From Thiobacillus sp. (GTDB taxonomy: Bacteria > Pseudomonadota > Gammaproteobacteria > Burkholderiales > Thiobacillaceae), in contig JAJPEP010000078.1 of assembly GCA_021166845.1 (NCBI GenBank), forward strand, positions 1-64,000: DNA of 64,000 nucleotides, read 5' to 3'. Shown here piece by piece: positions 1 to 64,000 of the stretch. The position numbers and the translations under genes were made by a program. Under the pieces are notes generated by a model. The model ran no database searches, was not told where the DNA came from, and worked only from the letters and a program-made list of their open reading frames with translations. Numbering within the stretch: the first letter of the stretch is position 1; each line of letters begins with the position of its first letter.

Positions 1-369
1 TTCCTCAACGGCAACGTCTACAAGCGCTGGGTCAAGATCGAAGGCGAGCGCAACGAGGCGTGGGACCTGCTGGTCTACAACTACGCCGCCGCCATCCGGC
101 TGGGCGTCAACCGCTGGGGCGAGGCCAACTGGATGGAGTGCGAGCGGATCCTCACGCAGGCCAGCTTGTTCGCCGCGCCGGCAGGGGTTGTCGCCGAGCC
201 GGACCCGTATTGCCGGCCGCCGGAACTGACGGCTGGGGCGGATGCGGCGGCTGAAGTGGTTGCGGTTGCGGTGCGTCCGCTGCCCGTCGCGCCGCCGGTT
301 GCGGTTGCAGCCAGGCCGGTGACGCCGCCGCCGCGGCGGCAGATGGCGCGATCGGCGTATTTACGATGA
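1..369 (+). CDS. Phage terminase large subunit (GpA-like), C-terminal part
   Basis: The open frame enters from the left window edge and ends at a TGA at 367-369, so only the last 122 residues are visible. The stretch around residues 10-35 (WVKIEGERNEAWDLLVYNYAA) resembles the C-terminal nuclease part of lambda gpA-family large terminases, which cut and package phage DNA at the portal. The rest is a low-complexity Ala/Pro/Val tail that is probably not catalytic. It lies directly upstream of a gpW-like connector and a portal gene, the usual neighbours of a large terminase. The ATPase domain is outside the window, so integrity cannot be judged. The next reading frame overlaps it by four bases (ATGA). 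Confidence 0.8.
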   Translation, partial: FLNGNVYKRWVKIEGERNEAWDLLVYNYAAAIRLGVNRWGEANWMECERILTQASLFAAPAGVVAEPDPYCRPPELTAGADAAAEVVAVAVRPLPVAPPVAVAARPVTPPPRRQMARSAYLR

Positions 370-566
370 GACCCTATTACCAAGACGACCACGTGACGCT
401 TTACCACGGGGATGCGCTCGAGATACTGCCGGCGCTGCCGATGGCTGACGCGATCATTACGGACCCGCCCTACGGAGAAACCAGCCTTGACTGGGACAAA
501 TGGCCGGACGGATGGCCGTCCGTGGAACGGCTGGCTCAGGGCGATTTGTTGTCTGCCGTAGGCTGA
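366..566 (+). pseudogene. Truncated DNA methyltransferase (N-terminal remnant)
   Basis: The 66-residue product begins like a phage N4/N6 DNA methylase: an HGDALEILPALP segment followed by the catalytic DPPY motif in AIITDPPYGETSLDWDKW. Complete enzymes of this family are usually over 200 residues and carry an S-adenosylmethionine-binding motif towards the C-terminus. Here the similarity stops after WPDGWP and the frame closes about 15 codons later in sequence with no methylase character. It overlaps the terminase stop by four bases, so translation is probably still coupled. The end lies eight bases before a 31-bp element repeated at 9805, which suggests deletion or replacement at that point. 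I infer an inactive remnant. Confidence 0.7.
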
Positions 567-573
567 ACCACCC

Positions 574-604
574 TGCGGAAATTTTCCCCCATGTTCACGC
601 CTTG
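574..604 (+). promoter_or_regulatory. Repeated 31-bp upstream element, copy 1
   Basis: This non-coding element matches 9805-9835 at 28 of 31 positions. It contains the palindrome GGAAATTTTCC followed by a C-run and ATGTTCA. It ends 46 bp before the gpW-like start codon; the other copy ends 44 bp before the protease start codon. Conserved sequence with conserved distance to two structural gene starts suggests a shared phage promoter or operator. No clear -35/-10 pair can be assigned by eye. Confidence 0.5.
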
Positions 605-650
605 ATGGTTTGGGCACGATTCCGGCAATCGCTTTACGCCGGTATCCGCC

Positions 651-881
651 ATGCCCGTCCTGCAATCCGACATCGATGCTTTGAACCAGGCGCTGCGCAA
701 TGGCGAGCGGGTGGTGAAGAGCGACGGGGTGCTGGTGGAGTACCGCTCGATTGATGAGCTGATCAAGGCGCGGGACGACTTGACGGCGCAGATGGCGGCG
801 GAAACTGCGGTTTTGAGCGGCGTTGCGCGGCCACGGCAGGCGATTTTGACGCATGGCGGGAGGGGGTTCCGTGGCGCGTAA
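651..881 (+). CDS. gpW-like head-tail connector
   Basis: The 76-residue product has the size and character of lambda gpW-family proteins, which join the portal-filled head to the tail. The N-terminus (VLQSDIDALNQALRNGERVV) is predicted helical and is followed by VLVEYRSIDELIKARDDLTAQM, the typical helix-turn-helix pattern of the family. It sits between terminase and portal, as W does in lambda. The last residues (HGGRGFRGA) are basic and overlap the beginning of the portal reading frame. The call rests on family resemblance and position; no catalytic residues are expected. Confidence 0.7.
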   Translation: MPVLQSDIDALNQALRNGERVVKSDGVLVEYRSIDELIKARDDLTAQMAAETAVLSGVARPRQAILTHGGRGFRGA

Positions 882-2334
882 GCACAAGCGGCTCCATCCA
901 GGCAACCCTTCGACAAGCTCAGGGCGAGCGGCGGCTGCGGCGGGCGGCGCGGGTGCGATGCCGCTGGCGCATTACGATGCGGCGGGGATGGGGCGGCGGA
1001 TGTCGTCTTGGCGGCCGTCTTCTTCCGGGCCGAACGCTGCGCTGCAGGGTTTGTCGACGATGCGCAACCGGCAACGGGACGCGGAGCGCAACGACTGGCA
1101 GGCGGCTTCCGGGGTGCGGGTGTGGGGCACCAATCTTATCGGGACCGGGATCACAGCGCGGATGCGGGCGGGCGACGAAGCCCTGCGCGCCCGCGCCAAG
1201 GCGCTGTGGGACGTGTGGACGGAGAAGTGCGACGCCGACGGCGTGCTGAACCTGTACGGGCAGCAGTTGCTGGCCACGCGCAGCGGCGAGGCGGCGGGCG
1301 AGGTATTCGTGCGATTCCGCCCGCGCCGGCCGGAAGACGGCCTTGCCGTGCCGCTGCAAATCCAGTTGCTGGAGGCGGACATGGTGCCGCTGCTCGACGC
1401 GCAATCGTGGCCAGGCCTGCCGCAGGGGCACCGCATCTGCCAGGGGATCGAACTCAACCGCATCAATCAGCGCGTGGCGTACTGGATGTATCGCCAGCAC
1501 CCGGGCGAGCGCGCGACGCTGGCACAGTCGCATGAACTGACGCGGGTGCCGGCGCGCTTCGTGCGGCACATCTACGAACCCACCCGTCCCGGCCAGTTGC
1601 GCGGGGTGTCGGAATTCGCGCCGATCCTGGCCAAGCTGCGCGGCATCGGCAACTTCGACGACGCCGTGCTGCACCGGCAGGAGCTGGCCAACCTGTTCAC
1701 GCTGTTTCACGTCCGCCCGGCCCCGGCGGGCGACCCCAACATGAACCCGATGACCGGCATGGCCGTCACGGGATACGCCGACAACGGCGCGCCGCTGGCG
1801 ACGATGGAGCCGGGCACCACGCAGGAGCTGTATCCGGGCGAGGATGTGAAGTTTTCCGACCCGCCCGGCGCCGGCGCCAACTACGCCGAATTCATGCGCC
1901 AGCAGCACCTCGGCATTTCCGCCGGCCCCGGCCTGCCCTACGAACTGCTGACCGGCGACATCAAGGACGTGTCAGACCGCACCCTGCGCGTGGTGATCAA
2001 CGAATTCCGCCGCCGCTGCGAGCAGCGGCAGTGGCTCACCATCATTCCCATGATGTGCCAGCCGATCCGCGACTTCTGGGCGGAAACGGCGGCGCTGGCC
2101 GGGCATTTCACGGCGGCGGAAGCCGCGCTGGTCAAGCAGGTGACATGGCAGCCGCAAGGCTGGGCCTACATCCACCCGACGCAGGACGCGCAGGGCAAGA
2201 AAATCGAGGTCGAGGCCGGGTTCCGCTCGCGCGAGAGCGTGATTACCGAGCGCGGCGACGACCCGGACGAAGTGGACGCGCAGATCGCGCGCGACACGTT
2301 CCGGGCAGCAAACAAGGCCAACAAGGCCGCGTAA
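871..2334 (+). CDS. Phage portal protein (lambda gpB family)
   Basis: This protein of about 487 residues belongs to the lambda-type portal family that forms the dodecameric DNA entry ring. Typical features are the N-terminal WQAASGVRVWGTNLIGTGI segment, the central SGEAAGEVFVRFRPRRPEDG, the HIYEPTRPGQLRGVSEFAPIL region and the C-terminal EVDAQIARDT. A GTG at 871 preceded by GGAGGGGG is the best start; an ATG at 853 has no good ribosome site and overlaps gpW more. The first 20 codons include a REP-like repeat (906-931), so the extreme N-terminus (PSTSSGRAAAAAGGAGA) is probably an added low-complexity extension. It lies downstream of terminase and gpW; the protease gene that normally follows is displaced by 7.5 kb. 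Confidence 0.9.
   Translation: MARKHKRLHPGNPSTSSGRAAAAAGGAGAMPLAHYDAAGMGRRMSSWRPSSSGPNAALQGLSTMRNRQRDAERNDWQAASGVRVWGTNLIGTGITARMRAGDEALRARAKALWDVWTEKCDADGVLNLYGQQLLATRSGEAAGEVFVRFRPRRPEDGLAVPLQIQLLEADMVPLLDAQSWPGLPQGHRICQGIELNRINQRVAYWMYRQHPGERATLAQSHELTRVPARFVRHIYEPTRPGQLRGVSEFAPILAKLRGIGNFDDAVLHRQELANLFTLFHVRPAPAGDPNMNPMTGMAVTGYADNGAPLATMEPGTTQELYPGEDVKFSDPPGAGANYAEFMRQQHLGISAGPGLPYELLTGDIKDVSDRTLRVVINEFRRRCEQRQWLTIIPMMCQPIRDFWAETAALAGHFTAAEAALVKQVTWQPQGWAYIHPTQDAQGKKIEVEAGFRSRESVITERGDDPDEVDAQIARDTFRAANKANKAA
906..931 (+). repeat. REP-like element inside the portal coding region
   Basis: The segment CCCTTCGACAAGCTCAGGGC and its GAGCGG continuation have the form of a widespread palindromic REP-type element of beta- and gammaproteobacteria. 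CCCT and AGGG form the arms. It is read in frame as NPSTSSGRA within the portal N-terminus. REP units are normally intergenic, so this copy marks insertion into, or extension of, the gene start. Confidence 0.6.
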
Positions 2335-2371
2335 CCGCAGTGAACCGAAGTCCAACCGAAGGAGAAACACC

Positions 2372-2533
2372 ATGAACATCGTCGGAAATCGCACCTACAT
2401 CCTTGCATTCGGCGCAGTGGTCGCCGCTGCTGTCGCATTCTTTACCGGCGAAATGACGCTGGCCGAGGCGGTCAACGCCGGGCTGGTGGGTGCCGGTCTT
2501 GGGGCGCTGCGCGCCGGTGTCGCCGGCAAGTAA
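2372..2533 (+). CDS. Small hydrophobic phage protein, possible holin-like
   Basis: This 53-residue protein is preceded by GGAG seven bases before its ATG. It has one clear hydrophobic segment (YILAFGAVVAAAVAFFTG) and a second weakly hydrophobic Gly/Ala-rich stretch (AVNAGLVGAGLGALRAGVAG). Its position ahead of a membrane protein, a lipoprotein and the endolysin makes a role in lysis plausible, but no holin family was recognised. It could also be a minor structural or superinfection protein. Confidence 0.55.
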   Translation: MNIVGNRTYILAFGAVVAAAVAFFTGEMTLAEAVNAGLVGAGLGALRAGVAGK

Positions 2534-2538
2534 TCAGG

Positions 2539-2910
2539 GTGGAGCGTGGAACCACCCCACCGGGCCACGCGGCACGCAGGCGCCGGCATGATCCGCCCGA
2601 CTCCGAGGCCCATGCCCACCGTCGCGAAACCGACGCCGCCGCTGTGTTGAGGCTGCACGACCGGGTGGACGACCACGACCGCGACATCCTGCGCATCGAC
2701 GGCACGCTCACCCGGCTGGTCGACAACATGCAGGGGCTGACCGACAACACCGGGCGCCTGGCCGACGTGCTGGAAGCCTGGAACAACGTAAAGGGATTCT
2801 GGTGGACGATCCGGGCGTTGAGCACGCTGGCGAAGATCGCCGCGCCGCTGCTGCTGTTTATCGGCGCGGTTTGGCTGTTCGCCAAAACCGGCCACTGGAA
2901 GTGGCCGTGA
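2539..2910 (+). CDS. Phage membrane protein with C-terminal transmembrane segment
   Basis: The 123-residue product starts at a GTG five bases after the preceding stop. A basic, Pro/His-rich N-terminus is followed by a heptad-like helix (about residues 35-75: LRLHDRVDDHDRDILRIDG) and one transmembrane segment near the C-terminus (LAKIAAPLLLFIGAVWLFA). This layout, a soluble helix anchored by a single C-terminal span, is common for phage lysis or tail-associated membrane proteins. No family was recognised. The start is uncertain because the first 30 residues look poorly conserved and a later start inside the frame is possible. It lies in the lysis-module gene string. Confidence 0.5.
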   Translation: MERGTTPPGHAARRRRHDPPDSEAHAHRRETDAAAVLRLHDRVDDHDRDILRIDGTLTRLVDNMQGLTDNTGRLADVLEAWNNVKGFWWTIRALSTLAKIAAPLLLFIGAVWLFAKTGHWKWP

Positions 2911-2923
2911 CTGGGGGCATTGA

Positions 2924-3325
2924 GTGCAGATCACATTCGGATTCCTGACGGAGCTGGTCGCCGTAAAAGTGCGCGAGGCCGGCAGCATCGGCCGCCCCTT
3001 GTGGCGGCTGCAGACCGATCTGGCGTTTTTGAGCCAGCGTTATGGCCTGATCGTCGTGCCCGCCGGATATGTCGTCGATTTCGCCAGCGTGCCGCGCCTG
3101 CCGGTCGTGTTCTGGTTGTTCGGCGACACCGCCCACGCCAGCGCGGCCATCCATGACTACTGCGTCGCCGTACTGGTTCCGCAGGGCAGCATGACCTGGC
3201 AGCAGGCCGCCGAGATTTTCGGCGAGGCAATGGAGCACGAAGGCGTGCCGCTGTGGCGACGCTGGCTGATGAAAAACGCCGTCATCGGCGCCGATCCTGG
3301 CAATCAATGGGAGGAACACGCATGA
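2924..3325 (+). CDS. DUF1353 family phage protein
   Basis: This 133-residue protein starts with GTG and overlaps the next gene by four bases (ATGA). The segment LIVVPAGYVVDFASVPRLPVVFWLFGDTAHASAAIHDYCV matches the signature of the DUF1353 family: an FASVPR motif followed about 20 residues later by an (S/A)AxxHDY motif. The family is found in many tailed-phage lysis or late regions. Its biochemical function is not established. The later part (MTWQQAAEIFGEAMEHEGVPLWRR) matches the family C-terminus. It appears intact. Confidence 0.8.
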   Translation: MQITFGFLTELVAVKVREAGSIGRPLWRLQTDLAFLSQRYGLIVVPAGYVVDFASVPRLPVVFWLFGDTAHASAAIHDYCVAVLVPQGSMTWQQAAEIFGEAMEHEGVPLWRRWLMKNAVIGADPGNQWEEHA

Positions 3326-3879
3326 AAACCCTGTTTGTAATTTTTGCCGCTCTGTTTGTGAGCGGCTGCTCGACCCTCGGCGGCGGCATGAAAGCCCAGA
3401 TTCTGGGCGCCAACATCGACATCGCCAAGCAGCGCGCGCAGGCGGCCGCCAAGCCGGTGCTCAATGCCAGTATCCCCGTGCCGGGGTGCAAGGCGCCGGA
3501 AGGCGCCGATTACAAAGAGGCGTGCGTGATGACCATCATCGTCCATGCGCCGCAGGGGGCAAGCAGCGGGCAGGTTGCCATGCCAGACGACCCCTGGGCG
3601 CGCGCTGCCGACCGGGCGGTTGGCGTGCTCGGCACGGCGGCTGGGCTGTACCTTGGCGGGCAGGCCGCCGTGGGTCTGGTCGACGCCGCCGCCGGCGGCA
3701 TCGCAAAGGCCCTGCAGACCATGCCAGATCCGGTCGTCGTGCAGCCCGCCACGCCGGTCATCGTCCCGGCGGCCGATCCTGTGATCGTGCAGCCCGTCGT
3801 CGTCCCGGCACCGGATCCCGTGATCGTCGATCCCGTCGTGGTTCAGCCTGAAATCGTGTACGTCCCAGCCGCGCCATGA
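3322..3879 (+). CDS. Phage lipoprotein with Pro/Val repeat tail
   Basis: The start at 3322 gives a classic lipoprotein signal (MKTLFVIFAALFVSGC, cleavage before Cys16) in a 185-residue protein. The C-terminal quarter is built from degenerate units of the type DPVIVQPVVVPAP, forming an extended Pro/Val-rich arm able to span periplasmic distance. Immediate overlap with the endolysin gene (ATGA) places it in the lysis cassette, so a spanin-like role (outer-membrane lipoprotein disrupting the envelope at lysis) is possible. A glycine/alanine-rich hydrophobic stretch (about residues 100-130) may be a second membrane-active region. No specific family is recognised. Confidence 0.6.
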   Translation: MKTLFVIFAALFVSGCSTLGGGMKAQILGANIDIAKQRAQAAAKPVLNASIPVPGCKAPEGADYKEACVMTIIVHAPQGASSGQVAMPDDPWARAADRAVGVLGTAAGLYLGGQAAVGLVDAAAGGIAKALQTMPDPVVVQPATPVIVPAADPVIVQPVVVPAPDPVIVDPVVVQPEIVYVPAAP

Positions 3880-4382
3880 GCAACGCAGACTTCGCCGACC
3901 TGATAAAGCCGCTGCTCAGGCGAGAAGGCGGATACGTCAATCATCCGTCCGATCGCGGCGGTGCCACCAATCACGGCATTACCCAGCGCACTTACACAGC
4001 ATGGCTGATCGATCGCGGCCTTGGGTACATGGACGTTCGCGCCATGAGCATCGTTGAAGCCGCGGAGATTTATCGTGAACGCTACTGGCGGCCAGCCATG
4101 TGTGAAATCCTGCCGTCCGAAATACGCGGAATCCATTTCGATGCAGCCATAAACCACGGCGTCCGCCGCGCCGCCATACTGCTGCAGGAGGCGGTCGGTG
4201 TAAAACAGGATGGCGTTATCGGTCGCATCACACTGGCCGCCGTCGCGGCCATCGGCGGCGACCTGATCCGCGCCCGCTACCTCGCCGCGCGTTACCGTTT
4301 CTACGGCCAGATCATTCGGCGAGACCGCAGCCAGCTCGAATTCATCGTCGGCTGGATGGCCCGGATGGAAGATTTCGCCTGA
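3876..4382 (+). CDS. Phage endolysin, GH108-type N-acetylmuramidase
   Basis: The 168-residue protein has the glycoside hydrolase 108 layout. An N-terminal LLRREGGYVNHPSDRGGATNHGIT motif carries the catalytic Glu (residue 17). It is followed by a C-terminal peptidoglycan-binding-like half with AAINHGVRRAAILLQEAVGVKQDGVIG. Enzymes of this family hydrolyse the glycan strand of murein and release phage progeny. It lacks an obvious signal peptide, so export would depend on a holin. It follows the lipoprotein gene with a four-base overlap. Length and motifs fit an intact enzyme. Confidence 0.9.
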   Translation: MSNADFADLIKPLLRREGGYVNHPSDRGGATNHGITQRTYTAWLIDRGLGYMDVRAMSIVEAAEIYRERYWRPAMCEILPSEIRGIHFDAAINHGVRRAAILLQEAVGVKQDGVIGRITLAAVAAIGGDLIRARYLAARYRFYGQIIRRDRSQLEFIVGWMARMEDFA

Positions 4383-4406
4383 CCCAACCACTAAAGGATC
4401 CGCACC

Positions 4407-4871
4407 ATGCCAGCAGGACAATTCACACTTTATCGGGCCAACCTCGACGATCTGAGCGTGGCGGACATCGCCGCCGCGGTGGTCAAGGTGGCGCTCGTGG
4501 CGTCCGGCTACACCCCCAATGCAGCCAACAACGGCCATTCCCTGTGGGCGGAGGTGTCGGCCAGCGAGATCGCCAACGGCAACGGCTACGTCACGGGCGG
4601 ATTCACGCTCACCGATAGCGTGGCCCTGGCCACCAACGGACACATGTACGACAGCGACGACCCCACCTGGACCGCCTCCGGTGGCCCCATCCCCGCGTGG
4701 CGCTATGGCGTGATGTATTTGGACGGAACCGTGGCGGGCATGGTCAACCCGCTCGTGGGGTATTTTCTGGGTGACACCGCCCCGGCAGACGTTCCGGCGA
4801 CCTCGGACGGCAACCCGCTTACGATCGCCGTCCCTGCGGACGGCTGGTTCACCGTGACGCAGGGGGTCTAA
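4407..4871 (+). CDS. Phage protein upstream of the DGR receptor gene
   Basis: This 154-residue protein is preceded by AAAGGA and overlaps the DGR target start by one base, so the two are probably co-translated. It is acidic with many Gly/Ala/Thr beta-type stretches (FTLTDSVALATNGHMYDSDD) and has no Cys, signal peptide or membrane segment. The coupling to the variable protein suggests a structural partner, such as a fibre base or adaptor, but I recognise no family. The intact frame and proper spacing support a real gene. Confidence 0.6.
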   Translation: MPAGQFTLYRANLDDLSVADIAAAVVKVALVASGYTPNAANNGHSLWAEVSASEIANGNGYVTGGFTLTDSVALATNGHMYDSDDPTWTASGGPIPAWRYGVMYLDGTVAGMVNPLVGYFLGDTAPADVPATSDGNPLTIAVPADGWFTVTQGV

Positions 4872-6811
4872 TGTCCTTCTCTATCCCCAACTTGGGCGAT
4901 GGCCTCGCTGACGCGCAAAGCCTGCTTTTCCGCCAGCACATCGACGTGCTGGTGGCGGGGGTGGAGGGCACCGGCATCACCAGCGGTTGCGCGGTGGCGC
5001 CGTCGGGCGGGATGGTGCTGTCCGTCGCCGCCGGCGGCGTGGTGCGCGCCGGGGTGGCGGCGGCCACCGCTGCCGGCACGCCCAGCGTCGGCGCCGCCCA
5101 CGCGAGCCTGCCGCGCTTTGACATCGTGGTGATCGCCGCCGGCAACACCGCCACCATCCGCGCCGGCACCGCCGACGCCAACCCGCAGCCACCCACCCTC
5201 ACCGCCGGCGACGTGGCGCTCGCAATGGTCTACGTGCCAGCCGCCGCCAGCGCGATGGCGGCGGGCAACATCGTGGACATGCGGGTGGACGTGCCCAGCC
5301 TGGACGCCCGCGCAGCCGACCATATTGGCGAAGCCGGCACGCAAGGCTTTGGCGTGGGCATCTGCTCCACCCCGCCGGCGGGGATGGCCGGGATGGCCGG
5401 CAACACCGACCCGGCCAGCGACAACTACGGTAACTACCAGTATTCCGACGGCTCGGTGATGGTGTGGATTCCGGGTTTTTACTACCGGATCGGCCACGTC
5501 GACAGCCCAAACTATGCCACCTATGCGGGCAACGCAATCGACATCGCGGCGTATTCAGCCTTTGCCGATGTGGCCGCCGCCAATGCCGCCGGATACGCGC
5601 TGCACCGCGCGTTCTACGATGGCGGCGCGATCAAATCCGGCTTTTTCGTCGACAAATACCAGGCCAGCAACAACGGCGGCGTGGCCAGCTCGATCCGTAA
5701 CGGAAACCCGCTATCCACCAACAGCGCGCACAACCCGATCGGAAGCCTCACCGGGCTGGATGCCGCCGATAATATCTACGGCGGCGTGTTCGAGGCGGCG
5801 AAGACGCGCGGCCCGGCGTTTTTTCCGCTGATGCGCTACCAGTTCGCCGCGCTGGCGCTGCTGGCGATGGCGCATGGGCAGGCGGCGACGTCTGCAACAC
5901 ACTGCGCATGGTATGACCCAGCGCTCGCCATCAATTTTCCAAAGGGCAACAACAACAACGCGCTGAAGGACGTCAACGACACCGCCGTCACCTACGTTTC
6001 GGATGGCTACCCCAACTGCGGCAAGACCGGCAGCGCCACGCCGCTGGCGAAGACAACTCACAACGGCCAGAACTGCGGCGTGGCGGACCTCAACGGCAAC
6101 ATGTGGGAAGTCTCGCCGGGCCTCACCTGCATCGCGGGTTCGGTCGCCATCACCGCCGCGACGCAGGCCAACCCGGTGCAGATCACCGCAGCCGCGCACG
6201 GCCGCACCACCGGCAACATCGTGCAGATTGGCGGCGTGGTCGGCATGACGCAGATCAACGACAAGTTATTCGCCGTCACAGTGATCGACGCCAACACGCT
6301 CACACTCGACGGCTGCGACGGCACCGCGTTCACCGCCTACACCAGCGGCGGCACGCTGACCTTTGGCACGTTCTACGCGCTGTCCACCAGCTACGCCGCA
6401 AAAAACCTCACCGGCGGCAACACGCTGGCCAGCGACCAGTGGGGCGCCACCGGAGTCGCCGCGCACAGCGCCGCGCTGCCGATGACGCTCCGCACCGACT
6501 ACCCGGAGAACGGCTTCGAAAAACGGTTCGGTCGTGGCGCAAACGCCGTGCTCGACGCCGCCACCAGTGGCAACGGATGGGCGCGCACCGCGATGGGGCT
6601 GCCGCTTGCTGCCGGGATTTCGGACGGGGTGACAGGCTCGAACCTGTTCGGCGCCGATCGCCTGTATCAATACCTGCGCAACGAGCTGTGCCCGTTCGCC
6701 GGCGGCCACTGGTACAACTCGTCGTTTGCCGGCGCCTGGGCCGTGAACCTGGCCGGCGCGCGCACGGATTCCTACGACGCTGTTGGTTTCCGTGCCGCCT
6801 CGTATCTTTGA
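4871..6811 (+). CDS. DGR target: variable receptor-binding protein (C-type lectin/FGE fold)
   Basis: This 646-residue protein is the diversified product of the retroelement. Residues 1-150 are Ala/Gly-rich fibre-like sequence with AGTADANPQPPTLTAGDVAL, typical of phage tail proteins. From about residue 180 it has the formylglycine-generating-enzyme/C-type lectin pattern (VMVWIPGFYYRIG; NCGVADLNGNMWEVSPGL), used as a scaffold by many DGR targets. Residues about 420-500 (VQITAAAHGRTTGNIVQIGG) look like an inserted beta domain. The last 38 codons (CPFAGGHWYNSSFAGAW to the stop) are the variable repeat at 6687-6801. The protein probably sits on the virion and contacts the host; the exact virion position is an inference. 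It is followed by a hairpin and avd. Confidence 0.92.
   Translation: MSFSIPNLGDGLADAQSLLFRQHIDVLVAGVEGTGITSGCAVAPSGGMVLSVAAGGVVRAGVAAATAAGTPSVGAAHASLPRFDIVVIAAGNTATIRAGTADANPQPPTLTAGDVALAMVYVPAAASAMAAGNIVDMRVDVPSLDARAADHIGEAGTQGFGVGICSTPPAGMAGMAGNTDPASDNYGNYQYSDGSVMVWIPGFYYRIGHVDSPNYATYAGNAIDIAAYSAFADVAAANAAGYALHRAFYDGGAIKSGFFVDKYQASNNGGVASSIRNGNPLSTNSAHNPIGSLTGLDAADNIYGGVFEAAKTRGPAFFPLMRYQFAALALLAMAHGQAATSATHCAWYDPALAINFPKGNNNNALKDVNDTAVTYVSDGYPNCGKTGSATPLAKTTHNGQNCGVADLNGNMWEVSPGLTCIAGSVAITAATQANPVQITAAAHGRTTGNIVQIGGVVGMTQINDKLFAVTVIDANTLTLDGCDGTAFTAYTSGGTLTFGTFYALSTSYAAKNLTGGNTLASDQWGATGVAAHSAALPMTLRTDYPENGFEKRFGRGANAVLDAATSGNGWARTAMGLPLAAGISDGVTGSNLFGADRLYQYLRNELCPFAGGHWYNSSFAGAWAVNLAGARTDSYDAVGFRAASYL
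6687..6801 (+). repeat. DGR variable repeat (VR)
   Basis: These 115 bases at the 3' end of the target gene align without gaps to 7273-7387. I count 15 differences, all at positions where the template has A, and none at the other 90 positions. At the protein level ten residues differ (I to F; N to H, Y, F, A, G, D, Y and A; D to A) and one change is silent. The last conserved block, GGTTTCCGTGCCG, is the likely start of the homology used for retrohoming. Confidence 0.96.
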
Positions 6812-6836
6812 GGCCATGAGCGATAGCGATATGGCC
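6812..6836. promoter_or_regulatory. Hairpin just downstream of the VR
   Basis: GGCCAT (6812-6817) and ATGGCC (6831-6836) form a 6-bp stem around a 13-base loop, starting one base after the target stop codon and 10 bases after the VR. In studied DGRs a short hairpin or cruciform at this position improves retrohoming. Function here is inferred from position only. Confidence 0.5.
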
Positions 6837-6847
6837 AGGAGCGCGTG

Positions 6848-7270
6848 ATGGGATTGCACAGTGAGGCGACGCTGGATCGGAGGTTCGTGGAATTCGCGCG
6901 GCAGATGAACGCGTACCTCAACCACTTTCCGAAGCACGAGAAGTACGGCCTCGCGCTGGAGATCCGTCGCGCGGCCTATGAGCTGTACGGATTCATTGTC
7001 GAGGCGCAGAAGCGCTATCAAAAGAAAACGTCCATGACCAACATGGACATCCGCCATGAGCAGTTGCGGATGTTCCTGCGGCTGGCGCACGAACTCGGTT
7101 ATTTCGAGTTCAAGGACGGCGCGCGGGTGGAAACGCCCGAGCGCACCGCCGAGCATCGCTACACCACGATTTCACGCATGGTGGACGAGCTCGGCAAAAT
7201 GATCGGCGGCTGGATCGTCGCCGATCGTGAGAAGTCTGCAGCAGTAGTAGCAGTACGGGAAGCGTCTTGA
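6848..7270 (+). CDS. avd: DGR accessory variability determinant (Avd-like)
   Basis: The 140-residue protein is predicted all-helical and basic, with the pattern of Avd/four-helix-bundle proteins: HFPKHEKYGLALEIRRAAYELYGFIVEAQKRYQKKTSM, then DIRHEQLRMFLRLAHELGY. Avd forms a barrel pentamer that binds the reverse transcriptase and the template RNA and is needed for mutagenic cDNA synthesis. The ATG at 6848 with AGGAG six bases upstream is preferred over the adjoining GTG at 6845. The stop codon is two bases before the template repeat, so the RNA containing the template probably also includes the end of avd. It lies between target and template, a classic DGR order. Confidence 0.9.
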   Translation: MGLHSEATLDRRFVEFARQMNAYLNHFPKHEKYGLALEIRRAAYELYGFIVEAQKRYQKKTSMTNMDIRHEQLRMFLRLAHELGYFEFKDGARVETPERTAEHRYTTISRMVDELGKMIGGWIVADREKSAAVVAVREAS

Positions 7271-7272
7271 TA

Positions 7273-7387
7273 TGTGCCCGATCGCCGGCGGCAACTGGAA
7301 CAACTCGTCGAATGCCGGCGCCTGGGCCGTGAACCTGAACAACGCACGCACGAATTCCAACGACAATGTTGGTTTCCGTGCCGACTC
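7273..7387 (+). ncRNA. DGR template repeat (TR) within the template RNA
   Basis: This 115-bp sequence is the invariant donor copy. It holds 25 adenines, many in AAC/AAT codon contexts, of which 15 are changed in the VR. It begins two bases after the avd stop and ends 129 bp before the reverse transcriptase start. The template RNA probably extends into that spacer (7388-7516), which has no other gene; in the well-studied Bordetella phage system the equivalent spacer is needed for priming and binding. RNA ends cannot be read from sequence. Confidence 0.95.
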
Positions 7388-7516
7388 CGCACTTCCTCGC
7401 AGCCGGCAACGGCAGGGTGGAGCAGAGGGAGACGCTTTCCGGCCCTGGGCGAAATCGTTATGCCGGCCGCTTTCCAGTAGGTGCCGTGTTGCACCCGACC
7501 GTCAGCGTGCCGGATC

Positions 7517-8536
7517 ATGAAGCGCCACGGCCATCTTTTCGAGCGCGCGTTCAGCCCGGAGAACCTGCACGCCGCCTATCTGGACGCCAGGAAGAACAAG
7601 CGCGCGACCCGTTCGTGCTTCGGTTTCGAGAAGCGCCTTGGCGCGGGCCTGGCCGAGCTTCGCGAGCAGCTGCACGCCGGCACCTACGCGCCGCTTCCGT
7701 GCAACACTTTCCGCGTCTATGAGCCGAAGCCGCGCCTGATCCACGCACCGGCATTCCGCGACCGCGTGGTGCAGCACGCGATATACCGCGTGATCCAGCC
7801 AATCTTCGACGCCGGCTTCATCGATCAGAGCTTTGCCTGCCGCCCCGGCAAGGGCACGCACGCCGCCGCCGACTACGTGCAGGCCGCGCTGCGGCAGGCG
7901 CCGCGCGACAGCTACCTGCTGCAGCTCGACATCCGCAAGTTCTACTACAGCATCGACCGCACCATACTGCGCGCGCTGATCGAGCGCAAGATCAAGGATG
8001 CGCGCCTGGTCGAGGTGATGATGCAGTTCGCCGCCACGGGCGATCCGGTCGGCGTGCCGATCGGTAACCTGTTGAGCCAGATCTACGCGCTGATCTATCT
8101 GAACCCGCTCGACCACTACGTGAAACGCGAACTCGGTGTGCGCCATTACGCGCGCTATGTCGACGACTTCGTGCTGATCGGCGTCAGTCGCGAGCAGGCG
8201 CTGGAATATCGCGCCGAGATCGTCGGCTTCCTGGCCGACCGCCTGCGCCTGGCGCTGTCGAAAAGCACCATCGCCCGCGTGACGCGCGGCAGCAACTTCG
8301 TCGGCTACCGCACCTGGGCCGGCCGCCGCTTCGTGCGCCGCCACGCGCTCTACACCTTCCGCCGAGCCGCCGCCCGCGACCGGCTTGAATCCGTTGTTTC
8401 ATCCATGGGGCACGCTCGCCGAACAGCTTCTCGCGGCCACATGCTCCGCACCCTGGAGAAAAACCATGCCAACCTCTATCGTCGCCTACCGCAAAGCCTC
8501 AGACCAATACAGCACCTACCAGCTCGACGCGGTTGA
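7517..8536 (+). CDS. DGR reverse transcriptase
   Basis: This 339-residue protein copies the template RNA with adenine-specific errors. Visible motifs include YEPKPRLIHAPAFRDRVVQHA, FACRPGKGTHAA, LLQLDIRKFYYSID (first catalytic Asp), the DGR-type IGNLLSQ (residues 182-188, in place of the QG of retroviral enzymes), YVDD (214-217) and SNFVGYRTW. The C-terminus (SSMGHARRTASRGHMLRTL) matches the family end, so the enzyme appears complete. The start at 7517 is chosen because MKRHGHLFERAFSPENL is the usual N-terminus; upstream codons overlap spacer sequence. The last 71 bases overlap the next gene in a different frame. Confidence 0.95.
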   Translation: MKRHGHLFERAFSPENLHAAYLDARKNKRATRSCFGFEKRLGAGLAELREQLHAGTYAPLPCNTFRVYEPKPRLIHAPAFRDRVVQHAIYRVIQPIFDAGFIDQSFACRPGKGTHAAADYVQAALRQAPRDSYLLQLDIRKFYYSIDRTILRALIERKIKDARLVEVMMQFAATGDPVGVPIGNLLSQIYALIYLNPLDHYVKRELGVRHYARYVDDFVLIGVSREQALEYRAEIVGFLADRLRLALSKSTIARVTRGSNFVGYRTWAGRRFVRRHALYTFRRAAARDRLESVVSSMGHARRTASRGHMLRTLEKNHANLYRRLPQSLRPIQHLPARRG

Positions 8537-8903
8537 CGCCACCGAGCTGTGCGCGATCGACGGCGTAACCTACGTCGCCGTGCCGGACGCCGCCGCGCTG
8601 CCGCCCCAGTCCGCACAGATCGCCGCCAGCGTGGCGGTGGTGGTGCCCGACGCGGTGCTCGCCGCCGCGATCAAGGCCGCCAGCCCGCACGTGCAGCTGA
8701 TCGACCAGCGCATGCGCGAGATGATCCGCGAGAGCTACGACCTGGAAACCGAACTGAAGTACGCCCGGTTCGGGGTGGGCGCGGCGATGGGGATGTATTC
8801 GCCCAGCATCGACGAGATCCAGGAGATCACGGTATACGGAGAATTCGTCGAGAGCGTGCGGCAGTGGGGGCGCGCGGAGCGGGCGAAGCTGGGCTTGATT
8901 TGA
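8466..8903 (+). CDS. Phage protein of unknown function, overlapping the RT gene
   Basis: The 145-residue product starts at an ATG with GGAG nine bases upstream, inside the reverse transcriptase coding region (71-base overlap). The N-terminal half is beta/Ala-rich (LCAIDGVTYVAVPDAAALP). The C-terminal half is helical and charged (LIDQRMREMIRESYDLETELKYARFGVGAAMG...IQEITVYGEFVESVRQW). No signal or membrane segment is seen. It leads a three-gene run of unknown virion-type proteins ending at the terminator at 9765. It may be part of the receptor-binding assembly, but this is an inference from position. Confidence 0.65.
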   Translation: MPTSIVAYRKASDQYSTYQLDAVDATELCAIDGVTYVAVPDAAALPPQSAQIAASVAVVVPDAVLAAAIKAASPHVQLIDQRMREMIRESYDLETELKYARFGVGAAMGMYSPSIDEIQEITVYGEFVESVRQWGRAERAKLGLI

Positions 8904-8904
8904 C

Positions 8905-9423
8905 ATGACCGGCATGCTGATCGGATCGCCATCAAGTTTCGTCGGCGCCTCGTATGTGGGCGGCGCGGCGTGGGTTGCGGTATCGCCGTCATCCGGAGTG
9001 ATTGCCGTCCTTGGCAACACCCCATCGATCAGCCAGCCGATCCTGGCCGCGCCTGCTGTCGGCACGGTCGTGCTGTCCGGCAACGCCCCGGCGATCTCGC
9101 AGCCGCGCACCATCGCCCCCGGCGTCGGCGGCTACGACATCCTCGGCAACGCCCCGTCGATCCTCCAGCCGCGCACGGTGGCGCCGGCGTCCGGCGCTTT
9201 GCTGTGGACCGGAAAGGTTCCGACGTTTGGCTTGATCGCCGACCCTGTAATCGGCGGTCGGCTCTACCTGGTTCCGCCGGAGAATTGGCTCTACGCCGTC
9301 GCGCGTGAAAACCGCATCTACGCCGTGGCGCCGGAAAACCGCATCTACGCCGTTGCGCCGGAAAACCGCATTCACATCGTGCCGCGCGAAAACCGTATCC
9401 ACACCATAAAGGACTCGTCATGA
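8905..9423 (+). CDS. Phage repeat protein, probable structural
   Basis: This 172-residue protein is made of two kinds of internal repeats. Residues about 30-95 hold three copies of a unit like LGNAPSILQPRTVAPASG, and residues about 130-165 hold four copies of a 9-residue unit like ENRIYAVAP. Such short Gly/Pro and charged repeats are typical of fibre-like or decoration structures on virions. There is no signal peptide. It overlaps the next gene by four bases (ATGA) and is one base after the previous stop. No family was recognised. Confidence 0.6.
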   Translation: MTGMLIGSPSSFVGASYVGGAAWVAVSPSSGVIAVLGNTPSISQPILAAPAVGTVVLSGNAPAISQPRTIAPGVGGYDILGNAPSILQPRTVAPASGALLWTGKVPTFGLIADPVIGGRLYLVPPENWLYAVARENRIYAVAPENRIYAVAPENRIHIVPRENRIHTIKDSS

Positions 9424-9743
9424 CCGGATTTATCGGCAACATCATCAAAAAAGACCCGGACGCCGTGCTGACCTACGGCATTGCCTGGGGCGACTGGCTC
9501 GGCACCCGCACCATCGCCAGCGCCGTGTGGACGGTGCCGGACGGCATCACCAAGGGCGCGGAATCGATCAACGGCGCGATCCTGGTGGATGACGACGGCG
9601 TGAGCCACGCCGCCGGCACAGTAGCGCTGGTGGTGCTGTCCGGCTGCACGGCCGGCGTGAACTACACCGCCACCTGCCGGTTGACCACCACCGACGGCGA
9701 CGTGGACGATCGCAGCATTGTGATTGCGTGCGTGGATCGGTGA
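9420..9743 (+). CDS. Small phage structural-type protein (possible fibre adaptor)
   Basis: The 107-residue product begins FIGNIIKKDPDAVLTYGIAWGDWLGTRTIASAVWTVPDGI and continues with alternating beta-type stretches (SHAAGTVALVVLSGCTAGVNYTATCRLTTTDG). This resembles small immunoglobulin-like proteins that tailed phages place near tail-fibre genes, sometimes annotated as fibre-tail adaptors. It ends the transcription unit: a palindrome overlaps its last base and a terminator follows. The specific role is inferred. Confidence 0.55.
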   Translation: MTGFIGNIIKKDPDAVLTYGIAWGDWLGTRTIASAVWTVPDGITKGAESINGAILVDDDGVSHAAGTVALVVLSGCTAGVNYTATCRLTTTDGDVDDRSIVIACVDR

Positions 9744-9764
9744 TCCGTTACGCGCGTAACGGAT
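9743..9764. repeat. Perfect 22-bp palindrome
   Basis: The sequence reads identically on both strands, with ATCCGTTACGC as the half-site. It overlaps the last base of the preceding gene and abuts the terminator. It could be a protein-binding site or a second stem in the terminator region; there is no T-run directly after it. Confidence 0.6.
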
Positions 9765-9792
9765 AAAAGCCCGCCGCGTGCGGGCTTTTTTA
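9765..9792 (+). terminator. Rho-independent terminator
   Basis: AGCCCGC and GCGGGCT form a 7-bp stem around CGCGT, preceded by AAA and followed by six T residues. It closes the lysis/DGR unit ahead of the capsid operon. Confidence 0.85.
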
Positions 9793-9804
9793 CGCCCCAA
9801 AACA

Positions 9805-9835
9805 TGCGGAAATTTTTCCCCATGTTCAACCCTTG
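9805..9835 (+). promoter_or_regulatory. Repeated 31-bp upstream element, copy 2
   Basis: This is the second copy of the element at 574-604 (28 of 31 identical), including the GGAAA-TTTCC palindrome. It lies just after a terminator and ends 44 bp before the protease start, the position expected for the promoter of the capsid and tail operon. The activator or polymerase used is unknown. Confidence 0.5.
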
Positions 9836-9879
9836 CCGCGCTTGCAACACTTCGTCCCAGTTCATACGAGGCGAAGACG

Positions 9880-11004
9880 ATGCCAAAAAGCTGGTTCACT
9901 GTTCAGGCACTTGCCGACGGGCGCACGGCCCAGGTGGCGGTGCGCGGCTACATCGGCGAGTGGGGTGTTACCGATCGTGATTTCATCGCGGCGGTGGAAG
10001 CCTTCGGCGAGGTCGACACCATCGAGGTGGCGATCAATTCGCGCGGCGGCGAGGTCGATCACGCGCTGTCGATTTTCAATTTCCTGAAAAACCATCCGGC
10101 CAAGGTCAACATGCGCGTGGACGGGGTGGCGATGTCTGCGGCCTCGATCATCCTGATGGCGGGCGACGATATTGCGATGCCGGCGAACGCGATTTTGATG
10201 ATCCATTCGCCGTCGTCGTTTGCGCTGGGCAATGCGGCCGACCTGCGCCAGGCGGCGGATGTGCTGGACACCTTCGAGTCGGCGCTGCTGGAAACCTATC
10301 AGGCGCGCTCCGGCAAGACCGTGGACGAGCTGAAGACGATGCTGGACGACGAAACCTTCATGACCGCCAAGGAAGCGCTGGCGCATGGCTTTGCCGACCG
10401 CGTGATTCCGCTCAAGGCGGAAGCCCGCGCGGCTTCGGCGGTGGCCTACGCCGCCGCGCTGAACATTCCGCTGGACGTGCTGGTGCGGGCGCAGGCCGAG
10501 GCGCTGGCTTCCGAGTCCGATCCGGCTTCGACCGAGCCTGCGGCGCCGGCACCTGAAGCCGATCCGGCTTCGCCCGAGGCTGCCGCTGCCGCTGCCGCCG
10601 CCCTGGCCGCCGCCGCGATCGAGCCGCCCGCCGAAAGCCTCTCCGCCCACATCGCCACCGCTGCCGCAACCGCCGGCCTTTCCGACTTCATCCCCTGCTT
10701 CGCGCTCGACGCCACGCTGACCGATGCGCCGACGGTGCGGCAGGCGATGGCGGATGCGCGCGAGGTGTTCGATCTGTGCAACCTGGTGGGGCAGACGGAG
10801 CAGGCCGAGCCGCTGATTCGCAAGCGCGCGACGCTGGCGGAAGCCCGCAAGGTGCTGCAGGCGCGCATGGCGGAGATCGATGAGGCCAGCCACACCGACA
10901 GCACCGCATCGCCGCAAGGCAAGCCGGCTGCCGCAGCGACCGCCGCCGCAGTCAGCACGTCCAGCATCTGGGAGTCCCGCCGCAAGGCCGGCGCCCGTTC
11001 ATAA
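9880..11004 (+). CDS. ClpP-type prohead maturation protease with scaffold-like tail
   Basis: The 374-residue protein has a ClpP/S49-like protease domain in residues 1-190 (VAINSRGGEVDHALSIFNFL), with nucleophile Ser86 in GVAMSAAS and His109 in LMIHSPSS. The Ala/Pro/Glu-rich C-terminal half (residues 200-374) has the composition of an assembly scaffold, as in lambda gpC/Nu3. It precedes decoration protein and capsid genes as expected. The start at 9880 excludes in-frame upstream codons that overlap the regulatory element. The enzyme probably degrades the scaffold during head maturation. Confidence 0.92.
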   Translation: MPKSWFTVQALADGRTAQVAVRGYIGEWGVTDRDFIAAVEAFGEVDTIEVAINSRGGEVDHALSIFNFLKNHPAKVNMRVDGVAMSAASIILMAGDDIAMPANAILMIHSPSSFALGNAADLRQAADVLDTFESALLETYQARSGKTVDELKTMLDDETFMTAKEALAHGFADRVIPLKAEARAASAVAYAAALNIPLDVLVRAQAEALASESDPASTEPAAPAPEADPASPEAAAAAAAALAAAAIEPPAESLSAHIATAAATAGLSDFIPCFALDATLTDAPTVRQAMADAREVFDLCNLVGQTEQAEPLIRKRATLAEARKVLQARMAEIDEASHTDSTASPQGKPAAAATAAAVSTSSIWESRRKAGARS

Positions 11005-11034
11005 CCCGTAATCCTTCAAACAGGAGAAACCCTC

Positions 11035-11379
11035 ATGGCACTTACCGAAACCCTCCATGCCGGCGAGTTCATCGTCAGCGAAGCAAACGGCACCCGCAGC
11101 CGCGAAGAAGTCACCGTTGCCGCCGCCGCCGCCGCGCTGCCCGCCGGCCAGGTGCTGGGCAAGATCACCGCCAGCGGCCTCTACGTCGCCTACAGCAACG
11201 TGGCCGTCGACGGCTCCGAAGTGGCCGCCGCGATTCTCTATGCGCCGCTGGCCGATTCGGCCGCAGACCAAAAAGCGGCGGTAATCGTGCGCGACGCCGA
11301 GGTGGACGAAAGCCTGCTGACCGGGCTGGATGCTACCGGCATCGCCGACCTTGCCGCGCTCGGCATCGTGATGCGTTAA
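11035..11379 (+). CDS. Head decoration protein (lambda gpD-like)
   Basis: The 114-residue protein has the gpD-type layout: an N-terminal HAGEFIVSEANGTRSREEVTV followed by beta-rich sequence ending in DESLLTGLDATGIADLAALGIVMR. gpD trimers stabilise expanded capsids from the outside. It is preceded by CAGGAGAAA and lies between the protease and capsid genes as in lambda. Intact. Confidence 0.88.
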   Translation: MALTETLHAGEFIVSEANGTRSREEVTVAAAAAALPAGQVLGKITASGLYVAYSNVAVDGSEVAAAILYAPLADSAADQKAAVIVRDAEVDESLLTGLDATGIADLAALGIVMR

Positions 11380-11411
11380 GCCCACCCATTACTCATATTT
11401 AGGAGCCTGCT

Positions 11412-12407
11412 ATGCCCAGTCTGGATATTTTCAACGACGACGCCTTTTCGATGGTGAGCCTCACCAAGGCGATCAACACCGGCGACCACCTGCCGCAACG
11501 CCTGGCCGAACTCGGCCTGTTCTCGGAAGAAGGCATCACCACCACCAGCGCGATGATCGAGCAGAAGGGCGAGACGCTTTCGCTGGTCCCTGCCGGCACG
11601 CGCGGCGCGCCGGCCGACAACACGTCGGGCGACAAGGCCAAGCTGATCCCGTTCCCCACCGTGCACCTGCCGCAGCGCAGCACGGTGCTGGCCGATTCGA
11701 TCCAGAACCTGCGTTCGTTCGGCAGCGAAACTGAAGTGGAAACGGTGCAGACGGTGGTGAACAAGCGGCTGGAAAAGCTGCGCCGCAACATCGACGCCAC
11801 CATCGAATACCACCGCATGGGCGCGATCAAGGGCCAGGTGCTCGATGCCGACGGCACCAGCGTGCTGCTCGATCTCTACACCGCGTTCGGCGTGTCGCAG
11901 CAGACCCAGGCCATGGCGCTGGCAACCACTACCACCAAGGTGCGCGACTTGATCGTCAAGGCCAAGCGCAAGGCGGAAGACGCGCTGGGCGCTCAGATGT
12001 ATCGCGGCATGCGCGCCTTCTGTTCGGCGGACTTCTTCGATGCCTTCGTTTCGCATCCCGCGGTCGAGGCGGCCTACGACCGCTGGATGAACGGCGAATT
12101 CCTGCGCGCCGACGTGCGCAGCGGCTTCTATCACGGCGGCGTGTTCTGGGAAGAGTACCGCGGCACGGTCGGCGCCGTTCCCTTCATCGCGTCCGGCGAC
12201 GCTTATCTGGTCCCGGAAGGCGTGCCCGACCTGTTCGTCACGAACTACGCCCCGGCCGACTACGAGGAGACGGTCAACACCATCGGGCTGCCCTACTACG
12301 CCAAGCAGGAACAGATGCGCATGGGCAAGGGCCGCGAGATCGAAGCGCAGTCCAACCCGCTGTGCCTCAACACCCGTCCGCGCGCCATCATCAAGCTGAC
12401 CGCGTAA
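11412..12407 (+). CDS. Major capsid protein (lambda gpE family)
   Basis: The 331-residue protein matches gpE-family capsid proteins in size and motifs: IFNDDAFSMVSLTKAINTGDHLPQRLAELGLF at the N-terminus, the RRNIDATIEYHRMGAIKGQVLDADG central segment, and a C-terminal EEYRGTVGAVPFIASGDAYLVPEGVPDLFVTNYAPADYEETVNT region. It forms the icosahedral shell with an HK97-type fold. It follows the decoration gene and precedes joining proteins. Intact, with AGGAG before the ATG. Confidence 0.95.
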   Translation: MPSLDIFNDDAFSMVSLTKAINTGDHLPQRLAELGLFSEEGITTTSAMIEQKGETLSLVPAGTRGAPADNTSGDKAKLIPFPTVHLPQRSTVLADSIQNLRSFGSETEVETVQTVVNKRLEKLRRNIDATIEYHRMGAIKGQVLDADGTSVLLDLYTAFGVSQQTQAMALATTTTKVRDLIVKAKRKAEDALGAQMYRGMRAFCSADFFDAFVSHPAVEAAYDRWMNGEFLRADVRSGFYHGGVFWEEYRGTVGAVPFIASGDAYLVPEGVPDLFVTNYAPADYEETVNTIGLPYYAKQEQMRMGKGREIEAQSNPLCLNTRPRAIIKLTA

Positions 12408-12414
12408 TCCAGCC

Positions 12415-12753
12415 ATGGCCCAGCCCGCCTTCGCAGCCGTGCAAGCCCGCGCCGAGGAGTCCGCATTGCGCCGTCTGGCCAATGCGCGGCTGCTGGCCGG
12501 CACGGTTGCGTTCGATTGCCTGCTGGTGCAGGAATCGCACCCGCTCGGCCTGTACGGCGAGATGGGCGAGCTGCGCAGCACGATGCGGCTGCCGCGGGCG
12601 GATCTTCCGCCCGGCGTGCAGCGCGACACGCTGATCAGCTACGACCCGGCCAGCTACAGCGTGGATGAAATGCTGGCGAAACGCCCGTCCGAATTCCATG
12701 TGGACGCCATCGACCCCTACGGCGCGCATGGCGTGAAGGTGTGGCTGCGATGA
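12415..12753 (+). CDS. Head-tail joining protein
   Basis: The 112-residue protein directly downstream of the capsid gene has no signal or membrane segment. The segment LAKRPSEFHVDAIDPYGAHGVKVWLR at the C-terminus is typical of small phage proteins (gpFII-like region) that close the head and attach the tail. It overlaps the next gene by four bases (ATGA). The role is assigned mainly from position and size. Confidence 0.6.
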   Translation: MAQPAFAAVQARAEESALRRLANARLLAGTVAFDCLLVQESHPLGLYGEMGELRSTMRLPRADLPPGVQRDTLISYDPASYSVDEMLAKRPSEFHVDAIDPYGAHGVKVWLR

Positions 12754-13217
12754 GCACGGCGCTGCAAACGGCCATGGCCGAACTGGAAGCGCGCCTGGCG
12801 CTGATCGGCACGGCCAGCGGGTTCAACACGAATCTTGGCGCGAGCATGCGTGAGGCCGGCGCGTATCTGGACGAGTCGGACGCGCCGTGCATGGCGCTGT
12901 ACGAAGCCAAGCCGGGCGACGACGGCGTGATGATGGTTCCGGCCGGGACGCAGACCGCGTGCGGGCAGGAGTTTGCGGTGCGCTACATGGTGCAGGCATA
13001 CGTGAAGCGCAGCGAATCGCAGACGCCGCTGGTGGTTGCCGAAGCCGCTGCGCAGGACATCATGCGCGCGCTGATGGGCGCCAACCGCGGCGCGCTGGCC
13101 GGCGCCAAGGGCCACCGCATCGAAGGCCACGGGCGCGGACTCACGCCGAAGGGCGGCAACGTCATTCCGGTGCTGGTGTACGGCGCCCTCACCGTGAGCG
13201 AAGGAATTTACCAATGA
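12750..13217 (+). CDS. Tail terminator / minor tail protein
   Basis: The 155-residue product occupies the position of lambda Z/U tail-completion genes, between the joining protein and the tail tube. Alternating strands and helices (QEFAVRYMVQAYVKRSESQTPLVVAEAAAQDIMRAL) and a C-terminal GGNVIPVLVYGALTVSEGIYQ fit a tail-terminator fold that caps the tail tube and binds the head. The start at 12750 (ATGA overlap) is preferred to the GTG at 12741. The evidence is moderate. Confidence 0.6.
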   Translation: MSTALQTAMAELEARLALIGTASGFNTNLGASMREAGAYLDESDAPCMALYEAKPGDDGVMMVPAGTQTACGQEFAVRYMVQAYVKRSESQTPLVVAEAAAQDIMRALMGANRGALAGAKGHRIEGHGRGLTPKGGNVIPVLVYGALTVSEGIYQ

Positions 13218-13420
13218 AAATCGTACTGACCGCAGAGCACGAGCACGCCGGCCGCGTTTGCGATCCCGGCAGCGAACTGACGCTGACCGACGCCGAAGCC
13301 GCCGCGCTGATCAACGCCGGCAAGGCCAAGCCGGCGACGGCTGCCACTTCCCACACGGCCAGGGCCGCAGCCGCGCCCAAGGCCATTGAATCCACCCAAG
13401 ACAAGGAGCAGCAAGCATGA
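13214..13420 (+). CDS. Small phage protein of the tail module
   Basis: This 68-residue protein begins MKIVLTAEHEHAGRVCDPGSELTLTDAEAAALINAGKAKPA, the pattern of small phage proteins of DUF7210/gp-like type with a single beta-sandwich core and an acidic loop. The C-terminus is Ala-rich and disordered. It overlaps both neighbours by four bases, so it is translated as part of the tail operon. Function unknown; comparable proteins are often called head-tail or tail accessory proteins. Confidence 0.6.
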   Translation: MKIVLTAEHEHAGRVCDPGSELTLTDAEAAALINAGKAKPATAATSHTARAAAAPKAIESTQDKEQQA

Positions 13421-14187
13421 TTCTCACCGGACAAGGCCCCATCTACATGGGCACCTACGACCCCATCAACGGCAAGGCGGCCAGCGGATTCCTCACCGGC
13501 GTGACGGCGATCGGCTGCGCGAACTCGGAGTTTTCGACCAGCTTCACCCGCAGCACCAAGAAGATCAAGGAAACCTGCTCGGGCAACAAGCTCGACTATG
13601 CCGAGATCGAGACCGAGAAGGCCGCCGAAGTCACCCTGACCATGATCGACGTCGACAAAAAGACCCTCGGCGCGGCGTTGAGCGGAACCTTGTCGGCGGT
13701 CGCCGGCAGCACGGTGACGGCGGAAGAACTCCCCACCATGGCGGTGGGCGAAACGGTTTCACTGAAATACACCGACGTGTCGGCGGTGGTCATCACCGAC
13801 AGCACCGGCGCCCCGCTGACCCTGGTCGAAAACACCGATTACGTGGTCACCAGCGCCGCCCACGGGCTGGTCAGCTTCATCAACGTCGGCACCTACGTGC
13901 AGCCGTTCAAGGCCGCCTACACCTACGCCGCGCAGGGCAACATCACCGCGTTCACCGCGGCCAGCGTCGAGCGCGGCCTGCTCTACCAGGGCATCAACAC
14001 CCACGACGGCCTGAAGTACAAGCTGGTGATCCCGCGCATCTCGTTCGGCCTCGACGGCTCGATCAACTGGATCTCCAGCGAGGAATCGCCGGTCACCCTC
14101 AAGGGTTCGATGCTGTACGTGCCGGAATACGCCAACGACCTGGTGCAGGGCCCGTTCATGCGGATGGCCGGCGCGCTGGTGGCGTAA
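13417..14187 (+). CDS. Major tail tube protein
   Basis: The 256-residue protein has tail-tube character: a beta-rich N-terminal part (FLTGVTAIGCANSEFSTSFTRSTKKIKETC) and an Ig-like central segment (KYTDVSAVVITDSTGAPLTLVENTDYVV). It ends with GLKYKLVIPRISFGLDGSINWISSEESPVTLKGSMLYVP, which resembles siphovirus tube subunits. Subunits stack as rings along the tape measure. Its position just ahead of the tail chaperones and tape measure supports the call. Confidence 0.8.
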   Translation: MILTGQGPIYMGTYDPINGKAASGFLTGVTAIGCANSEFSTSFTRSTKKIKETCSGNKLDYAEIETEKAAEVTLTMIDVDKKTLGAALSGTLSAVAGSTVTAEELPTMAVGETVSLKYTDVSAVVITDSTGAPLTLVENTDYVVTSAAHGLVSFINVGTYVQPFKAAYTYAAQGNITAFTAASVERGLLYQGINTHDGLKYKLVIPRISFGLDGSINWISSEESPVTLKGSMLYVPEYANDLVQGPFMRMAGALVA

Positions 14188-14190
14188 GCG

Positions 14191-14619
14191 ATGGGCGAAG
14201 CGATCGACCTGAAGGAACTCGATGCGCTGGCCAATGCGCCGCTGACCGTGACGGTCGGCGGGCGCATGGTGCCCGTCACACCGGTGCGGGTGGCGGAACT
14301 GCCGGCGATGTTGCGCGCCTGCGAGCCGATTTTCTCGCAACTGGCGGGCGGCGACGTGGCGGCGGCCTTGCTGCACAACCCGGACGCGGCTATCTCCGCC
14401 ATCGCGGTGGGGGCGCGCCTGGCGCGCGCCGACATCGACGCGCTGGCGCTGGATGAGTTGATCGAACTGGGCGGCGCGGTGATGCAGGTAAACGCGGATT
14501 TTTTCGCCCGAAGGCTGGCCCCGGCGTTCGTGGCGGCCAGCGAAAGGGTGACAAAGGCGCTGGGTGGTTCGACGCCGTGGCCCAACTTGTCCGGGCAGGA
14601 TTCGCCACCGCCGATGTGA
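14191..14619 (+). CDS. Tail assembly chaperone (gpG-like)
   Basis: The 142-residue protein lies between the tail tube and tape measure, where lambda encodes G and G-T. It contains LTVTVGGRMVPVTPVRVAELPAMLRACEPIFSQLAGGD and a helical, Ala-rich centre, as in chaperones that coat the tape measure during tail assembly. A second short frame overlaps its end in the -1 register and continues to 14771, the arrangement that makes a frameshifted longer chaperone in many siphoviruses. No standard slippery heptamer is obvious in the overlap. Confidence 0.7.
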   Translation: MGEAIDLKELDALANAPLTVTVGGRMVPVTPVRVAELPAMLRACEPIFSQLAGGDVAAALLHNPDAAISAIAVGARLARADIDALALDELIELGGAVMQVNADFFARRLAPAFVAASERVTKALGGSTPWPNLSGQDSPPPM

Positions 14620-14771
14620 TGCAGATGACGCTCGCGCAGTTCAACGGCTTTTCGGCAGCCGTGGCGCGCGACGACAAACGACGCTTCGCCGACGCCTGCG
14701 CCAGTACGCGCATTGGCGTGGCGGAAGAAAAAAGCTACCGCAAGGTAATGGATAAGCTGGACAACGACTGA
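14577..14771 (+). CDS. Tail chaperone C-terminal frame (gpT-like), probable frameshift product
   Basis: This frame of up to 64 codons (from GTG at 14577) encodes AQLVRAGFATADVMQMTLAQFNGFSAAVARDDKRRF, a helical basic segment typical of gpT-like chaperone tails. It overlaps the upstream gene by 43 bases in the -1 frame, and the -1 frame stays open for some distance upstream (through GWFDAVAQLV), so a fusion by frameshift is possible. Independent translation from the GTG has no good ribosome site. The mode of expression is therefore uncertain. Confidence 0.6.
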   Translation: MAQLVRAGFATADVMQMTLAQFNGFSAAVARDDKRRFADACASTRIGVAEEKSYRKVMDKLDND

Positions 14772-14784
14772 GCCGCACTCCAAC

Positions 14785-17700
14785 ATGGCCGACCAGAAGC
14801 TGCTCTATACCATCGAAGGCGACGCCAGCGGCCTGAAAAAGGCCATGGCCGAGTCGGATGCGGCGTATCGGAAACTGACCGATGCGCTGACCCGCAAGGG
14901 GGTGGAAATCGCCGCGCTGAAGAGCGCGGAAGCCGACCTGAAGAAGATCGACATCGCCGCCGCCGAAGCCAAGCGGCAGATGGACTTTTTCCGCCGCAGC
15001 GCGGAAACCGCGCCGGGCGGCATGAAGGCGTTTTCCAAGGATATCGACAAGGCCAGTAAGGATCTGGCGCGGCTCACCCAGCAATCCATCGCGCAGCGCG
15101 CCAAGGTGGCGGGCCTGGGCGGTTCGGTGGCGAGCGCCGACACCGGCGTGGTCGCCGCCGAGGAAGCGCTGGCCAATGCCAACGCGCAGAAGCGCGTTGC
15201 GCTGCTGGAAGCCGAGCGCCAGGCGCGGGTCGAATACGGCAAGCAGGTATTGGCCGGCTTGCAGGCGCAGGCCGCCGAGACCGAGCGCGTCGCCGCCATC
15301 GAGCGCCGCCGCGCCGCCGACGAAGCCGCCGCCACCCGCGCGGCCGCCGCCAACGCGCGGGTACGCGCCGCCGCGCAGCAGTCCGCCGCCCAGGCCGCAC
15401 AGAGCGCCGACCGCCTGCGCGGCTACATCAACGCGCTGCCGCGCTTCGACCTCAAGGGCAATGCCGCTGCCAAGCTGGCCGAGATCAACGCTGCCGCCGC
15501 AAAATCGAAAGCCGCCTTCAACGATGCGCTCACCGCCGCCCGCAACTTCGGGCGCGGCGGCGCGTCGGCGGCGCAGGGCTTCGGCGGCCAGTTGAAGTCG
15601 CTGGCGCTGCAGGCGCTGGGGGTGACGGCGGCGATCAAGGGCATCGGCGCGGTGGTCGACACCGGCATCGCGTCGCAGCGGCTGGATGCCAAGTTCCAGT
15701 TCGCCGCCGCGGGCGACACGGCGCAGGCGGCGAGCGACCTCGCCTTCGTGCGCGCCGAGTCCGACCGCCTGGCGCTGTCGCTGCCGGAAGCGGCGGACGG
15801 CTTCTCCAAGCTGGCCTCGTCGACCATGGGCACCCAGGTCGAGGGCGAAAAAACCCGCAAGATATTCACCGGAATTTCCAGCGCGATGCGGGTGCTGGGC
15901 GCGCCGACCTATCAGGTGGAACGCGCGTTCAACGCGGTGACGCAGGCGATCTCGAAAGGCAACCTGCAGGCCGAGGAAATCAGGGGTCAGTTAGGGGAAT
16001 CCATCCCGGGCGCGTTCAGGATCATGGCCAACGCGCTCGGCATGACGATGGAGGAGCTGGACGACAATCTGAAGAAGGGCGCGGTAAACGGCGCGGAGGC
16101 GATGGTGAAATTCGCCGCCGAGCTGGAACGCCTGTCGCAAGCGGGCCTGCTGACCGCGACCAATTCGTTCCAGGCGCAGATGGTGCGGCTGTCGAACACC
16201 CTGTTCGACTTCCGCGACATGATCGCCGACGCCGGCCTGCTCGATGCGCTGGGCGACCAGATTACCGGGTTGACCGAAAAGCTGCGCGAGATGGCCGATA
16301 CCGGCGAGTTGCAGCAGTTCGCCAGCGATTTCGCCCAGGTGATCGGCAGCATGGCGTCGATACTCGGCACCGCGACCCGGCTGGTGATCGAGCACCGCGA
16401 TGCGCTGGCGACGCTGGCCATGCTGTACGCCGGGTTCAAGATCGCCAAGGGGGTGCAGGGGGTGGCGATCGCATGGGGGGCTGCGACGACTGCGCTGCTG
16501 GGTACCGGCACGGCACTGGTCGGGGTGGCGGCCAAGGCGCGCATCCTGCTGGCGCTGCTGGGCGGGCCGGTTGGGATCACCGTGGCGATCCTGTCGGCGG
16601 CGGCGGCGTGGCTCACCTTCGGCAAGGATGCTACCTCTGAGCTTGACGCGGTGATCGACCGCCAGAAGAAACTGAACGCGCTGCAGGGCAAGGGCGAGCG
16701 CGCGGCGGTGGATGATCGAGACCTTGAGCTTGCCACGCTGAAGGAACAGCTCCAGATCAAGCGAAATCAGTTGGAGGATGCGACAACAGGCCTGGTGAGG
16801 GCGCCGACGCATCGGGTCGACAAGCTGCGCGAGGATGTCCGCCTGGCCGAGTCCGCCGTCAACGCCCGCAGCATGAAGCTGTATCTGGACAAGGCAAATG
16901 AGGCCGCCAATGCGAATGCAGCGCCGGCAGCGGAGTCGGCGACCGCCGCGACGGTCAAGCCAGGCAAGGTCGACAAGGGGGCGCTGTCCGCCGCCAAGCA
17001 GGAGGCCGCCGCGCTGCTGAAGGCGCAGGAGGCGCTGGACAAGGCGCTGGCGGATGCGGCGGCGCAGGGGCTGGAGGATTCGCTGACGGCCCGCCGCGAG
17101 TCGCTGGAACTGGCGCGCAAGGGCGAGCTGATCGACGAGGCGACGTTCATCCGCGCCAAGGCGATGCTGGCCGAGGAAGGCCTGCGCAACGAACTGGCGG
17201 CCTTGCAGGCGCAGCAGGCCAAGCTGCGCGCGGCGGCGGGCGACAGTGGCGCGAAGGCGTCGGACCGCCGCGAGGCCGAGGCCGAGCTGACCACGGTGGA
17301 AGCGCGCATCAAGTCGGCGGAGCAGAAAATCGCCAACCTGGGCGTGGCGACCCGCGCCGAACTCGACATCCTCGACGCCAACGCGCTGAACGCGAAGACC
17401 AAGGCGCAGGACGAATTCCTCGAAGGGCTGGAGCAGGAAGCCTTCCTCTCCAGCCTGTCCAACGACGAGCGCGAGACCGCGCTGCTGCTGCTGGAAGCGG
17501 AGAAAAACGGCATCACCGACATCAACCGTCTGTTGGAATTGCAGCGGCAGATCCGCCAGGCGGCCAACGACCGCGCGGCGGCGGAAGAAACCAAGCGCCA
17601 GCAGGATGAGCTTTATGCCAGCGTGCAGCAGGGGGTGCAGAAGGCCTTCGCCGACGGGCTGAACGCCATCGCCACCGGCGAGGGCGGGATTCGCGGCGCG

Positions 17701-18510
17701 CTGCAGGGCGTGGTCGACATGCTGCGCAACGCGCTCGGCAACGCCATCGCGGGCAGCCTGACCGAATCGTTCATGGGGATGCTGGGCGGCAAGGACGGGG
17801 TGCTCAATATCGCCGGGATGTTCGGATTCGGCACCAAGGAGAGCAAGACCGACGAAGGCGGCGGCCTGTTCGGCCTGGGCGGCAAGAAAGGCGAGACGCC
17901 GACGAACCCGCTCTACGTCAAGGACGTGGCGGCCGGTGGCGGCGTCGAATCGCTGCTCGGCGGCGTAGAGGGCGAGTCTGGTGGAATGTTTGCCGGCTTT
18001 TTCGATGGCATCAAGACATTCTTTAGCAGCCTCACCAGCGGGCTATCCAACCTGTTCTCGGGGCTGGCCAGCAGCCTGTCGGGGCTGTTTTCGGGCGGCG
18101 GCGGGGGCGGCGGCAATGTCGGCGGCTGGGTGTCCGCCATCGCAGGCATGTTCGGCTTCGCCGAGGGCGGCTGGACCGGCCCCGGAACCAAGTACCAGCC
18201 AGCCGGCGTGGTGCATGCCGGCGAGTACGTTTTCAGCGCCGACAGCGTGCGCCGGCTGGGGCTGGGCGCGCTGGACAACCTGCACAGCATCGCCAAGGGC
18301 AGCATGATCCCGCGCGGGCCGCGCCTGGGTTACGCCGAAGGCGGCCTGGTCAGCTTGCCCGGCAGCGCCGCGCCCAACGTCACATCCAACACCAAGGTGG
18401 TCAACATGTTCGATCTCGATTCGGCTCTGGCCGAATACCTCAACACCCGCGGCGGCGAGCGCGCGATCCTCAACGTGATCCAGCGCAATCCCGGCGCGGC
18501 ATCCGCCTGA
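14785..18510 (+). CDS. Tail tape measure protein
   Basis: At 1,241 residues this is the longest phage gene in the window. The N-terminal 200 residues are heptad-rich coiled coil. A tape-measure core follows ([78 protein letters not shown]). A hydrophobic block around residues 540-615 contains two or three membrane-like helices, as expected for a protein that enters the host envelope. A Gly-rich C-terminal part ends with [28 protein letters not shown], common in siphovirus tape measures. It sets tail length and exits with the DNA. Intact. Confidence 0.95.
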
Positions 18511-18528
18511 TTAAAGCAGCCCTGACCC

Positions 18529-19413
18529 ATGCCCAACCAGATTTCATTCGTCGACAACCTCACGGGGTTTTCGCTCGCCCATTACAACCTGCTGGCCGCG
18601 ATCAAGGCGTTTTGCGAGCTGCATGGCTACACCACACTGCGCTACACGACCGTGGACGGCGCAGCAAGCGGCCACGAGCTGATCATGAAGGCGCCTGGCT
18701 TGACCGGGCTGGAGGAGATTTACTGGGGCATCCGCACCTATCACGACGTCGGCGCGGACTATTACAACCTGCTGGTCGGCATGTTCACCGGCTACTTGTC
18801 CGGCAACACCTTCGACACCCAGCCCGGCGCGGTGCTGTCCGGAGTGCCGGCGCACAACCAGCGCATCGACTACTGGCTGACCCTGAACGGCCAACGCATC
18901 GTCTGCGCGCTGAAGGTCGGCACGCCGGTGTACGAGCATTTTTATTTGGGCAAGTTTTTGCCCTACAGCCGCCCCAGCCAGTATCCCTACCCGGTAGTGT
19001 GCGGCGGCATGCTGACAGGCGCGGCGGCGACGCGGTTTTCCGAGATCACGCACGATTTCTACCTGCGCGGCAACCACGCGCGCGGCAAGCTGCGCACGCC
19101 GGCCGGGTGGATCGACATGCACTGCTATCCGTGGGGAAACCTGTTCATCGCGGGGGAGTCCACCAGCAGCACCAGCCTGCAACTGCGCTACACCGGCGAC
19201 GATGCCGGCGCGCACGAATACCCGCTGCTGCCGGTGGAGCTGCACGACAACGCCGCCAACCTGTATGGCCAGCTCGATGGCGTTTATTACGTCAGCGGCT
19301 TCGACAACGCGGTCGAGAACACCCTCACCATCGGCGGCGTGACCTACGTGGTGATGCAGAGCGTGGCGCGCACCGGACACACCGACTATTACGCGATGCG
19401 CCTCGACGCTTAA
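18529..19413 (+). CDS. Phage tail protein of unknown function
   Basis: The 294-residue protein follows the tape measure by 18 bases. It includes [45 protein letters not shown] and a C-terminal beta-rich half ([42 protein letters not shown]). The pattern occurs in siphovirus tail-tip regions downstream of the tape measure, often as the first of several distal tail or baseplate proteins. No catalytic motif, signal or membrane segment is visible. The assignment to tail tip is by position. Confidence 0.7.
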
Positions 19414-19424
19414 AGGATTTCGAT

Positions 19425-20540
19425 ATGTCTCATTACGCCGGCACCGCCGCCAGCCTGGCCGCCCTGCGCGACGCGCTGCTCACCCATGCGAGTGCGGACG
19501 GATGGGCGTCGCCCGATGCCAGCTTCACGGCATCGATCTCCGGCACCACGATGACGGTCACCGCCATCTCGGTCGGATCGATCGAAGTGGGCGATACGCT
19601 GCTCACCGGCACCGGCATCGTAGCCGGCACAACGGTGACCGGAATGGGAACCGGCACCGGCGGCATCGGCACCTATGCGGTGAGCGTATCGCAAACCGTC
19701 GCCAGCACAACGATTACCACTGACGCACGAGTTCTGAGCAAGGCAGGAGTGTTTTTCAGACTCGGCTTGAAGGCGACCAACATCGTCTGTCTGGGATGCG
19801 AGAGCAATCTAGTGATGAACCCGGCGCCGAACGTGGTGAGCATTGGCAGGATTTTCGAGCGCAGCGGGTATCCGACCAGGGAAATCACGTTCCCGTGCAA
19901 CTACGAGGTGTTCGGCTTCGCGCAGGAGCTGTATCTGGTCGTCAATTACGACGTGGACAGCTACCAATGGATGGCGTTCGGCAAATCAACGGTGCTTGGT
20001 CTGCCTGGGCAGGGTGGCTGGTGCGGGGCGACTATTGGAGTATTCATCCTGGCTGCATTAACAGATCCCGTGTACATATCGCCAGTAGCCGGGGGCTCAT
20101 ATGCGCAGAGCGAATCATCCGCAGCTTTGTTTTGGTCGACAACCCACAACTTTGAGGCAGGGCGTAGTTGCTGGGTAAATCACGGGCTTGACGCGCATGG
20201 ATGGACATATAACGGGGAGACGAACAGCAACCCAATCGGCATCAGGCATAATTCACCACTTATTTCGCTACAGCCAAGTGTATGGAACAGTGAGGCGACG
20301 CTGCTGCCGCTGCGCTGCTACAAGGAGCGCCCTTCGTACAAGGCGAGCCTGATTGCCGACCTGGCCAATGCGCGCAATATCCGCATCGACAACCTGTCAC
20401 CGGGCGACATCCTGACCCTCGGTTCGGATAAATGGAAAGTGTTTCCGTGGTATCGCAAGGACTCCGCCAGCCGCGATGGGGGCATCGGAGTCAACCACAC
20501 CGGCACCTTCGGCTGGGCGATCCGGTATGAAGGCCCGTAA
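19425..20540 (+). CDS. Phage tail protein with beta-repeat N-terminus
   Basis: The 371-residue protein starts 11 bases after the previous stop with AAAGGA upstream. Residues 30-100 form a Ser/Thr/Gly-rich beta domain ([36 protein letters not shown]). The rest contains aromatic-rich sequence ([31 protein letters not shown]) and ends with [18 protein letters not shown]. This fits a distal tail protein. The middle (about 19,740-20,290) is clearly less GC-rich than its surroundings, suggesting module exchange. No enzymatic motif was found. Confidence 0.7.
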
Positions 20541-20547
20541 CCCGTAA

Positions 20548-22239
20548 ATGGCGGTCATCGACGGCTTTCTGCCGGAACTCTCGATCCACGGCTACGACCG
20601 CCTGTATATCACGGGCGACCTGGACGACTACGCCGCCACCTGGATCAACGACATCGCATATTGGGCGGCGCCGCCAAGCCCTGGCGCTGGAATCCTCACC
20701 ACGCATTGGCCGGTATCGACCACACCGCTGGCGCGCAGCGGCCACATCGCGATCAGCTATTACGACGACTTCTACAACCGCATCTACGTCAGCCCGAGTT
20801 CGCTGTGGATCGGCAATCTGCTGACGGTGCAGACCCGCGCGGTGTCGATATGGAACGCTTGGGTTACCGGCCAGTATCTGGCGAGCATCGAGGAGACCGA
20901 CACGCTTGGGCTGACCGAATCCGGCGTGGTGGCCCCGACGACTTTCGCGCCGCTGGAAGAGCAGGCGTTCTACATCACGGCGGACACCCAGGGGCCGCCG
21001 ATTATCGATGCCGCGTACATCTTTCACTTCCCGGCCGAGTCGCCGCAGGTGTCGGTGGTGGGCCGGCGCGTGGTGGTGTTCGTGTACCCGCCGAACTGGG
21101 CGCAGCCGGTGGTGGAAAAGCTCAACTGGCTGACCGATGTGATGCTGTCCCACGGCGGCATCGAGCAGCGGGTAGGCCTGCGCGATGCGCCGCGGCGGTC
21201 GCTGGCCTATGAGGTGGCCACGCTGACGCAGCACCAGAGCAATCTGCTGGAAACGATGATGTTCGGCGGCCAGGGTCGGCTGTGGGCGGTGCCGGTGTGG
21301 ACCGATATGCAGCACCTGACGGTGGCGGCGACGGCCGGGAGCACGGCGTTTGCCTGCGTCACCGCCGATTTCGAGTTCACCGACGGCGGGCTGGCGCTGT
21401 TCTGGAATGCCTACGATCAATTCGAGGCGGTCGAGATTGCCCTGGTGGGCGACGGGGTGCTGCTGCTGACGTCGGAGCTGCTGGCCACCTGGCCAGCCGG
21501 GACGCGGCTGTATCCGGTCCGCCTCGGGCAGATGCCGGCGCGCCAGAAGTTCGGGCGCGAGACCGGCCACCACCTGGCCGGCACGGTCGAATTCGCTTTT
21601 GACGACAACCCGGCCGTCGCCGCGCTGGATTCGGGCGACGTGTACGACGGTTATTCGGTGTACGCCGGTCGCACCAACTGGGCCGACCCGACCGAGGTGG
21701 AGTTCGTGCGGCAACTGGACACCATCGATTACGAAACCGGGCAGGCGTGGGTGGATGACCTGTCGGGCCTGGCCACGATCCTCAAAAGCTGGCACTGGCT
21801 ATTCAAGAGCCGCAGCGAGATCGTGGCGTTTCGCCGCTGGCTGGCGGCGCGCGCCGGGCGGCGGGTGCCGTTCTGGAGCCTTTCGCAGGGGGATGACATG
21901 GAGGTGATCGCGCCCATCGGCGACAGCCATACCGTGATTCACATCCGCGACATCGGCTATCAGCGCTTTCTGGACGGGCGCACCGACCGCCGCCATATTT
22001 GCATCCGCGCCCACAGCGGGGCGATGTTTTACAAGCGCATCGTCAGCGCTTCCGCGCTGGTGGAAGGCGAGGAGGAGCTGACGATCGACAGCCCGCTGGG
22101 CGTGGGCCTGCAGCCCAACGAGATCCGGTCGGTGCACTTCATGCAACTGACCCGGCTGGAAACCGACGCCATCGAGATCGAGTGGCATCACCTCGGCGTT
22201 GCCGAGGCGAGCACCATGATGAGGAGCCTGCCGCAATGA
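20548..22239 (+). CDS. Phage distal tail protein of unknown function
   Basis: The 563-residue protein has beta-rich stretches throughout, such as DAAYIFHFPAESPQVSVVGRRVVVFVYPPNWAQPVVEKLNWLTDV. It also contains TQHQSNLLETMMFGGQGRLWAVPVWTDMQHL, with the long and rather aromatic character of baseplate proteins. It lies in the series between tape measure and tail tip and overlaps the DUF2163-type gene by four bases (ATGA). I infer a distal tail (Dit-like) role; no specific motif proves it. No signs of damage. Confidence 0.65.
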   Translation: MAVIDGFLPELSIHGYDRLYITGDLDDYAATWINDIAYWAAPPSPGAGILTTHWPVSTTPLARSGHIAISYYDDFYNRIYVSPSSLWIGNLLTVQTRAVSIWNAWVTGQYLASIEETDTLGLTESGVVAPTTFAPLEEQAFYITADTQGPPIIDAAYIFHFPAESPQVSVVGRRVVVFVYPPNWAQPVVEKLNWLTDVMLSHGGIEQRVGLRDAPRRSLAYEVATLTQHQSNLLETMMFGGQGRLWAVPVWTDMQHLTVAATAGSTAFACVTADFEFTDGGLALFWNAYDQFEAVEIALVGDGVLLLTSELLATWPAGTRLYPVRLGQMPARQKFGRETGHHLAGTVEFAFDDNPAVAALDSGDVYDGYSVYAGRTNWADPTEVEFVRQLDTIDYETGQAWVDDLSGLATILKSWHWLFKSRSEIVAFRRWLAARAGRRVPFWSLSQGDDMEVIAPIGDSHTVIHIRDIGYQRFLDGRTDRRHICIRAHSGAMFYKRIVSASALVEGEEELTIDSPLGVGLQPNEIRSVHFMQLTRLETDAIEIEWHHLGVAEASTMMRSLPQ

Positions 22240-23033
22240 CCTATGCCGCCGTAGAGTACAGCCCGCACGACGGCCAGCCGGTTGAGCTGTATCGTTTTTC
22301 CTCCGGGCTGCGCAAGTGGCTGTACACCAGCGCCGATGTTTCGCTGATCCACCAGACCGAGACCTACGAGCCGTATCCGCTGAAGCGCGGGGCGTTTCGC
22401 CAGACGCAGGAACTGGCGAAATCCGGGCTGGAAATCCACACGCCGCGCGACACGCCGATCGTTTCCGACACGGTGGCCAGCCCCCTGCTGGATGTGGTGA
22501 TGCTGACGGTGTACCGCAAGCACCGCAGCGACGCCGAGGTGCAGCAGTGGTGGAAGGGCCGGCTGGACGGGGTGCGCTTCGAGGGCGGCGAGGCGGTGAT
22601 CAGCTGCAGCCCGCTCGGCACCTCGCTGCGCCGCATCGGGCTGCGCCGCCCGGCCCAGCGCCAGTGTCCGCACACGCTGTACAAGACGGGCTGCAATGTG
22701 CTCGATACGGCGTATTCCGCCGAAGGCGCGCTGGCGAGCCATGTCGGGTCCACGGTCACATCGACCGTGTTCGCGACCCAGCCGGACGGCTGGTGGCTGG
22801 GCGGCAAGATCGTGCTGGCCGGCGTGCTGCGTTTCATCGTCGGCCATGTCGGCGATACGCTCACGCTGTCGTCCGGGGTCCCGGGGCTCGCGCAAACCGC
22901 CGATTTCGTGGTGTACCCGGGTTGCGACCACACCATCGCCACCTGCGATGCCAAGTTCGGCAATTCGCTCAACTACGGAGGCGCGCCGTGGTGGCCCATC
23001 AAAAATCCATTTTCCGGCGACAGCGCATTCTGA
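22236..23033 (+). CDS. DUF2163/BR0599-family phage tail protein
   Basis: The 265-residue protein shows the pattern of the DUF2163 plus BR0599 family of GTA-like and siphovirus tail proteins. The N-terminal part contains VELYRFSSGLRKWLYTSADVSLIHQTETYEPYPLKRG; the C-terminal part contains CSPLGTSLRRIGLRRPAQRQCPHTLYKTGCNV and HTIATCDAKFGNSLNYGGAPWWP. The Cys-rich C-terminal block is the family hallmark. Proteins of this kind form part of the hub or tip of the tail. It is followed one base later by a small membrane-type protein. Confidence 0.75.
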   Translation: MTYAAVEYSPHDGQPVELYRFSSGLRKWLYTSADVSLIHQTETYEPYPLKRGAFRQTQELAKSGLEIHTPRDTPIVSDTVASPLLDVVMLTVYRKHRSDAEVQQWWKGRLDGVRFEGGEAVISCSPLGTSLRRIGLRRPAQRQCPHTLYKTGCNVLDTAYSAEGALASHVGSTVTSTVFATQPDGWWLGGKIVLAGVLRFIVGHVGDTLTLSSGVPGLAQTADFVVYPGCDHTIATCDAKFGNSLNYGGAPWWPIKNPFSGDSAF

Positions 23034-23034
23034 T

Positions 23035-23244
23035 ATGTGGGTTCAAATCATTTTATTCGTCATCACGAGCTTCGTCAGCTATCTGCTGCGGCCGAAGCCG
23101 CCCGCCGGGCCGCAGCCCGGCAAGGTGGACATTCCGACCGTGGAGGAAGGCCGCAAGCTGGGCGTGCTGTTCGGCACGCGCTGGCTGAAGGCCCCGCATG
23201 TGTACTGGTGGGGCGACGTGAAAACGACGGCGATCAAGCGATGA
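23035..23244 (+). CDS. Small tail-tip assembly protein
   Basis: The 69-residue product has an N-terminal hydrophobic segment (MWVQIILFVITSFVSYLLRP) and a conserved-looking C-terminal part: VDIPTVEEGRKLGVLFGTRWLKAPHVYWWGDVKTTAIKR. Similar short proteins occur directly upstream of tail tip genes in siphoviruses with DUF2163 proteins. It probably assists tip assembly or membrane contact. It overlaps the next gene by four bases. Confidence 0.6.
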   Translation: MWVQIILFVITSFVSYLLRPKPPAGPQPGKVDIPTVEEGRKLGVLFGTRWLKAPHVYWWGDVKTTAIKR

Positions 23245-23465
23245 GCGGCCTGGATGTGGCGACCTCGCGCAATTTGATCATCACCCGCAGCCACCTGGAT
23301 GAACTCGGCTACTGCGCCCGCGGTGCACGCCGCTGGTTTGACCGCATGGGGCTGGACTGGGCCGTGTTCGTGCGCGACGGCATTGAGGCCGATGTCCTGC
23401 TGGCGACGGGCGACGCGATGGCAGCGCGACTGGTGCACCACGTAATGGATAAAGATAATGGGTAA
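23241..23465 (+). CDS. Small tail-region protein
   Basis: This 74-residue protein begins MSGLDVATSRNLIITRSHLDELGYCARGARRWFDRMGLDWAVFVRDGI, helical with several aromatic residues. Related short phage proteins sit just upstream of large tip proteins. It overlaps the next gene by eight bases and the previous one by four, so all three are probably translated together. Function unknown. Confidence 0.6.
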   Translation: MSGLDVATSRNLIITRSHLDELGYCARGARRWFDRMGLDWAVFVRDGIEADVLLATGDAMAARLVHHVMDKDNG

Positions 23466-25602
23466 GGACAGCGAAGTCACCATCGGTTACAGCTATTACA
23501 TCGGGATGCACCAGGTGTTCTGCCTGTCGCCCGGTTCCAGGCCCGTCACGGCGGTCAAGAAGATCCGGGTCGGAGAAAAGGACGCCTGGACCGGAAACGT
23601 CACCGGAAACACCATGATCAGCATCGCCGAGCCGGAGCTGTTCGGCGGCGAGGAAAAGGAGGGCGGCATCGTCGGTGACGTCGATATCGAGTTCGGCGGG
23701 CCGACGCAGGGCATCAACAGCTATCTGTCGGCCGTGCTGACGGGATCGCCGGTGCCGGCGTTTCGCGGCCTGCTGGGGCTGGTGCTGCGCCAGCCGATGG
23801 TGAGTTCCATGTCGCCCTACATCAAGCCGTGGAGTGTCTACGCCAGCCGCATCAACGGCACGCCCATCGGCGAGAACATGAACCCGGCGGATATCATCTA
23901 TGATCTGCTGACGCTGCCGGAATTCAGCATCCGCGCCGATCCGTCCGACATCGATTTGGCGTCATTTTCGGCGGCAGCGGCAACGCTCCATGCCGAGGGT
24001 CTGGGGCTGAGTTTCTTTTGGGAGGACGAGCAGCCCACCGAGGATTTCATCGGCTACATCCTGGAGCACATCGACGGCAGCCTGTATCCGGACCCGGCCA
24101 GCGGCCAGCTCACGCTGATGCTGGCGCGAGACGATTACATTCTGGATGACCTGCCGATCCTCGACCAGTCGAATATCCTGCGCGTGGACCGATTCAGCCA
24201 GCCGATGCCTGGCGAACTGACGAGCGAGATCCAGATCAAGTTCGAGGACCAGGCCACCGGCGAGCCGGCCAGCGTGACGGTGCAGGAAATCGCCATCATG
24301 GAAATGCAGGGCGGCGGCGTCGTCCCGGTGGTGCGCGATTACCAGGGTATCCCCGACGCGGCAACCGCCAGCAAGGTCGCGCTGCGCGAATTGCGCACGC
24401 TGTCCACGCCGCTGGCGCGCGCCGAGATCACCTGCAACCGTACCGCCGCCGCGCTCAACGTGGGCGGGGTATTTCGCCTGCAGTGGCCGCCGCTCGGCAT
24501 CATCGACATGGTGATGCGCGTCGCCGAGGTCGACTACGGCACCCTCACCAGCGGCAAGGTCGTCGTCGTCGCCGTGCAGGATGTTTTTCGGGCGGCCAGC
24601 ACCGTGATCGGCGTGCCGGCCGACAGCGAATGGGTCAACCCGGTCGGCGCGCCGTCGGTGTCGCCGCAGCGTCTGGCGATGGAAGCGCCGTACTGGGTGG
24701 TCGCCCGCGAGATATTCAACGATCAGGCCTCGCTCATCGCCGACGTGGACCCGGCCTCCGGGGTGCTGCTGGCCGCGTGCGTCAAGCCCAGCCCCTATGC
24801 CTACGATTTCCGCCTGTACACGCGCACGGGCGTCGGCGATTACGTCGACCGCGCCGCCGGCGATTTCTGCCCGACCGCCATCCTCGACGCCGCCGTGGGC
24901 CGCACCGATACCGTGTTCGCCATCCGCAGCGGGGTGGATCTGGCGTTTGTCGACGCGGGCACCTGGGCGCACCTCGATGGCGAGCTGGTCAAGGTGGTCA
25001 GCGTCACGGAGTCGGCGCTTACCGTCAGCCGCGGCGTGCTGGATACCGTGCCCGCACCGCACGCCGCCGATCTCGTCATCCATTTCGCAGACGGCAGCAA
25101 AGCGCTCGACCCGACCGAATGGAGCAGCGGCCAGACCGTTGATGCCAAAATGCTGCCGCGCACCGGTCTCGGCACCCTGCTACTGGCCAGCGCGCCGGCG
25201 GACAGCGTGGTGATGGCCGGCAGGTTCAACCGCCCCTATCCGCCAGGAAACGTGCTGGTCAACGGCGTTTCGTATCCGTCCAGCGTAACCGGCGACCTGG
25301 CCATCACCTGGGCCCACCGTGACCGCACCCTGCAAACCGCCTACCTCGTCGAGCAGAGCGAAACCCACATCGGTCCCGAGCCCGGCACCACCTACGTCCT
25401 GCGCGTCTACAACGCGCAGACCGGCGGCACCCTGCTCCGCACTTGGTTCGGCGGCGACTTCACCAGCGCGGCGTATACAGTCGCCCAGGCCACGACCGAC
25501 AACGGCGGCATCAAGCCGGCGAATATCCGCATCGAGATCGAGAGCGGGCGCGACGGCTACGCGAGTTGGCAGATGCACCAGATCCCGGCCGCGTGGGTGT
25601 GA
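23458..25602 (+). CDS. Tail tip / host-specificity protein
   Basis: The 714-residue protein ends the tail gene series, the position of lambda J-like and related tip proteins. The N-terminus (EVTIGYSYYIGMHQVFCLSPGSRPVTAVKKIRVGEKDAW) and the phage-hub-like middle (FFWEDEQPTEDFIGYILEHIDGSLYPDPASGQLTLMLARDDYILDDLPI; QIKFEDQATGEP) are typical. The C-terminal part has Ig/FN3-like repeats ending SGRDGYASWQMHQIP. It probably forms the tail tip that holds receptor-binding proteins. The stop overlaps the GTG start of the HNH gene. Confidence 0.8.
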   Translation: MGKDSEVTIGYSYYIGMHQVFCLSPGSRPVTAVKKIRVGEKDAWTGNVTGNTMISIAEPELFGGEEKEGGIVGDVDIEFGGPTQGINSYLSAVLTGSPVPAFRGLLGLVLRQPMVSSMSPYIKPWSVYASRINGTPIGENMNPADIIYDLLTLPEFSIRADPSDIDLASFSAAAATLHAEGLGLSFFWEDEQPTEDFIGYILEHIDGSLYPDPASGQLTLMLARDDYILDDLPILDQSNILRVDRFSQPMPGELTSEIQIKFEDQATGEPASVTVQEIAIMEMQGGGVVPVVRDYQGIPDAATASKVALRELRTLSTPLARAEITCNRTAAALNVGGVFRLQWPPLGIIDMVMRVAEVDYGTLTSGKVVVVAVQDVFRAASTVIGVPADSEWVNPVGAPSVSPQRLAMEAPYWVVAREIFNDQASLIADVDPASGVLLAACVKPSPYAYDFRLYTRTGVGDYVDRAAGDFCPTAILDAAVGRTDTVFAIRSGVDLAFVDAGTWAHLDGELVKVVSVTESALTVSRGVLDTVPAPHAADLVIHFADGSKALDPTEWSSGQTVDAKMLPRTGLGTLLLASAPADSVVMAGRFNRPYPPGNVLVNGVSYPSSVTGDLAITWAHRDRTLQTAYLVEQSETHIGPEPGTTYVLRVYNAQTGGTLLRTWFGGDFTSAAYTVAQATTDNGGIKPANIRIEIESGRDGYASWQMHQIPAAWV

Positions 25603-25946
25603 TACGTGCGCTCATCCTGGCCGTTATTTTTGTCGGATTCGCCCACGCCGGACCGCTCGACGAAACCCGCTATTGCAGCGTCACGCCGCATCGAGACGCC
25701 GACGGCAGCATCACGCGGCGCGCGGACGTGCTGCGCGCATTCCGTGACTATCACCCCTGCCCGAGCACCCGGCTGAAGCGCGGCGCGTGCCAAGGCTGGA
25801 ATATCGATCATGTCATTCCGCTCGCCGTAGGCGGGTGCGATGCCGTTTCAAACCTGCAATGGCTCCCGGTTGAAATCAAGCGCTGCGGACATCCGAAGTG
25901 CAAAGACCGCTGGGAACGCATCATCTATCGAAAGGACGCACCATGA
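25599..25946 (+). CDS. HNH nuclease-like protein with signal peptide
   Basis: The 115-residue protein starts at a GTG that overlaps the tail-tip stop. The first 18 residues (MIRALILAVIFVGFAHAG) form a convincing signal peptide. The mature part has an HNH-type core, IDHVIPLAVGGCDAVSNLQWLP, with flanking Cys residues (YHPCPSTRLKRGACQGW; CGHPKCKDRW) that could bind a structural metal or form disulphides. Phage HNH proteins usually act inside the cell during packaging; an exported one could act in the periplasm, for example on incoming DNA. It is the last large gene before the attachment site. Confidence 0.75.
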   Translation: MIRALILAVIFVGFAHAGPLDETRYCSVTPHRDADGSITRRADVLRAFRDYHPCPSTRLKRGACQGWNIDHVIPLAVGGCDAVSNLQWLPVEIKRCGHPKCKDRWERIIYRKDAP

Positions 25947-26101
25947 CCGCCTCCGACCTGAAACTGGAAGAGCGCACCCGCTGCGAAGTCTGGACCCGCG
26001 TAATGGGCTACCACCGCCCCACGTCCAGCTTCAACAAGGGCAAACAAGGCGAACACCGCGAGCGAAAGCACTTCACCGAAAAAGCCAGCCGTCCCCGCTA
26101 A
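25943..26101 (+). CDS. Mini NrdD-like protein (anaerobic RNR C-terminal fragment)
   Basis: The 52-residue product contains ERTRCEVWTRVMGYHRPTSS, followed by FNKGKQGEHRERKHF. This resembles the Cys-containing C-terminal tail of anaerobic ribonucleoside-triphosphate reductase (NrdD). Small free-standing versions occur in several prophages. Full NrdD is about 700 residues, so this cannot be a reductase by itself; only one Cys is kept. It overlaps the HNH gene by four bases, which argues it is translated as a unit rather than decaying. Role unknown. Confidence 0.65.
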   Translation: MTASDLKLEERTRCEVWTRVMGYHRPTSSFNKGKQGEHRERKHFTEKASRPR

Positions 26102-26152
26102 AACCGCCCCCGCTAAAAGCCCGTGGCGCGTTTTAATTCGCCCCGGATAGAG

Positions 26153-26175
26153 CATGGGCTACCCCATGTTTTTTT
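26153..26175 (+). terminator. Phage late operon terminator
   Basis: CATGGG and CCCATG pair around a CTAC loop, followed by seven T residues. It lies 50 bp beyond the last phage gene. Confidence 0.8.
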
Positions 26176-26314
26176 GTTGGAGCGGGTTTACCCGCGAAAC
26201 GCCGCGCACATCGGCCTGTGTAATCTCGGTGTAAAACACTGCCGATGCGGACCAATTCATGGCGGCCAGCCCACGCAGCGGCGCGGTTTTACGGCTCATC
26301 CAGACCATTCACAC

Positions 26315-26362
26315 GCCTTCACACGGCGGGGGTCACAGGTTCAAGCCCTGTACTGCCCACCA
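26315..26362 (+). other. Phage attachment site: displaced tRNA-Val(CAC) 3' end
   Basis: This segment folds as the 3' half of a tRNA: anticodon loop TTCACAC (anticodon CAC), T-arm ACAGG/TTCAAGC/CCTGT, acceptor strand ACTGCCC, then A and encoded CCA. The bases upstream hold no D-arm and no matching 5' acceptor strand, so it is not a complete tRNA gene. A phage that integrates into a tRNA rebuilds the gene at one end and leaves the original 3' end at the other, here followed by a terminator. The whole tRNA should lie off-window to the left, beyond the integrase end. Confidence 0.8.
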
Positions 26363-26390
26363 GCCCGAACACTGCATCATGCAAACAAAA

Positions 26391-26418
26391 AGCCCCGATG
26401 ATTCGGGGCTTTTCTGTT
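26391..26418. terminator. Terminator between attachment site and cus operon
   Basis: AGCCCCGA and TCGGGGCT form an 8-bp stem around TGAT with T-rich flanks on both sides, so it can act for the tRNA on the plus strand and for cusA on the minus strand. Confidence 0.85.
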
Positions 26419-26449
26419 TTTGGCCGCTGGATTTTGGAAAGCCGTGGCG

Positions 26450-29400
26450 TCATTCGGCGTGGCCGGCGGCCTCCCGCGCGGCGCGGCGGCGCATCAGCCA
26501 GTAGGCCGCCGGGACGACGAACCGCGACAGCAGCGGCGCGCTCACCATGCCGCCGATCATGGGGGCGGCGATGCGGCCCATCACTTCGCTGCCGGTGCCG
26601 CTGCCGATCATGATCGGCAGCAGGCCGGCGACGATCACCGCCACGGTCATGGCTTTCGGCCGCACGCGCTGCACCGCGCCTTCGCGGATCGCGTTCTGCA
26701 GGCCCGCTTCGCCGGCCTGTCCGGCGGCCTGTTGCGCGGTCCAGGCGTTCTTCAGATACAGCAGCATGATGACGCCGAATTCGGCGGCGACGCCGGCCAG
26801 CGCGATGAAGCCGACGCCGGTCGCGATCGACAGGTTGTAGCCCATCGCGTAGAGGAACCACACGCCGCCGGTCAGCGCGAACGGCAGGGTGGCCATGATG
26901 AGCAGGGCCTCGTCGAAGCGGCGGAAGGTGAGGTAGAGCAGCACGAAGATGATCGCCAGGGTGGCCGGCACCACGGCTTTCAGCCGCGCGTTGGCGCGCT
27001 GCATGAATTCGAACTGGCCGGAGTAGGCGATGCTCATGCCGGGTTCGAGCTTGACGCCGGCGGCCACGGCCTGCCGCAGGTCGGCCACGGTGGACGCGAG
27101 ATCGCGTCCGCGCACGTCGACGTACACCCAGCCCGACAGCCGCGCATTCTCGCTTTTCAGCATCGGCGGCCCCTCGCTGAGCCTGACCGCGGCCACCATG
27201 CCGAGGGTGATCTGGCTGCCGCCGGGGGTGAGGATGGGCAGCGCGGCGAGCTTTTCGGGGGTGTCGCGCCATTCGCGCGGGTAGCGCACGTTGATCGGGT
27301 AGCGCGCCAGCCCCTCGACGGTCTCGCCGATGTTCTCGCCGCCGATCAGGCTCGCCACCACCGATTGCACGTCGGCGACGTTGAGGCCGTAGCGCGCGGC
27401 GGCGGCGCGGTCGATGTCGATGTCGACGTAGCGTCCGCCGGTGAGCCGTTCGGCGAGCGCGGACGACACCCCCGGCACGGTGCGGGCGATGCGCTCGACC
27501 TGCTGCGCGACGCGGTCGATGTCGGCCAGGCTGGCGCTGGCGATTTTCACCCCGATCGGGCTCTTGATGCCGGTGGCGAGCATGTCGATGCGGTTGCGGA
27601 TGGGCGGCACCCAGATGTTGGCCAGCCCCGGCACCTGCACCGCGCGATCGAGTTCCTCGACCAGCTTTTCCGGCGTCATCCCCGGCCGCCATTCTTCGCG
27701 CGGCTTGAACTGGATGATGGTCTCGAACATTTCCAGCGGCGCCGGATCGGTGGCGGTCTCGGCGCGTCCGGCCTTGCCGTAGGCGCTCGCCACCTCGGGC
27801 ACGCTGCGGATCTGGCGGTTGGTCTGCTGCAGCAGCTCGGACGCCTTCTGCGCCGACAGCCCCGGCAGCGCGCTCGGCATGTAGAGCAGGTCGCCTTCGT
27901 CGAGCGGCGGCAGGAATTCACCGCCGAGGCGGCTGATCGGCCAGGCCGCGCTGAGAAAAACCAGGGCGGCGGCGACCAGGGTGATTTTGGGGCGCGCGAG
28001 CACCGCGTCGAGCAGCGGCCGGTAGGCCCGGATCATCCAGCGGTTGAGCGGATTCCTGGTTTCGTCCGGGATGCGGCCGCGGATCCAGTAGCCCATCAGC
28101 ACCGGCACCAGCGTCACCGACAGCGCGGCGGCGGCCGCCATCGCATAGGTCTTGGTGAAGGCGAGCGGGCCGAACAGGCGGCCTTCCTGCGCTTCCAGGG
28201 TGAACACCGGAATGAACGACAGGGTGATGATGAGAAGCGAGAAGAACAGCGCCGGGCCGACCTCGCTGGCGGCGTCGACGATCACCCGCCAGTGCGCCTC
28301 GCCCTGCAGGGCCTTGCCGGGGTGCCTGTGCTGCCAGGCCTCGATGTGCTTGTGCGCGTTTTCGATCATCACCACGGCGCCGTCGACCATCGCGCCGACC
28401 GCAATCGCGATGCCGCCGAGCGACATGATGTTGGCGTTGATGCCCTGCTGGCGCATGACGACGAAGGCGATCAGCACGCCCAGCGGCAGCGAGACGATCG
28501 CCACCAGCGAGGAGCGCAGATGCCACAGGAACAGCGCGCACACCAGCGCCACCACGATGAACTCCTCGATGAGCTTGTGGCTGAGGTTGTCGATGGCGCG
28601 GTCGATCAGCGCGCTGCGGTCGTAGGTGGTGACGATCTCGACGCCCGGCGGCAGGCTGGCCGTGAGCGTTTCGAGCCGCGCCTTGACCGCCGCGATGGTC
28701 TCGCGCGCGTTCTGGTCCGAACGCAGGACCACCACGCCGCCGACGGCTTCGCCTTCGCCGTCGAGCTCGCCGATGCCGCGCCGCATTTCGGGACCGGTGC
28801 GGATCGTCGCCACGTCGCCCAGCGTCACCGGCGTGGCGCCCGCGAGCCTGAGCGGGATGGCGCGGAAGTCGGCCAGGCTTTCGAGATAGCCGCTGGCGCG
28901 CACCATGTATTCGGTTTCGGCGAGTTCCAGCAGCGCGCCGCCGCTTTCCTGGTTGGCGTCGCGAATGGCGGCGATGGCCGTCTGGTGCGGGATGCCGTAG
29001 GCGGCAAGCTTCACCGGGTCGAGCACCACCTGGTACTGCCTGACCATGCCGCCGATGGACGCGACCTCGGCCACGTTCGGCAGGGTTTTCAACTCGTATT
29101 TGAGGAACCAGTCCTGGATCGACCGCAGCTGCGCCAGGTCGTGACGGCCGGTTCGATCCACCAGCGCGTACTGGTAGATCCAGCCGACGCCGGTCGCGTC
29201 CGGGCCGAGGGCGGGCTTGGCACTGGCGGGCAGCCGCCCCTGCACCTGGCTGAGATATTCCAGCACGCGCGAGCGCGCCCAGTACAGGTCGGTGCCGTCC
29301 TCGAAAATCACGTACACGAAGCTGTCGCCGAAAAACGAGTAGCCGCGCACCGTCTTCGCGCCCGGCACCGACAGCATGGTGGTGGCGAGCGGATAGGTGA

Positions 29401-29593
29401 CCTGGTTCTCGACGATCTGCGGCGCCTGCCCGGCGTAGGGCGTACGGATGATGACCTGCACGTCGGACAGGTCGGGCAGCGCATCGATCGGCGTCGTCTT
29501 CACCGACCACACGCCCCAGGCCACGACGAACAGCGTCGCCAGCAGCACCAGGAAACGGTTGCCTACCGACCAGCGGATGAGGTTTGCGATCAT
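26450..29593 (-). CDS. cusA: Copper/silver efflux RND transporter CusA
   Basis: The 1,047-residue protein is a heavy-metal RND pump of the CusA (monovalent Cu/Ag) branch. The N-terminus [20 protein letters not shown] starts the first membrane helix. The characteristic [38 protein letters not shown] and [27 protein letters not shown] segments follow. The central membrane domain carries [17 protein letters not shown] and the C-terminal one [18 protein letters not shown]. Trimers in the inner membrane take up Cu(I) or Ag(I) from periplasm and cytosol and pass it to CusB/CusC. The start overlaps the cusB stop by four bases. Full length; no damage is visible. Confidence 0.95.
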
Positions 29594-31077
29594 TTCGCGC
29601 TCCCGCGCTTGTCGAGCTTCTCGACCAGCAGGCCGTCGTCCGTCTGGCGCATGCCGACGCGCACCCGGTCGCCGGCTTTCAGCCCGTGCGCGAGTTCGGG
29701 TCGCGCCAGCGGAAACACCATGGTCATGCCCGGCATCGACAGCGATTCGAACGGACCGTGCGTGAGCGTCGCCTCCTCGCCGTCGATGTCCTCGATGACC
29801 GCGTCGGCTTCATGCAGCGGCGCAGCGGGCGCGCCGCTGCCCGGTGCGGATGCGAGGCGGTCGAGCACGCCCTGCAGGCTGGCCTCGGAATCGATCAGGA
29901 ACTGTCCGCTGGCGACTACCTGCTGGCCTTCGGCAAGCCCCGTCAGCACTTCGGTGCGCTCGTTCGCCTGGCGCCCGAGCGTGACCTCGACCGGGCGGTA
30001 GCGCCCCTGGTCCTCCGCCACGATCACCAGCGCGCGGCGGCTGCCGCGGATCACCGCCTCGCTCGGCACGGTGAGCGCGGACGCGGTCGCACCCGCGATC
30101 CGCACCTCGGCGCTGAGGCCGGGGCGAATGCGGCCGTCGCGGTTGGGCAGCTCGATGCGCACAGTGAGCGCGCGCGCCGCCGGGTCGACGCCCGGCAGGA
30201 TGGTGATGACCCGTCCGCGGACGGTCTCGCCGGGAAACGCGGCGAAGCGCGCCTCGGCGGTATGCCCGCTGCGCACCAGGCCCGCCTGCGCCTGCGGCAC
30301 CGCCACATCGAGCCACACGCTGGCGATGCCGTTGATGCGCGCCAGCGTCTGCCCGACGGACAGCGTCATGCCGGGCCGCACGTCGAGCGACTGCAGCTCG
30401 CCGCCGATGGGCGCGGTGATCGCGCTGCGGTCCTGCACCCGGCCGCTTGCCTTGACCTCGCGGATCAGCCGCTCCGGCATGCCGGCGAGCCGCATCCGCG
30501 CCTCGGCGGCGGCGGTCAGTTCGGCGTCGCCGATGGCCTTCAAGGCCAGGTATTCCTGTTGCGCCGCCGCCCACTGCGGCACCAGCAGCTCGGCGATGAG
30601 GGCGCCGGCTTTGACCACGTCGCCCGGCGCCAGACGCGCCACCCGTTCGACGTAGCCGCCGCTGCGCACCTGCACGATGGCGATGTCGCGTTCGTTGTAA
30701 CGCACCACGCCGGTGGCGTGCAGCGTCTCCGAAATATCGGTGCGGGTGACTGGCGCGAGTCGCATCCCCAGATTCTGCGCGACGCTGGGGTCTATGCTCA
30801 CGCTGGCGGCATCGCCGCCCTCGTCGGCGTATTTGGGCACCAGATCCATGTCCATGAAGGGCGACTTGCCGGGCTTGTCGAAGTGCTGCGACGGCACCAT
30901 CGGGTCGTACCAGTAGAGCACGCGGCGTTGGTCGGCGGGCGCTGCGGGGGCGTCCTGCGCGGCGGCAGGCGGCTGTCGGGTCTGCGACCACAGCATGGTG
31001 CCTGCCGCGCCCAGCGCGATCAGCACGACGGCGGCGGCGAGGCGACCGACAAGCGGCTTGAAGGAAGGGGGGTTCAT
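29590..31077 (-). CDS. cusB: Efflux adaptor CusB with fused CusF-like domain
   Basis: The 495-residue periplasmic adaptor starts at 31077 with one membrane anchor ([20 protein letters not shown]). Residues about 50-80 ([19 protein letters not shown], then [11 protein letters not shown]) form the metal-binding motif seen in CusB-type adaptors. Barrel-sandwich and beta-barrel domains follow ([23 protein letters not shown]). The last 75 residues contain [25 protein letters not shown], which matches the metal site of the CusF chaperone (His, Met, Met). In E. coli CusF is a separate protein; here it is fused and could hand copper directly to the pump. The gene overlaps cusC and cusA by four bases each. 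Confidence 0.93.
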
Positions 31078-32339
31078 GGCTGGACTCCGGATTCGTCGGG
31101 TTGGGCGTAGGTGAAGTGGAGGCGGGCGGCCATTTCGTCGCGCGCCCCGGCAAGTTCGATCGCCTTGAGTTCGGCGTCGATGCGCGCGCGCCGGGCGCCG
31201 ATCAGTTCGGCCAGGCTGCCCTGTCCGCCGCGCCAGGCGGCCAGCGTCAGCGCCACCTTTTCCTGCGCCAGCGGCACCAGCACCTCGTTCTGGCGGGCGA
31301 GCGCCCGGTCGAGCCGCCGGTACTCGGCCAGATCGGCGTCGAGCTCGGCGTTGTGGGCGCGCAATTGCGCCTGGTAGTCGGCGTCGAGCGCGGCGCGCTC
31401 GGCCACCCGCGCGGCAATCAGCGGATTTTGGCGGGTGGACGCGAACACCGGCAGATCGAATCCGAGCTCGATGCCGGCCATGTTGCCGAACTGCGAACCG
31501 CGCTGCTGGTACACCACGCCCAGGCGCCAGTCGGGCCGGGTGGCCGCCCGCGCGAGGTCGGTTTCGGCGTCGAGCACGCGCGCTTCGTGGCTGTATAAGG
31601 CGAGTTCGGGGTGCTGTTCGAGGCGGTGCGCGAGGTGGCCGGGGTCGATCGGCCATTGCGGCGGCGCACCTGCGAGCGGCCAGTCGGCGGCATCGCCGAC
31701 CCAGCGCCGCAGCGCGGCGATGGCCTGCGTGCGGCGCGCGTCGAGCGCGTCCTCGCGTTCGGCGATCAGCGCGGCTTCCTCGCGCGGCAGCACGGCGTCG
31801 CTCGCCATGCCGCCGCCGCCCGCCAGGCGCGCGCGCACGGCGGCGTCGAACAGGCGGTTTTCATCGTAGAGCGCGGCGATGCGCCGCAGCTGCGCCTCGG
31901 CGCTGTGGCGCCGGATCCACGCCTGCGCGGTTTGCCGCAGCACGCTCTGGCGCACCACCCGCATCCCGGCCTCGGCCAGCCCGACCCGCCCCGTCGCCGC
32001 GCCGGCGCGCGCGCCGCGCTTGGCGGCGTTGGGGAACGCCTGCATCACGCCGATCGTGCGCATGGTCATGGGTTCGCTGTCGAGGCTGAAGCGGTCGGCG
32101 CCCTCGATCGGCACGTTGGCGAGCCCCAGCGTGAGTTGCGGGTCGGGCAGGGCGCCCGCCGGAATCGCGCTCTGGCGCGCCGCGGCGATCCTGCTCGCGC
32201 TCGCCGACAGCGCCGGCGTTTCATGCAGCGCCCGCGTCAGCGCATCGTCAAAGCCGAGCGGGGCAGCGCCCGCGCCCGCTATCCACCCCGCCCACAACGG
32301 GGCGGCAAGCCAGTAAGGCAGTTTGAAAAACATGGTCAT
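31074..32339 (-). CDS. cusC: Outer-membrane efflux channel CusC
   Basis: The 421-residue TolC-family protein forms the outer-membrane exit duct of the Cus pump. The signal peptide is MTMFFKLPYWLAAPLWAGWI and the mature part begins APLGFDDALTRAL. Typical helical repeats are seen (TPALSASASRIAAARQSAIP; LAAWRGGQGSLAELIGARR). The start at 32339 has GGAG seven bases upstream; an in-frame ATG at 32369 has no such site. It lies 54 bp downstream of the small Cys/His-rich protein on the same strand, so all four genes are probably one operon. Confidence 0.88.
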   Translation of the reverse strand: MTMFFKLPYWLAAPLWAGWIAGAGAAPLGFDDALTRALHETPALSASASRIAAARQSAIPAGALPDPQLTLGLANVPIEGADRFSLDSEPMTMRTIGVMQAFPNAAKRGARAGAATGRVGLAEAGMRVVRQSVLRQTAQAWIRRHSAEAQLRRIAALYDENRLFDAAVRARLAGGGGMASDAVLPREEAALIAEREDALDARRTQAIAALRRWVGDAADWPLAGAPPQWPIDPGHLAHRLEQHPELALYSHEARVLDAETDLARAATRPDWRLGVVYQQRGSQFGNMAGIELGFDLPVFASTRQNPLIAARVAERAALDADYQAQLRAHNAELDADLAEYRRLDRALARQNEVLVPLAQEKVALTLAAWRGGQGSLAELIGARRARIDAELKAIELAGARDEMAARLHFTYAQPDESGVQP

Positions 32340-32393
32340 GCTCCATCTCCGGATGACGCGGTGCGCCATTTTCCGCGCCGGATGGCGCGGGAC

Positions 32394-32735
32394 TCAACTG
32401 AGAGGGCTTTGCGGGGTGGGCGGTCGCCAGAGCGGGACCGGAAAGACGGACTGCGCCCACATGGGGGGCGTGGCGTGGGCCTGGAAGACAGCCGGCAGGG
32501 GCGGGATGAAGGCGCGGCTGCCGATCGCGGGATGGCCGCATTGGCAGGACAGGTCGGATGCGCAGGGCGTGTCCTGGCTGTCCTCATCGTGGCAGCAGTC
32601 GTGCGCCGCCGCGGTTTCGATGCTGGCCGCCGCCTCCGCCATCGGGCAGCTGGCGGCCGCCATCACGCCCGCCAGCGCCTGCGCCGGGAGGGCGAGCGAG
32701 ATCAGCAAAGCGAAGAGTATCCGGAGCGAGCGCAT
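32394..32735 (-). CDS. Small exported Cys/His-rich protein, probable metal binder
   Basis: The 113-residue product has a signal peptide (MRSLRILFALLISLALPAQALAG) and a Cys/His/Asp cluster: AHDCCHDEDSQDTPCASDLSCQCGHP. Short proteins of this kind are common at the start of proteobacterial cus/czc operons and are thought to bind copper or sense metal stress in the periplasm, though none is mechanistically settled. The start at 32735 is chosen because it begins the signal peptide; the frame is open further upstream. It leads the cusCBA genes. Confidence 0.7.
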   Translation of the reverse strand: MRSLRILFALLISLALPAQALAGVMAAASCPMAEAAASIETAAAHDCCHDEDSQDTPCASDLSCQCGHPAIGSRAFIPPLPAVFQAHATPPMWAQSVFPVPLWRPPTPQSPLS

Positions 32736-32783
32736 ACGCAAGTCTGGGCGGGGGCGGCCGGTCCTGTCAAGGCACGTCAGGGG

Positions 32784-32798
32784 CTGGCAGCCTGCCAG
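32784..32798. promoter_or_regulatory. Inverted repeat upstream of the cus operon
   Basis: CTGGCAG and CTGCCAG form 7-bp arms around one base, 49 bp upstream of the small metal-protein start, with a TTGACA match (32764-32769, minus strand) between them. It may be an operator of the cus operon; it has no T-run, so it is not an obvious terminator for the kinase gene ending at 32827. Confidence 0.4.
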
Positions 32799-32826
32799 AC
32801 GCGGCACGGTCAACTTGCGCGCCGGG

Positions 32827-34185
32827 CTAGCCGTTCCATGCCGCACGCAGCACGATTCTGCCGGCAGCGGGACGCGCCGCCGTAAAACGCCCTCCCGACA
32901 GGGTCGTCAATTCGAGCATCTTGGCAAAGCGCGATTCCGGATCCGGGTCGATTTCGATCAGCGTGGTTGCCGCCAGGTCGGGGGATTCCGACGGCGTGTC
33001 GTCGATCAGCAGGGCGAGGGCGCCCCGGTCCCGCCGCAGGGCGATCCGGATGCGGTCGGAATCGGTGTGGAGGGCGATGTCATCGAGCGCGAGCACGATG
33101 ATGCGGTAGAGGATGACTTTCAGCGGCGCGGGGATGTCCTTCTCCTGCAGGGAAATATCCTGCAGGGTCCGGATTCCCGGGTGCTGCTGCTGGAAACTCC
33201 GGCACACGCTGTTGATCGTCGGCAACAGCCCGAGGTCGTCGATGCTGGACGGCCGCAGTTCGGTCGCGATGGTGCGGACATCCTCGATCGCGCTTTGCAG
33301 CACCGGGATGAGCGACGTCATCGATTTGCCGACGGTATCGTCGCCGTTCATTCTTTGCCGGCTGTTTTCCAGGTTCAGCTTGACGGCACTGAGGGTCTGC
33401 GCAAGGCCTTCGTGCAATTCGATGGCGATCTTCTTTTTGTTCGATTCTTCGTTTTTCAGCATGCGGGCGGACAGGATTTCAAGCGTTTCCGTCCGCTCGC
33501 GGATGGTCTGGTTCTGCGAATCGATGATGTTGCGCGCGCGCCGCACGACGAGCAGCAGGGCGGCGTAGAGCGCCGTCAGGATGAGCAGGGCGCCCGCCAC
33601 GATGATGAACCCGGTCCGCTCGTTCTGGCGCACCAGGTCGTTCACATCGGTGTAGATTTCGAACACTCCCAGAACCGGCTCGGTTGCGCTGGCGCGGATC
33701 GGGATGTAGGTCTGCATCAGGTTGTCTTCCTCGGTGGCCTTGTCGTAGCTGTTGAAACTGTCGCGGTAAATCAGGGTGTCGGCGACGCGGCCGTTGATCG
33801 CCGAGATGAAGCCCGGGTTGTTGCGCTGGTCGGCGCCGATCTGCGCGGTCTTGGTCGAGAAGGCGACCACGCCATTCCGGTTGTAGATCTTGATCCTGAC
33901 AACCGAGCTTTCGTGCATCAGCGAATGGATGGCCGCGGCCAGTTCAGGGGGCGGCGGGCGATAGCTGACGTTGACCAGACCGGGCTGCGTGACCGCGTTG
34001 AGATAATCGGTCAGAGCAGGCCTCACCGAATTGAGGGCGGTCCGCGCCAGGGCCAGGTTGCTGCGCTCGGCCAGCTGCATGATTCCCTGGATGGCGACCT
34101 GCCTGTAAAACATGGCGATCAGCAGCGCGGTGGCGAGGACGGCCACAAGGCTTGCGACCGAATAAAAACGCAGCAGCTTGAACAT
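32827..34185 (-). CDS. NarX-type sensor kinase with degenerate ATPase domain
   Basis: The 452-residue protein has two membrane segments (residues about 5-25 and 185-210) around a periplasmic sensor region. A HisKA_3-type helix follows, NKKKIAIELHEGLAQTLSAVKLNLE, with His258 as candidate phosphate acceptor. The ATPase part is abnormal: where the family has DNGxGF and GLLSMRERA glycine boxes, this protein has LLIDDTPSESPDLA and MLELTTLSGG, and the N-box Asn pair is replaced (LALDDIALH). ATP binding is therefore doubtful. GAAGGGAA precedes the ATG. It is divergent from the transglycosylase gene. Confidence 0.75.
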   Translation of the reverse strand: MFKLLRFYSVASLVAVLATALLIAMFYRQVAIQGIMQLAERSNLALARTALNSVRPALTDYLNAVTQPGLVNVSYRPPPPELAAAIHSLMHESSVVRIKIYNRNGVVAFSTKTAQIGADQRNNPGFISAINGRVADTLIYRDSFNSYDKATEEDNLMQTYIPIRASATEPVLGVFEIYTDVNDLVRQNERTGFIIVAGALLILTALYAALLLVVRRARNIIDSQNQTIRERTETLEILSARMLKNEESNKKKIAIELHEGLAQTLSAVKLNLENSRQRMNGDDTVGKSMTSLIPVLQSAIEDVRTIATELRPSSIDDLGLLPTINSVCRSFQQQHPGIRTLQDISLQEKDIPAPLKVILYRIIVLALDDIALHTDSDRIRIALRRDRGALALLIDDTPSESPDLAATTLIEIDPDPESRFAKMLELTTLSGGRFTAARPAAGRIVLRAAWNG

Positions 34186-34354
34186 GGGAATTCCCTTCGC
34201 GGAATCGCGTGTCATCCGGGAAAACACGATATTCCCTGAGCGGGGCACATGGCAATCCCCGCAACGCCATTTACAGGGTTCACTGTATTGCTTCGGCTTG
34301 CCGCGCCTCATAGGCTTGGGGGCACGAAGCTATCCTTTCCGGCGGGGGTTTCCC

Positions 34355-34978
34355 ATGAGCGTGCAGGGGACTGCCTTGATTGCGCTGTTGTTCGGACTCT
34401 GCCTGGGGCGGCCGGGGTGGGCGGATATCTACGCCTTCACGGATGCCGACGGCACGGTATCCCTCAGCAATGTGCCGGCCGACGCGCGTTATGCCGTCCT
34501 GATTGCCGCGCCGCAGCCTGCGGCCGGCGTGGTGTCGGTGGCCAAGCCCGGCAAACCCGGCCCGGGCCTTGCCGGAAAAGCCCGCTACGAGCGGATGGTC
34601 GAGGAGATTTCCCAGACCTACGGCCTCGAAAGCGCGCTGCTCCATGCCGTGATTTCGGTCGAATCGAGCTACAACCCGAAGGCGGTCTCGAACAAGGGCG
34701 CGGCCGGCCTGATGCAGCTGATGCCCGCAACCGCCAGGCGCTACGGGGTGGCCGATGCGTTCGATCCGGCGCAAAACCTGGGCGGCGGCGCGCGCTACCT
34801 GCGGGATCTGCTGGCGATGTTCGACAGCGACGTAAGTCTGGCGCTCGCAGCCTTCAATGCCGGCGAAAACGCCGTGATGAAATACGGCAAGCGCATCCCC
34901 CCCTATCGCGAAACCCTTCGCTATGTGCCGCGGGTGCTCGATTATTACCGGCGCTACCGGGAATCTTCTGGCTCTTAG
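34355..34978 (+). CDS. Lytic transglycosylase (Slt/MltC-type)
   Basis: The 207-residue exported protein has a signal-like N-terminus (TALIALLFGLCLGRPGWADIYAF) and a DUF4124-like leading segment (YAFTDADGTVSLSNVPADARY). A transglycosylase domain follows: ALLHAVISVESSYNPKAVSNKGAAGLMQLMPATARRYGV, with catalytic Glu in the ESSYNP motif, and LALAAFNAGENAVMKYGKRIPPYRET. It cleaves peptidoglycan, often to make room for envelope machines. The start at 34355 is preceded by GGCGGGGG. A degenerate second copy of parts of this gene occurs at about 38,713-38,800. Confidence 0.9.
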   Translation: MSVQGTALIALLFGLCLGRPGWADIYAFTDADGTVSLSNVPADARYAVLIAAPQPAAGVVSVAKPGKPGPGLAGKARYERMVEEISQTYGLESALLHAVISVESSYNPKAVSNKGAAGLMQLMPATARRYGVADAFDPAQNLGGGARYLRDLLAMFDSDVSLALAAFNAGENAVMKYGKRIPPYRETLRYVPRVLDYYRRYRESSGS

Positions 34979-34995
34979 CCGCCGCGAGTCCACCC

Positions 34996-35120
34996 AGCAG
35001 GCCGAATTACGGTGCATCCATCCGACGAATGCGGGTTAATCGGTATGGCTGCGAGCAGGCTCGATGCCTAACAATCCAGGATCAATGGGTCACGATCGGC
35101 CTGCCCGGCGATCGATGATC
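34996..35120 (+). repeat. Leader repeat, copy A
   Basis: This stretch downstream of the transglycosylase (starting CAGGCCGAATTACG and including GGCTCGATGCCTAACA and CAATGGGTCACGATCGG) is an imperfect direct repeat of about 38,807-38,920. Copy A precedes the cytochrome gene, copy B the two-receiver regulator. It marks a duplication and may carry promoter sequence. Confidence 0.65.
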
Positions 35121-35153
35121 GAGTCGATCCGGTATGCCATGGGGAGGAGCATC

Positions 35154-38100
35154 GTGTATCCACAAAAATACAGTCTGCGGTACGCCGTGGCATTCATCAG
35201 CATATTCTGCGGCCTGGGTTTCACCGTGCTTCAGGCTGCAAGCTTTTCCATCACGAAAGCGGAATGGAGCAGCAAGGGCGGCGGGGAACTGCGCGTCGAG
35301 GGCGCCGGTAACAACGGCAGTACGGTAATCATCAAGAATGCGGGATCCGGCGCCGTGATCGGCAGTGCCAGGGTCGATGGCAAGGAACGCTGGAAAAGGA
35401 CCATCAAGAAGCCCTCGCCGCCGCCCTGCCGTGTCCGCGCCGAGCAGTCGGATGGCAGCATCGCCGAACTCGATGTGAGCAACCGTCCCGCCAATTGCGG
35501 CCCGGCGACCGGCCTGCCCAGCCTGTCGATCGACAACGTCACTGTCACCGAAGGCGGTGCCGCCCGCTTCACGGTCAGCCTGTCGGCCGCCAGTACGCAG
35601 ACGGTCACCGTGGTCGCGAACACCGCCGACGGCACCGCCGTCGCTCCCGGGGACTACACCGCGCGCAGCAGCGTCACGCTGACCTTCCCGGCCGGAACCA
35701 CGACCCGGACCTTCGCGGTGACCACCGTCAACGACACCGTGGCGGAAGCGACCGAGACCTTCACCGTCATCCTGAGCGCCGCCGCCCGCGCCACCCTGGC
35801 CGACGCACAGGGGGTCGGGACCATCCTGGACGACGACGCCGCGGCTCCGCCGACGGTATCGATCAACCAGGAACTGAGGGTCATCGAAGGCGGCACCGCC
35901 AACTTCACGGTCAGCCTGTCGGCCGCCAGAACGCAAACGGTGACGGTTGTCGCCAGCACGGTCAACGATACCGCCACGACTCCGGCCGATTACACCGCGC
36001 GCACCAACGTGACCCTGACCTTCGCGCCCGGCGTTACGACGCAGACCTTCGCCGTCGCCACCATCGACGACGCCCTGCTCGAATTCGACGAGACCTTCAA
36101 GGTCACCCTGAGCAATCCGGTCAACGCCGTCCTCGGGAATGCCCTGGGCGAGGCCCATATCCTCGACAACGACACGCCGTTGACGCTGTCAATCGGCGAT
36201 GTGCAGATCACGGAGGGCGCCAGCGCCAACTTCACGGTCAGCCTGTCCGGGGCCAGCCTGATGACGGTGACCGTGGTCGCCAGCACCGCCAACGGCACTG
36301 CCGCCGTGCCCGATGACTACACCGCGCGGACCAACGTGACCCTGACCTTCGCACCCGGCACCATCACCCAGACCTTCGCGGTCGCCACCGTTGACGACAC
36401 GGCGGTGGAAAATACCGAGACCTTCACCGTCAACCTGAGCGGCGCCACCCACGCCACCATCGAAGACGCGCAAGGGGTGGCCACCCTCCTCGACAATGAC
36501 CAGGCCGGCGCGCGACCGAATGTCTCGATCAACTCCACCAGCCAGAACCGGGCCCTGTTTCCGGGTACGGCGGTACCGCAACAGACCCCGACTACCGCGA
36601 CTGGCTTCCGTGTCCTGGCGGTCAACGACCTGGGCATGCACTGCGGCGACCTGGATACCCGCATCACCAGTATCCTTCCGCCGTTCAACGTCCTCCACGC
36701 GCAGGTCGTGCAACGCGGCAGCACTGGCGCCAGCCGGCCGGTCAAGCTGGGGGAGAGCCAGGTGATCGTGCGCTACTCCGCGTCCGCCAACCCCAACGAT
36801 CCGGTGCTGAGCCTTCCGGGTTCGATCCTCGACCCGGAATTCAACGGCGCTTTCAAGACCAGCTTCTGGGATGTCGCCCGCATCGCCTACGACCCGTTCT
36901 ATCCGGAGGGCGTCCTGCCGCAGTTCTACCCGCCAACGGCCAATATCCTCGATCTGGGACTGCCGGTTCCGGACCTGGAACGTCTCTACCTGGGCGACGG
37001 GCAGCTCCATGCCGACCAGCAGGAAATGCCTGGACGCGGCTTCCCGTACGGTATCAACATGCCACGGACCTTCACCCAGTTCATCGGCACCCAGCCGTTC
37101 TTCACCTTGTTCCCGTTCGGCTACGTCGCCCCGGTCGGCTGGTTCGAGGCGGCCGGCATTCCGATCACCGTCTTCGACGACTTCGGCCGCGAGAACGCCT
37201 ATCCGCTGATGCGGGTCCAGGCCACGGCCGCGCCCGGCAACACCCTGGGCGTCGCCGCCGGAACGGTGCTGGCTTCGGTCGATGCCGTGGTTCCGGTCTC
37301 GGGCGAGGCGGACTGCCAAGCCTGCCACGCCGCCCCGGCGGACGGCGGCAACGGCTCCGGCGTGACCCGCCTGGGCAGCGCGGTCGCGGTCTCGATCGAC
37401 GACCCGCAGTTCGGCTCCATCCCGCAACCGGTCAGTGTCGAGTGGGCGGCCGACAAGAACCTGCTCAAGCTGCATGACGCCAAACATGGGACCGCGCTGA
37501 TCTCCGGCACGACGCAGGATTTTCCGTCGCCCGGCGCCACCGCGTTCAAGCCCGTGGTCTGCCAGACCTGTCACTACACCCCGGCGCTCGATCTGGCCCA
37601 TGTCGGCCCCAACGATGCCAATGGCCGCAGCCAGAGCAACCGCAAGAGCATGTCCGCGGTCATGCACGCGTCACATGCCAACGTGACCGGCACCGATGGC
37701 CAGCGGTTATTCCCGGAGATGCCGCCGCCGGTCGGCCGCGGTGCCGCCACCGCCCGGCAGACGCTGGAACAGACCTGCTACCAGTGCCATCCGGGCAAGC
37801 GCACCCAGTGCCTGCGCGGCGCGATGGCGCAGGGCGGTTCGGTCTGCCAGGATTGCCACGGCGACATGGCCCAGGTCGGCGACGACTTCTCGCGCCTTCA
37901 GCCGGGCGGCGGCTTCATCCTGGCGCCGGACTACTACACCAACCCCAGCACCCCGCGCGTACCCTGGGCCAACCAGCCCGGCTGCGGTTCCTGCCATACC
38001 GGCGATGCCTTCTCCAACATTCCTTCGACGGGGGTCTACAAGGCGTCGGACAACATCCGCCTGCTGCAGGCGTGGCGCATCGGCGATCCCAAGGCCGCGC

Positions 38101-38597
38101 CGATCGTGCCGGCCAACAAGCGGTTCGCCGAGAACGTGGTCACGACAGCGGAAAACGCCGCGGCGGCGGGCAATCCCAAGCTGTACCGGGTAAGCACCGG
38201 CCACGGCGGGATGTCCTGCCAGTCCTGCCACGGCTCGACCCACGCCGAGTGGTCTTCCAGCCCGGAGAACCCGAACGCCAACGACAACCTGGCGGCAACC
38301 CAGCTGCAGGGCCATCCGGGCGCCATCATGGAGTGCAACACCTGCCACACGGCCTTCACCGGGACGAATTTGAATGGCCCGCATGGAATGCACCCGGTCG
38401 GCAACAGCACCTGGATCAGCCAGCACAAGGAAATCGCCAAGACAACGGCGCAAAAAAACACCTGCCGCGCCTGCCACGGCATGACCGGACAGGGTACGCC
38501 GTTGTCCAGAGTGCCGGTCGCGCGCACGGTGGGTACCCGGAGCTTCGCCAAGGGCGAGCAGGTCACCTGCACCAAGTGCCACAGCAACAAGCTGTAA
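35154..38597 (+). CDS. Secreted Calx-beta / nine-haem cytochrome c
   Basis: This protein of about 1,147 residues begins with a signal sequence (LRYAVAFISIFCGLGFTVLQA). A GTG at 35154 preceded by GGGGAGGAG is the preferred start; ATGs at 35115 and 35139 are alternatives. After an Ig-like segment come three Calx-beta repeats (residues about 120-450), each with VTEGGAARFTVSLS and AEATETFTVILS patterns that bind Ca2+ in the family. Residues about 480 to the end contain nine CXXCH haem sites (CQACH, CQTCH, CYQCH, CQDCH, CGSCH, CQSCH, CNTCH, CRACH, CTKCH). The layout suggests a surface or periplasmic electron carrier attached through Calx-beta modules. It is flanked by the two copies of the leader repeat. 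Confidence 0.88.
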   Translation: MYPQKYSLRYAVAFISIFCGLGFTVLQAASFSITKAEWSSKGGGELRVEGAGNNGSTVIIKNAGSGAVIGSARVDGKERWKRTIKKPSPPPCRVRAEQSDGSIAELDVSNRPANCGPATGLPSLSIDNVTVTEGGAARFTVSLSAASTQTVTVVANTADGTAVAPGDYTARSSVTLTFPAGTTTRTFAVTTVNDTVAEATETFTVILSAAARATLADAQGVGTILDDDAAAPPTVSINQELRVIEGGTANFTVSLSAARTQTVTVVASTVNDTATTPADYTARTNVTLTFAPGVTTQTFAVATIDDALLEFDETFKVTLSNPVNAVLGNALGEAHILDNDTPLTLSIGDVQITEGASANFTVSLSGASLMTVTVVASTANGTAAVPDDYTARTNVTLTFAPGTITQTFAVATVDDTAVENTETFTVNLSGATHATIEDAQGVATLLDNDQAGARPNVSINSTSQNRALFPGTAVPQQTPTTATGFRVLAVNDLGMHCGDLDTRITSILPPFNVLHAQVVQRGSTGASRPVKLGESQVIVRYSASANPNDPVLSLPGSILDPEFNGAFKTSFWDVARIAYDPFYPEGVLPQFYPPTANILDLGLPVPDLERLYLGDGQLHADQQEMPGRGFPYGINMPRTFTQFIGTQPFFTLFPFGYVAPVGWFEAAGIPITVFDDFGRENAYPLMRVQATAAPGNTLGVAAGTVLASVDAVVPVSGEADCQACHAAPADGGNGSGVTRLGSAVAVSIDDPQFGSIPQPVSVEWAADKNLLKLHDAKHGTALISGTTQDFPSPGATAFKPVVCQTCHYTPALDLAHVGPNDANGRSQSNRKSMSAVMHASHANVTGTDGQRLFPEMPPPVGRGAATARQTLEQTCYQCHPGKRTQCLRGAMAQGGSVCQDCHGDMAQVGDDFSRLQPGGGFILAPDYYTNPSTPRVPWANQPGCGSCHTGDAFSNIPSTGVYKASDNIRLLQAWRIGDPKAAPIVPANKRFAENVVTTAENAAAAGNPKLYRVSTGHGGMSCQSCHGSTHAEWSSSPENPNANDNLAATQLQGHPGAIMECNTCHTAFTGTNLNGPHGMHPVGNSTWISQHKEIAKTTAQKNTCRACHGMTGQGTPLSRVPVARTVGTRSFAKGEQVTCTKCHSNKL

Positions 38598-38658
38598 TGG
38601 CGTGAGGGACGTATCGGGAGATAGGCAGGCATACGCAGGATTCGGCGTATTGCCTTGG

Positions 38659-38694
38659 TTCGGTGTGTCGAAGATGTTCGGTGTGCCGAAGATG
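38659..38694 (+). repeat. 18-bp tandem duplication
   Basis: Two adjacent 18-bp units, TTCGGTGTGTCGAAGATG and TTCGGTGTGCCGAAGATG, differ at one base. They lie in the gap between the cytochrome gene and the transglycosylase remnant; no gene is visible in 38,598-38,712. Confidence 0.7.
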
Positions 38695-38712
38695 CAATTC
38701 GGCCCCTCCCGG

Positions 38713-38800
38713 ACGCTGCCTGTGGCGGCCGGGGTGGACGGATATCTACGCCTTCACTGCAGGCGCATCCCCCTATCGCGAAACACTCCGCTATGTGCCG
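38713..38800 (+). pseudogene. Deleted second copy of the lytic transglycosylase
   Basis: The bases GGCCGGGGTGGACGGATATC and TACGCCTTCAC match the start of the transglycosylase (34,408-34,440). They are followed at once by CCCCTATCGCGAAACACTCC and GCTATGTGCCG, which match its end (34,900-34,930). About 450 bases of the middle are missing and the frame is lost. Further remnants of its downstream leader follow to about 38,920. The copy is clearly non-functional. Confidence 0.75.
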
Positions 38801-38806
38801 CTCCGG

Positions 38807-38920
38807 CAGGCCGGATTACAGCGCAGCCAGCCGTTGAATGCGGGGAAATCCGTATAGGTGCGGAAAGGCCCGATGCCTAGCATGAGGTTTCAATGGGTGA
38901 CGATCGGGCCTGTCCGATGA
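38807..38920 (+). repeat. Leader repeat, copy B
   Basis: This is the counterpart of 34,996-35,120, with shared blocks CAGGCCG.ATTAC, GAATGCGGG, CGATGCCTA and CAATGGGT.ACGATCGG. It ends at the start of the response regulator gene and may provide its promoter or ribosome site. Confidence 0.65.
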
Positions 38921-39663
38921 TCAATGTCCTTATCGCCGAAGACAACGCGGCCTATCGCGAGACGCTCCATCAGGTGCTGACGGGACGGTTCCCCTTCATG
39001 CGGATCACCGAGACCGCGGACGGCATGGATGCGCTGCATCAGGCGCTTGCCCGGCATTACGACCTGATCTTCATGGATATCCGGCTGCCGCAGGGCAACG
39101 GCCTCGATCTCACCCGGGCCATCAAGGCGGTTTTTTCCGACTCGGTCATCTGCGTCATCACCAATTACGACTTTCCAGAATACCGCGATGCCGCGCTCCG
39201 CAATGGTGCGGACCGTTTCATGGTGAAGGGCGATTCGACTGGAGAGGAGATCGTTTCCGTGGTCGACACCCTGCTGCAGGCGCGCTACAGAACCCTCATC
39301 ATCGCAAGCGATGCGCTGTGCCGCAGGCAACTCGCCACGCTGCTGTCGATCCGCTGGCCAGCCATGATCGTGGCAGAGGCGGCGAACGTGACGGACGGCC
39401 TCGACCGGGCCGCCGCGCTCAGGCCCGACCTGGTGCTGCTCGACCTGGCGCTGCCGGGCCCGCGGCTCGCAGAGCTGGTTCGCGACATCAGGGAAGCGAG
39501 CGCGCAGGCGAGGCTCATCGGCATGACGTACGACGAGATGCATGCATTGCGGGCGCGGGCGATGGACTGCGGCGTGGATTATTTCGTTCCCATCGATCCG
39601 TTGGGGCATACCGAGCTGGTCGCCATCGTCAATGCACTGCAGCCGGGCCAGGTCCATCATTGA
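38917..39663 (+). CDS. Two-receiver response regulator without output domain
   Basis: The 248-residue protein consists of two REC domains. The first (MINVLIAEDNAAYRETLHQVL; FMDIRLPQGNG with phosphorylatable Asp54; MVKGD with the conserved Lys) looks functional. The second (LIIASDALCRRQLATLL; DLVLLDLALPGP with Asp176) lacks the acidic pair that normally binds Mg2+ (ASD in place of DD/ED), so it may be inactive or constitutively shaped. No DNA-binding, cyclase or other output domain follows. Such proteins usually act as phosphate relays or protein-interaction switches. The start at 38917 is preferred; an in-frame ATG at 38893 lies in the repeat. The degenerate kinase at 32,827 is a possible partner. 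Confidence 0.8.
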   Translation: MINVLIAEDNAAYRETLHQVLTGRFPFMRITETADGMDALHQALARHYDLIFMDIRLPQGNGLDLTRAIKAVFSDSVICVITNYDFPEYRDAALRNGADRFMVKGDSTGEEIVSVVDTLLQARYRTLIIASDALCRRQLATLLSIRWPAMIVAEAANVTDGLDRAAALRPDLVLLDLALPGPRLAELVRDIREASAQARLIGMTYDEMHALRARAMDCGVDYFVPIDPLGHTELVAIVNALQPGQVHH

Positions 39664-39688
39664 GCCGGGGAGCCGGGCCCTGGCCAAC

Positions 39689-39715
39689 CCGCGGCACCGA
39701 TCCGCGGTCCCGGAT
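39689..39715 (+). terminator. Weak terminator-like inverted repeat
   Basis: CCGCGG at 39689-39694 and 39702-39707 can pair around a 7-base loop, followed by a short T-rich stretch (GGATTTTCT). It lies 26 bp after the response regulator stop. The T-run is poor, so termination is uncertain. Confidence 0.3.
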
Positions 39716-39883
39716 TTTCTACAGTGAACCCCCCCCATTCAAATGCAGGCCTGACCGTAACGGAGTGCGGGTTTTGCCCCGGTGTCATTCTGTCGCACCC
39801 AAACTAATCTCACCCTTAAGGACGCATCCGGGCGCAAGCCGGCCTGGATCCGGTGTGTGTTGATACGAGTGGGAGAGGGTGCG

Positions 39884-42800
39884 ATGAAAACCGAAACCTT
39901 TAGACAATCCAGCGGTGCGCATCTGTGGCGCCTGTTTCTGTCGCTGCTGCTGCTGACAGGCCTGATGCAGGCACTCGATGCCCGGGCGCTGACCATCAAC
40001 GTGGTCGGGCCGAATGGCCAGCCCATCGACGTCGGCTTCCGCTGGCTGGTGGAGGAGGATGCCACCAAGGACGTCGACTTCACCCGCCAGGCCACGCCAA
40101 GCCTCGACCTGTCGGTCAGCCTCCACACCAGCTACATGCCCCTGGCGGGCAAGGGCGATTCTAGCAGTCCTGTGATCGAGCTCGATCCCACCAAGCGCTA
40201 CTACGTCTCGGTGCTGCCCAATAGCGGCTACCAGATGGGCGGCGCCCAGGTGAGGCCGGGGCAGACCGCGGTCACGGTGACGGTGAACAGCCAGCCCATC
40301 CCCACCGCGCAGATCTCGGTATTTGCGTTCGAGGACAACCAGCCCCTCAACAACGCCCCCGACCTGCCGCAGGAGCAAGGCCTGCCCGGTTTCAGCGTCC
40401 TGCTGTTCGAGCCCGCTGGCAGCTACGGCATCGCCGGCGGCCAGGTGAGCCAGGATGCCTTCGGCAATCCGCTCGGCACCACCTACAACGCCGACGGCAG
40501 CGTGAGTGCGATGGGGGACGGCACGCTCAGGACCGGGACCGACGGCACCCTGCTAATCAAGAACCTGGCCCCCGGCAAGTACGGCGTCCAGATCGTGCCG
40601 CCGGTCGCCGGCGGCTGGCATCAGACCTCCACCATCGAGGGCACCAAGACCATCGATGCCTGGGTGAAGGCCAACGAGCCGTCCTACTTCCAGGAGTTCG
40701 GCCCGCCTGGCCACCATGTCTTCATCGGCTTCGTGCAGGACTTCAACAACATCCCCGCAGGAGGCGCCAGCACCATCACCGGCACCGTGGCCAACCTGCA
40801 TATGTCGCGTCCGCCCGACTACGCCTTCTACAGCGGGCATGCCATCCCCAACTGCCGGGTCGGCCTCAACGAGCTCGAGGCCGCCGGCGGCCGCGCCCTC
40901 TACTCGGGTCCCTGCAACGCGGACAGCAGTTTCTCCATCCCCAACGTGCCCGTGGGCGACTACCAGCTGGTGATCTGGGACGACTACCTCGACGTCATCT
41001 GGGCCACCCACAACATCAGCATCACGGCGGACACCGGACCCGAACTGGCGCTGCAGGACGTGCCGGTGTTCTTGTGGTTCTCGCGCCTTGAGAGCGTGGT
41101 GTTCTACGACGAGATTGATCCGGCGACCGGCGAACCGAACGGCTTCCGCGACCCCGGCGAGCAGGGCATGCCGGAGCAGGTGGTCAACCTGCGTTTCCGC
41201 GACGGCAGCATCTACCAGTCCTTCCCCACCGACATGGACGGCTACGTGCCCTTCGATGAGGTGTTCCCCTTCTTCAACTGGCTTGTTGCCGAAGTGGACT
41301 TCACCCGCTTCAAGGCCACCGGCGCCACTTTCGCGGTCGACGCCGGCGGTGCGATCGATCCGGGCGAATACTGGTCCTACGGCGGCAAGCTCAATCCGCA
41401 ACCGCAGTTCTGCACCCAGGACGACGTTGACGCCGGCGTGCTCGGCTGCACGTCCACGGCCGACCAGTTGATCAATCCCAACACCACTGACAATCTCGCC
41501 CGCACCGAGACCGGCCAGGTGCTCACCCAGGCGATCCAGGGCTTCCTCGGTCAGTCCAGCGTGATCGAGTGGGGCAAGGCCGTCTACGGTCCGGGTGAGA
41601 ACGGCGGCATCTCCGGCATCGTGCAGTACGCGACGACCCGTGCCGAGCACGACCCGCGCTACGCCGTCGCCGAGGAATGGGAACCCGGCATTCCGCGGGT
41701 GCAGGTGAACCTGTACCGCGACTGCAACAACGACAAGACCATCGACCGTCCGGATTGCTCGGGGTTCGGCACGCCGGGCGACCCTGCCAGCTACACCCTG
41801 GCCGACGTCGACAACTGGCCGTTCGGGGATTTCCCCAACGTCGCAGGCGGTGACGTCGACCGCAACGGCAACGACAGCTTCGACATGGGCGACGCCGTCC
41901 AGGTCGTCACTACCGACAGCTGGGACGACAGCGTGCCCACCGGCTGCCAGGGCCCGGCCTATATCGCCCCCAGCGGCGATCCTGCCGACTGCTTCGACGG
42001 CCTCAGGAACTTCAACCAGTTGCGCCCCGGGGTGTTCGACGGCGGCTACGCCTTCAATGACATCGCCGCCGGCGTCTACATCGTCGAGGCGGTGACGCCG
42101 CCCGGCTACGAGCACGTCAAGGAAGAGGACAAGAACGTCGACTTCGGCGACGAGTACACGCCCAGCCCGCTGCTGCTGGCGGCCGAGTGCGTGGGCGACT
42201 CGCGTCCGGTGCCGGATTTCCTGTCCCTGTTCCCCGGCATCGAAGCCCCCTATGCCAACACGAACCGCCCCTTGTGCGACCGCAAGCATGTCGTGCTGGG
42301 GGACAAGGCGAACGGCGCCGCCAACTTCTTCATGTTTACCGAAGTGCCGGTGGCGGCCCACGTCGTCGGCATGATCCTCGACGACACGGCGAACGAGTTC
42401 GACCCCAACGCGCCGACCTTCGGCGAGAAGCATGCGCCGTCCTTCGTGCCCGTTTCCTTCCGCGACTGGACCGGGCGCGAGATCACCCGGGTGTACAGCG
42501 ACCAGTTCGGCAACTTCAACGCCCTGGTGCCTTCCACCTTCTCGATGAACCTGCCTATGCCGTCCGGTGCAGCCCCCAACATGCTCACCGCTTGCATGAA
42601 TTCGCCCATGAAGCCGGTGCTCGACGCAAACGGCAACCCGGTTGTCAACGCGAACGGCTCCCAGGTCATGGAAGAGGATCCCATGTTCAAGCCGCAGTAC
42701 AGCCAGTTCTGCTACACCTTCCAGTACATGCCGGGCAAGACCACCTACCTGGATACGCCGGTGGTGCCGGTAGCCGCCTTCGCCGGGCAGGGGCAGTTCC

Positions 42801-45034
42801 CGCTCGACTGCGAATACCCTGACGGAACCCCGGTGATCGCCTGGGCAGACGGTGTCAACGGTCCCTGGGCGCCTGCCGCCGGAACGAGCATCGCCATCGC
42901 CTCTGTCGGCAGCGTGGCAGTGCCCAATCCCGCCTACGGCGCGGCGGGCGCGCCTGCGACCATCCTGCGCGACTACGGCTTCGGCGCCACCCAAGGCAGC
43001 GTGACCATCAACGGCGCCCCGCTCACCATCACCGGCTGGGGCGACACCAGCATCACAGCCACCATCCCGGCTGGCACCGCCAACGGCGACTACCAGCTGA
43101 TGGTGACCCGCGGCGACGGCGCCACCACCAAGACCGGGCTCACCTTCACGATCGGCGGTCCGGAGCCGATCCGCGTCGCCCCCGGCGGGTCCATCCAGGC
43201 CGCGATCGATGCCGCCCCCAGCACCGGTTCGCCGCTGATCCTGGTGCCGCCCGGCACCTACGAGGAACTGGTGATCATGCACAAGCCGGTGCGCCTGCAG
43301 GGCTGGGGTGCCTTCAGCACCAAGATCAACGCGGTCAAGGCTCCGGCCGAGAAGCTCGCCAACTGGCGCGCCAAGCTCGACCAGTTGCTCACGGCCAACC
43401 AGTTCAGCATCCTGCCCGGCCAGGAGGTCGCCTTCGACGCGGCAGACAACGAGCCGGTGCTGTTCGGCGCCGAGGAAGGCCCCGGCATCCTCGTTGTCGG
43501 CAACGCCGCCAACAACGGCACTGCCAACGAGTTCGGCCCAACCCGGGTCGCCCGCATCGACGGCATCAGCATCACCGGCGCCGACCACGGCGGCGGCATC
43601 TTCGCCAGCGGCTACGCGCGCAACCTGCAGGTGAGCAACAACCGCATCATCTCCAACCATGGCACCTACGGCGGTGGTGTTCGGATCGGTCATGCCGTCC
43701 TGCTCAATGAGGCGTCCGTCTCCGGCTACACCGACAGCCAGAACGACAACGTGCAGATCCGCTTCAACCAGGTCAGCCAGAATGGCTCGGCGCAGGGCGC
43801 GGGCGGCGGGATCGCCCTCTACACCGGGGCCGACGGCTATCAGGTGCGTGCGAACACCGTCTGCGGCAACTTCTCGCTGCGCGACGGCGGCGGCATCGGC
43901 CACCTCGGCCTGAGCGACGGCGGCGCCATTGCCAACAACGAGGTCCTGTTCAACCAGAACTTCAACCAAGGGGTGGGCGTGAGCGGCGGCGGCATCTTCG
44001 TCGGCGGCGCGGCGCCCATCGCGCCCAACGTGCTCACCGCGGGCAGCGGCAACGTCGATGTGCTGGCCAACCTGATCAAGGGCAACCAGGCAGGCGCCGG
44101 CGACGGCGGCGGCATCCGCGCCCAGTTCGTCAACGGCATGGATGTGGATCAGCCGCAAAACCGCAACCGCCCCGACCGCTGGTACCGCCTCAACCTCCAC
44201 AACAACATCGTGGTGGACAACATGGCGGGCCTGGCCGGCGGCGGCATCTCGCTGCAGGACAGCGCGCGGGTGTCGATCGTCCACAACACGGTCGCCAACA
44301 ACGACAGCACGGCGACAGCCGGGGCAGCCTTCGCCCCGGGCAGCCCGAACCAGTCGACGGCGCAGCCGTCCGGCATCGTGGCGCGCGCCCACAGCGCGGC
44401 GCTGGCCGCGGCCTTCGGCAACGCCGCTCCGGTGCGGCCGTACAGGGAATTCTCCAACCCGACGCTGGACAACAACATCATCTGGCACAACCGCTCGTTC
44501 TACTGGGCCATCGATGAAACCTGCGATCCGGCCACTAGCGTGACGCCGTGCTTCGGCCTGCAGCCGGTGATTGGGGCCGATGGCAGTGGCGCGCTGTACG
44601 ACGACCTGGCGGTGCGGGGCACGACGGGCTGCCTGAATCCGCGCAACAGCATCCTGACGATGCTCAACGAACCCGGCAGCTGCGCGGACGACGGTAGCAA
44701 CCTCGCCGCCGACCCGCTGTTTGTGGCCGAGTATGTCAACGGCTCGCCGGGGCAGACCATCGTGATGCCTGAGTCCACGACCAGCCTCGCCACGGCCGCG
44801 GCGCTCGACGAAGGCGGCAACTTCATCGACGTGCGCTTCGGGCCGCTGACCCTGACCAACGCCGTCGCGACCGATAAGTGCCCGGTGGTGGGTAGCTGCC
44901 TGCTTGGCGACTACCACCTGGAGAGTGGCTCGCCGGCTGAAGGCCTGGGTGCGGCGGGAACCGGGGTGACCACCGATGTGGACGGCGATGCGCGGGACGG
45001 AACCAGCCCCGATTCCGGCGCGGACGAACTGTGA
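39884..45034 (+). CDS. Giant secreted beta-helix protein heading the oxidase operon
   Basis: This 1,716-residue protein starts at 39884 with GGGAG upstream and a signal peptide (LWRLFLSLLLLTGLMQALDA). The first ~1,000 residues are rich in Gly/Asp and contain SdrD-B/carboxypeptidase-regulatory-like beta modules (GEQGMPEQVVNLRFRDGSIY). Residues about 1,000-1,090 form an IPT/TIG domain (ATILRDYGFGATQGSVTING). Residues about 1,095-1,605 form a right-handed beta-helix that starts VAPGGSIQAAIDAAP and repeats GGGI-containing rungs (DGGGIGHLGL; AGGGISLQDS). No catalytic site for polysaccharide lysis and no copper-type His pairs are evident. It is probably a large extracellular scaffold for the oxidase-like proteins encoded next. 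Confidence 0.75.
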   Translation: MKTETFRQSSGAHLWRLFLSLLLLTGLMQALDARALTINVVGPNGQPIDVGFRWLVEEDATKDVDFTRQATPSLDLSVSLHTSYMPLAGKGDSSSPVIELDPTKRYYVSVLPNSGYQMGGAQVRPGQTAVTVTVNSQPIPTAQISVFAFEDNQPLNNAPDLPQEQGLPGFSVLLFEPAGSYGIAGGQVSQDAFGNPLGTTYNADGSVSAMGDGTLRTGTDGTLLIKNLAPGKYGVQIVPPVAGGWHQTSTIEGTKTIDAWVKANEPSYFQEFGPPGHHVFIGFVQDFNNIPAGGASTITGTVANLHMSRPPDYAFYSGHAIPNCRVGLNELEAAGGRALYSGPCNADSSFSIPNVPVGDYQLVIWDDYLDVIWATHNISITADTGPELALQDVPVFLWFSRLESVVFYDEIDPATGEPNGFRDPGEQGMPEQVVNLRFRDGSIYQSFPTDMDGYVPFDEVFPFFNWLVAEVDFTRFKATGATFAVDAGGAIDPGEYWSYGGKLNPQPQFCTQDDVDAGVLGCTSTADQLINPNTTDNLARTETGQVLTQAIQGFLGQSSVIEWGKAVYGPGENGGISGIVQYATTRAEHDPRYAVAEEWEPGIPRVQVNLYRDCNNDKTIDRPDCSGFGTPGDPASYTLADVDNWPFGDFPNVAGGDVDRNGNDSFDMGDAVQVVTTDSWDDSVPTGCQGPAYIAPSGDPADCFDGLRNFNQLRPGVFDGGYAFNDIAAGVYIVEAVTPPGYEHVKEEDKNVDFGDEYTPSPLLLAAECVGDSRPVPDFLSLFPGIEAPYANTNRPLCDRKHVVLGDKANGAANFFMFTEVPVAAHVVGMILDDTANEFDPNAPTFGEKHAPSFVPVSFRDWTGREITRVYSDQFGNFNALVPSTFSMNLPMPSGAAPNMLTACMNSPMKPVLDANGNPVVNANGSQVMEEDPMFKPQYSQFCYTFQYMPGKTTYLDTPVVPVAAFAGQGQFPLDCEYPDGTPVIAWADGVNGPWAPAAGTSIAIASVGSVAVPNPAYGAAGAPATILRDYGFGATQGSVTINGAPLTITGWGDTSITATIPAGTANGDYQLMVTRGDGATTKTGLTFTIGGPEPIRVAPGGSIQAAIDAAPSTGSPLILVPPGTYEELVIMHKPVRLQGWGAFSTKINAVKAPAEKLANWRAKLDQLLTANQFSILPGQEVAFDAADNEPVLFGAEEGPGILVVGNAANNGTANEFGPTRVARIDGISITGADHGGGIFASGYARNLQVSNNRIISNHGTYGGGVRIGHAVLLNEASVSGYTDSQNDNVQIRFNQVSQNGSAQGAGGGIALYTGADGYQVRANTVCGNFSLRDGGGIGHLGLSDGGAIANNEVLFNQNFNQGVGVSGGGIFVGGAAPIAPNVLTAGSGNVDVLANLIKGNQAGAGDGGGIRAQFVNGMDVDQPQNRNRPDRWYRLNLHNNIVVDNMAGLAGGGISLQDSARVSIVHNTVANNDSTATAGAAFAPGSPNQSTAQPSGIVARAHSAALAAAFGNAAPVRPYREFSNPTLDNNIIWHNRSFYWAIDETCDPATSVTPCFGLQPVIGADGSGALYDDLAVRGTTGCLNPRNSILTMLNEPGSCADDGSNLAADPLFVAEYVNGSPGQTIVMPESTTSLATAAALDEGGNFIDVRFGPLTLTNAVATDKCPVVGSCLLGDYHLESGSPAEGLGAAGTGVTTDVDGDARDGTSPDSGADEL

Positions 45035-45090
45035 GCAATGCCAGCGCCAGCGGTTGTCCGCTGGCGCCGGGCAGCAAAGGAGAGCGAATC

Positions 45091-46332
45091 ATGAAAACCA
45101 TTTGTACGCTTAGCCGCCTGAGCTTCCTGGCGGCACTGGCCTGGGGCCTGGCCCCGACCGCTTACGGCGCCGTGTTCGTGCAGTGCCCCGGCGATACGAA
45201 CGGCGACGCGGTGATCGACAGCCCCGATCCCGACCATCCCAACGCCAAGTGCATGCACCTGTCGGGCGGTGACGGCTTCGTCACCATGGCCGACGGTTAC
45301 CTGCAATACATCTTCGGCTTCGCCGACCTGACCGGTACCCCGCCGGCGGCGGCGATGGACGCGGGCATGCTCGCCGCCAACTTCCCGGCGCCCACCATCG
45401 CGCTCAAGGAAGGGCAGGAGTTCTATCTCACCCTCACCAACGCGGGCATGGTGATCCGGCCGGATCTGTTCGACCCCCACTCGGTGCACTTCCACGGCTT
45501 TCCCCAGGCCGCGCCGGTGTTCGATGGCATGCCGGAAGGCTCCATCGCGATCAACATGGGCGCGAGCATCACCTACTACTACAACATCCTGGAACCCGGC
45601 ACCTTCATGTACCACTGCCACGTGGAAGCCACCGAACACATGCAGATGGGAATGCTCGGCAACCTCTACGTCTCGCCCGCGCAGAACGAGTTGCCCGACG
45701 GTACCGTCCTGGGCACCCACGTGCACCAGAACAATGCCAGCGCAGCGGATACCTACGTCTACAACGATGGTGACGGCAGCACCCGCTACGACGTGGAAAT
45801 TCCGATCCAGCTCGGCTCCTTCGACCCCGCCTTCCACGATGCCAGCTACACCGTGCAGCCCTTGCCCTTCGCCGAGATGAAGGACAAGTACGCGATGATG
45901 AACGGCCGCGGCTATCCCGACACGGTGAACACGGACGACCTGCCGCCGCCCGTCGAGGGTGGCGAGCTCGTCAATGGCGGCAAGGTGTCGCAGCCGGTCG
46001 ACTCCAAGGTCAGCGCGTCGGTGGGAGACAGGATCCTGCTGCGCCTGTCCAACCTCAGCGTGACCAACTTCTACACCGTCACTGCGCTGGGGCTGCCGAT
46101 GCAGGTGGTCGGAACCGGCGCCCACATCCTGCGCGGCCCGGGCGGCACGGAGAACCTCTACCACGACACCAGCTCGGTGACCCTGGGCGGCGGCGAGGCG
46201 GCGGACGTGATCGTCGACACCAGCGGCGCCAGCCCTGGGACCTATTTCCTTTACACCACCAACCTCAACTACCTCAGCAACAACACCGAGGACTACGGGG
46301 GAATGATGACGGAAATCGTCATCACCAACTGA
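45091..46332 (+). CDS. Multicopper-oxidase-like protein 1 (type 1 site and half trinuclear site)
   Basis: The 413-residue exported protein (signal LSFLAALAWGLAPTAYGA) has two cupredoxin domains. Domain 1 carries HSVHFHG (His130, His133, His135) and HCHVEATEHMQMGM (His175, Cys176, His177, His183, Met188). Together these give a type 1 copper ligand set and two HxH pairs of a trinuclear cluster. Domain 2 has no His pairs, so the four other ligands of a classic trinuclear site are missing from this chain. Oxidases of this type move electrons from substrate through type 1 Cu to O2 at the cluster. It lies 56 bp after the giant gene with AAAGGAGA before its ATG. Confidence 0.88.
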   Translation: MKTICTLSRLSFLAALAWGLAPTAYGAVFVQCPGDTNGDAVIDSPDPDHPNAKCMHLSGGDGFVTMADGYLQYIFGFADLTGTPPAAAMDAGMLAANFPAPTIALKEGQEFYLTLTNAGMVIRPDLFDPHSVHFHGFPQAAPVFDGMPEGSIAINMGASITYYYNILEPGTFMYHCHVEATEHMQMGMLGNLYVSPAQNELPDGTVLGTHVHQNNASAADTYVYNDGDGSTRYDVEIPIQLGSFDPAFHDASYTVQPLPFAEMKDKYAMMNGRGYPDTVNTDDLPPPVEGGELVNGGKVSQPVDSKVSASVGDRILLRLSNLSVTNFYTVTALGLPMQVVGTGAHILRGPGGTENLYHDTSSVTLGGGEAADVIVDTSGASPGTYFLYTTNLNYLSNNTEDYGGMMTEIVITN

Positions 46333-46358
46333 CGGCCGCAAGCTCGAGGAGAATAGAC

Positions 46359-47729
46359 ATGACCAAGACACTGCTTAGACTCGGACACGCGCTCGTCGCC
46401 GCCCTCGCGCTGGGGGCGGGCGGGGCGTCGGCGGTGGTGGACGGCATCACCGGCACCACCTTCAACCTGACGGCCAAGGCGGACTACATCACCGCCGGCG
46501 ACGGCGGCAGCCTGCTCACCTGGGGCTATGCGTCGGACGATTCCGGGCCGTTTCCCACCGTGATGCAGTACCCCGGACCGACCCTGATCGTGAACGAAGG
46601 CGACGTCGTCACCGTCAATCTCAAGAACGCGCTGCCGACGCCGGCGATGCCGGTGTCCATGGTGTTCCCCGGCCAGTCGGGGGTGACCACGTCGTGCGAC
46701 GGCGCGACCCCTTCCGGCACCCCGGGATTGCTGACCTGCGAGGCGCCGCCGGACGGCACCACGACGGTGAGCTACACCTTCACCGCCAGCCATCCCGGCA
46801 CCTACCTCTACCACAGCGGCACCCGGCCCGACCTGCAGGTGGAGATGGGGCTGGTGGGCGCGATCATCGTGCATCCCGCGGGCTTTGACGAGACCAGCAA
46901 CCGGACCGCCTACGGCGACGCCGGCAGCGCCTACGACCACGAGTACCTGTTCCTGCTCACCGAGATGGACTTTCAGGTTCATGAACAGGTCGCCATCAAC
47001 CTGATGACGGGCCAGCCGCCGGAGACTGGCGTGGACACCGCCGGCTTCACGTCCGAATACTGGTTCATCAACGGCCGCGCCTCGCCGGACACCATGATGG
47101 CCGCCGGAACCGGCACCCCCTGGATGCCCACCCAGCCCTACAACGCCATGCCCCGCATGTTTCCGGGCGACAGGCTGCTGATGCGGGTGATCGGCGGCGG
47201 GCGCGACCTGCATCCTTTGCACCACCACGGCAACAACACCTGGACGATCGCCCGCGACGGCCGCCTGCTGGAAAGCGTTCCCGGCTCCGGAAACCCCGAC
47301 CTCGCCGTGTCCGACTTCACCCTCAAGGTCGTGCCCGGCAGCACCTACGACGCCATCTTCGAGTGGACCGGCAAGGGCCTGGGCTGGGACATCTACGGCA
47401 CGGTCGCGATTAATGATCACACCTGCGATAACCCCACGGGCTTCGACAGCACCACCAAGGAATGGTGTCCGGACCACGACAAGCCCCTGCCGGTGGCCCT
47501 GCCCAACCAGCAGGACCTGGCCTTCGGCGGCTTCTGGAGCGGCAGCCCCTATCTGGGCGCCGCGGGGGCGCTGCCGCCGGGGCAGGGCGGGTTGAACGCC
47601 AATGCGGGCTACTTCCACATGTGGCACTCCCACACCGAGAAGGAAATCACCAACAACGACATTTTCCCCGGCGGCATGATGACCATGGTCATCATCGAAC
47701 CCCGCGTGGATGGTGTAACGATTCCCTGA
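46359..47729 (+). CDS. Multicopper-oxidase-like protein 2 (no type 1 Cys)
   Basis: The 456-residue exported protein (signal LVAALALGAGGASA) has two cupredoxin domains. Domain 1 keeps only a YHSGTRPDLQVEMG remnant (His152). Domain 2 carries HPLHHHGN (His285, 288, 289, 290) and YFHMWHSHTEKE (His420, 423, 425), with Ser424 where a type 1 site would need Cys. It therefore cannot form a normal type 1 centre but could supply HxH ligands. It sits 26 bp after oxidase protein 1, so heteromeric assembly is possible. Alternatively it is a redox-inactive paralogue with a binding role. Confidence 0.85.
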   Translation: MTKTLLRLGHALVAALALGAGGASAVVDGITGTTFNLTAKADYITAGDGGSLLTWGYASDDSGPFPTVMQYPGPTLIVNEGDVVTVNLKNALPTPAMPVSMVFPGQSGVTTSCDGATPSGTPGLLTCEAPPDGTTTVSYTFTASHPGTYLYHSGTRPDLQVEMGLVGAIIVHPAGFDETSNRTAYGDAGSAYDHEYLFLLTEMDFQVHEQVAINLMTGQPPETGVDTAGFTSEYWFINGRASPDTMMAAGTGTPWMPTQPYNAMPRMFPGDRLLMRVIGGGRDLHPLHHHGNNTWTIARDGRLLESVPGSGNPDLAVSDFTLKVVPGSTYDAIFEWTGKGLGWDIYGTVAINDHTCDNPTGFDSTTKEWCPDHDKPLPVALPNQQDLAFGGFWSGSPYLGAAGALPPGQGGLNANAGYFHMWHSHTEKEITNNDIFPGGMMTMVIIEPRVDGVTIP

Positions 47730-47759
47730 GCATTTGATTAGGCATTTGAGGAGACGGCC

Positions 47760-49661
47760 ATGAACGCCAGCCAAACGACAAGCAAACTGTGCAGGACGCC
47801 AACGCTGCTGGCGCTGGTGCTGCCCCTGGTGGCTGGAAATGCCGCCGCCATCACCTACAACCTGGTCGCGGCGCCCTTTGACAAGGCCATGCCGGACGGC
47901 ACTTTGGTGACCATGTGGGGATTCGCCCTTGACGGCACCTCTTGCCCGGCAGTACCCCCGGACACCTGCCCGGCGAGCGTGCCAGGACCCGCCCTTGTGG
48001 TGGAGCCAGGCGACACCAGCCTCACTGTCAACCTGACCAATAACCTGCCGGAGGCGACGTCCATCGTCATTCCCGGCCAGGCGATGCCCACCGGTCTGGC
48101 GCCGGTGAAGTTCACCGACGGCAGCGGCCGCCAGCGGGTGCGTTCCTTCACCGCCGAGGCGGCAGCGGGGGGCGGCACCCAGAGTTACACCTGGAACAAC
48201 CTCAAGCCCGGCACCTTCCTCTACCACAGCGGCACCCATCCGCAGGTGCAGGTGCAGATGGGGCTCTACGGCGCCATGACCCATGACGCGGTCGCCGGCG
48301 AGGCCTATGCCGGCGTGCCCTACCACAACGAGGTCACCCTGCTGTTCAGCGAGGTCGACCCGGTGCTGCACGCCGCCGTGGCCAACAACCGCTACGGCGC
48401 AACGCCGCCTGACCCGCTCCCGCCGGGGCTGACCGCGGCGGACTATCCGTCCAGCACCATCGACTACGCGCCGAAATATTTCCTCATCAATGGCCAGGAC
48501 CTCTCCGACGCGAGCCTCGCCCTGGCCGCAGGCAACGCGGGGCAAATCACCCGGCTGCGGCTGCTCAACGCAGGCCTGCAGAGCCGCTCGCCGGTGCTGC
48601 AGGGGCACTACATGCGCCTGGTGGCGGAGGACGGCAACCCCTATCCGTATGCGCGGGAGCAGTACTCGGCCTTCCTGCCCGCGCTGAAGACGGTGGATGC
48701 CGTGATCACCCCGGTCGAGGCGGCGACCTATCCGGTCTATGACCGACGCCTGGCCTACGGCATGCTCGCCCACCTGACCGTGGCGGAAGCCGGGGCCGGC
48801 GCGCCCTCGGCAAGCCCTGACGCCTACGTCACCGACGAGGACACGCAGCTTAGCGTCGCAGCGCCAGGCGTGCTCGCCAACGACGCCGCCTTCACCGCCG
48901 ACCCCGCCACGACGGCCCAGTGGCATAGCGGGCCCAGCCACGGCACCCTCAACCTGGCAACGGACGGCAGCTTCACCTACCTGCCCACCCCCAACTACAA
49001 CGGCAGCGACAGCTTCGCCTACCAGGCCGTGAGTGGCGGCGAGCCGAGCCTGCCGACCACCGTCAGCCTCACCGTCAATCCGCTGAACGACCCGCCGGTC
49101 GCGGCCGACAATGCCTACAGCGTCACCGCTGGCGACACCCTCAACGTCGCTGCGCCAGGGATCCTGGGCAACGACAGCGACATCGACGGCGACACGCTCA
49201 GCGCGGTCAACCACAGCGTGCTGGCAGGCCTCACCCCAAGCGCGGACGGTGGCTTCAGCTACAACGCCACCGCCGCCGGCGAGTTCAGCTTCACCTACCA
49301 GGCGAGCGACGGCAACGCGACCAGCGATCCGGCCACCGTCACCATCACGGTCACAGCAGTGGTCGCCAACGTTGCGCCGGTGGCGGTGAACGACACCTTC
49401 AGCGTGGCGCGCAATGCGACGAATGTCCCGCTCAACGTGCTGGCTAACGATACCGACGCGGACGGCAATCTCGATCCGACCACGGTCACCATTGTCGTAA
49501 ACCCGAACAAGGGCGGTAGCGTGAACGTGGATCCCGTGACGGGCATCGTGCGCTACACGCCCCGGACCAACTTCCGCGGATCGGAAAACTTCAGCTACAC
49601 CGTGCAGGATGCCGCAGGCGAGACGTCCAACGTCGCCCGCGTCAGGGTGAACGTGAAATGA
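47760..49661 (+). CDS. Cupredoxin-like protein 3 with cadherin-type repeats
   Basis: The 633-residue exported protein combines a multicopper-oxidase-like N-terminal half with three C-terminal Ig/cadherin-like modules. The oxidase part includes SVPGPALVVEPGDTSLTVNLTNNLP and YHSGTHPQVQVQMG (His156) but lacks HxHG, HCH and type 1 Cys motifs. The C-terminal repeats start at about residue 350 with pattern DEDTQLSVAAPGVLANDA, and the last one (VLANDTDADGNLDPTTV; GRVxVNVK-type end) is very like the end of the protease encoded at 50,113. It probably anchors or bridges the complex at the cell surface. It overlaps the next gene by four bases. Confidence 0.8.
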   Translation: MNASQTTSKLCRTPTLLALVLPLVAGNAAAITYNLVAAPFDKAMPDGTLVTMWGFALDGTSCPAVPPDTCPASVPGPALVVEPGDTSLTVNLTNNLPEATSIVIPGQAMPTGLAPVKFTDGSGRQRVRSFTAEAAAGGGTQSYTWNNLKPGTFLYHSGTHPQVQVQMGLYGAMTHDAVAGEAYAGVPYHNEVTLLFSEVDPVLHAAVANNRYGATPPDPLPPGLTAADYPSSTIDYAPKYFLINGQDLSDASLALAAGNAGQITRLRLLNAGLQSRSPVLQGHYMRLVAEDGNPYPYAREQYSAFLPALKTVDAVITPVEAATYPVYDRRLAYGMLAHLTVAEAGAGAPSASPDAYVTDEDTQLSVAAPGVLANDAAFTADPATTAQWHSGPSHGTLNLATDGSFTYLPTPNYNGSDSFAYQAVSGGEPSLPTTVSLTVNPLNDPPVAADNAYSVTAGDTLNVAAPGILGNDSDIDGDTLSAVNHSVLAGLTPSADGGFSYNATAAGEFSFTYQASDGNATSDPATVTITVTAVVANVAPVAVNDTFSVARNATNVPLNVLANDTDADGNLDPTTVTIVVNPNKGGSVNVDPVTGIVRYTPRTNFRGSENFSYTVQDAAGETSNVARVRVNVK

Positions 49662-50098
49662 GCGCCCGCCGACTGCAACTTGGCATGATCGGCCTGGCGG
49701 CCCTCCTGGCCGCTGGCTGCGCCGCTACTCCGGACCGGGCCGCGCTGCCGCCGCTGCCGGCTGAGGCGGTCGAGGATCCGGGAATCCGCGTCGAGTCGCT
49801 TAGGCTCACCGCCGCCGACTACATGATCGATCTGCGCTACCGCGTCACCGACCCGGAGCGCGCCGCCCCCTTCTTCAGCGCCAAGACCGAGCTGCAGCTG
49901 GTCGATCCGGTCAGCCGCGCGCGCCTGGCGGTGCCCAACACGCCCAAGCTCGGCAGGCTGCGCCAGGTCGCCCGCAAGGACATGCCAGACCGCAGCTATT
50001 TCGTGTTGTTCGCCAACCCCGGGCGCTATCTCAAGGCGGGAAGCCAGGTCAACCTGGTCGCGGGCGACACCCACATCGCCCAGCTCACAGTCGAGTAG
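49658..50098 (+). CDS. Lipoprotein of the oxidase operon
   Basis: The 146-residue protein has a lipobox (LGMIGLAALLAAGC) giving a lipidated Cys21. The mature part, including RVESLRLTAADYMIDLRYRVTDPERAAPFFSAKTELQLVD and SYFVLFANPGRYLKAGSQVNLVAGDTHIAQLTVE, is predicted beta-rich. It may tether the secreted oxidases to the outer membrane or help assembly. No family is recognised. The start overlaps the previous stop (ATGA). Confidence 0.65.
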   Translation: MSARRLQLGMIGLAALLAAGCAATPDRAALPPLPAEAVEDPGIRVESLRLTAADYMIDLRYRVTDPERAAPFFSAKTELQLVDPVSRARLAVPNTPKLGRLRQVARKDMPDRSYFVLFANPGRYLKAGSQVNLVAGDTHIAQLTVE

Positions 50099-50112
50099 TG
50101 GAGGAATGAATC

Positions 50113-52080
50113 ATGCGCACCTGGATACGGATGACTGCACAGCGCGCCGGCATTCTGCTGGTGCTCGGGTGGATGTCAGGCGCCGGTGCGCAGGTCGCGC
50201 CAATCGGCCCGGACCTGGCGGCTGAACTGGCGGTAAGCGGGCCGCAGGACGAGATCGCGGTAATCGTCTCCCTGGCCGATCGCGTCGATCCCCGCCTCTA
50301 CGAAGTGGCCGACCGCAGCCGGCGCGACACCCGGCTGGTCGGGGCGCTCATGGAAAAAGCCGCCGCCACGCAGGCCACGTACCGCGTCTTCCTGCAAAAC
50401 AATGGCGCACGACAGTTTCGCGAGTTGTGGGTGATCAACGGCTTCGCGGTGACCGCGCGCGCCAGCGTCATCCGCCAGCTGGCGTCGCGCCCCGGCATCG
50501 AGCTTATCCGCCTCGACTCGACCCTCGAAGCCCCTGTGACCACCAGCGGCACCGCCGCACCGCCGGAATGGAACCTGAACGCGGTGCGCGCGCCGGAGTT
50601 GTGGTCGTTGGGGTTCACCGGCAGCGGCGTCGTCGTCGCCAACATGGACACTGGGGTCGACCCCAATCACCCGGACCTCTCCGCGAAATGGCGCGGTGGC
50701 GACAACAGCTGGTACGACCCGCACGGCGAGCACGCCACCCCCTACGACCCCGCCGGCCACGGCACCCAGACCATGGGGATCATGGTCGGCGGCGCCGCCG
50801 GCGGAACCGCCATCGGCATGGCGCCCGACGCCCGCTGGATCGCGGCCAAGCTCTACAACGATGCCGGCTATGCCAACTACAGCGACATCCATCTGGCGTT
50901 CCAGTGGCTGCTCGACCCCGACGGCGACCTCGGCACCGTGGACGCGCCCGACGTGGTGAACGCGTCGTGGGGCCTTACCGGCACGACCGGGCAGTGCATC
51001 ACCGAGTTCGCCACTGACATCGACGTGCTGAAGGCGGCCGGCACCGCGATCGCCTTCGCCGCCGGCAACGACGGGCCGTCGCCGCTGACCAGCCTGAGCC
51101 CGGCCAACAACCCGCCGGGTTTCGCCGCCGGCGCGGTCGACGCCGACCTGGCGATCGCCAGCTTCAGCAGCCGCGGCCCGTCCGCCTGCGACGGCACGGT
51201 GTACCCGGAGCTGGTCGCGCCCGGGGTCAACGTCAACACCGCCGATCTCTCGTTCGGCGGGCTGGCGCTGTATGCCGTGGTCTCCGGCACCTCGTACGCG
51301 GCGCCGCACGCGGCGGGCGCGATGGCGCTGCTGGCGGAAGCCTTTCCGAGCGCCAGCATCGGCCAGATCGAAGCGGCGCTGACCGCGAGTGCGCAGGACC
51401 TGGGCGTCGCTGGCGAGGACAACAGCTACGGCTACGGCCTGGCCGACGTCGAGGCGGCCTATCGGCAGCTGAGCGCCGCCCCCTCCAACCAGGCGCCGTT
51501 CGCATCGGGCGACGCCTGGAGCATGGAAGCCGGAACCACGCTCGACGTGGCCGCGCCCGGCGTGCTGGGCAACGACGGCGACGCCGACGGCGACCAGCTG
51601 ACCGCGGTGCTGGATGCCGGCCCCGCCAGCGGCAGCCTTGCGCTCAATGGCGACGGCTCGTTCAGCTACACGCCCGACGCCGGCTTTGCCGGCACCGACA
51701 GCTTCGCCTACCGGGCCTTCGACGGCGCGCTCCACAGCGATCCTGCCACCGTCTCGATCACGGTCAACGCCAGCGTCAACACGCCCCCGCTCGCCAAGGA
51801 CGACAGCGCGGCCGCCCCCGTGCGCAAGACCGCGAGCTACACCCCCAAGCTCATCGCGGTGCTGGCCAACGACACCGACCCTGACGGCAATCTCGACCCG
51901 GCAAGCGTCGCCATCGCGGCTGCACCGAACAAGGGCGGCACGGTGACGGTGAACGCCGACGGCACGGTGTCCTACACGCCCAAGCTCAAGTTCCGCGGCA
52001 AGGAAACCTTCAAGTACACCGTGCGCGATCAGGCCGGCGCGCTGTCCAATGCCGCGACGGTGACGGTCAACGTGAAGTGA
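50113..52080 (+). CDS. Subtilisin-type serine protease with cadherin-like repeats
   Basis: The 655-residue exported protein carries an inhibitor-type propeptide (residues about 35-140, DEIAVIVSLADRVDPR) and an S8 catalytic domain with Asp179 (NMDTGVDPNHPDL), His216 (PAGHGTQTMGI) and Ser394 (SGTSYAAPHAAGAMAL). Two cadherin-like modules follow; the last (AVLANDTDPDGNLDPASV...YTVRDQAGALSN) resembles the C-terminus of protein 3 of this operon. The shared tail suggests a common surface attachment. The protease may process the giant scaffold or the oxidases. All catalytic residues are present. Confidence 0.92.
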   Translation: MRTWIRMTAQRAGILLVLGWMSGAGAQVAPIGPDLAAELAVSGPQDEIAVIVSLADRVDPRLYEVADRSRRDTRLVGALMEKAAATQATYRVFLQNNGARQFRELWVINGFAVTARASVIRQLASRPGIELIRLDSTLEAPVTTSGTAAPPEWNLNAVRAPELWSLGFTGSGVVVANMDTGVDPNHPDLSAKWRGGDNSWYDPHGEHATPYDPAGHGTQTMGIMVGGAAGGTAIGMAPDARWIAAKLYNDAGYANYSDIHLAFQWLLDPDGDLGTVDAPDVVNASWGLTGTTGQCITEFATDIDVLKAAGTAIAFAAGNDGPSPLTSLSPANNPPGFAAGAVDADLAIASFSSRGPSACDGTVYPELVAPGVNVNTADLSFGGLALYAVVSGTSYAAPHAAGAMALLAEAFPSASIGQIEAALTASAQDLGVAGEDNSYGYGLADVEAAYRQLSAAPSNQAPFASGDAWSMEAGTTLDVAAPGVLGNDGDADGDQLTAVLDAGPASGSLALNGDGSFSYTPDAGFAGTDSFAYRAFDGALHSDPATVSITVNASVNTPPLAKDDSAAAPVRKTASYTPKLIAVLANDTDPDGNLDPASVAIAAAPNKGGTVTVNADGTVSYTPKLKFRGKETFKYTVRDQAGALSNAATVTVNVK

Positions 52081-52104
52081 ACAGCTGACAAACTGGAGGA
52101 TGAA

Positions 52105-52725
52105 ATGCGCGTACTGAAAAACTCACTGATGCTCGCCGCCCTGGCGCTGGCGCCCTTGCCGATGAGCGCGATGGCCGAGGATCATTCCCACCACCATCAC
52201 CACCACCACGCCATGTCCGCCGAGCCGGACGGCTACGTGCGCACGCAGGCGGACTACGCGGTTCCGGACGTGAAACTGGTGAATGCCGACGGCGCAGGGG
52301 TGCCGCTGCGCAGCGAACTGGCGGAACAGGATAAGCCGGTCATCCTCAATTTCATCTTCACCACCTGCGGCGCGGTCTGTCCGGTGATGAGCGCGACCTT
52401 CTCGCAGTTGCAGGCCGCGCTGGGGCCGGAGCGCGATGCGGTGCGGATGCTGTCGATTTCCATCGACCCCGAAGAGGACACCCCGGCCGCGCTCAAGGCC
52501 TACGCCGGCAAGTACGGTGCGGGGCCGCAGTGGCAGATGCTGACCGGCAGCCTGGATGACAGCATCGCGGTGCAGCGCGCCTTCGATGTCTACCGCGGCG
52601 ACAAGATGAACCACCAGCCGGCGACTTTCCTGCGCGCCGCCCCGGATCAGCCGTGGGTGCGGCTGGACGGCTTCGCCAGCGCGGCCGACATCCTGCGCGA
52701 GGTTCGCCAGCTGCGTTCGAACTGA
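52105..52725 (+). CDS. SCO1/SenC copper chaperone with His-rich leader
   Basis: The 206-residue protein has a signal peptide (MLAALALAPLPMSAMA) directly followed by a run of eight His in EDHSHHHHHHHAM. The thioredoxin-like domain carries the copper site TTCGAVCP (Cys88, Cys92) and a later His (NHQPATFL, His170). SCO proteins deliver Cu to the binuclear CuA site of oxidases and could load copper into the oxidase-like proteins of this operon. The His run may store or capture Cu. GGAGGATGAA precedes the ATG. Confidence 0.92.
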   Translation: MRVLKNSLMLAALALAPLPMSAMAEDHSHHHHHHHAMSAEPDGYVRTQADYAVPDVKLVNADGAGVPLRSELAEQDKPVILNFIFTTCGAVCPVMSATFSQLQAALGPERDAVRMLSISIDPEEDTPAALKAYAGKYGAGPQWQMLTGSLDDSIAVQRAFDVYRGDKMNHQPATFLRAAPDQPWVRLDGFASAADILREVRQLRSN

Positions 52726-52731
52726 GCGATC

Positions 52732-54390
52732 ATGCGACGCGCCCCGATGCGAACCGTGCAGCGCGCCCTGGCGGGTCTCGCCCTTCTGCTGGCGCAGGGC
52801 GCGTCGGCGACAGAGCCGCCCGCAGCCGTGCTGGCCAGTCACCTAGCCGGCCAGTCCATCTACCGCGACGGCCTGCTGGCGTCGGGCGAGCCGGTGCGCG
52901 CCGTCGTGCAGCAGGGCGTGGCGCTGAGCGGCGCCGATGCCGCTTGCGTCCAGTGCCATCGACGCAGCGGCCTGGGCGGCAGCGAGGGGCTGACGCCCGT
53001 CCGCCCGATCACCGGCCGGCTGCTGTTTACCGCGTCGCAAACCGGGTTTGCGCGGCGCCGGGCGGTGGCAACCGGTGTTGCCGACGCGCGCCCGGCTTAT
53101 ACCCGCGCCAGCCTGGCGCGGGCGCTGCGCGAAGGGATCGATCCGACCGGGCGCGTGCTCGATGCTCAGATGCCGCGCTATGCGCTGGGCGATGCCGAGA
53201 TCGACCAGCTGTATGCCTACCTGGCAGGGCTGTCGGCCGCCGCGGCGCCGGGGGTGAGCGACGGCGAGATTCATTTCGCGACCATCATCGCCCCCGGCGT
53301 CGAAGCGGATCGGCGCCGCGCCCAGCTCGACGTGCTGCAGGCATTCTTCCGCGACAAGAACGGCGGCACCCGCAAGGAAGCGCGCCGCCGCGAGGCGGGC
53401 AGCGAGCAGATGTATCTCGCCTACCGTACCTGGGTGCTGCATGTGTGGGAGCTGGACGGGCCTCCGGAAACCTGGCACGACCAGCTTGCTGCGCATTATC
53501 GCGAGCAGCCGGTGTTCGCCGTCATCGGCGGACTCGGCAGCGGCAGCTGGCAACCGGTTCATGCGTTCTGCGAAAAAACCGGGGTGCCCTGCGTATTGCC
53601 CGACGTCGACTATCCGGTGGCCGAGGGGGCGGGCTATTCCTCCCTGTATTTCTCGCGCGGCATCGCCCTGGAGGCGGACGTGCTGGCCGGACAACTGGCA
53701 GAAACCCGCTCCGGAATGGGCACAATCGTGCAGGTGTTTCGCGACGACGCGACCGGGCGCCTGCCGGCGCAGGCCCTGCGATCCGCCCTGAAAAAAAAGG
53801 GAATCGAAGATCTGGCCGACTACCCGGTGAGCGGCGCGGATGCGCTGTCGTCCGGCGCCTGGTCCGCGCTTTTGCGCGACGCCAATCCGGCCACCCTGGT
53901 GATCTGGCTTCCTCCCGCCGACGTTCAAAACCTGGCGGCGACCGGGACGCCGCCCGCTGGCCTGCAGGTGGTCTATCTGTCCGCCAGCCTGTTCGCGATG
54001 CGGCACGCCGGCCTGGCCGATGGCTGGCTGGACAGGCTGCGCATGGTTTATCCGTTTGCGCTGCCGGCGAACCGCGAGCGGCATCTGGCGCGCCTGAACG
54101 CCTGGCTGCGTGCCCGCAACATTCCGTTGGCAGATGCGCGCACCCAGGCCAATGCCTACTTCGCAGCCACCGTGACCGGGGATGCGCTGGCGCACATCGG
54201 GGAGAACTTCTCGCGCGACTATTTCATCGAGCGCATCGAACAGATGGCCGAAACCGCGCTGTCGCCCTCGATCTATCCGCACCTGAGCCTGGGGCCGGGC
54301 CAGCGCTTCGCGTCGAGGGGCGGCTATATCCTCGGCTTCCCGCAGGGGGCGACAACGCCGGTTCCGGTCAGCGACTGGCTGATTCCCTGA
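52732..54390 (+). CDS. Cytochrome c fused to a periplasmic-binding-protein-like domain
   Basis: The 552-residue protein has a signal sequence (RALAGLALLLAQGASA) and one haem site, CVQCHRRSG (Cys72-His76), in a cytochrome-c domain that ends around residue 170 (MPRYALGDAEIDQLYAYLAGL). The remaining 380 residues resemble type 1 periplasmic-binding folds (FATIIAPGVEADRRRAQLDVL; PVFAVIGGLGSGSWQPVHAFCEKTGVPCV). Such a fusion could sense or bind a ligand and exchange electrons, for example as an electron acceptor from the oxidase or as a sensor linked to the kinases downstream. No Met ligand is certain by eye. It closes the operon. Confidence 0.8.
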   Translation: MRRAPMRTVQRALAGLALLLAQGASATEPPAAVLASHLAGQSIYRDGLLASGEPVRAVVQQGVALSGADAACVQCHRRSGLGGSEGLTPVRPITGRLLFTASQTGFARRRAVATGVADARPAYTRASLARALREGIDPTGRVLDAQMPRYALGDAEIDQLYAYLAGLSAAAAPGVSDGEIHFATIIAPGVEADRRRAQLDVLQAFFRDKNGGTRKEARRREAGSEQMYLAYRTWVLHVWELDGPPETWHDQLAAHYREQPVFAVIGGLGSGSWQPVHAFCEKTGVPCVLPDVDYPVAEGAGYSSLYFSRGIALEADVLAGQLAETRSGMGTIVQVFRDDATGRLPAQALRSALKKKGIEDLADYPVSGADALSSGAWSALLRDANPATLVIWLPPADVQNLAATGTPPAGLQVVYLSASLFAMRHAGLADGWLDRLRMVYPFALPANRERHLARLNAWLRARNIPLADARTQANAYFAATVTGDALAHIGENFSRDYFIERIEQMAETALSPSIYPHLSLGPGQRFASRGGYILGFPQGATTPVPVSDWLIP

Positions 54391-54423
54391 ATGTTGATTG
54401 ATCTCTGGTCTGGCCGGCGGCCG

Positions 54424-54563
54424 TCAGCGCACGCAGTTGCGGCCTGAATGCTTGGCTTGGTAAAGCTTGTCGTCGGCGGTCTGCAGCAGGCTGTAGCAGC
54501 CCGGGCGAGGAGCGGGGTGGATTCGTTGTTGACAGCGAGGATGCGCGGCTTGTCGGGCAGCAT
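54424..54563 (-). pseudogene. Remnant of a REC-GGDEF regulator
   Basis: Read on the minus strand, the left part encodes the end of a diguanylate cyclase (LLQTADDKLYQAKHSGRNCVR then stop). The right part encodes a receiver-domain start (MLPDKPRILAVNNEST, with NN where DD is expected). The 400 or so residues between are deleted and the two parts are out of frame. It is a clear inactive remnant in an otherwise gene-free stretch of about 310 bases (54,391-54,704), where nothing else is recognisable. Confidence 0.75.
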
Positions 54564-54704
54564 GGCGCTCTTTTGCGGATTGACCGCAACGGCTCCCGGC
54601 GCGCGCAGCATGCGGAGCGAAGCGTGGGTGGGCGGCGCGAGGTAGGCCTCGGCTTTCATCCGCAGCGGGTTGCGCTCAGCCAGCTTGATCCGCATCAGTG
54701 GTAC

Positions 54705-54923
54705 CTAACACGCCCACTGGGCCCTGAGTGTGCGGCATTCCGAGCTCCACTCGCAAACGTCCGTGCAGAAGTAGCGTTTCTCGGATGAGAAGCAGGGGTC
54801 TTTGCCGTGGAGGAGCTGGATATTCCTGATAAGTTGTATTTTCGATGTGTAGGGGGCAGATGCCTTGAGTCCAAAATCGAAAGCGAGTTGCTGCAATTGC
54901 GCAACAGTCATATTCGGCTCCAT
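54705..54923 (-). CDS. Small SAP-like protein
   Basis: The 72-residue product begins MEPNMTVAQLQQLAFDFGLKASAPYTSKIQLIRNIQLLHG, which fits a SAP-type helix-extended loop-helix motif used in nucleic-acid binding. The second half is Cys-rich (KDPCFSSEKRYFCTDVCEWSSECRTLRAQWAC, six Cys), perhaps a metal-binding knuckle. Base composition is less GC-rich than the neighbours, suggesting recent arrival. Role unknown; a small DNA-binding or phage-type protein is possible. Confidence 0.6.
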   Translation of the reverse strand: MEPNMTVAQLQQLAFDFGLKASAPYTSKIQLIRNIQLLHGKDPCFSSEKRYFCTDVCEWSSECRTLRAQWAC

Positions 54924-55077
54924 GCTAAATCGGGATATGTAAGGTATCCAGGACCGCTTGGCCCTGTAAATTAGTAGAATCTTTAGTCGGCTGTTTGCAT
55001 CCGCATAAAATTTGATGACATGTCAGGGAACGCGCCTGATGGCCCCGGCGAAGCTAGCGAGGCAAAGGAGGATCGGT

Positions 55078-57471
55078 ATGGAAACCAGGCAAGCCGCTGA
55101 GAACCAGCCGCCGCGCAGCGAGGCGGGACCGGACCTTGGCCCTACGCAGCCGGCTCGCGGGACCCCCCGATGCGCCGAAAGCTGCGTCTTCGTGCAGCAG
55201 GCGCTGGCTGAGTCGCGCCGGGGCGAGCAGCTCCTGGCAGGCCTGATCACGTCGGCCATGGACGCCATCATCAGCATGGACGACCGCCATCACATCGTGC
55301 TGTTCAACCCGGCGGCCGAGAAGATGTTCGGCCTCTCGGCCGCCGAGGCCATGGGCCGGCCGATCGAACTGTTGCTGCCCGAGGAGGCGCGCAGCCGGCA
55401 CGCGGAACAAATTCGCACGTTCGCCCGGACCGGGGTAAGCAGCCGCCAGCTGGCGGGGGCGGGGTGCGTCCGCGGGCGCCGCGCCAATGGCGAGGTTTTC
55501 GAGGTGGAAGCCTCGATTTCCCAGATCGAGGTGGGAGGATCCCGGTTTTTTACCGTCATTTTGCGCGACATCAGCAATCGCATCCTCGCCGAAAGGGCTT
55601 TGCGCGAGAGCGAGGAGCGGCTGGCGCTGTTTGCCGCCACCACCTTCGAGGGCATCGTCATCAGCCAGCGGGGCCGCATCGTCGACTGCAACGAGCAGAT
55701 CGCGCAAATGACGGGCTATACGACCCAGGAGCTCGTGGGACGGGTCATCGTGGAACTGATTGCCCCCGAGGACCGCGAACGGGCCGCTGAAATCCTCCGG
55801 AACGGCAACGACACCATCGCCGAGCACACCGTCCTGCGCAAGGACGGGAGTCGTATCCTCATCGAAGCCCACGGCAAGACAATTCCGGCCGGATCTCCCG
55901 ACGGGCGTCGCCTGACTACGGTGCGCGACATCACCGAGCGCAAGCAGATCGAGCAGGCCTTGCGCGCCAGCCAGGCAGACCTCAATCGCGCCCAGTCCGT
56001 GGGCCAGATCGGCAGCTGGCGGCTCGACATCCAGCACAACGCGTTGCACTGGTCAGACGAGAACTACCGTATTTTCGGCGCGCCCGTGGGCACGCCGCTC
56101 AGATACGAGACCTTTCTTTCCGTCGTGCACCCGGATGACCGGGCGTATGTCGACCGCATGTGGAAGGCGGCCCTGCGGGGCGCGCCCTACGATATCGAGC
56201 ATCGCCTGGTCGTGGACGGCGCGCTGAAATGGGTACGCGAACGGGCCGAACTGGAATTCGACGAGCAGGGGGCGGTGGTGGGCGGATTCGGCACCACGCT
56301 GGACATCACCAAACTCAAGCAGGCCGAGCAGGCGTTGATCGAGGCCAATCACCGCAAGGACGAGTTCCTCGCCATGCTCGCCCACGAATTGCGCAACCCG
56401 CTGACGCCGATCCGCAACGCCGCGCATGTGTTGGGCCGCCTGGACAGCCAGGAGCCGCGGGTGCGGTGGGCGCAGCAGACCATCGAGCGGCAGGTGGACC
56501 ATCTCACCCGGCTGGTGGACGAGTTGCTCGACGTCTCGCGCATCGTGCGCGGCAAGGTCACGCTCAAGATGGAGCCGGTCGAGCTGGCCGGCGTGTTGGA
56601 CCAGGCGCTGGAGATGGCCCGCGCGCAGATCGACGCCAAGGGACATCAGGTCGCGCTGAAGCTGCCCCGCCAGCCGGTCCATCTGCCAGGCGATCCGGTG
56701 CGGCTTGCCCAGGTTGTGCTCAACCTGCTGGACAACGCCGCCAAGTACACGCCGGAGGGCGGCAGCATCGAGGTCGAGGCCAGCCTGGCCGGCCCGCTAA
56801 TCGAGATCCAGGTGCGCGACAACGGCATCGGCATCCCGGCCGAACTGCTGCCGCACGTGTTCGACCTGTTCCAGCAGGGTGAGCGCACCCTCGATCGCAG
56901 CCAGGGCGGGCTGGGGATCGGTCTGACGCTGGTGAAACGGCTGGTGGAGATGCACGGCGGGGTGCTGGAGGCGCGCAGCGCCGGGGCGGGACTGGGCTCG
57001 ACCTTCACGATCTGGCTGCCGGCCCTGCCCGAAACGCCCGCAGCCGACAGCCGTGAGCCGCTGACCGCAAGCCCCGCCACGGCGGCGCGCTGCCGGGTGC
57101 TGGTGGTCGACGACGACTCCGCCGTGGCTGACAGCATGACCGTGCTGCTCGAGCTCGAAGGCCATGAGGTCAGGGCGGCCGCCAGCGGCGAGGTGGCGCT
57201 GGCGCTCGCCCGCAGCTTCCGCCCGCAGCTGGTCCTGCTCGACATCGGACTGCAGGGCATGGACGGTTATCAGGTGGCGCAGCAGCTGCGCGCGCAACAG
57301 GTCGCAGACGAAAGTCTGTGCCTGGTGGCGGTGACCGGCTACGGCCACGAGGAGGCCCGGGTCCGCTCCGGGGAAGCTGGCTTCGACCGGCATCTGGTCA
57401 AGCCGGTGTACCCCGATGCCCTGTTCGAACTGCTGGCGGAAATCGGCGACGAGGCGAACGGGCAAGCGTGA
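55078..57471 (+). CDS. PAS hybrid sensor histidine kinase
   Basis: The 797-residue cytoplasmic-type protein carries three PAS domains (DAIISMDDRHHIVLFNPAAEKMFGLSAAEAMGRPIELLL; TFEGIVISQRGRIVDCNEQIAQMTGY; NALHWSDENYRIFG). A HisKA domain follows (FLAMLAHELRNPLTPIRNAAHVLGRL), then an ATPase domain with normal boxes (NLLDNAAKYTP; DNGIGIP; GGLGIGLTLVKRLVEMHGG). The C-terminal receiver carries LVLLDIGLQGMDGYQ. The start at 55078 has AAAGGAGGA just upstream. It probably senses a redox or energy signal through PAS cofactors. It overlaps the next kinase gene by four bases (GTGA). Confidence 0.9.
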   Translation: METRQAAENQPPRSEAGPDLGPTQPARGTPRCAESCVFVQQALAESRRGEQLLAGLITSAMDAIISMDDRHHIVLFNPAAEKMFGLSAAEAMGRPIELLLPEEARSRHAEQIRTFARTGVSSRQLAGAGCVRGRRANGEVFEVEASISQIEVGGSRFFTVILRDISNRILAERALRESEERLALFAATTFEGIVISQRGRIVDCNEQIAQMTGYTTQELVGRVIVELIAPEDRERAAEILRNGNDTIAEHTVLRKDGSRILIEAHGKTIPAGSPDGRRLTTVRDITERKQIEQALRASQADLNRAQSVGQIGSWRLDIQHNALHWSDENYRIFGAPVGTPLRYETFLSVVHPDDRAYVDRMWKAALRGAPYDIEHRLVVDGALKWVRERAELEFDEQGAVVGGFGTTLDITKLKQAEQALIEANHRKDEFLAMLAHELRNPLTPIRNAAHVLGRLDSQEPRVRWAQQTIERQVDHLTRLVDELLDVSRIVRGKVTLKMEPVELAGVLDQALEMARAQIDAKGHQVALKLPRQPVHLPGDPVRLAQVVLNLLDNAAKYTPEGGSIEVEASLAGPLIEIQVRDNGIGIPAELLPHVFDLFQQGERTLDRSQGGLGIGLTLVKRLVEMHGGVLEARSAGAGLGSTFTIWLPALPETPAADSREPLTASPATAARCRVLVVDDDSAVADSMTVLLELEGHEVRAAASGEVALALARSFRPQLVLLDIGLQGMDGYQVAQQLRAQQVADESLCLVAVTGYGHEEARVRSGEAGFDRHLVKPVYPDALFELLAEIGDEANGQA

Positions 57472-59660
57472 AGCCGCCGGCGCCGCGGCTTGCGCATGAC
57501 CACACCATCCATCGGGTGGTGCAGGTCGATCCTCGCCGCATCATCGTGCTCACCGTGCTGCTGGGGCTGGCTTTTTCGGCGCTGCTCGCGATCCCGTTCA
57601 TGTTCTACCAGCGGGCCGAAACCGAGAACAGCCTGAGCCTCATGCAGGCCGAACAGGAGCGGGTCGTCAAGCTTGCGGCGGGTGCCATTCACCAGGAAAT
57701 GGACGCGGTGCTGTCCGACCTGCGCTACCTGTCGCAGCACAACGCGATCAGGAACCACCTGGCGCGCGACAGTCGCGGCAGCCGTATTGATCTGGCCATG
57801 GAGTACGTGGGACTGGCGAGGCAGAAGCGCCTCTACGATCAGGTCCGCTTCATCGGTCTGGACGGCAGGGAAGTGGTGCGCGTCGACTTCAACAACGGGC
57901 GCCCCGAAACCGTCGCGGACCCTGATCTCGAGGATCGACACGACTGCGCCTGTTTTGCGGAAACCCTGTGGCTGTCGCCGGATCAGATCTACGTCTCGCC
58001 GCTGGACGTGAATCCTGCACCGGGCGCCGCCGAAGCAGTGGGGCCGGTCATCCGCTTCGCCACTCCGGTGGCCGATGAGCAGGGCCTGATCCGCGGCATG
58101 GTGGTGCTCGACTACCTGGGGCAGCGTCTGCGCGACAAGCTGGTGACGCTGGAAGGGCAGGCCGGCAGGATCCATCTGTTCGACGCACAGGGGCATTGGC
58201 TCATGGGCGCCGGCCCGGAGGCGGAATCGGGCTTGACGGGCCGACGGTCGCGGCCAAGCCTTGCCGAGTGGTCCGCGCGGCTGTGGCGGCAGATGGAAAG
58301 CGAACAATCCGGCGTCCATCAAACCGATGCATCTCTGATCCGGTTCGAGCGCGTCTATCCCCTGCTTGGCAAGAACCTCACGCCAGCCCAGGCCGGCTAT
58401 GCCAGCCCGGTCGACGTGGACCGCTATTTCTGGACGGTTGTCGTCGAGTACTCGCAGTCGGCCATGCAGGCGGCCAATCAGGCATTGCTGAAAAAGCTGT
58501 CGACGGTTTACGGCGCGCTGGTGCTGTTCGCTTTCCTGGTCGCCGGCGCGCTTGCCCTGACCGTCAGCCGCAACAAGGCGCTCGTCCAGGTAATGGAAAA
58601 GGTGGTGGACCACGTACCCGTCCTGATCGCCTATGTTGACGCGGAACAGCGCTATCGCTTCAACAACATGGCCTACGAGCGCGACTTCGGCCTCAGGCCC
58701 GAGCAGATCTACGGCAAGCCCATGCGGGAGCTGCTGGGCGAAGACGCCGCCTATCGGGCGGTGCGCCCCTACATCGAACAGGCGCTCGCCGGGAAAGCGG
58801 TGAGTTTTGAATGCCAGCTGGCCCCCGCCGACTCGGGCACGCGTGACGTGGCCATTTCCTACCTGCCGGATCTCTCGTCCCAGGGGGGCGTGCGCGGCTT
58901 TTACGTCATGGTCAACGATGTCACTCCGATCAAGGCGTCGCAGCGCCGCGAGCGGGAACACATGCTCGAACTGGCGCACGTCACGCGTCTCGCCAGCCTG
59001 GGTGAAATGGCGACCCAGATCGCCCACGAGATCAACCAGCCGCTGGCCGCCATTGCCTTGTACAGCGCGGCAGGCCTGCGCACCATGGCCGGCGAATGCG
59101 ACCGCAGCAAGATGGAGGCCTGGCTCGAGGCGATCAATGCCCAAGCCAAGCGGGCCGGTGAAATCGTCAAGCGGGTGCGCAGCTTCGTGCAGAAGGAGGG
59201 GCCTAAACTCGCCCCGGTGGACCTCAACCTGGTCGCCCGTGAGACCGCCGCCCTGGTCGATCACGATGCCCGCTCGCATGACGTCGAGATCGTCCGCGAG
59301 CTGGCCGAGGGCCTCCCCCTGGTGCAGGGCGAGCGCGTGCTGCTCGAACAGGTCGCCTTCAACCTGCTGCGCAATGCCATCGATGCGGTGGCCGGATCCG
59401 GCGAGCGCCGGGTCACGCTGCGCACGTTCTCCGACGCGCAACTGGTCTATGTTGAAGTCAGCGACACCGGGCCTGGCGTGGATCCAGCGCTCGGTGAGCA
59501 GATCTTCAGTTCATTCGTGACCAGCAAGCAGGGAGGCTTGGGTATGGGGCTGGCCATCAGTCGGTCGATCGTCGAGGCGCACGGCGGCAGCCTGCGCTAC
59601 GTCAACAATCCGGGAGGAGGGGCCACGTTCACGTTCAGCCTGGCGCAGGTGGCCAGCTGA
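57468..59660 (+). CDS. Membrane sensor histidine kinase with PAS domain
   Basis: The 730-residue protein starts at GTG (57468) overlapping the previous stop. Two membrane helices (IIVLTVLLGLAFSALLAIPFMFY; LSTVYGALVLFAFLVAGALALTV) enclose a large periplasmic sensor resembling dCache-type domains. A PAS domain follows (VLIAYVDAEQRYRFNNMAYERDFGL), then HisKA with LGEMATQIAHEINQPLAAIALYS (DctB/FixL-type H-box) and an ATPase domain (NLLRNAIDAV; SDTGPGVDP; GGLGMGLAISRSIVEAHGG). It is likely the cognate kinase of the FixJ-type regulator encoded next, whose gene overlaps its end. The DctB-like arrangement suggests detection of an external ligand. Confidence 0.88.
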   Translation: MKPPAPRLAHDHTIHRVVQVDPRRIIVLTVLLGLAFSALLAIPFMFYQRAETENSLSLMQAEQERVVKLAAGAIHQEMDAVLSDLRYLSQHNAIRNHLARDSRGSRIDLAMEYVGLARQKRLYDQVRFIGLDGREVVRVDFNNGRPETVADPDLEDRHDCACFAETLWLSPDQIYVSPLDVNPAPGAAEAVGPVIRFATPVADEQGLIRGMVVLDYLGQRLRDKLVTLEGQAGRIHLFDAQGHWLMGAGPEAESGLTGRRSRPSLAEWSARLWRQMESEQSGVHQTDASLIRFERVYPLLGKNLTPAQAGYASPVDVDRYFWTVVVEYSQSAMQAANQALLKKLSTVYGALVLFAFLVAGALALTVSRNKALVQVMEKVVDHVPVLIAYVDAEQRYRFNNMAYERDFGLRPEQIYGKPMRELLGEDAAYRAVRPYIEQALAGKAVSFECQLAPADSGTRDVAISYLPDLSSQGGVRGFYVMVNDVTPIKASQRREREHMLELAHVTRLASLGEMATQIAHEINQPLAAIALYSAAGLRTMAGECDRSKMEAWLEAINAQAKRAGEIVKRVRSFVQKEGPKLAPVDLNLVARETAALVDHDARSHDVEIVRELAEGLPLVQGERVLLEQVAFNLLRNAIDAVAGSGERRVTLRTFSDAQLVYVEVSDTGPGVDPALGEQIFSSFVTSKQGGLGMGLAISRSIVEAHGGSLRYVNNPGGGATFTFSLAQVAS

Positions 59661-60283
59661 TGGGATCGCACCTGCCAACCGTTTATGTCGTCGACGACGA
59701 CGACGCGGTGCGCGAGGCGCTGGGGGCGCTGCTCGGTTCGGTGGCCCTGCGCCATCAGTGTTTCGCCACGGCGGAGGCCTTTCTATCGGTGGCGAGTCCG
59801 CGCATGCGGGGCTGCCTGCTGCTCGACGTGCGCATGCCCGGCATGGGCGGGCTGGAACTGCAGCGCTTTCTGCGTGAACGGGATGTCGCGCTGCAGGTCA
59901 TCATCATCACCGGACACGGCGATGTGCCCATGGCGGTGCGCGCCCTCAAGTCCGGCGCGTCCGACTTCATCGAGAAACCGTTCAACGAGCAGGACCTGCT
60001 CGACCGCGTTCAGGTCTGCCTGCGGGAGGACCAGGAATTCTGGAGCACGCGGCAGGCACTGAATGAGGCAGAGGCGCGCTTCGAAGCGCTGACACCGCGC
60101 GAGCGGGCGGTGATGGAACTGATCGCGGCCGGCAATCACACCAAGAAGATCGCGCTACAGCTCGATATCCAGGATCGAACCGTGGATGTCCACCGTTTCA
60201 ACATCATGCGCAAGGTGGGCGTTCGCACCCTGGCCGAGCTGCTGCACCTGTGGTCGGCCGCCCATCAACCGGTGCAGCACTGA
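59660..60283 (+). CDS. FixJ-type response regulator
   Basis: The 207-residue protein has an N-terminal receiver (VYVVDDDDAVREALGAL; CLLLDVRMPGMGG with the phosphorylated Asp; IEKPFNEQDLLDRV) and a C-terminal LuxR/FixJ-type helix-turn-helix. The latter includes LTPRERAVMELIAAGNHTKKIALQLDI and TVDVHRFNIMRKVGVRTLAELL. It overlaps the sensor gene by one base, so they form a two-component pair. Targets are unknown; the copper-oxidase operon or the gsp genes nearby are candidates. Confidence 0.92.
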   Translation: MGSHLPTVYVVDDDDAVREALGALLGSVALRHQCFATAEAFLSVASPRMRGCLLLDVRMPGMGGLELQRFLRERDVALQVIIITGHGDVPMAVRALKSGASDFIEKPFNEQDLLDRVQVCLREDQEFWSTRQALNEAEARFEALTPRERAVMELIAAGNHTKKIALQLDIQDRTVDVHRFNIMRKVGVRTLAELLHLWSAAHQPVQH

Positions 60284-60391
60284 GCGTCCCCGGCGGCTGG
60301 CCTGGTGAGCAGCGCAGGCGGCAATCTTGACTAGTATCAAACTGAAAATTCAAAAAAACGGGGAGTGGCCGGTGAGCCGCAGGGCGAAGCG

Positions 60392-61933
60392 ATGGATGTA
60401 CATACGCTAGAAAAGGCCAAGCAGCAGTGGCAAACTGCTGCGGACATGATGCCGCAGCTCATCTGTCTGCTGAACGCCGATGGCCGGCTCATTCACATCA
60501 ATCGCGCCATCGAGCGCTGGCGGCTGGGCCAGGTCGATGGCGTCAAAGGAAAGGCGCTGCATGACGTCCTGCATCCGGATTGCAGCGACCCCCAGTGCTA
60601 CTTCAAATCCCTCTGGCCGGACGCCATTGCCCGGCTGGGGCGCGGGGAGCGCACCGAGTGCGAGGCATACGACCCCGTGCTCAAGCGCCATCTCTCGGTT
60701 CTCGTGCAGCCCCTGGTGCTGCCGCCGCCTCATTTCCGCGAGGCCGACGACCTGCATGCCGTCGTGATGATGGGCGACATCAGCGACATCAAGCAGGCCG
60801 AGGCCGGATACCAGAACCTGTTCCAGGAACTCGAGTGCATGGTGTGTCTGGAAAGGGAGCGGCGCAAGTTCAGCGAGGGCATGCAGGCGCGCCTGCTTGC
60901 CATCCTCGAAAAAACCACCGATTACGTCGCCATGGCCGATGCCGCGGGGGACATGCTCTACCTCAATCCGGCAGGGCGCGCGCTGCTGGGTCTGGGCCCG
61001 CACGACGACATCTCGCACCTGAAGCTGTGCGAGCACGGCGACCAGGAGGTGAACGACAGGATATGGGGGGAGGCCATCCCGTACGCGATCCGCAGCGGCC
61101 TGTGGGCAGGCGAATCCCGGCTGCGCAACCGGGCCGGCCGCGAAATCCATGCCTCGCAGGTCATCATTGCGCATCGGGGCGTCGATGGCCTGGTCGAGAA
61201 TTTTTCCACCATCCTCAGGGACACCACCGAACAGGTGCGGACGGCGCAGGCCCTGCATGAATCCCGCGACGAACTGCGGCGGCTCTCCGGCCTGCTGGTG
61301 ACGATTCAGGAGGACGAGCGGCGGCGCATCGCGCTCGACCTTCACGACGGACTGGGGCAGTCCCTCAGCCTGATCAAGCTGTCGATCGAAAATGCCGCCA
61401 GACAACTGGCCGCGGGGGCGGCCGGCGAGGCGAACGAGTCGCTGCAGCAACTGATCCCCCAGGTCAAGCAGGCATTGGCCGAGGCGCGCCGGGTGTCCAC
61501 GGAGCTGCGGCCGTCGATCCTCGACGACCTGGGCATCCTGCCCACCCTGTCATGGTTCTTCCGCGAGTTCGAAACGGCCTGCGGCCACGTCGCCGTTGAG
61601 AAGGCGCTCAACGTCGCCGAACACGAGGTGCCGGCGCCGCTGCAGATCACCCTCTACCGCATCCTCCAGGAGGCCTTCAACAACATCGTCAAGCACGCCC
61701 GGGCCGACCGGGTGCGGGTCAGCCTCGACCGCATCGGCGAGGTGCTGCACCTGCTGATCGAGGACAACGGCTGCGGCTTCGATCCGGACAGCGTCCGCTA
61801 TGTCGAGGGCGAGGCGAGGGGGCTGGGCCTGCTCAGCATGAAGGAGCGTGCATCGTTTTCCGGGGGCGCCTATCGCATCGCCTCCGCCCCCGGGCAGGGC
61901 ACCCGCATCGAGGTGTCGTGGCCCTGCGGCTAG
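60392..61933 (+). CDS. PAS-containing NarX-type sensor kinase
   Basis: The 513-residue soluble kinase has two PAS domains (MPQLICLLNADGRLIHINRAIERW; VAMADAAGDMLYLNPAGRALLGL). A HisKA_3 dimerisation helix follows (EDERRRIALDLHDGLGQSLSLIKLSIE), then an intact ATPase domain (ILQEAFNNIVKHARADRV; IEDNGCGFDPDS; GLGLLSMKERA). It differs sharply from the degenerate relative at 32,827. The ATG at 60392 is chosen over an upstream GTG that sits directly on a GGGGAG. No response regulator is adjacent, so its partner is elsewhere or is the FixJ-type regulator just upstream. Confidence 0.88.
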   Translation: MDVHTLEKAKQQWQTAADMMPQLICLLNADGRLIHINRAIERWRLGQVDGVKGKALHDVLHPDCSDPQCYFKSLWPDAIARLGRGERTECEAYDPVLKRHLSVLVQPLVLPPPHFREADDLHAVVMMGDISDIKQAEAGYQNLFQELECMVCLERERRKFSEGMQARLLAILEKTTDYVAMADAAGDMLYLNPAGRALLGLGPHDDISHLKLCEHGDQEVNDRIWGEAIPYAIRSGLWAGESRLRNRAGREIHASQVIIAHRGVDGLVENFSTILRDTTEQVRTAQALHESRDELRRLSGLLVTIQEDERRRIALDLHDGLGQSLSLIKLSIENAARQLAAGAAGEANESLQQLIPQVKQALAEARRVSTELRPSILDDLGILPTLSWFFREFETACGHVAVEKALNVAEHEVPAPLQITLYRILQEAFNNIVKHARADRVRVSLDRIGEVLHLLIEDNGCGFDPDSVRYVEGEARGLGLLSMKERASFSGGAYRIASAPGQGTRIEVSWPCG

Positions 61934-62142
61934 CAGAGGCTGCCAGGCCCCCGCCTCCGCATCGCCGCGCGCAAGCCGCCGTCTACGCAGTTCACCTACC
62001 GGAAAAATACAGTCCATCCCGCATGAACGAATACGGTGATCCCCCCACAGCGAGCCTGCATCTGTAGCGCTAAGGTAAGACCATTCCCTCGGCCACTGCG
62101 GGTGAGGGGCGGTCTTGATGGCGGTATGGAAGGGGTAGGCAC

Positions 62143-62586
62143 ATGCAAAAAACGTGGGATGCCGGAGCGCCGGCCACGCGCTTGAACCGTCGGGGTTTCA
62201 CCCTGCTCGAACTGCTGGTGGTTATGGTGATCATCGGTCTTTTGGCGGGTTTCGTGGCGCCGAAATATTTCTCCCAGATCGGCAAGTCCGAGGTCAAGGT
62301 GGCGCGCGCCCAGATCGACGCGCTGGGCAAGGCGCTCGACCAGTACCGGATCGACGTCGGACATTACCCCACCACCGAGCAGGGACTGGCCAGTCTGGTC
62401 ATGCGCCAGCCGGACGAGGAAAAATGGGACGGCCCCTACCTGCAAAAAGACATTCCGGCCGACCCGTGGGGCAATCCCTACGTTTTTGTCATGCCCGGCG
62501 AGCATGGCGAGTACGACCTGCTGTCGTACGGCCTGGACGGCGTGCCCGGCGGGGAAGGGCAGGCGGGCGACATCACCAGCTGGTAA
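62143..62586 (+). CDS. gspG: Type II secretion major pseudopilin GspG
   Basis: The 147-residue protein has the prepilin signature RRGFTLLELLVVMVIIGLLAG (cleavage after the Gly of RRG) and the GspG core: KVARAQIDALGKALDQYRIDVGHYPTTEQGLASLV, and WDGPYLQKDIPADPWGNPYVFVMPGEHGEYDLLSYGLDG. It forms the pseudopilus that pushes folded substrates through the secretin. It leads gspF and gspE here, so secretion of the upstream operon's products by this system is a reasonable guess. Confidence 0.95.
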   Translation: MQKTWDAGAPATRLNRRGFTLLELLVVMVIIGLLAGFVAPKYFSQIGKSEVKVARAQIDALGKALDQYRIDVGHYPTTEQGLASLVMRQPDEEKWDGPYLQKDIPADPWGNPYVFVMPGEHGEYDLLSYGLDGVPGGEGQAGDITSW

Positions 62587-62602
62587 GCGGGCGGAGAAAC
62601 AC

Positions 62603-63793
62603 ATGCGCTATGAGGTCAAGGCACTGCGCGGGGAGGAGGATCTGACGGCACTGCTGCTGGACGCCGCGGATGCCGGCGACGCTGCGCGCCAGGCGCTGGC
62701 GCAGGGCTACACGGTAATCGCGGTCAGGGCGAAAGCCGCCTGGCCGACCTGGCGCCGGGCGCGCGCCGGCCATTTCCCCCTGGTGCTGTTCAGCCAGGAA
62801 CTGCTGGCGCTGTTGCAGGCCGGGCTGGCCCTGCTGGAGGCGCTGGAAACCCTGAACGAGAAGGAGCCGCGCCCCGAGGTCAGGCAGATCCTGTCGCGGA
62901 TGATCGCCAGCCTCTACGAGGGGCACGCGTTTTCGCACGCGCTGCAGCATTCGCCGGCGAATTTCCCGCCGCTCTACGTGGCGACCCTGCGCGCCAGCGA
63001 GCGCACCGGCGACCTGCCCGAGGCGCTGGCGCGCTACATCGCGTACCAGTCGCAAATGGACGCCGTCAAGCGCCATGTGATCAGCGCCTCGATCTATCCG
63101 CTGCTTCTGGCCATCGTCGGCGGCCTGGTGACGCTGTTCCTGATGGTCTTCGTGGTGCCGCGCTTCAGCCACATCTATGCCGGCATCGGCAGCGACCTGC
63201 CGCTGATATCGCAGCTCCTGATGCGCTGGGGGCAGCTGCTCGAAGCCCACGGCGCGGTGATCCTGGCCGGCAGCCTGCTGGTGCTGGGCGGCGCGTTCCA
63301 TGGCGCCACCCGGCCGGCGAGCCGGCAATGGCTGGCACGCAGGCTGTGGCAGCTGCCCGGCATCGGCGCGCGGCTGCACAGCTACCAGCTCGCCCGCTTC
63401 TACCGCTCGCTCGGCATGCTGCTGCGCGGCGGCATGCCGGTGGCGCCTTCGCTGACCCTGGTGTCCGACCTGCTGGAAACGGGCCTGCGCGGCCGCCTGG
63501 CGCTGGCCCTGGCGCACATCCGCGAAGGCCATCCGATCTCCGCGGCGATGGAGCGCCACCGGCTGACCACGCCGGTGGCGCTGCGCATGCTGCGCGTGGG
63601 CGAGCGCACCGGCCGCATGGGCGAAATGATGGAGCGCATCGCCGCCTTCCACGAGGAGGAGACCGCGCGCTGGGTGGAGCGCTTCACCAAGCTGTTCGAG
63701 CCGCTGCTGATGGCGTTCATCGGCCTGGTGATCGGCCTCATCGTGGTGCTCATGTATTTCCCGATCTTCGAACTCGCAGGGAGCATCCAATGA
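62603..63793 (+). CDS. gspF: Type II secretion inner-membrane platform GspF
   Basis: The 396-residue protein shows GspF/PilC layout: two repeated cytoplasmic helical domains (LFSQELLALLQAGLALLEALETL; FYRSLGMLLRGGMPVAPSL) and three membrane segments (YPLLLAIVGGLVTLFLMVFVVPRFS; AHGAVILAGSLLVLGGAF; PLLMAFIGLVIGLIVVLMYFPIF). It transmits ATPase motion to the pseudopilus. GGAG precedes the ATG. It overlaps gspE by four bases. Confidence 0.93.
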   Translation: MRYEVKALRGEEDLTALLLDAADAGDAARQALAQGYTVIAVRAKAAWPTWRRARAGHFPLVLFSQELLALLQAGLALLEALETLNEKEPRPEVRQILSRMIASLYEGHAFSHALQHSPANFPPLYVATLRASERTGDLPEALARYIAYQSQMDAVKRHVISASIYPLLLAIVGGLVTLFLMVFVVPRFSHIYAGIGSDLPLISQLLMRWGQLLEAHGAVILAGSLLVLGGAFHGATRPASRQWLARRLWQLPGIGARLHSYQLARFYRSLGMLLRGGMPVAPSLTLVSDLLETGLRGRLALALAHIREGHPISAAMERHRLTTPVALRMLRVGERTGRMGEMMERIAAFHEEETARWVERFTKLFEPLLMAFIGLVIGLIVVLMYFPIFELAGSIQ

Positions 63794-64000
63794 ACCTGGC
63801 CGAACCCGTCGACGCCCGCAGCGGGCAGGACTTCGCTCCGCAGCAGGTGCAGGCGGCGCGCGCCGCCGCCGTCTCCACCCAGCGTCGCATCGTCGAGGTG
63901 CTGGAGGCGCAGTCGGGCCTGGGCGCGCAGGCTTTTGCCGAGGCGCTGGGATCGACGCTGCACTATCCGGTGTCGACGATGGAAGACCTGTACCGGATGA
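63790..64000 (+). CDS. gspE: Type II secretion ATPase GspE (N-terminal part, cut by window edge)
   Basis: The first 70 codons read MNLAEPVDARSGQDFAPQQ and continue ...STQRRIVEVLEAQSGLGAQAFAEALGSTLHYPVSTMEDLYRM. This fits the N-terminal domain of GspE/PilB-type secretion ATPases, which bind the platform GspL/GspF. The ATP-binding Walker motifs would lie beyond the window. Assignment rests on position after gspF and on this N-terminal pattern. Confidence 0.8.
   Translation, partial: MNLAEPVDARSGQDFAPQQVQAARAAAVSTQRRIVEVLEAQSGLGAQAFAEALGSTLHYPVSTMEDLYRM

Follow-up and report, generated by a model that had tools for sequence, protein, structure and literature searches.

The locus examined here raises the question of whether a phage gene whose end is repeated downstream, close to a reverse transcriptase (RT) gene, belongs to a complete diversity-generating retroelement (DGR) that has been at work, and what remains of such a cassette once diversification stops. 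It lies in the window, the 64,000-nt stretch of DNA that was analysed (C91:1-64000), which begins at the contig start; all parts of the cassette described below are on the + strand. The locus is very probably (at a rough probability of 0.92) a complete BPP-1-type DGR in a tailed-phage prophage, diversifying the tip of a fibre-like protein. An earlier note on this DNA had described a complete DGR in a prophage, with target gene, variable repeat (VR), hairpin, avd, template (TR) and RT in that order. The order is borne out by coordinates and family matches and all the named parts are intact, but the cassette conserved among relatives extends past the RT to 8903, and the prophage is truncated by the contig. 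A fifth cassette gene (8466-8903) and an unusual hairpin stem were absent from that note.

The evidence for adenine-directed mutagenesis comes from comparison of the two 115-nt repeats, VR (6687..6801) and TR (7273..7387). They differ at 15 positions, all among the 25 adenines of TR and none among the other 90 bases (A>G 6, A>T 5, A>C 4), which confirms the count of the earlier note and has a hypergeometric chance of 1.4e-12. The last mismatch (window 6798), near the 3′ end of VR, could be a difference between IMH and IMH* instead of a product of mutagenesis. The same bias is seen across 98 loci that have both repeats (the window among them, near-duplicate contigs kept), in which VR differs at 1671 of 2822 TR adenines vs 72 of 8459 other TR positions. 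Variation of VR against a constant TR, named in the earlier note as the sign of activity, is present in relatives: in 33 of 51 compared contig pairs, drawn from six groups of contigs, RT, TR and the VR flank are identical and the VRs differ by 1-23 positions, with 424 of 437 differences at TR adenines. Diversification in relatives is thus directly visible. The search for further VRs in the same draft genome (3.2 Mb, 86% complete), with a 2.7-kb DNA query and an A-masked 32-nt TR pattern (A sites free, at most 3 mismatches), returned solely this VR and TR, and no second DGR. Two further RTs in this draft (C34, C42) match RVT_1.

The differences between VR and TR cause ten amino-acid changes and leave one codon silent. 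They lie close to the 3′ end of the target gene (4871..6811, stop codon 6809-6811), which encodes a fibre-like protein of 646 aa recognized by profile, structure and relative comparisons. In the structure model, the C-terminal part that carries the VR end adopts an FGE-subtype C-type-lectin-like fold, and the top three PDB matches are all chains of the DGR variable protein TaqVP (5vf4; E 2.6e-14 to 6.9e-14), so that the lectin/FGE-type end proposed earlier is upheld. Nested in the lectin-type scaffold is an E1_FCCH-like domain (about residues 425-497; 6143..6361), delimited by the structure model and by a match to PF16190 (36.9 bits, residues 441-497); a long insert occurs at this site in 22 of 55 aligned targets. 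The N-terminal ~150 aa are exchangeable among relatives. Because the first 145 residues are modelled at pLDDT <50, the place of the protein in the virion is only putative; its role is probably that of a receptor-binding or adsorption protein. Between L231 and L235, two short contigs in which RT was not found, the target sequences show 14 differences over 2526 positions; 13 of these lie near VR, where a DGR might act in trans.

The remaining parts of the machinery follow the target closely. The avd gene (6848..7270; 140 aa) was assigned with Pfam, NCBIfam and PHROG: the Pfam bAvd model PF22296 gives 61.1 bits (cut-off 40) and the NCBIfam model 75.3 bits, just under its cut-off of 80. Its stop codon (7268-7270) lies directly upstream of TR. 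The RT (7517..8536; 339 aa from ATG) matches RVT_1 (68.4 bits) and the PHROG reverse transcriptase family (E 3.3e-107). DGR-type RTs carry the motifs [IL]GxxxSQ and YxDD, and the open frame of the window RT has IGNLLSQ at residue 182 and YVDD at 214; IGxxxSQ was found in 95 of 98 RT matches. Between TR and RT, the spacer (7388..7516), which would form the 3′ part of the template RNA, has a covarying structure of 17 pairs with compensatory changes in 11 (30 sequences), and its alifold energy is -15.4 vs -0.16 (sd 0.50) for shuffled columns. A model of this RNA, R1, finds 42 of 44 held-out RT loci and none of 10 loci without usable RT. Rfam gave no match on the window at gathering thresholds.

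The hairpin (6812..6836), defined by stem and loop analysis, immediately follows the stop codon and is built of an outer stem GGCCAT/ATGGCC, tandem G-A mismatches, a 2-bp inner stem, a GATA loop and one unpaired T. According to PMC3240598, the hairpin of BPP-1-type DGRs has a GC-rich stem of 7-10 bp and a GRNA loop. The GATA loop of the window fits this rule, whereas the stem, in which tandem G-A mismatches separate 6 bp from 2 bp, is not an unbroken one of 7-10 bp. The hairpin is conserved: among 71 distinct relatives, the G-A type occurs in 43, the canonical type in 12 and, by the criteria used, neither in 16, vs 0.02 and 0.06 per set expected from shuffles for the G-A and canonical types, respectively. 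The G-A-interrupted form, of which no description was recognized in the mostly open-access literature searched, suggests that natural elements vary more in their stems than the rule derived from the described ones allows.

If its working can be carried over from BPP-1, RT and Avd would bind the RNA that spans TR and the structured spacer, and the cDNA made from it would receive random bases wherever the template has an adenine. This cDNA would then take the place of VR in the target gene, steered there by the identical 3′ ends of the two repeats and by the DNA hairpin after the stop codon, while TR itself would stay unchanged; the fibre-like protein made thereafter would present different residues on its lectin-type ligand face. 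The view of the earlier note that the locus appears to have been active is supported by the intact parts, the adenine-only differences and the fold of a DGR variable protein, and the copy in the window may well be active at present. It is unlikely that the element is instead a relic, in which VR was diversified formerly but which has since fallen silent in this lysogen or its lineage. Relatives without RT show that loss occurs, and a prophage remnant that has been domesticated could have lost function; the contig start cuts the prophage and leaves its left part outside. The right end probably lies near 26360, where a 3′-end remnant of a tRNA was read by eye (ARAGORN finds no whole tRNA there) and beyond which an AcrB-family chromosomal gene (26450-29593) follows. 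Against silence, no part of the machinery (Avd, RT, TR, spacer, hairpin) is damaged, the RT has no stop and keeps YVDD, and the spacer reaches 135 bits with R1, more than in any other source searched, though R1 was trained on a set that includes the window.

The relatives bear on how the element is gained or lost. A scan based on the target entered 71 of 80 loci (the best 80 of 165 matches; the best 80 of 286 and of 174 were used for other comparisons), with near-duplicates kept; nine with a match at or near the locus end were omitted (L293, L319, L322, L331, L335, L336, L350, L355 and L362), and 6 were too short to judge, which leaves 65 assessable loci, 46 with and 19 without usable RT. The latter could represent an ancestral empty site, into which the DGR was inserted between fibre gene and the gene behind RT in the lineage of the window. 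Such a gain would agree with the 13 of 19 RT-less loci that have no scrap of avd or RT, some with a clean junction of 35-60 nt (L209), and with the missing hairpin in 12 of 19 (the hairpin scan of RT-bearing loci comprised 23 of the 46). However, the other 6 contain fragments of avd or RT and all retain the hairpin, and L211, which lies on the same contig as L290 and outside these 6, has an RT tail with a stop. Furthermore, the 17 informative RT-less VRs (L320 and L343 being uninformative) differ from the nearest TR at 0.47-0.73 of adenines and 0.09-0.39 of other positions, like RT-bearing VRs vs TR (median 0.63 and 0.18) and unlike TR vs TR (0.07 and 0.18). An ancestral empty site is therefore improbable. 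A putative HNH-like gene stands where the DGR would be in L218 and L253, as read from the sequence alone.

Because the tips of RT-less relatives are adenine-shifted and scraps of avd or RT persist beside some of them, deletion of the DGR core would freeze the current tip; the adenine argument is strong but not proof, as TR adenines may be freely variable otherwise. The core, from hairpin through avd, TR and spacer to RT, behaves like a module that can be taken out from between the fibre gene and the gene behind it. No account of DGR loss beside a retained partner gene was recognized in the mostly open-access literature. At one and the same junction some relatives have active DGRs, others scraps and others nothing, and this series offers natural before-and-after pairs for halted diversification.

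The gene behind RT, g8466 (8466..8903; 145 aa, unannotated), is an open frame kept in relatives that overlaps the RT end by 71 nt. This overlap, and its presence in 91 of 118 RT-bearing loci (91 of 113 where at least 300 nt lie beyond the RT match), could mean that g8466 serves the DGR machinery as an accessory protein in retrohoming, and is not a partner of the fibre. That role is weakened by its retention beside the target: in the target-based scan the gene lies behind the target in 57 of 65 loci, being present in 15 of 19 without usable RT and absent from 4 of 46 with RT. RT loci of Campylobacterota and others lack it, and according to PMC12875486 the BPP-1 DGR needs nothing beyond avd, TR, brt and a target to work in E. 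coli. An accessory role is thus improbable. Since g8466 follows the target also without usable RT, it is proposed to be a fibre chaperone or partner that may help to fold or mount the fibre. PHROG 11820 (tail assembly chaperone) is matched by 4 of 55 family members, at best with E 0.0011, and one unnamed viral model gives a match at E 1.5e-5. Family searches gave no solid match, the PDB no match in sequence or fold, tblastn against annotated phages none at E 0.01, and the mostly open-access literature no recognized description. Kept with a hypervariable fibre after DGR loss, g8466 is a candidate factor for the folding of highly variable fibres.

A further alternative, in which part of the gene was simply duplicated and then moulded by selection for binding without any adenine-directed process, would place the changes in the binding-face region, as observed, but is scarcely credible given 15 of 15 mismatches at adenines, one of them silent, and the same bias in the 98 loci and in those pairs of contigs whose RT, TR and flank are identical. 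Within the DGR reading, it is tentatively suggested, at slightly less than even odds, that in this large phage lineage a receptor-binding fibre gene and the dedicated, undescribed g8466 form the stable unit, between which the DGR, with a G-A/GRNA hairpin of the lineage's own, would be slotted as a removable module, kept as long as the phage searches for ligands and deleted to lock a working tip.

As a DGR the element is ordinary, though it adds to the BPP-1 type a prophage case in which the element lies in the head-gene region. BPP-1 (mtd-avd-TR-brt) has the same order of target with VR, hairpin, avd, TR, spacer and RT, with TR directly after avd in both; its Brt is 38% identical to the window RT over 99% of the query, and its spacer from TR to brt measures 144 nt as annotated vs 129 nt in the window. 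In BPP-1 the RT end is likewise overlapped, by bbp4 (82 aa), which judged by eye is unlike g8466 in sequence. Unlike BPP-1, the window has tandem G-A mismatches in its stem, a target N-terminus that is not Mtd-like and a cassette located between portal and head-protease genes, and R1 does not match the BPP-1 spacer. The phage collection gave no near DNA match to the locus; its closest record, Pseudomonas phage Bise (OR683401), has an RT 57.6% identical, a four-helix-bundle (Avd) gene before it and a spacer RNA match (1.8e-22), and differs in its contractile-tail genome, in a DNA adenine methylase after RT and in giving no match to g8466. Among 117 genomes of the same family searched, no other one carries this element. 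Among the best 80 of 286 matches, the nearest relatives are the IMG/VR contigs L004, L005 and L006, with RTs 90, 83 and 78% identical; their homology runs from about target residue 150 to the g8466 end, their target N-termini differ, and the TR of L004 is shortened at its 5′ end. For the target itself, the best structural match is TaqVP of Thermus aquaticus, at 17% identity, which PMC6328139 describes as a prophage DGR target of FGE-subtype C-type-lectin fold with inserts; the window target differs from it in that its insert is an E1_FCCH-like domain.

This prophage carries a complete diversity-generating retroelement (DGR), and the earlier note, which had claimed such an element, was right in substance. 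All of its parts lie on the + strand in the order proposed: the target gene (4871-6811) containing the variable repeat (VR; 6687-6801, 115 nt), the post-VR hairpin (6812-6836), avd (6848-7270), the template repeat (TR; 7273-7387, 115 nt), a spacer of structured RNA and the reverse transcriptase gene (RT; 7517-8536). In profile searches Avd and RT both match their families, Avd being 5 bits short of the cut-off of the NCBIfam model, and RT contains IGNLLSQ and YVDD, which we take to be DGR-type motifs. Comparison of the repeats bears out the adenine-only pattern that had been noted: all 15 mismatches fall on the 25 TR adenines and none on the other 90 positions (chance probability, 1.4e-12), altering ten residues, as had been claimed, and one codon silently. 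The suggested search for an additional VR in the 3.2-Mb draft genome that contains the window found none.

The cassette is flanked on the left by the portal gene (853-2334) and on the right by the head protease gene (9778-11004), both assigned by profile matches, with an endolysin gene in front. Among 80 capsid relatives (the best 80 of 174 matches), none has a match to RT, avd, the target C-terminal region or g8466, the gene following RT; both portal and protease are present in 54, separated by <2.5 kb in 41 and by 3.4-7.1 kb in 13. Four of ten proteins tested from eight of the wide gaps match tail-fibre PHROGs. The portal-protease gap thus seems to accommodate interchangeable genes for surface proteins, and this lineage would have received a DGR-bearing one. 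A tRNA 3′-end-like sequence (T arm and CCA), read by eye at 26328-26361, is likely a remnant of the attachment site, and the right end of the prophage is probably there. Farther along, within host DNA, a 1177-aa open frame (35064-38597) matches Calx-beta domains and multihaem cytochrome c.

The C-terminal three quarters of the target are conserved from about residue 152 in 55 aligned targets, and the structure model is confident from residue 146 onward. Residues 1-150 have no counterpart in the nearest relatives; their PHROG matches are to the N-terminal regions of baseplate, head and tail proteins. The best PDB matches of the model are three chains of TaqVP, a Thermus prophage DGR variable protein with an FGE-subtype lectin fold (PMC6328139), in agreement with the lectin/FGE-type end proposed earlier. 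Ubiquitin-activating enzymes follow because of a nested E1_FCCH domain, at whose site 22 of the 55 targets carry a long insert and the other 33 a short loop (Pfam E1_FCCH reaches E 0.01 in 14 of the 55). We infer that the target is the adsorption protein.

The gene g8466 (8466-8903, +) overlaps the RT end by 71 nt. Of 118 loci containing RT relatives (80 from IMG/VR, the best 80 of 286, and 38 GTDB contigs), 91 carry a tblastn relative of it downstream of RT, or 91 of the 113 with at least 300 nt past the RT match; the portal, protease and capsid genes of the window phage were found in 2, 1 and 2 of the same loci. A scan based on g8466 gave 59 loci, with RT in front in 46 (only its end in L211 and L259), none in nine, and four too short. 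In an independent target-based scan (65 assessable loci from the best 80 of 165 matches), 42 loci have RT and g8466, four RT only, 15 g8466 only and four neither. Since 15 loci keep g8466 only, the gene stays beside the fibre-like target gene when the DGR is missing, and comparison thus points to a fibre partner gene. For the family (55 aligned sequences), PDB gave no match and neither Pfam nor PHROG a convincing one, four members weakly matching a tail assembly chaperone PHROG; the confident structure model (pLDDT 96) matched no solved fold and one unnamed viral model.

The simplest reading of the loci without usable RT is repeated deletion of the DGR, leaving a frozen VR-encoded tip. In L209, homology to the window ends at 6799, around the end of VR, and restarts at the g8466 start. 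Pieces of avd or RT are kept in six of 19 such loci, and the hairpin in these six and L304, compared with 20 of 23 RT-bearing loci scanned. In 17 of the 19, the fraction of sites at which VR departs from the nearest TR is 0.47-0.73 for adenines and 0.09-0.39 for the remaining sites, whereas L320 and L343 (0.55, 0.59) have diverged too far to be informative; medians for RT-bearing VRs against another locus's TR are 0.63 and 0.18, and TR against TR gives 0.07 and 0.18. On the fragmentary contigs, a DGR may conceivably act in trans. The targets of L231 and L235 (434-2959 in each) are almost the same, with 14 differences in 2526 positions, 13 lying near VR, and no RT was found on these short contigs; this pair could reflect a DGR that recently acted in trans or one that was recently lost. 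In L218 (2314-3000) and L253 (2345-3000), other sequence is seen in place of Avd, TR and RT; judged by eye, its minus strand resembles the beginning of a gene for an HNH-type endonuclease.

Variation of VR with a constant TR, proposed earlier as a sign of activity, is seen in relatives and not in the window phage. The comparison covered 51 locus pairs in which RT identity exceeds 93% and the TRs have the same length. In 33 of them, from six groups of contigs, RT, TR and as much as 300 nt of sequence preceding VR are unchanged and the VRs show 1-23 differences, with 424 of the total of 437 lying at TR adenines; six pairs are identical throughout and 12 differ in RT, TR or flank. L079 and L083 share identical RT and TR and differ at 161 of 300 nt immediately before VR, as expected of one DGR with a recombined target. 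No close sister of the window phage occurs in the data searched, the nearest RT (L004, among the best 80 of 286 IMG/VR loci) being 90% identical, and among 117 genomes of the host family the element was found in its own genome only, the next-best RT matches having 37-42% identity or less. The TR of L004 (4420-4520) is about 30 nt shorter at its 5′ end than that of the window; this truncated TR seems to have worked, because VR differs at 14 of its 19 remaining adenines.

The TR-RT spacer has a structure with 17 pairs common to 30 relatives, 11 of them changed on both sides, and column-shuffled alignments gave no comparable folding energy. A covariance model recovers it from 42 of the 44 RT loci held out and from Pseudomonas phage Bise, and weakly from L124; BPP-1, L110 and L117 give no match, nor does any of the 10 loci lacking a usable RT. 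Rfam at gathering thresholds has no match within the window.

The hairpin has a GATA loop on a stem of six outer pairs, tandem G-A/A-G, two inner pairs and one unpaired T. A five-codon frame (6831-6848) runs from its 3′ arm, ends in TGATG and overlaps the avd start, which in many relatives itself lies inside the arm. Among 71 distinct post-VR segments, 43 are of the G-A type, whose outer stem is 3 or longer in 27 and below that in 16 (inner pairs GC/GC 32, GT/AC 7, AC/GT 4), 12 have a canonical unbroken stem of at least 6 and 16 have neither. The search rule included a requirement for the two inner bases to pair, so the weight rests on shuffled segments (per set, 0.02 long G-A, 0.00 short G-A and 0.06 canonical), not on covariation alone.

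As a DGR, the element belongs to an already known kind, and interest is raised somewhat by the fibre partner gene, the DGR-loss series and the G-A hairpin, all comparative results. Over 98 repeat pairs (97 usable among the 118 RT loci, and the window), 1671 of the 2822 adenines in TR are mismatched, as are 72 of the 8459 remaining positions, a count that includes near-duplicates and in which edges extended over A slightly inflate the adenine figure. The nearest RT in the phage collection is that of Bise (57.6% identity); BPP-1 Brt is 38.2% identical, and its gene order is common to the window. DGR hairpins described by Guo et al. (PMC3240598) have GC-rich stems of 7-10 bp and GRNA loops, enlargement of the loop by 2 nt causing a strong drop; the window hairpin has a GRNA-type loop, but its stem is interrupted by tandem G-A mismatches.
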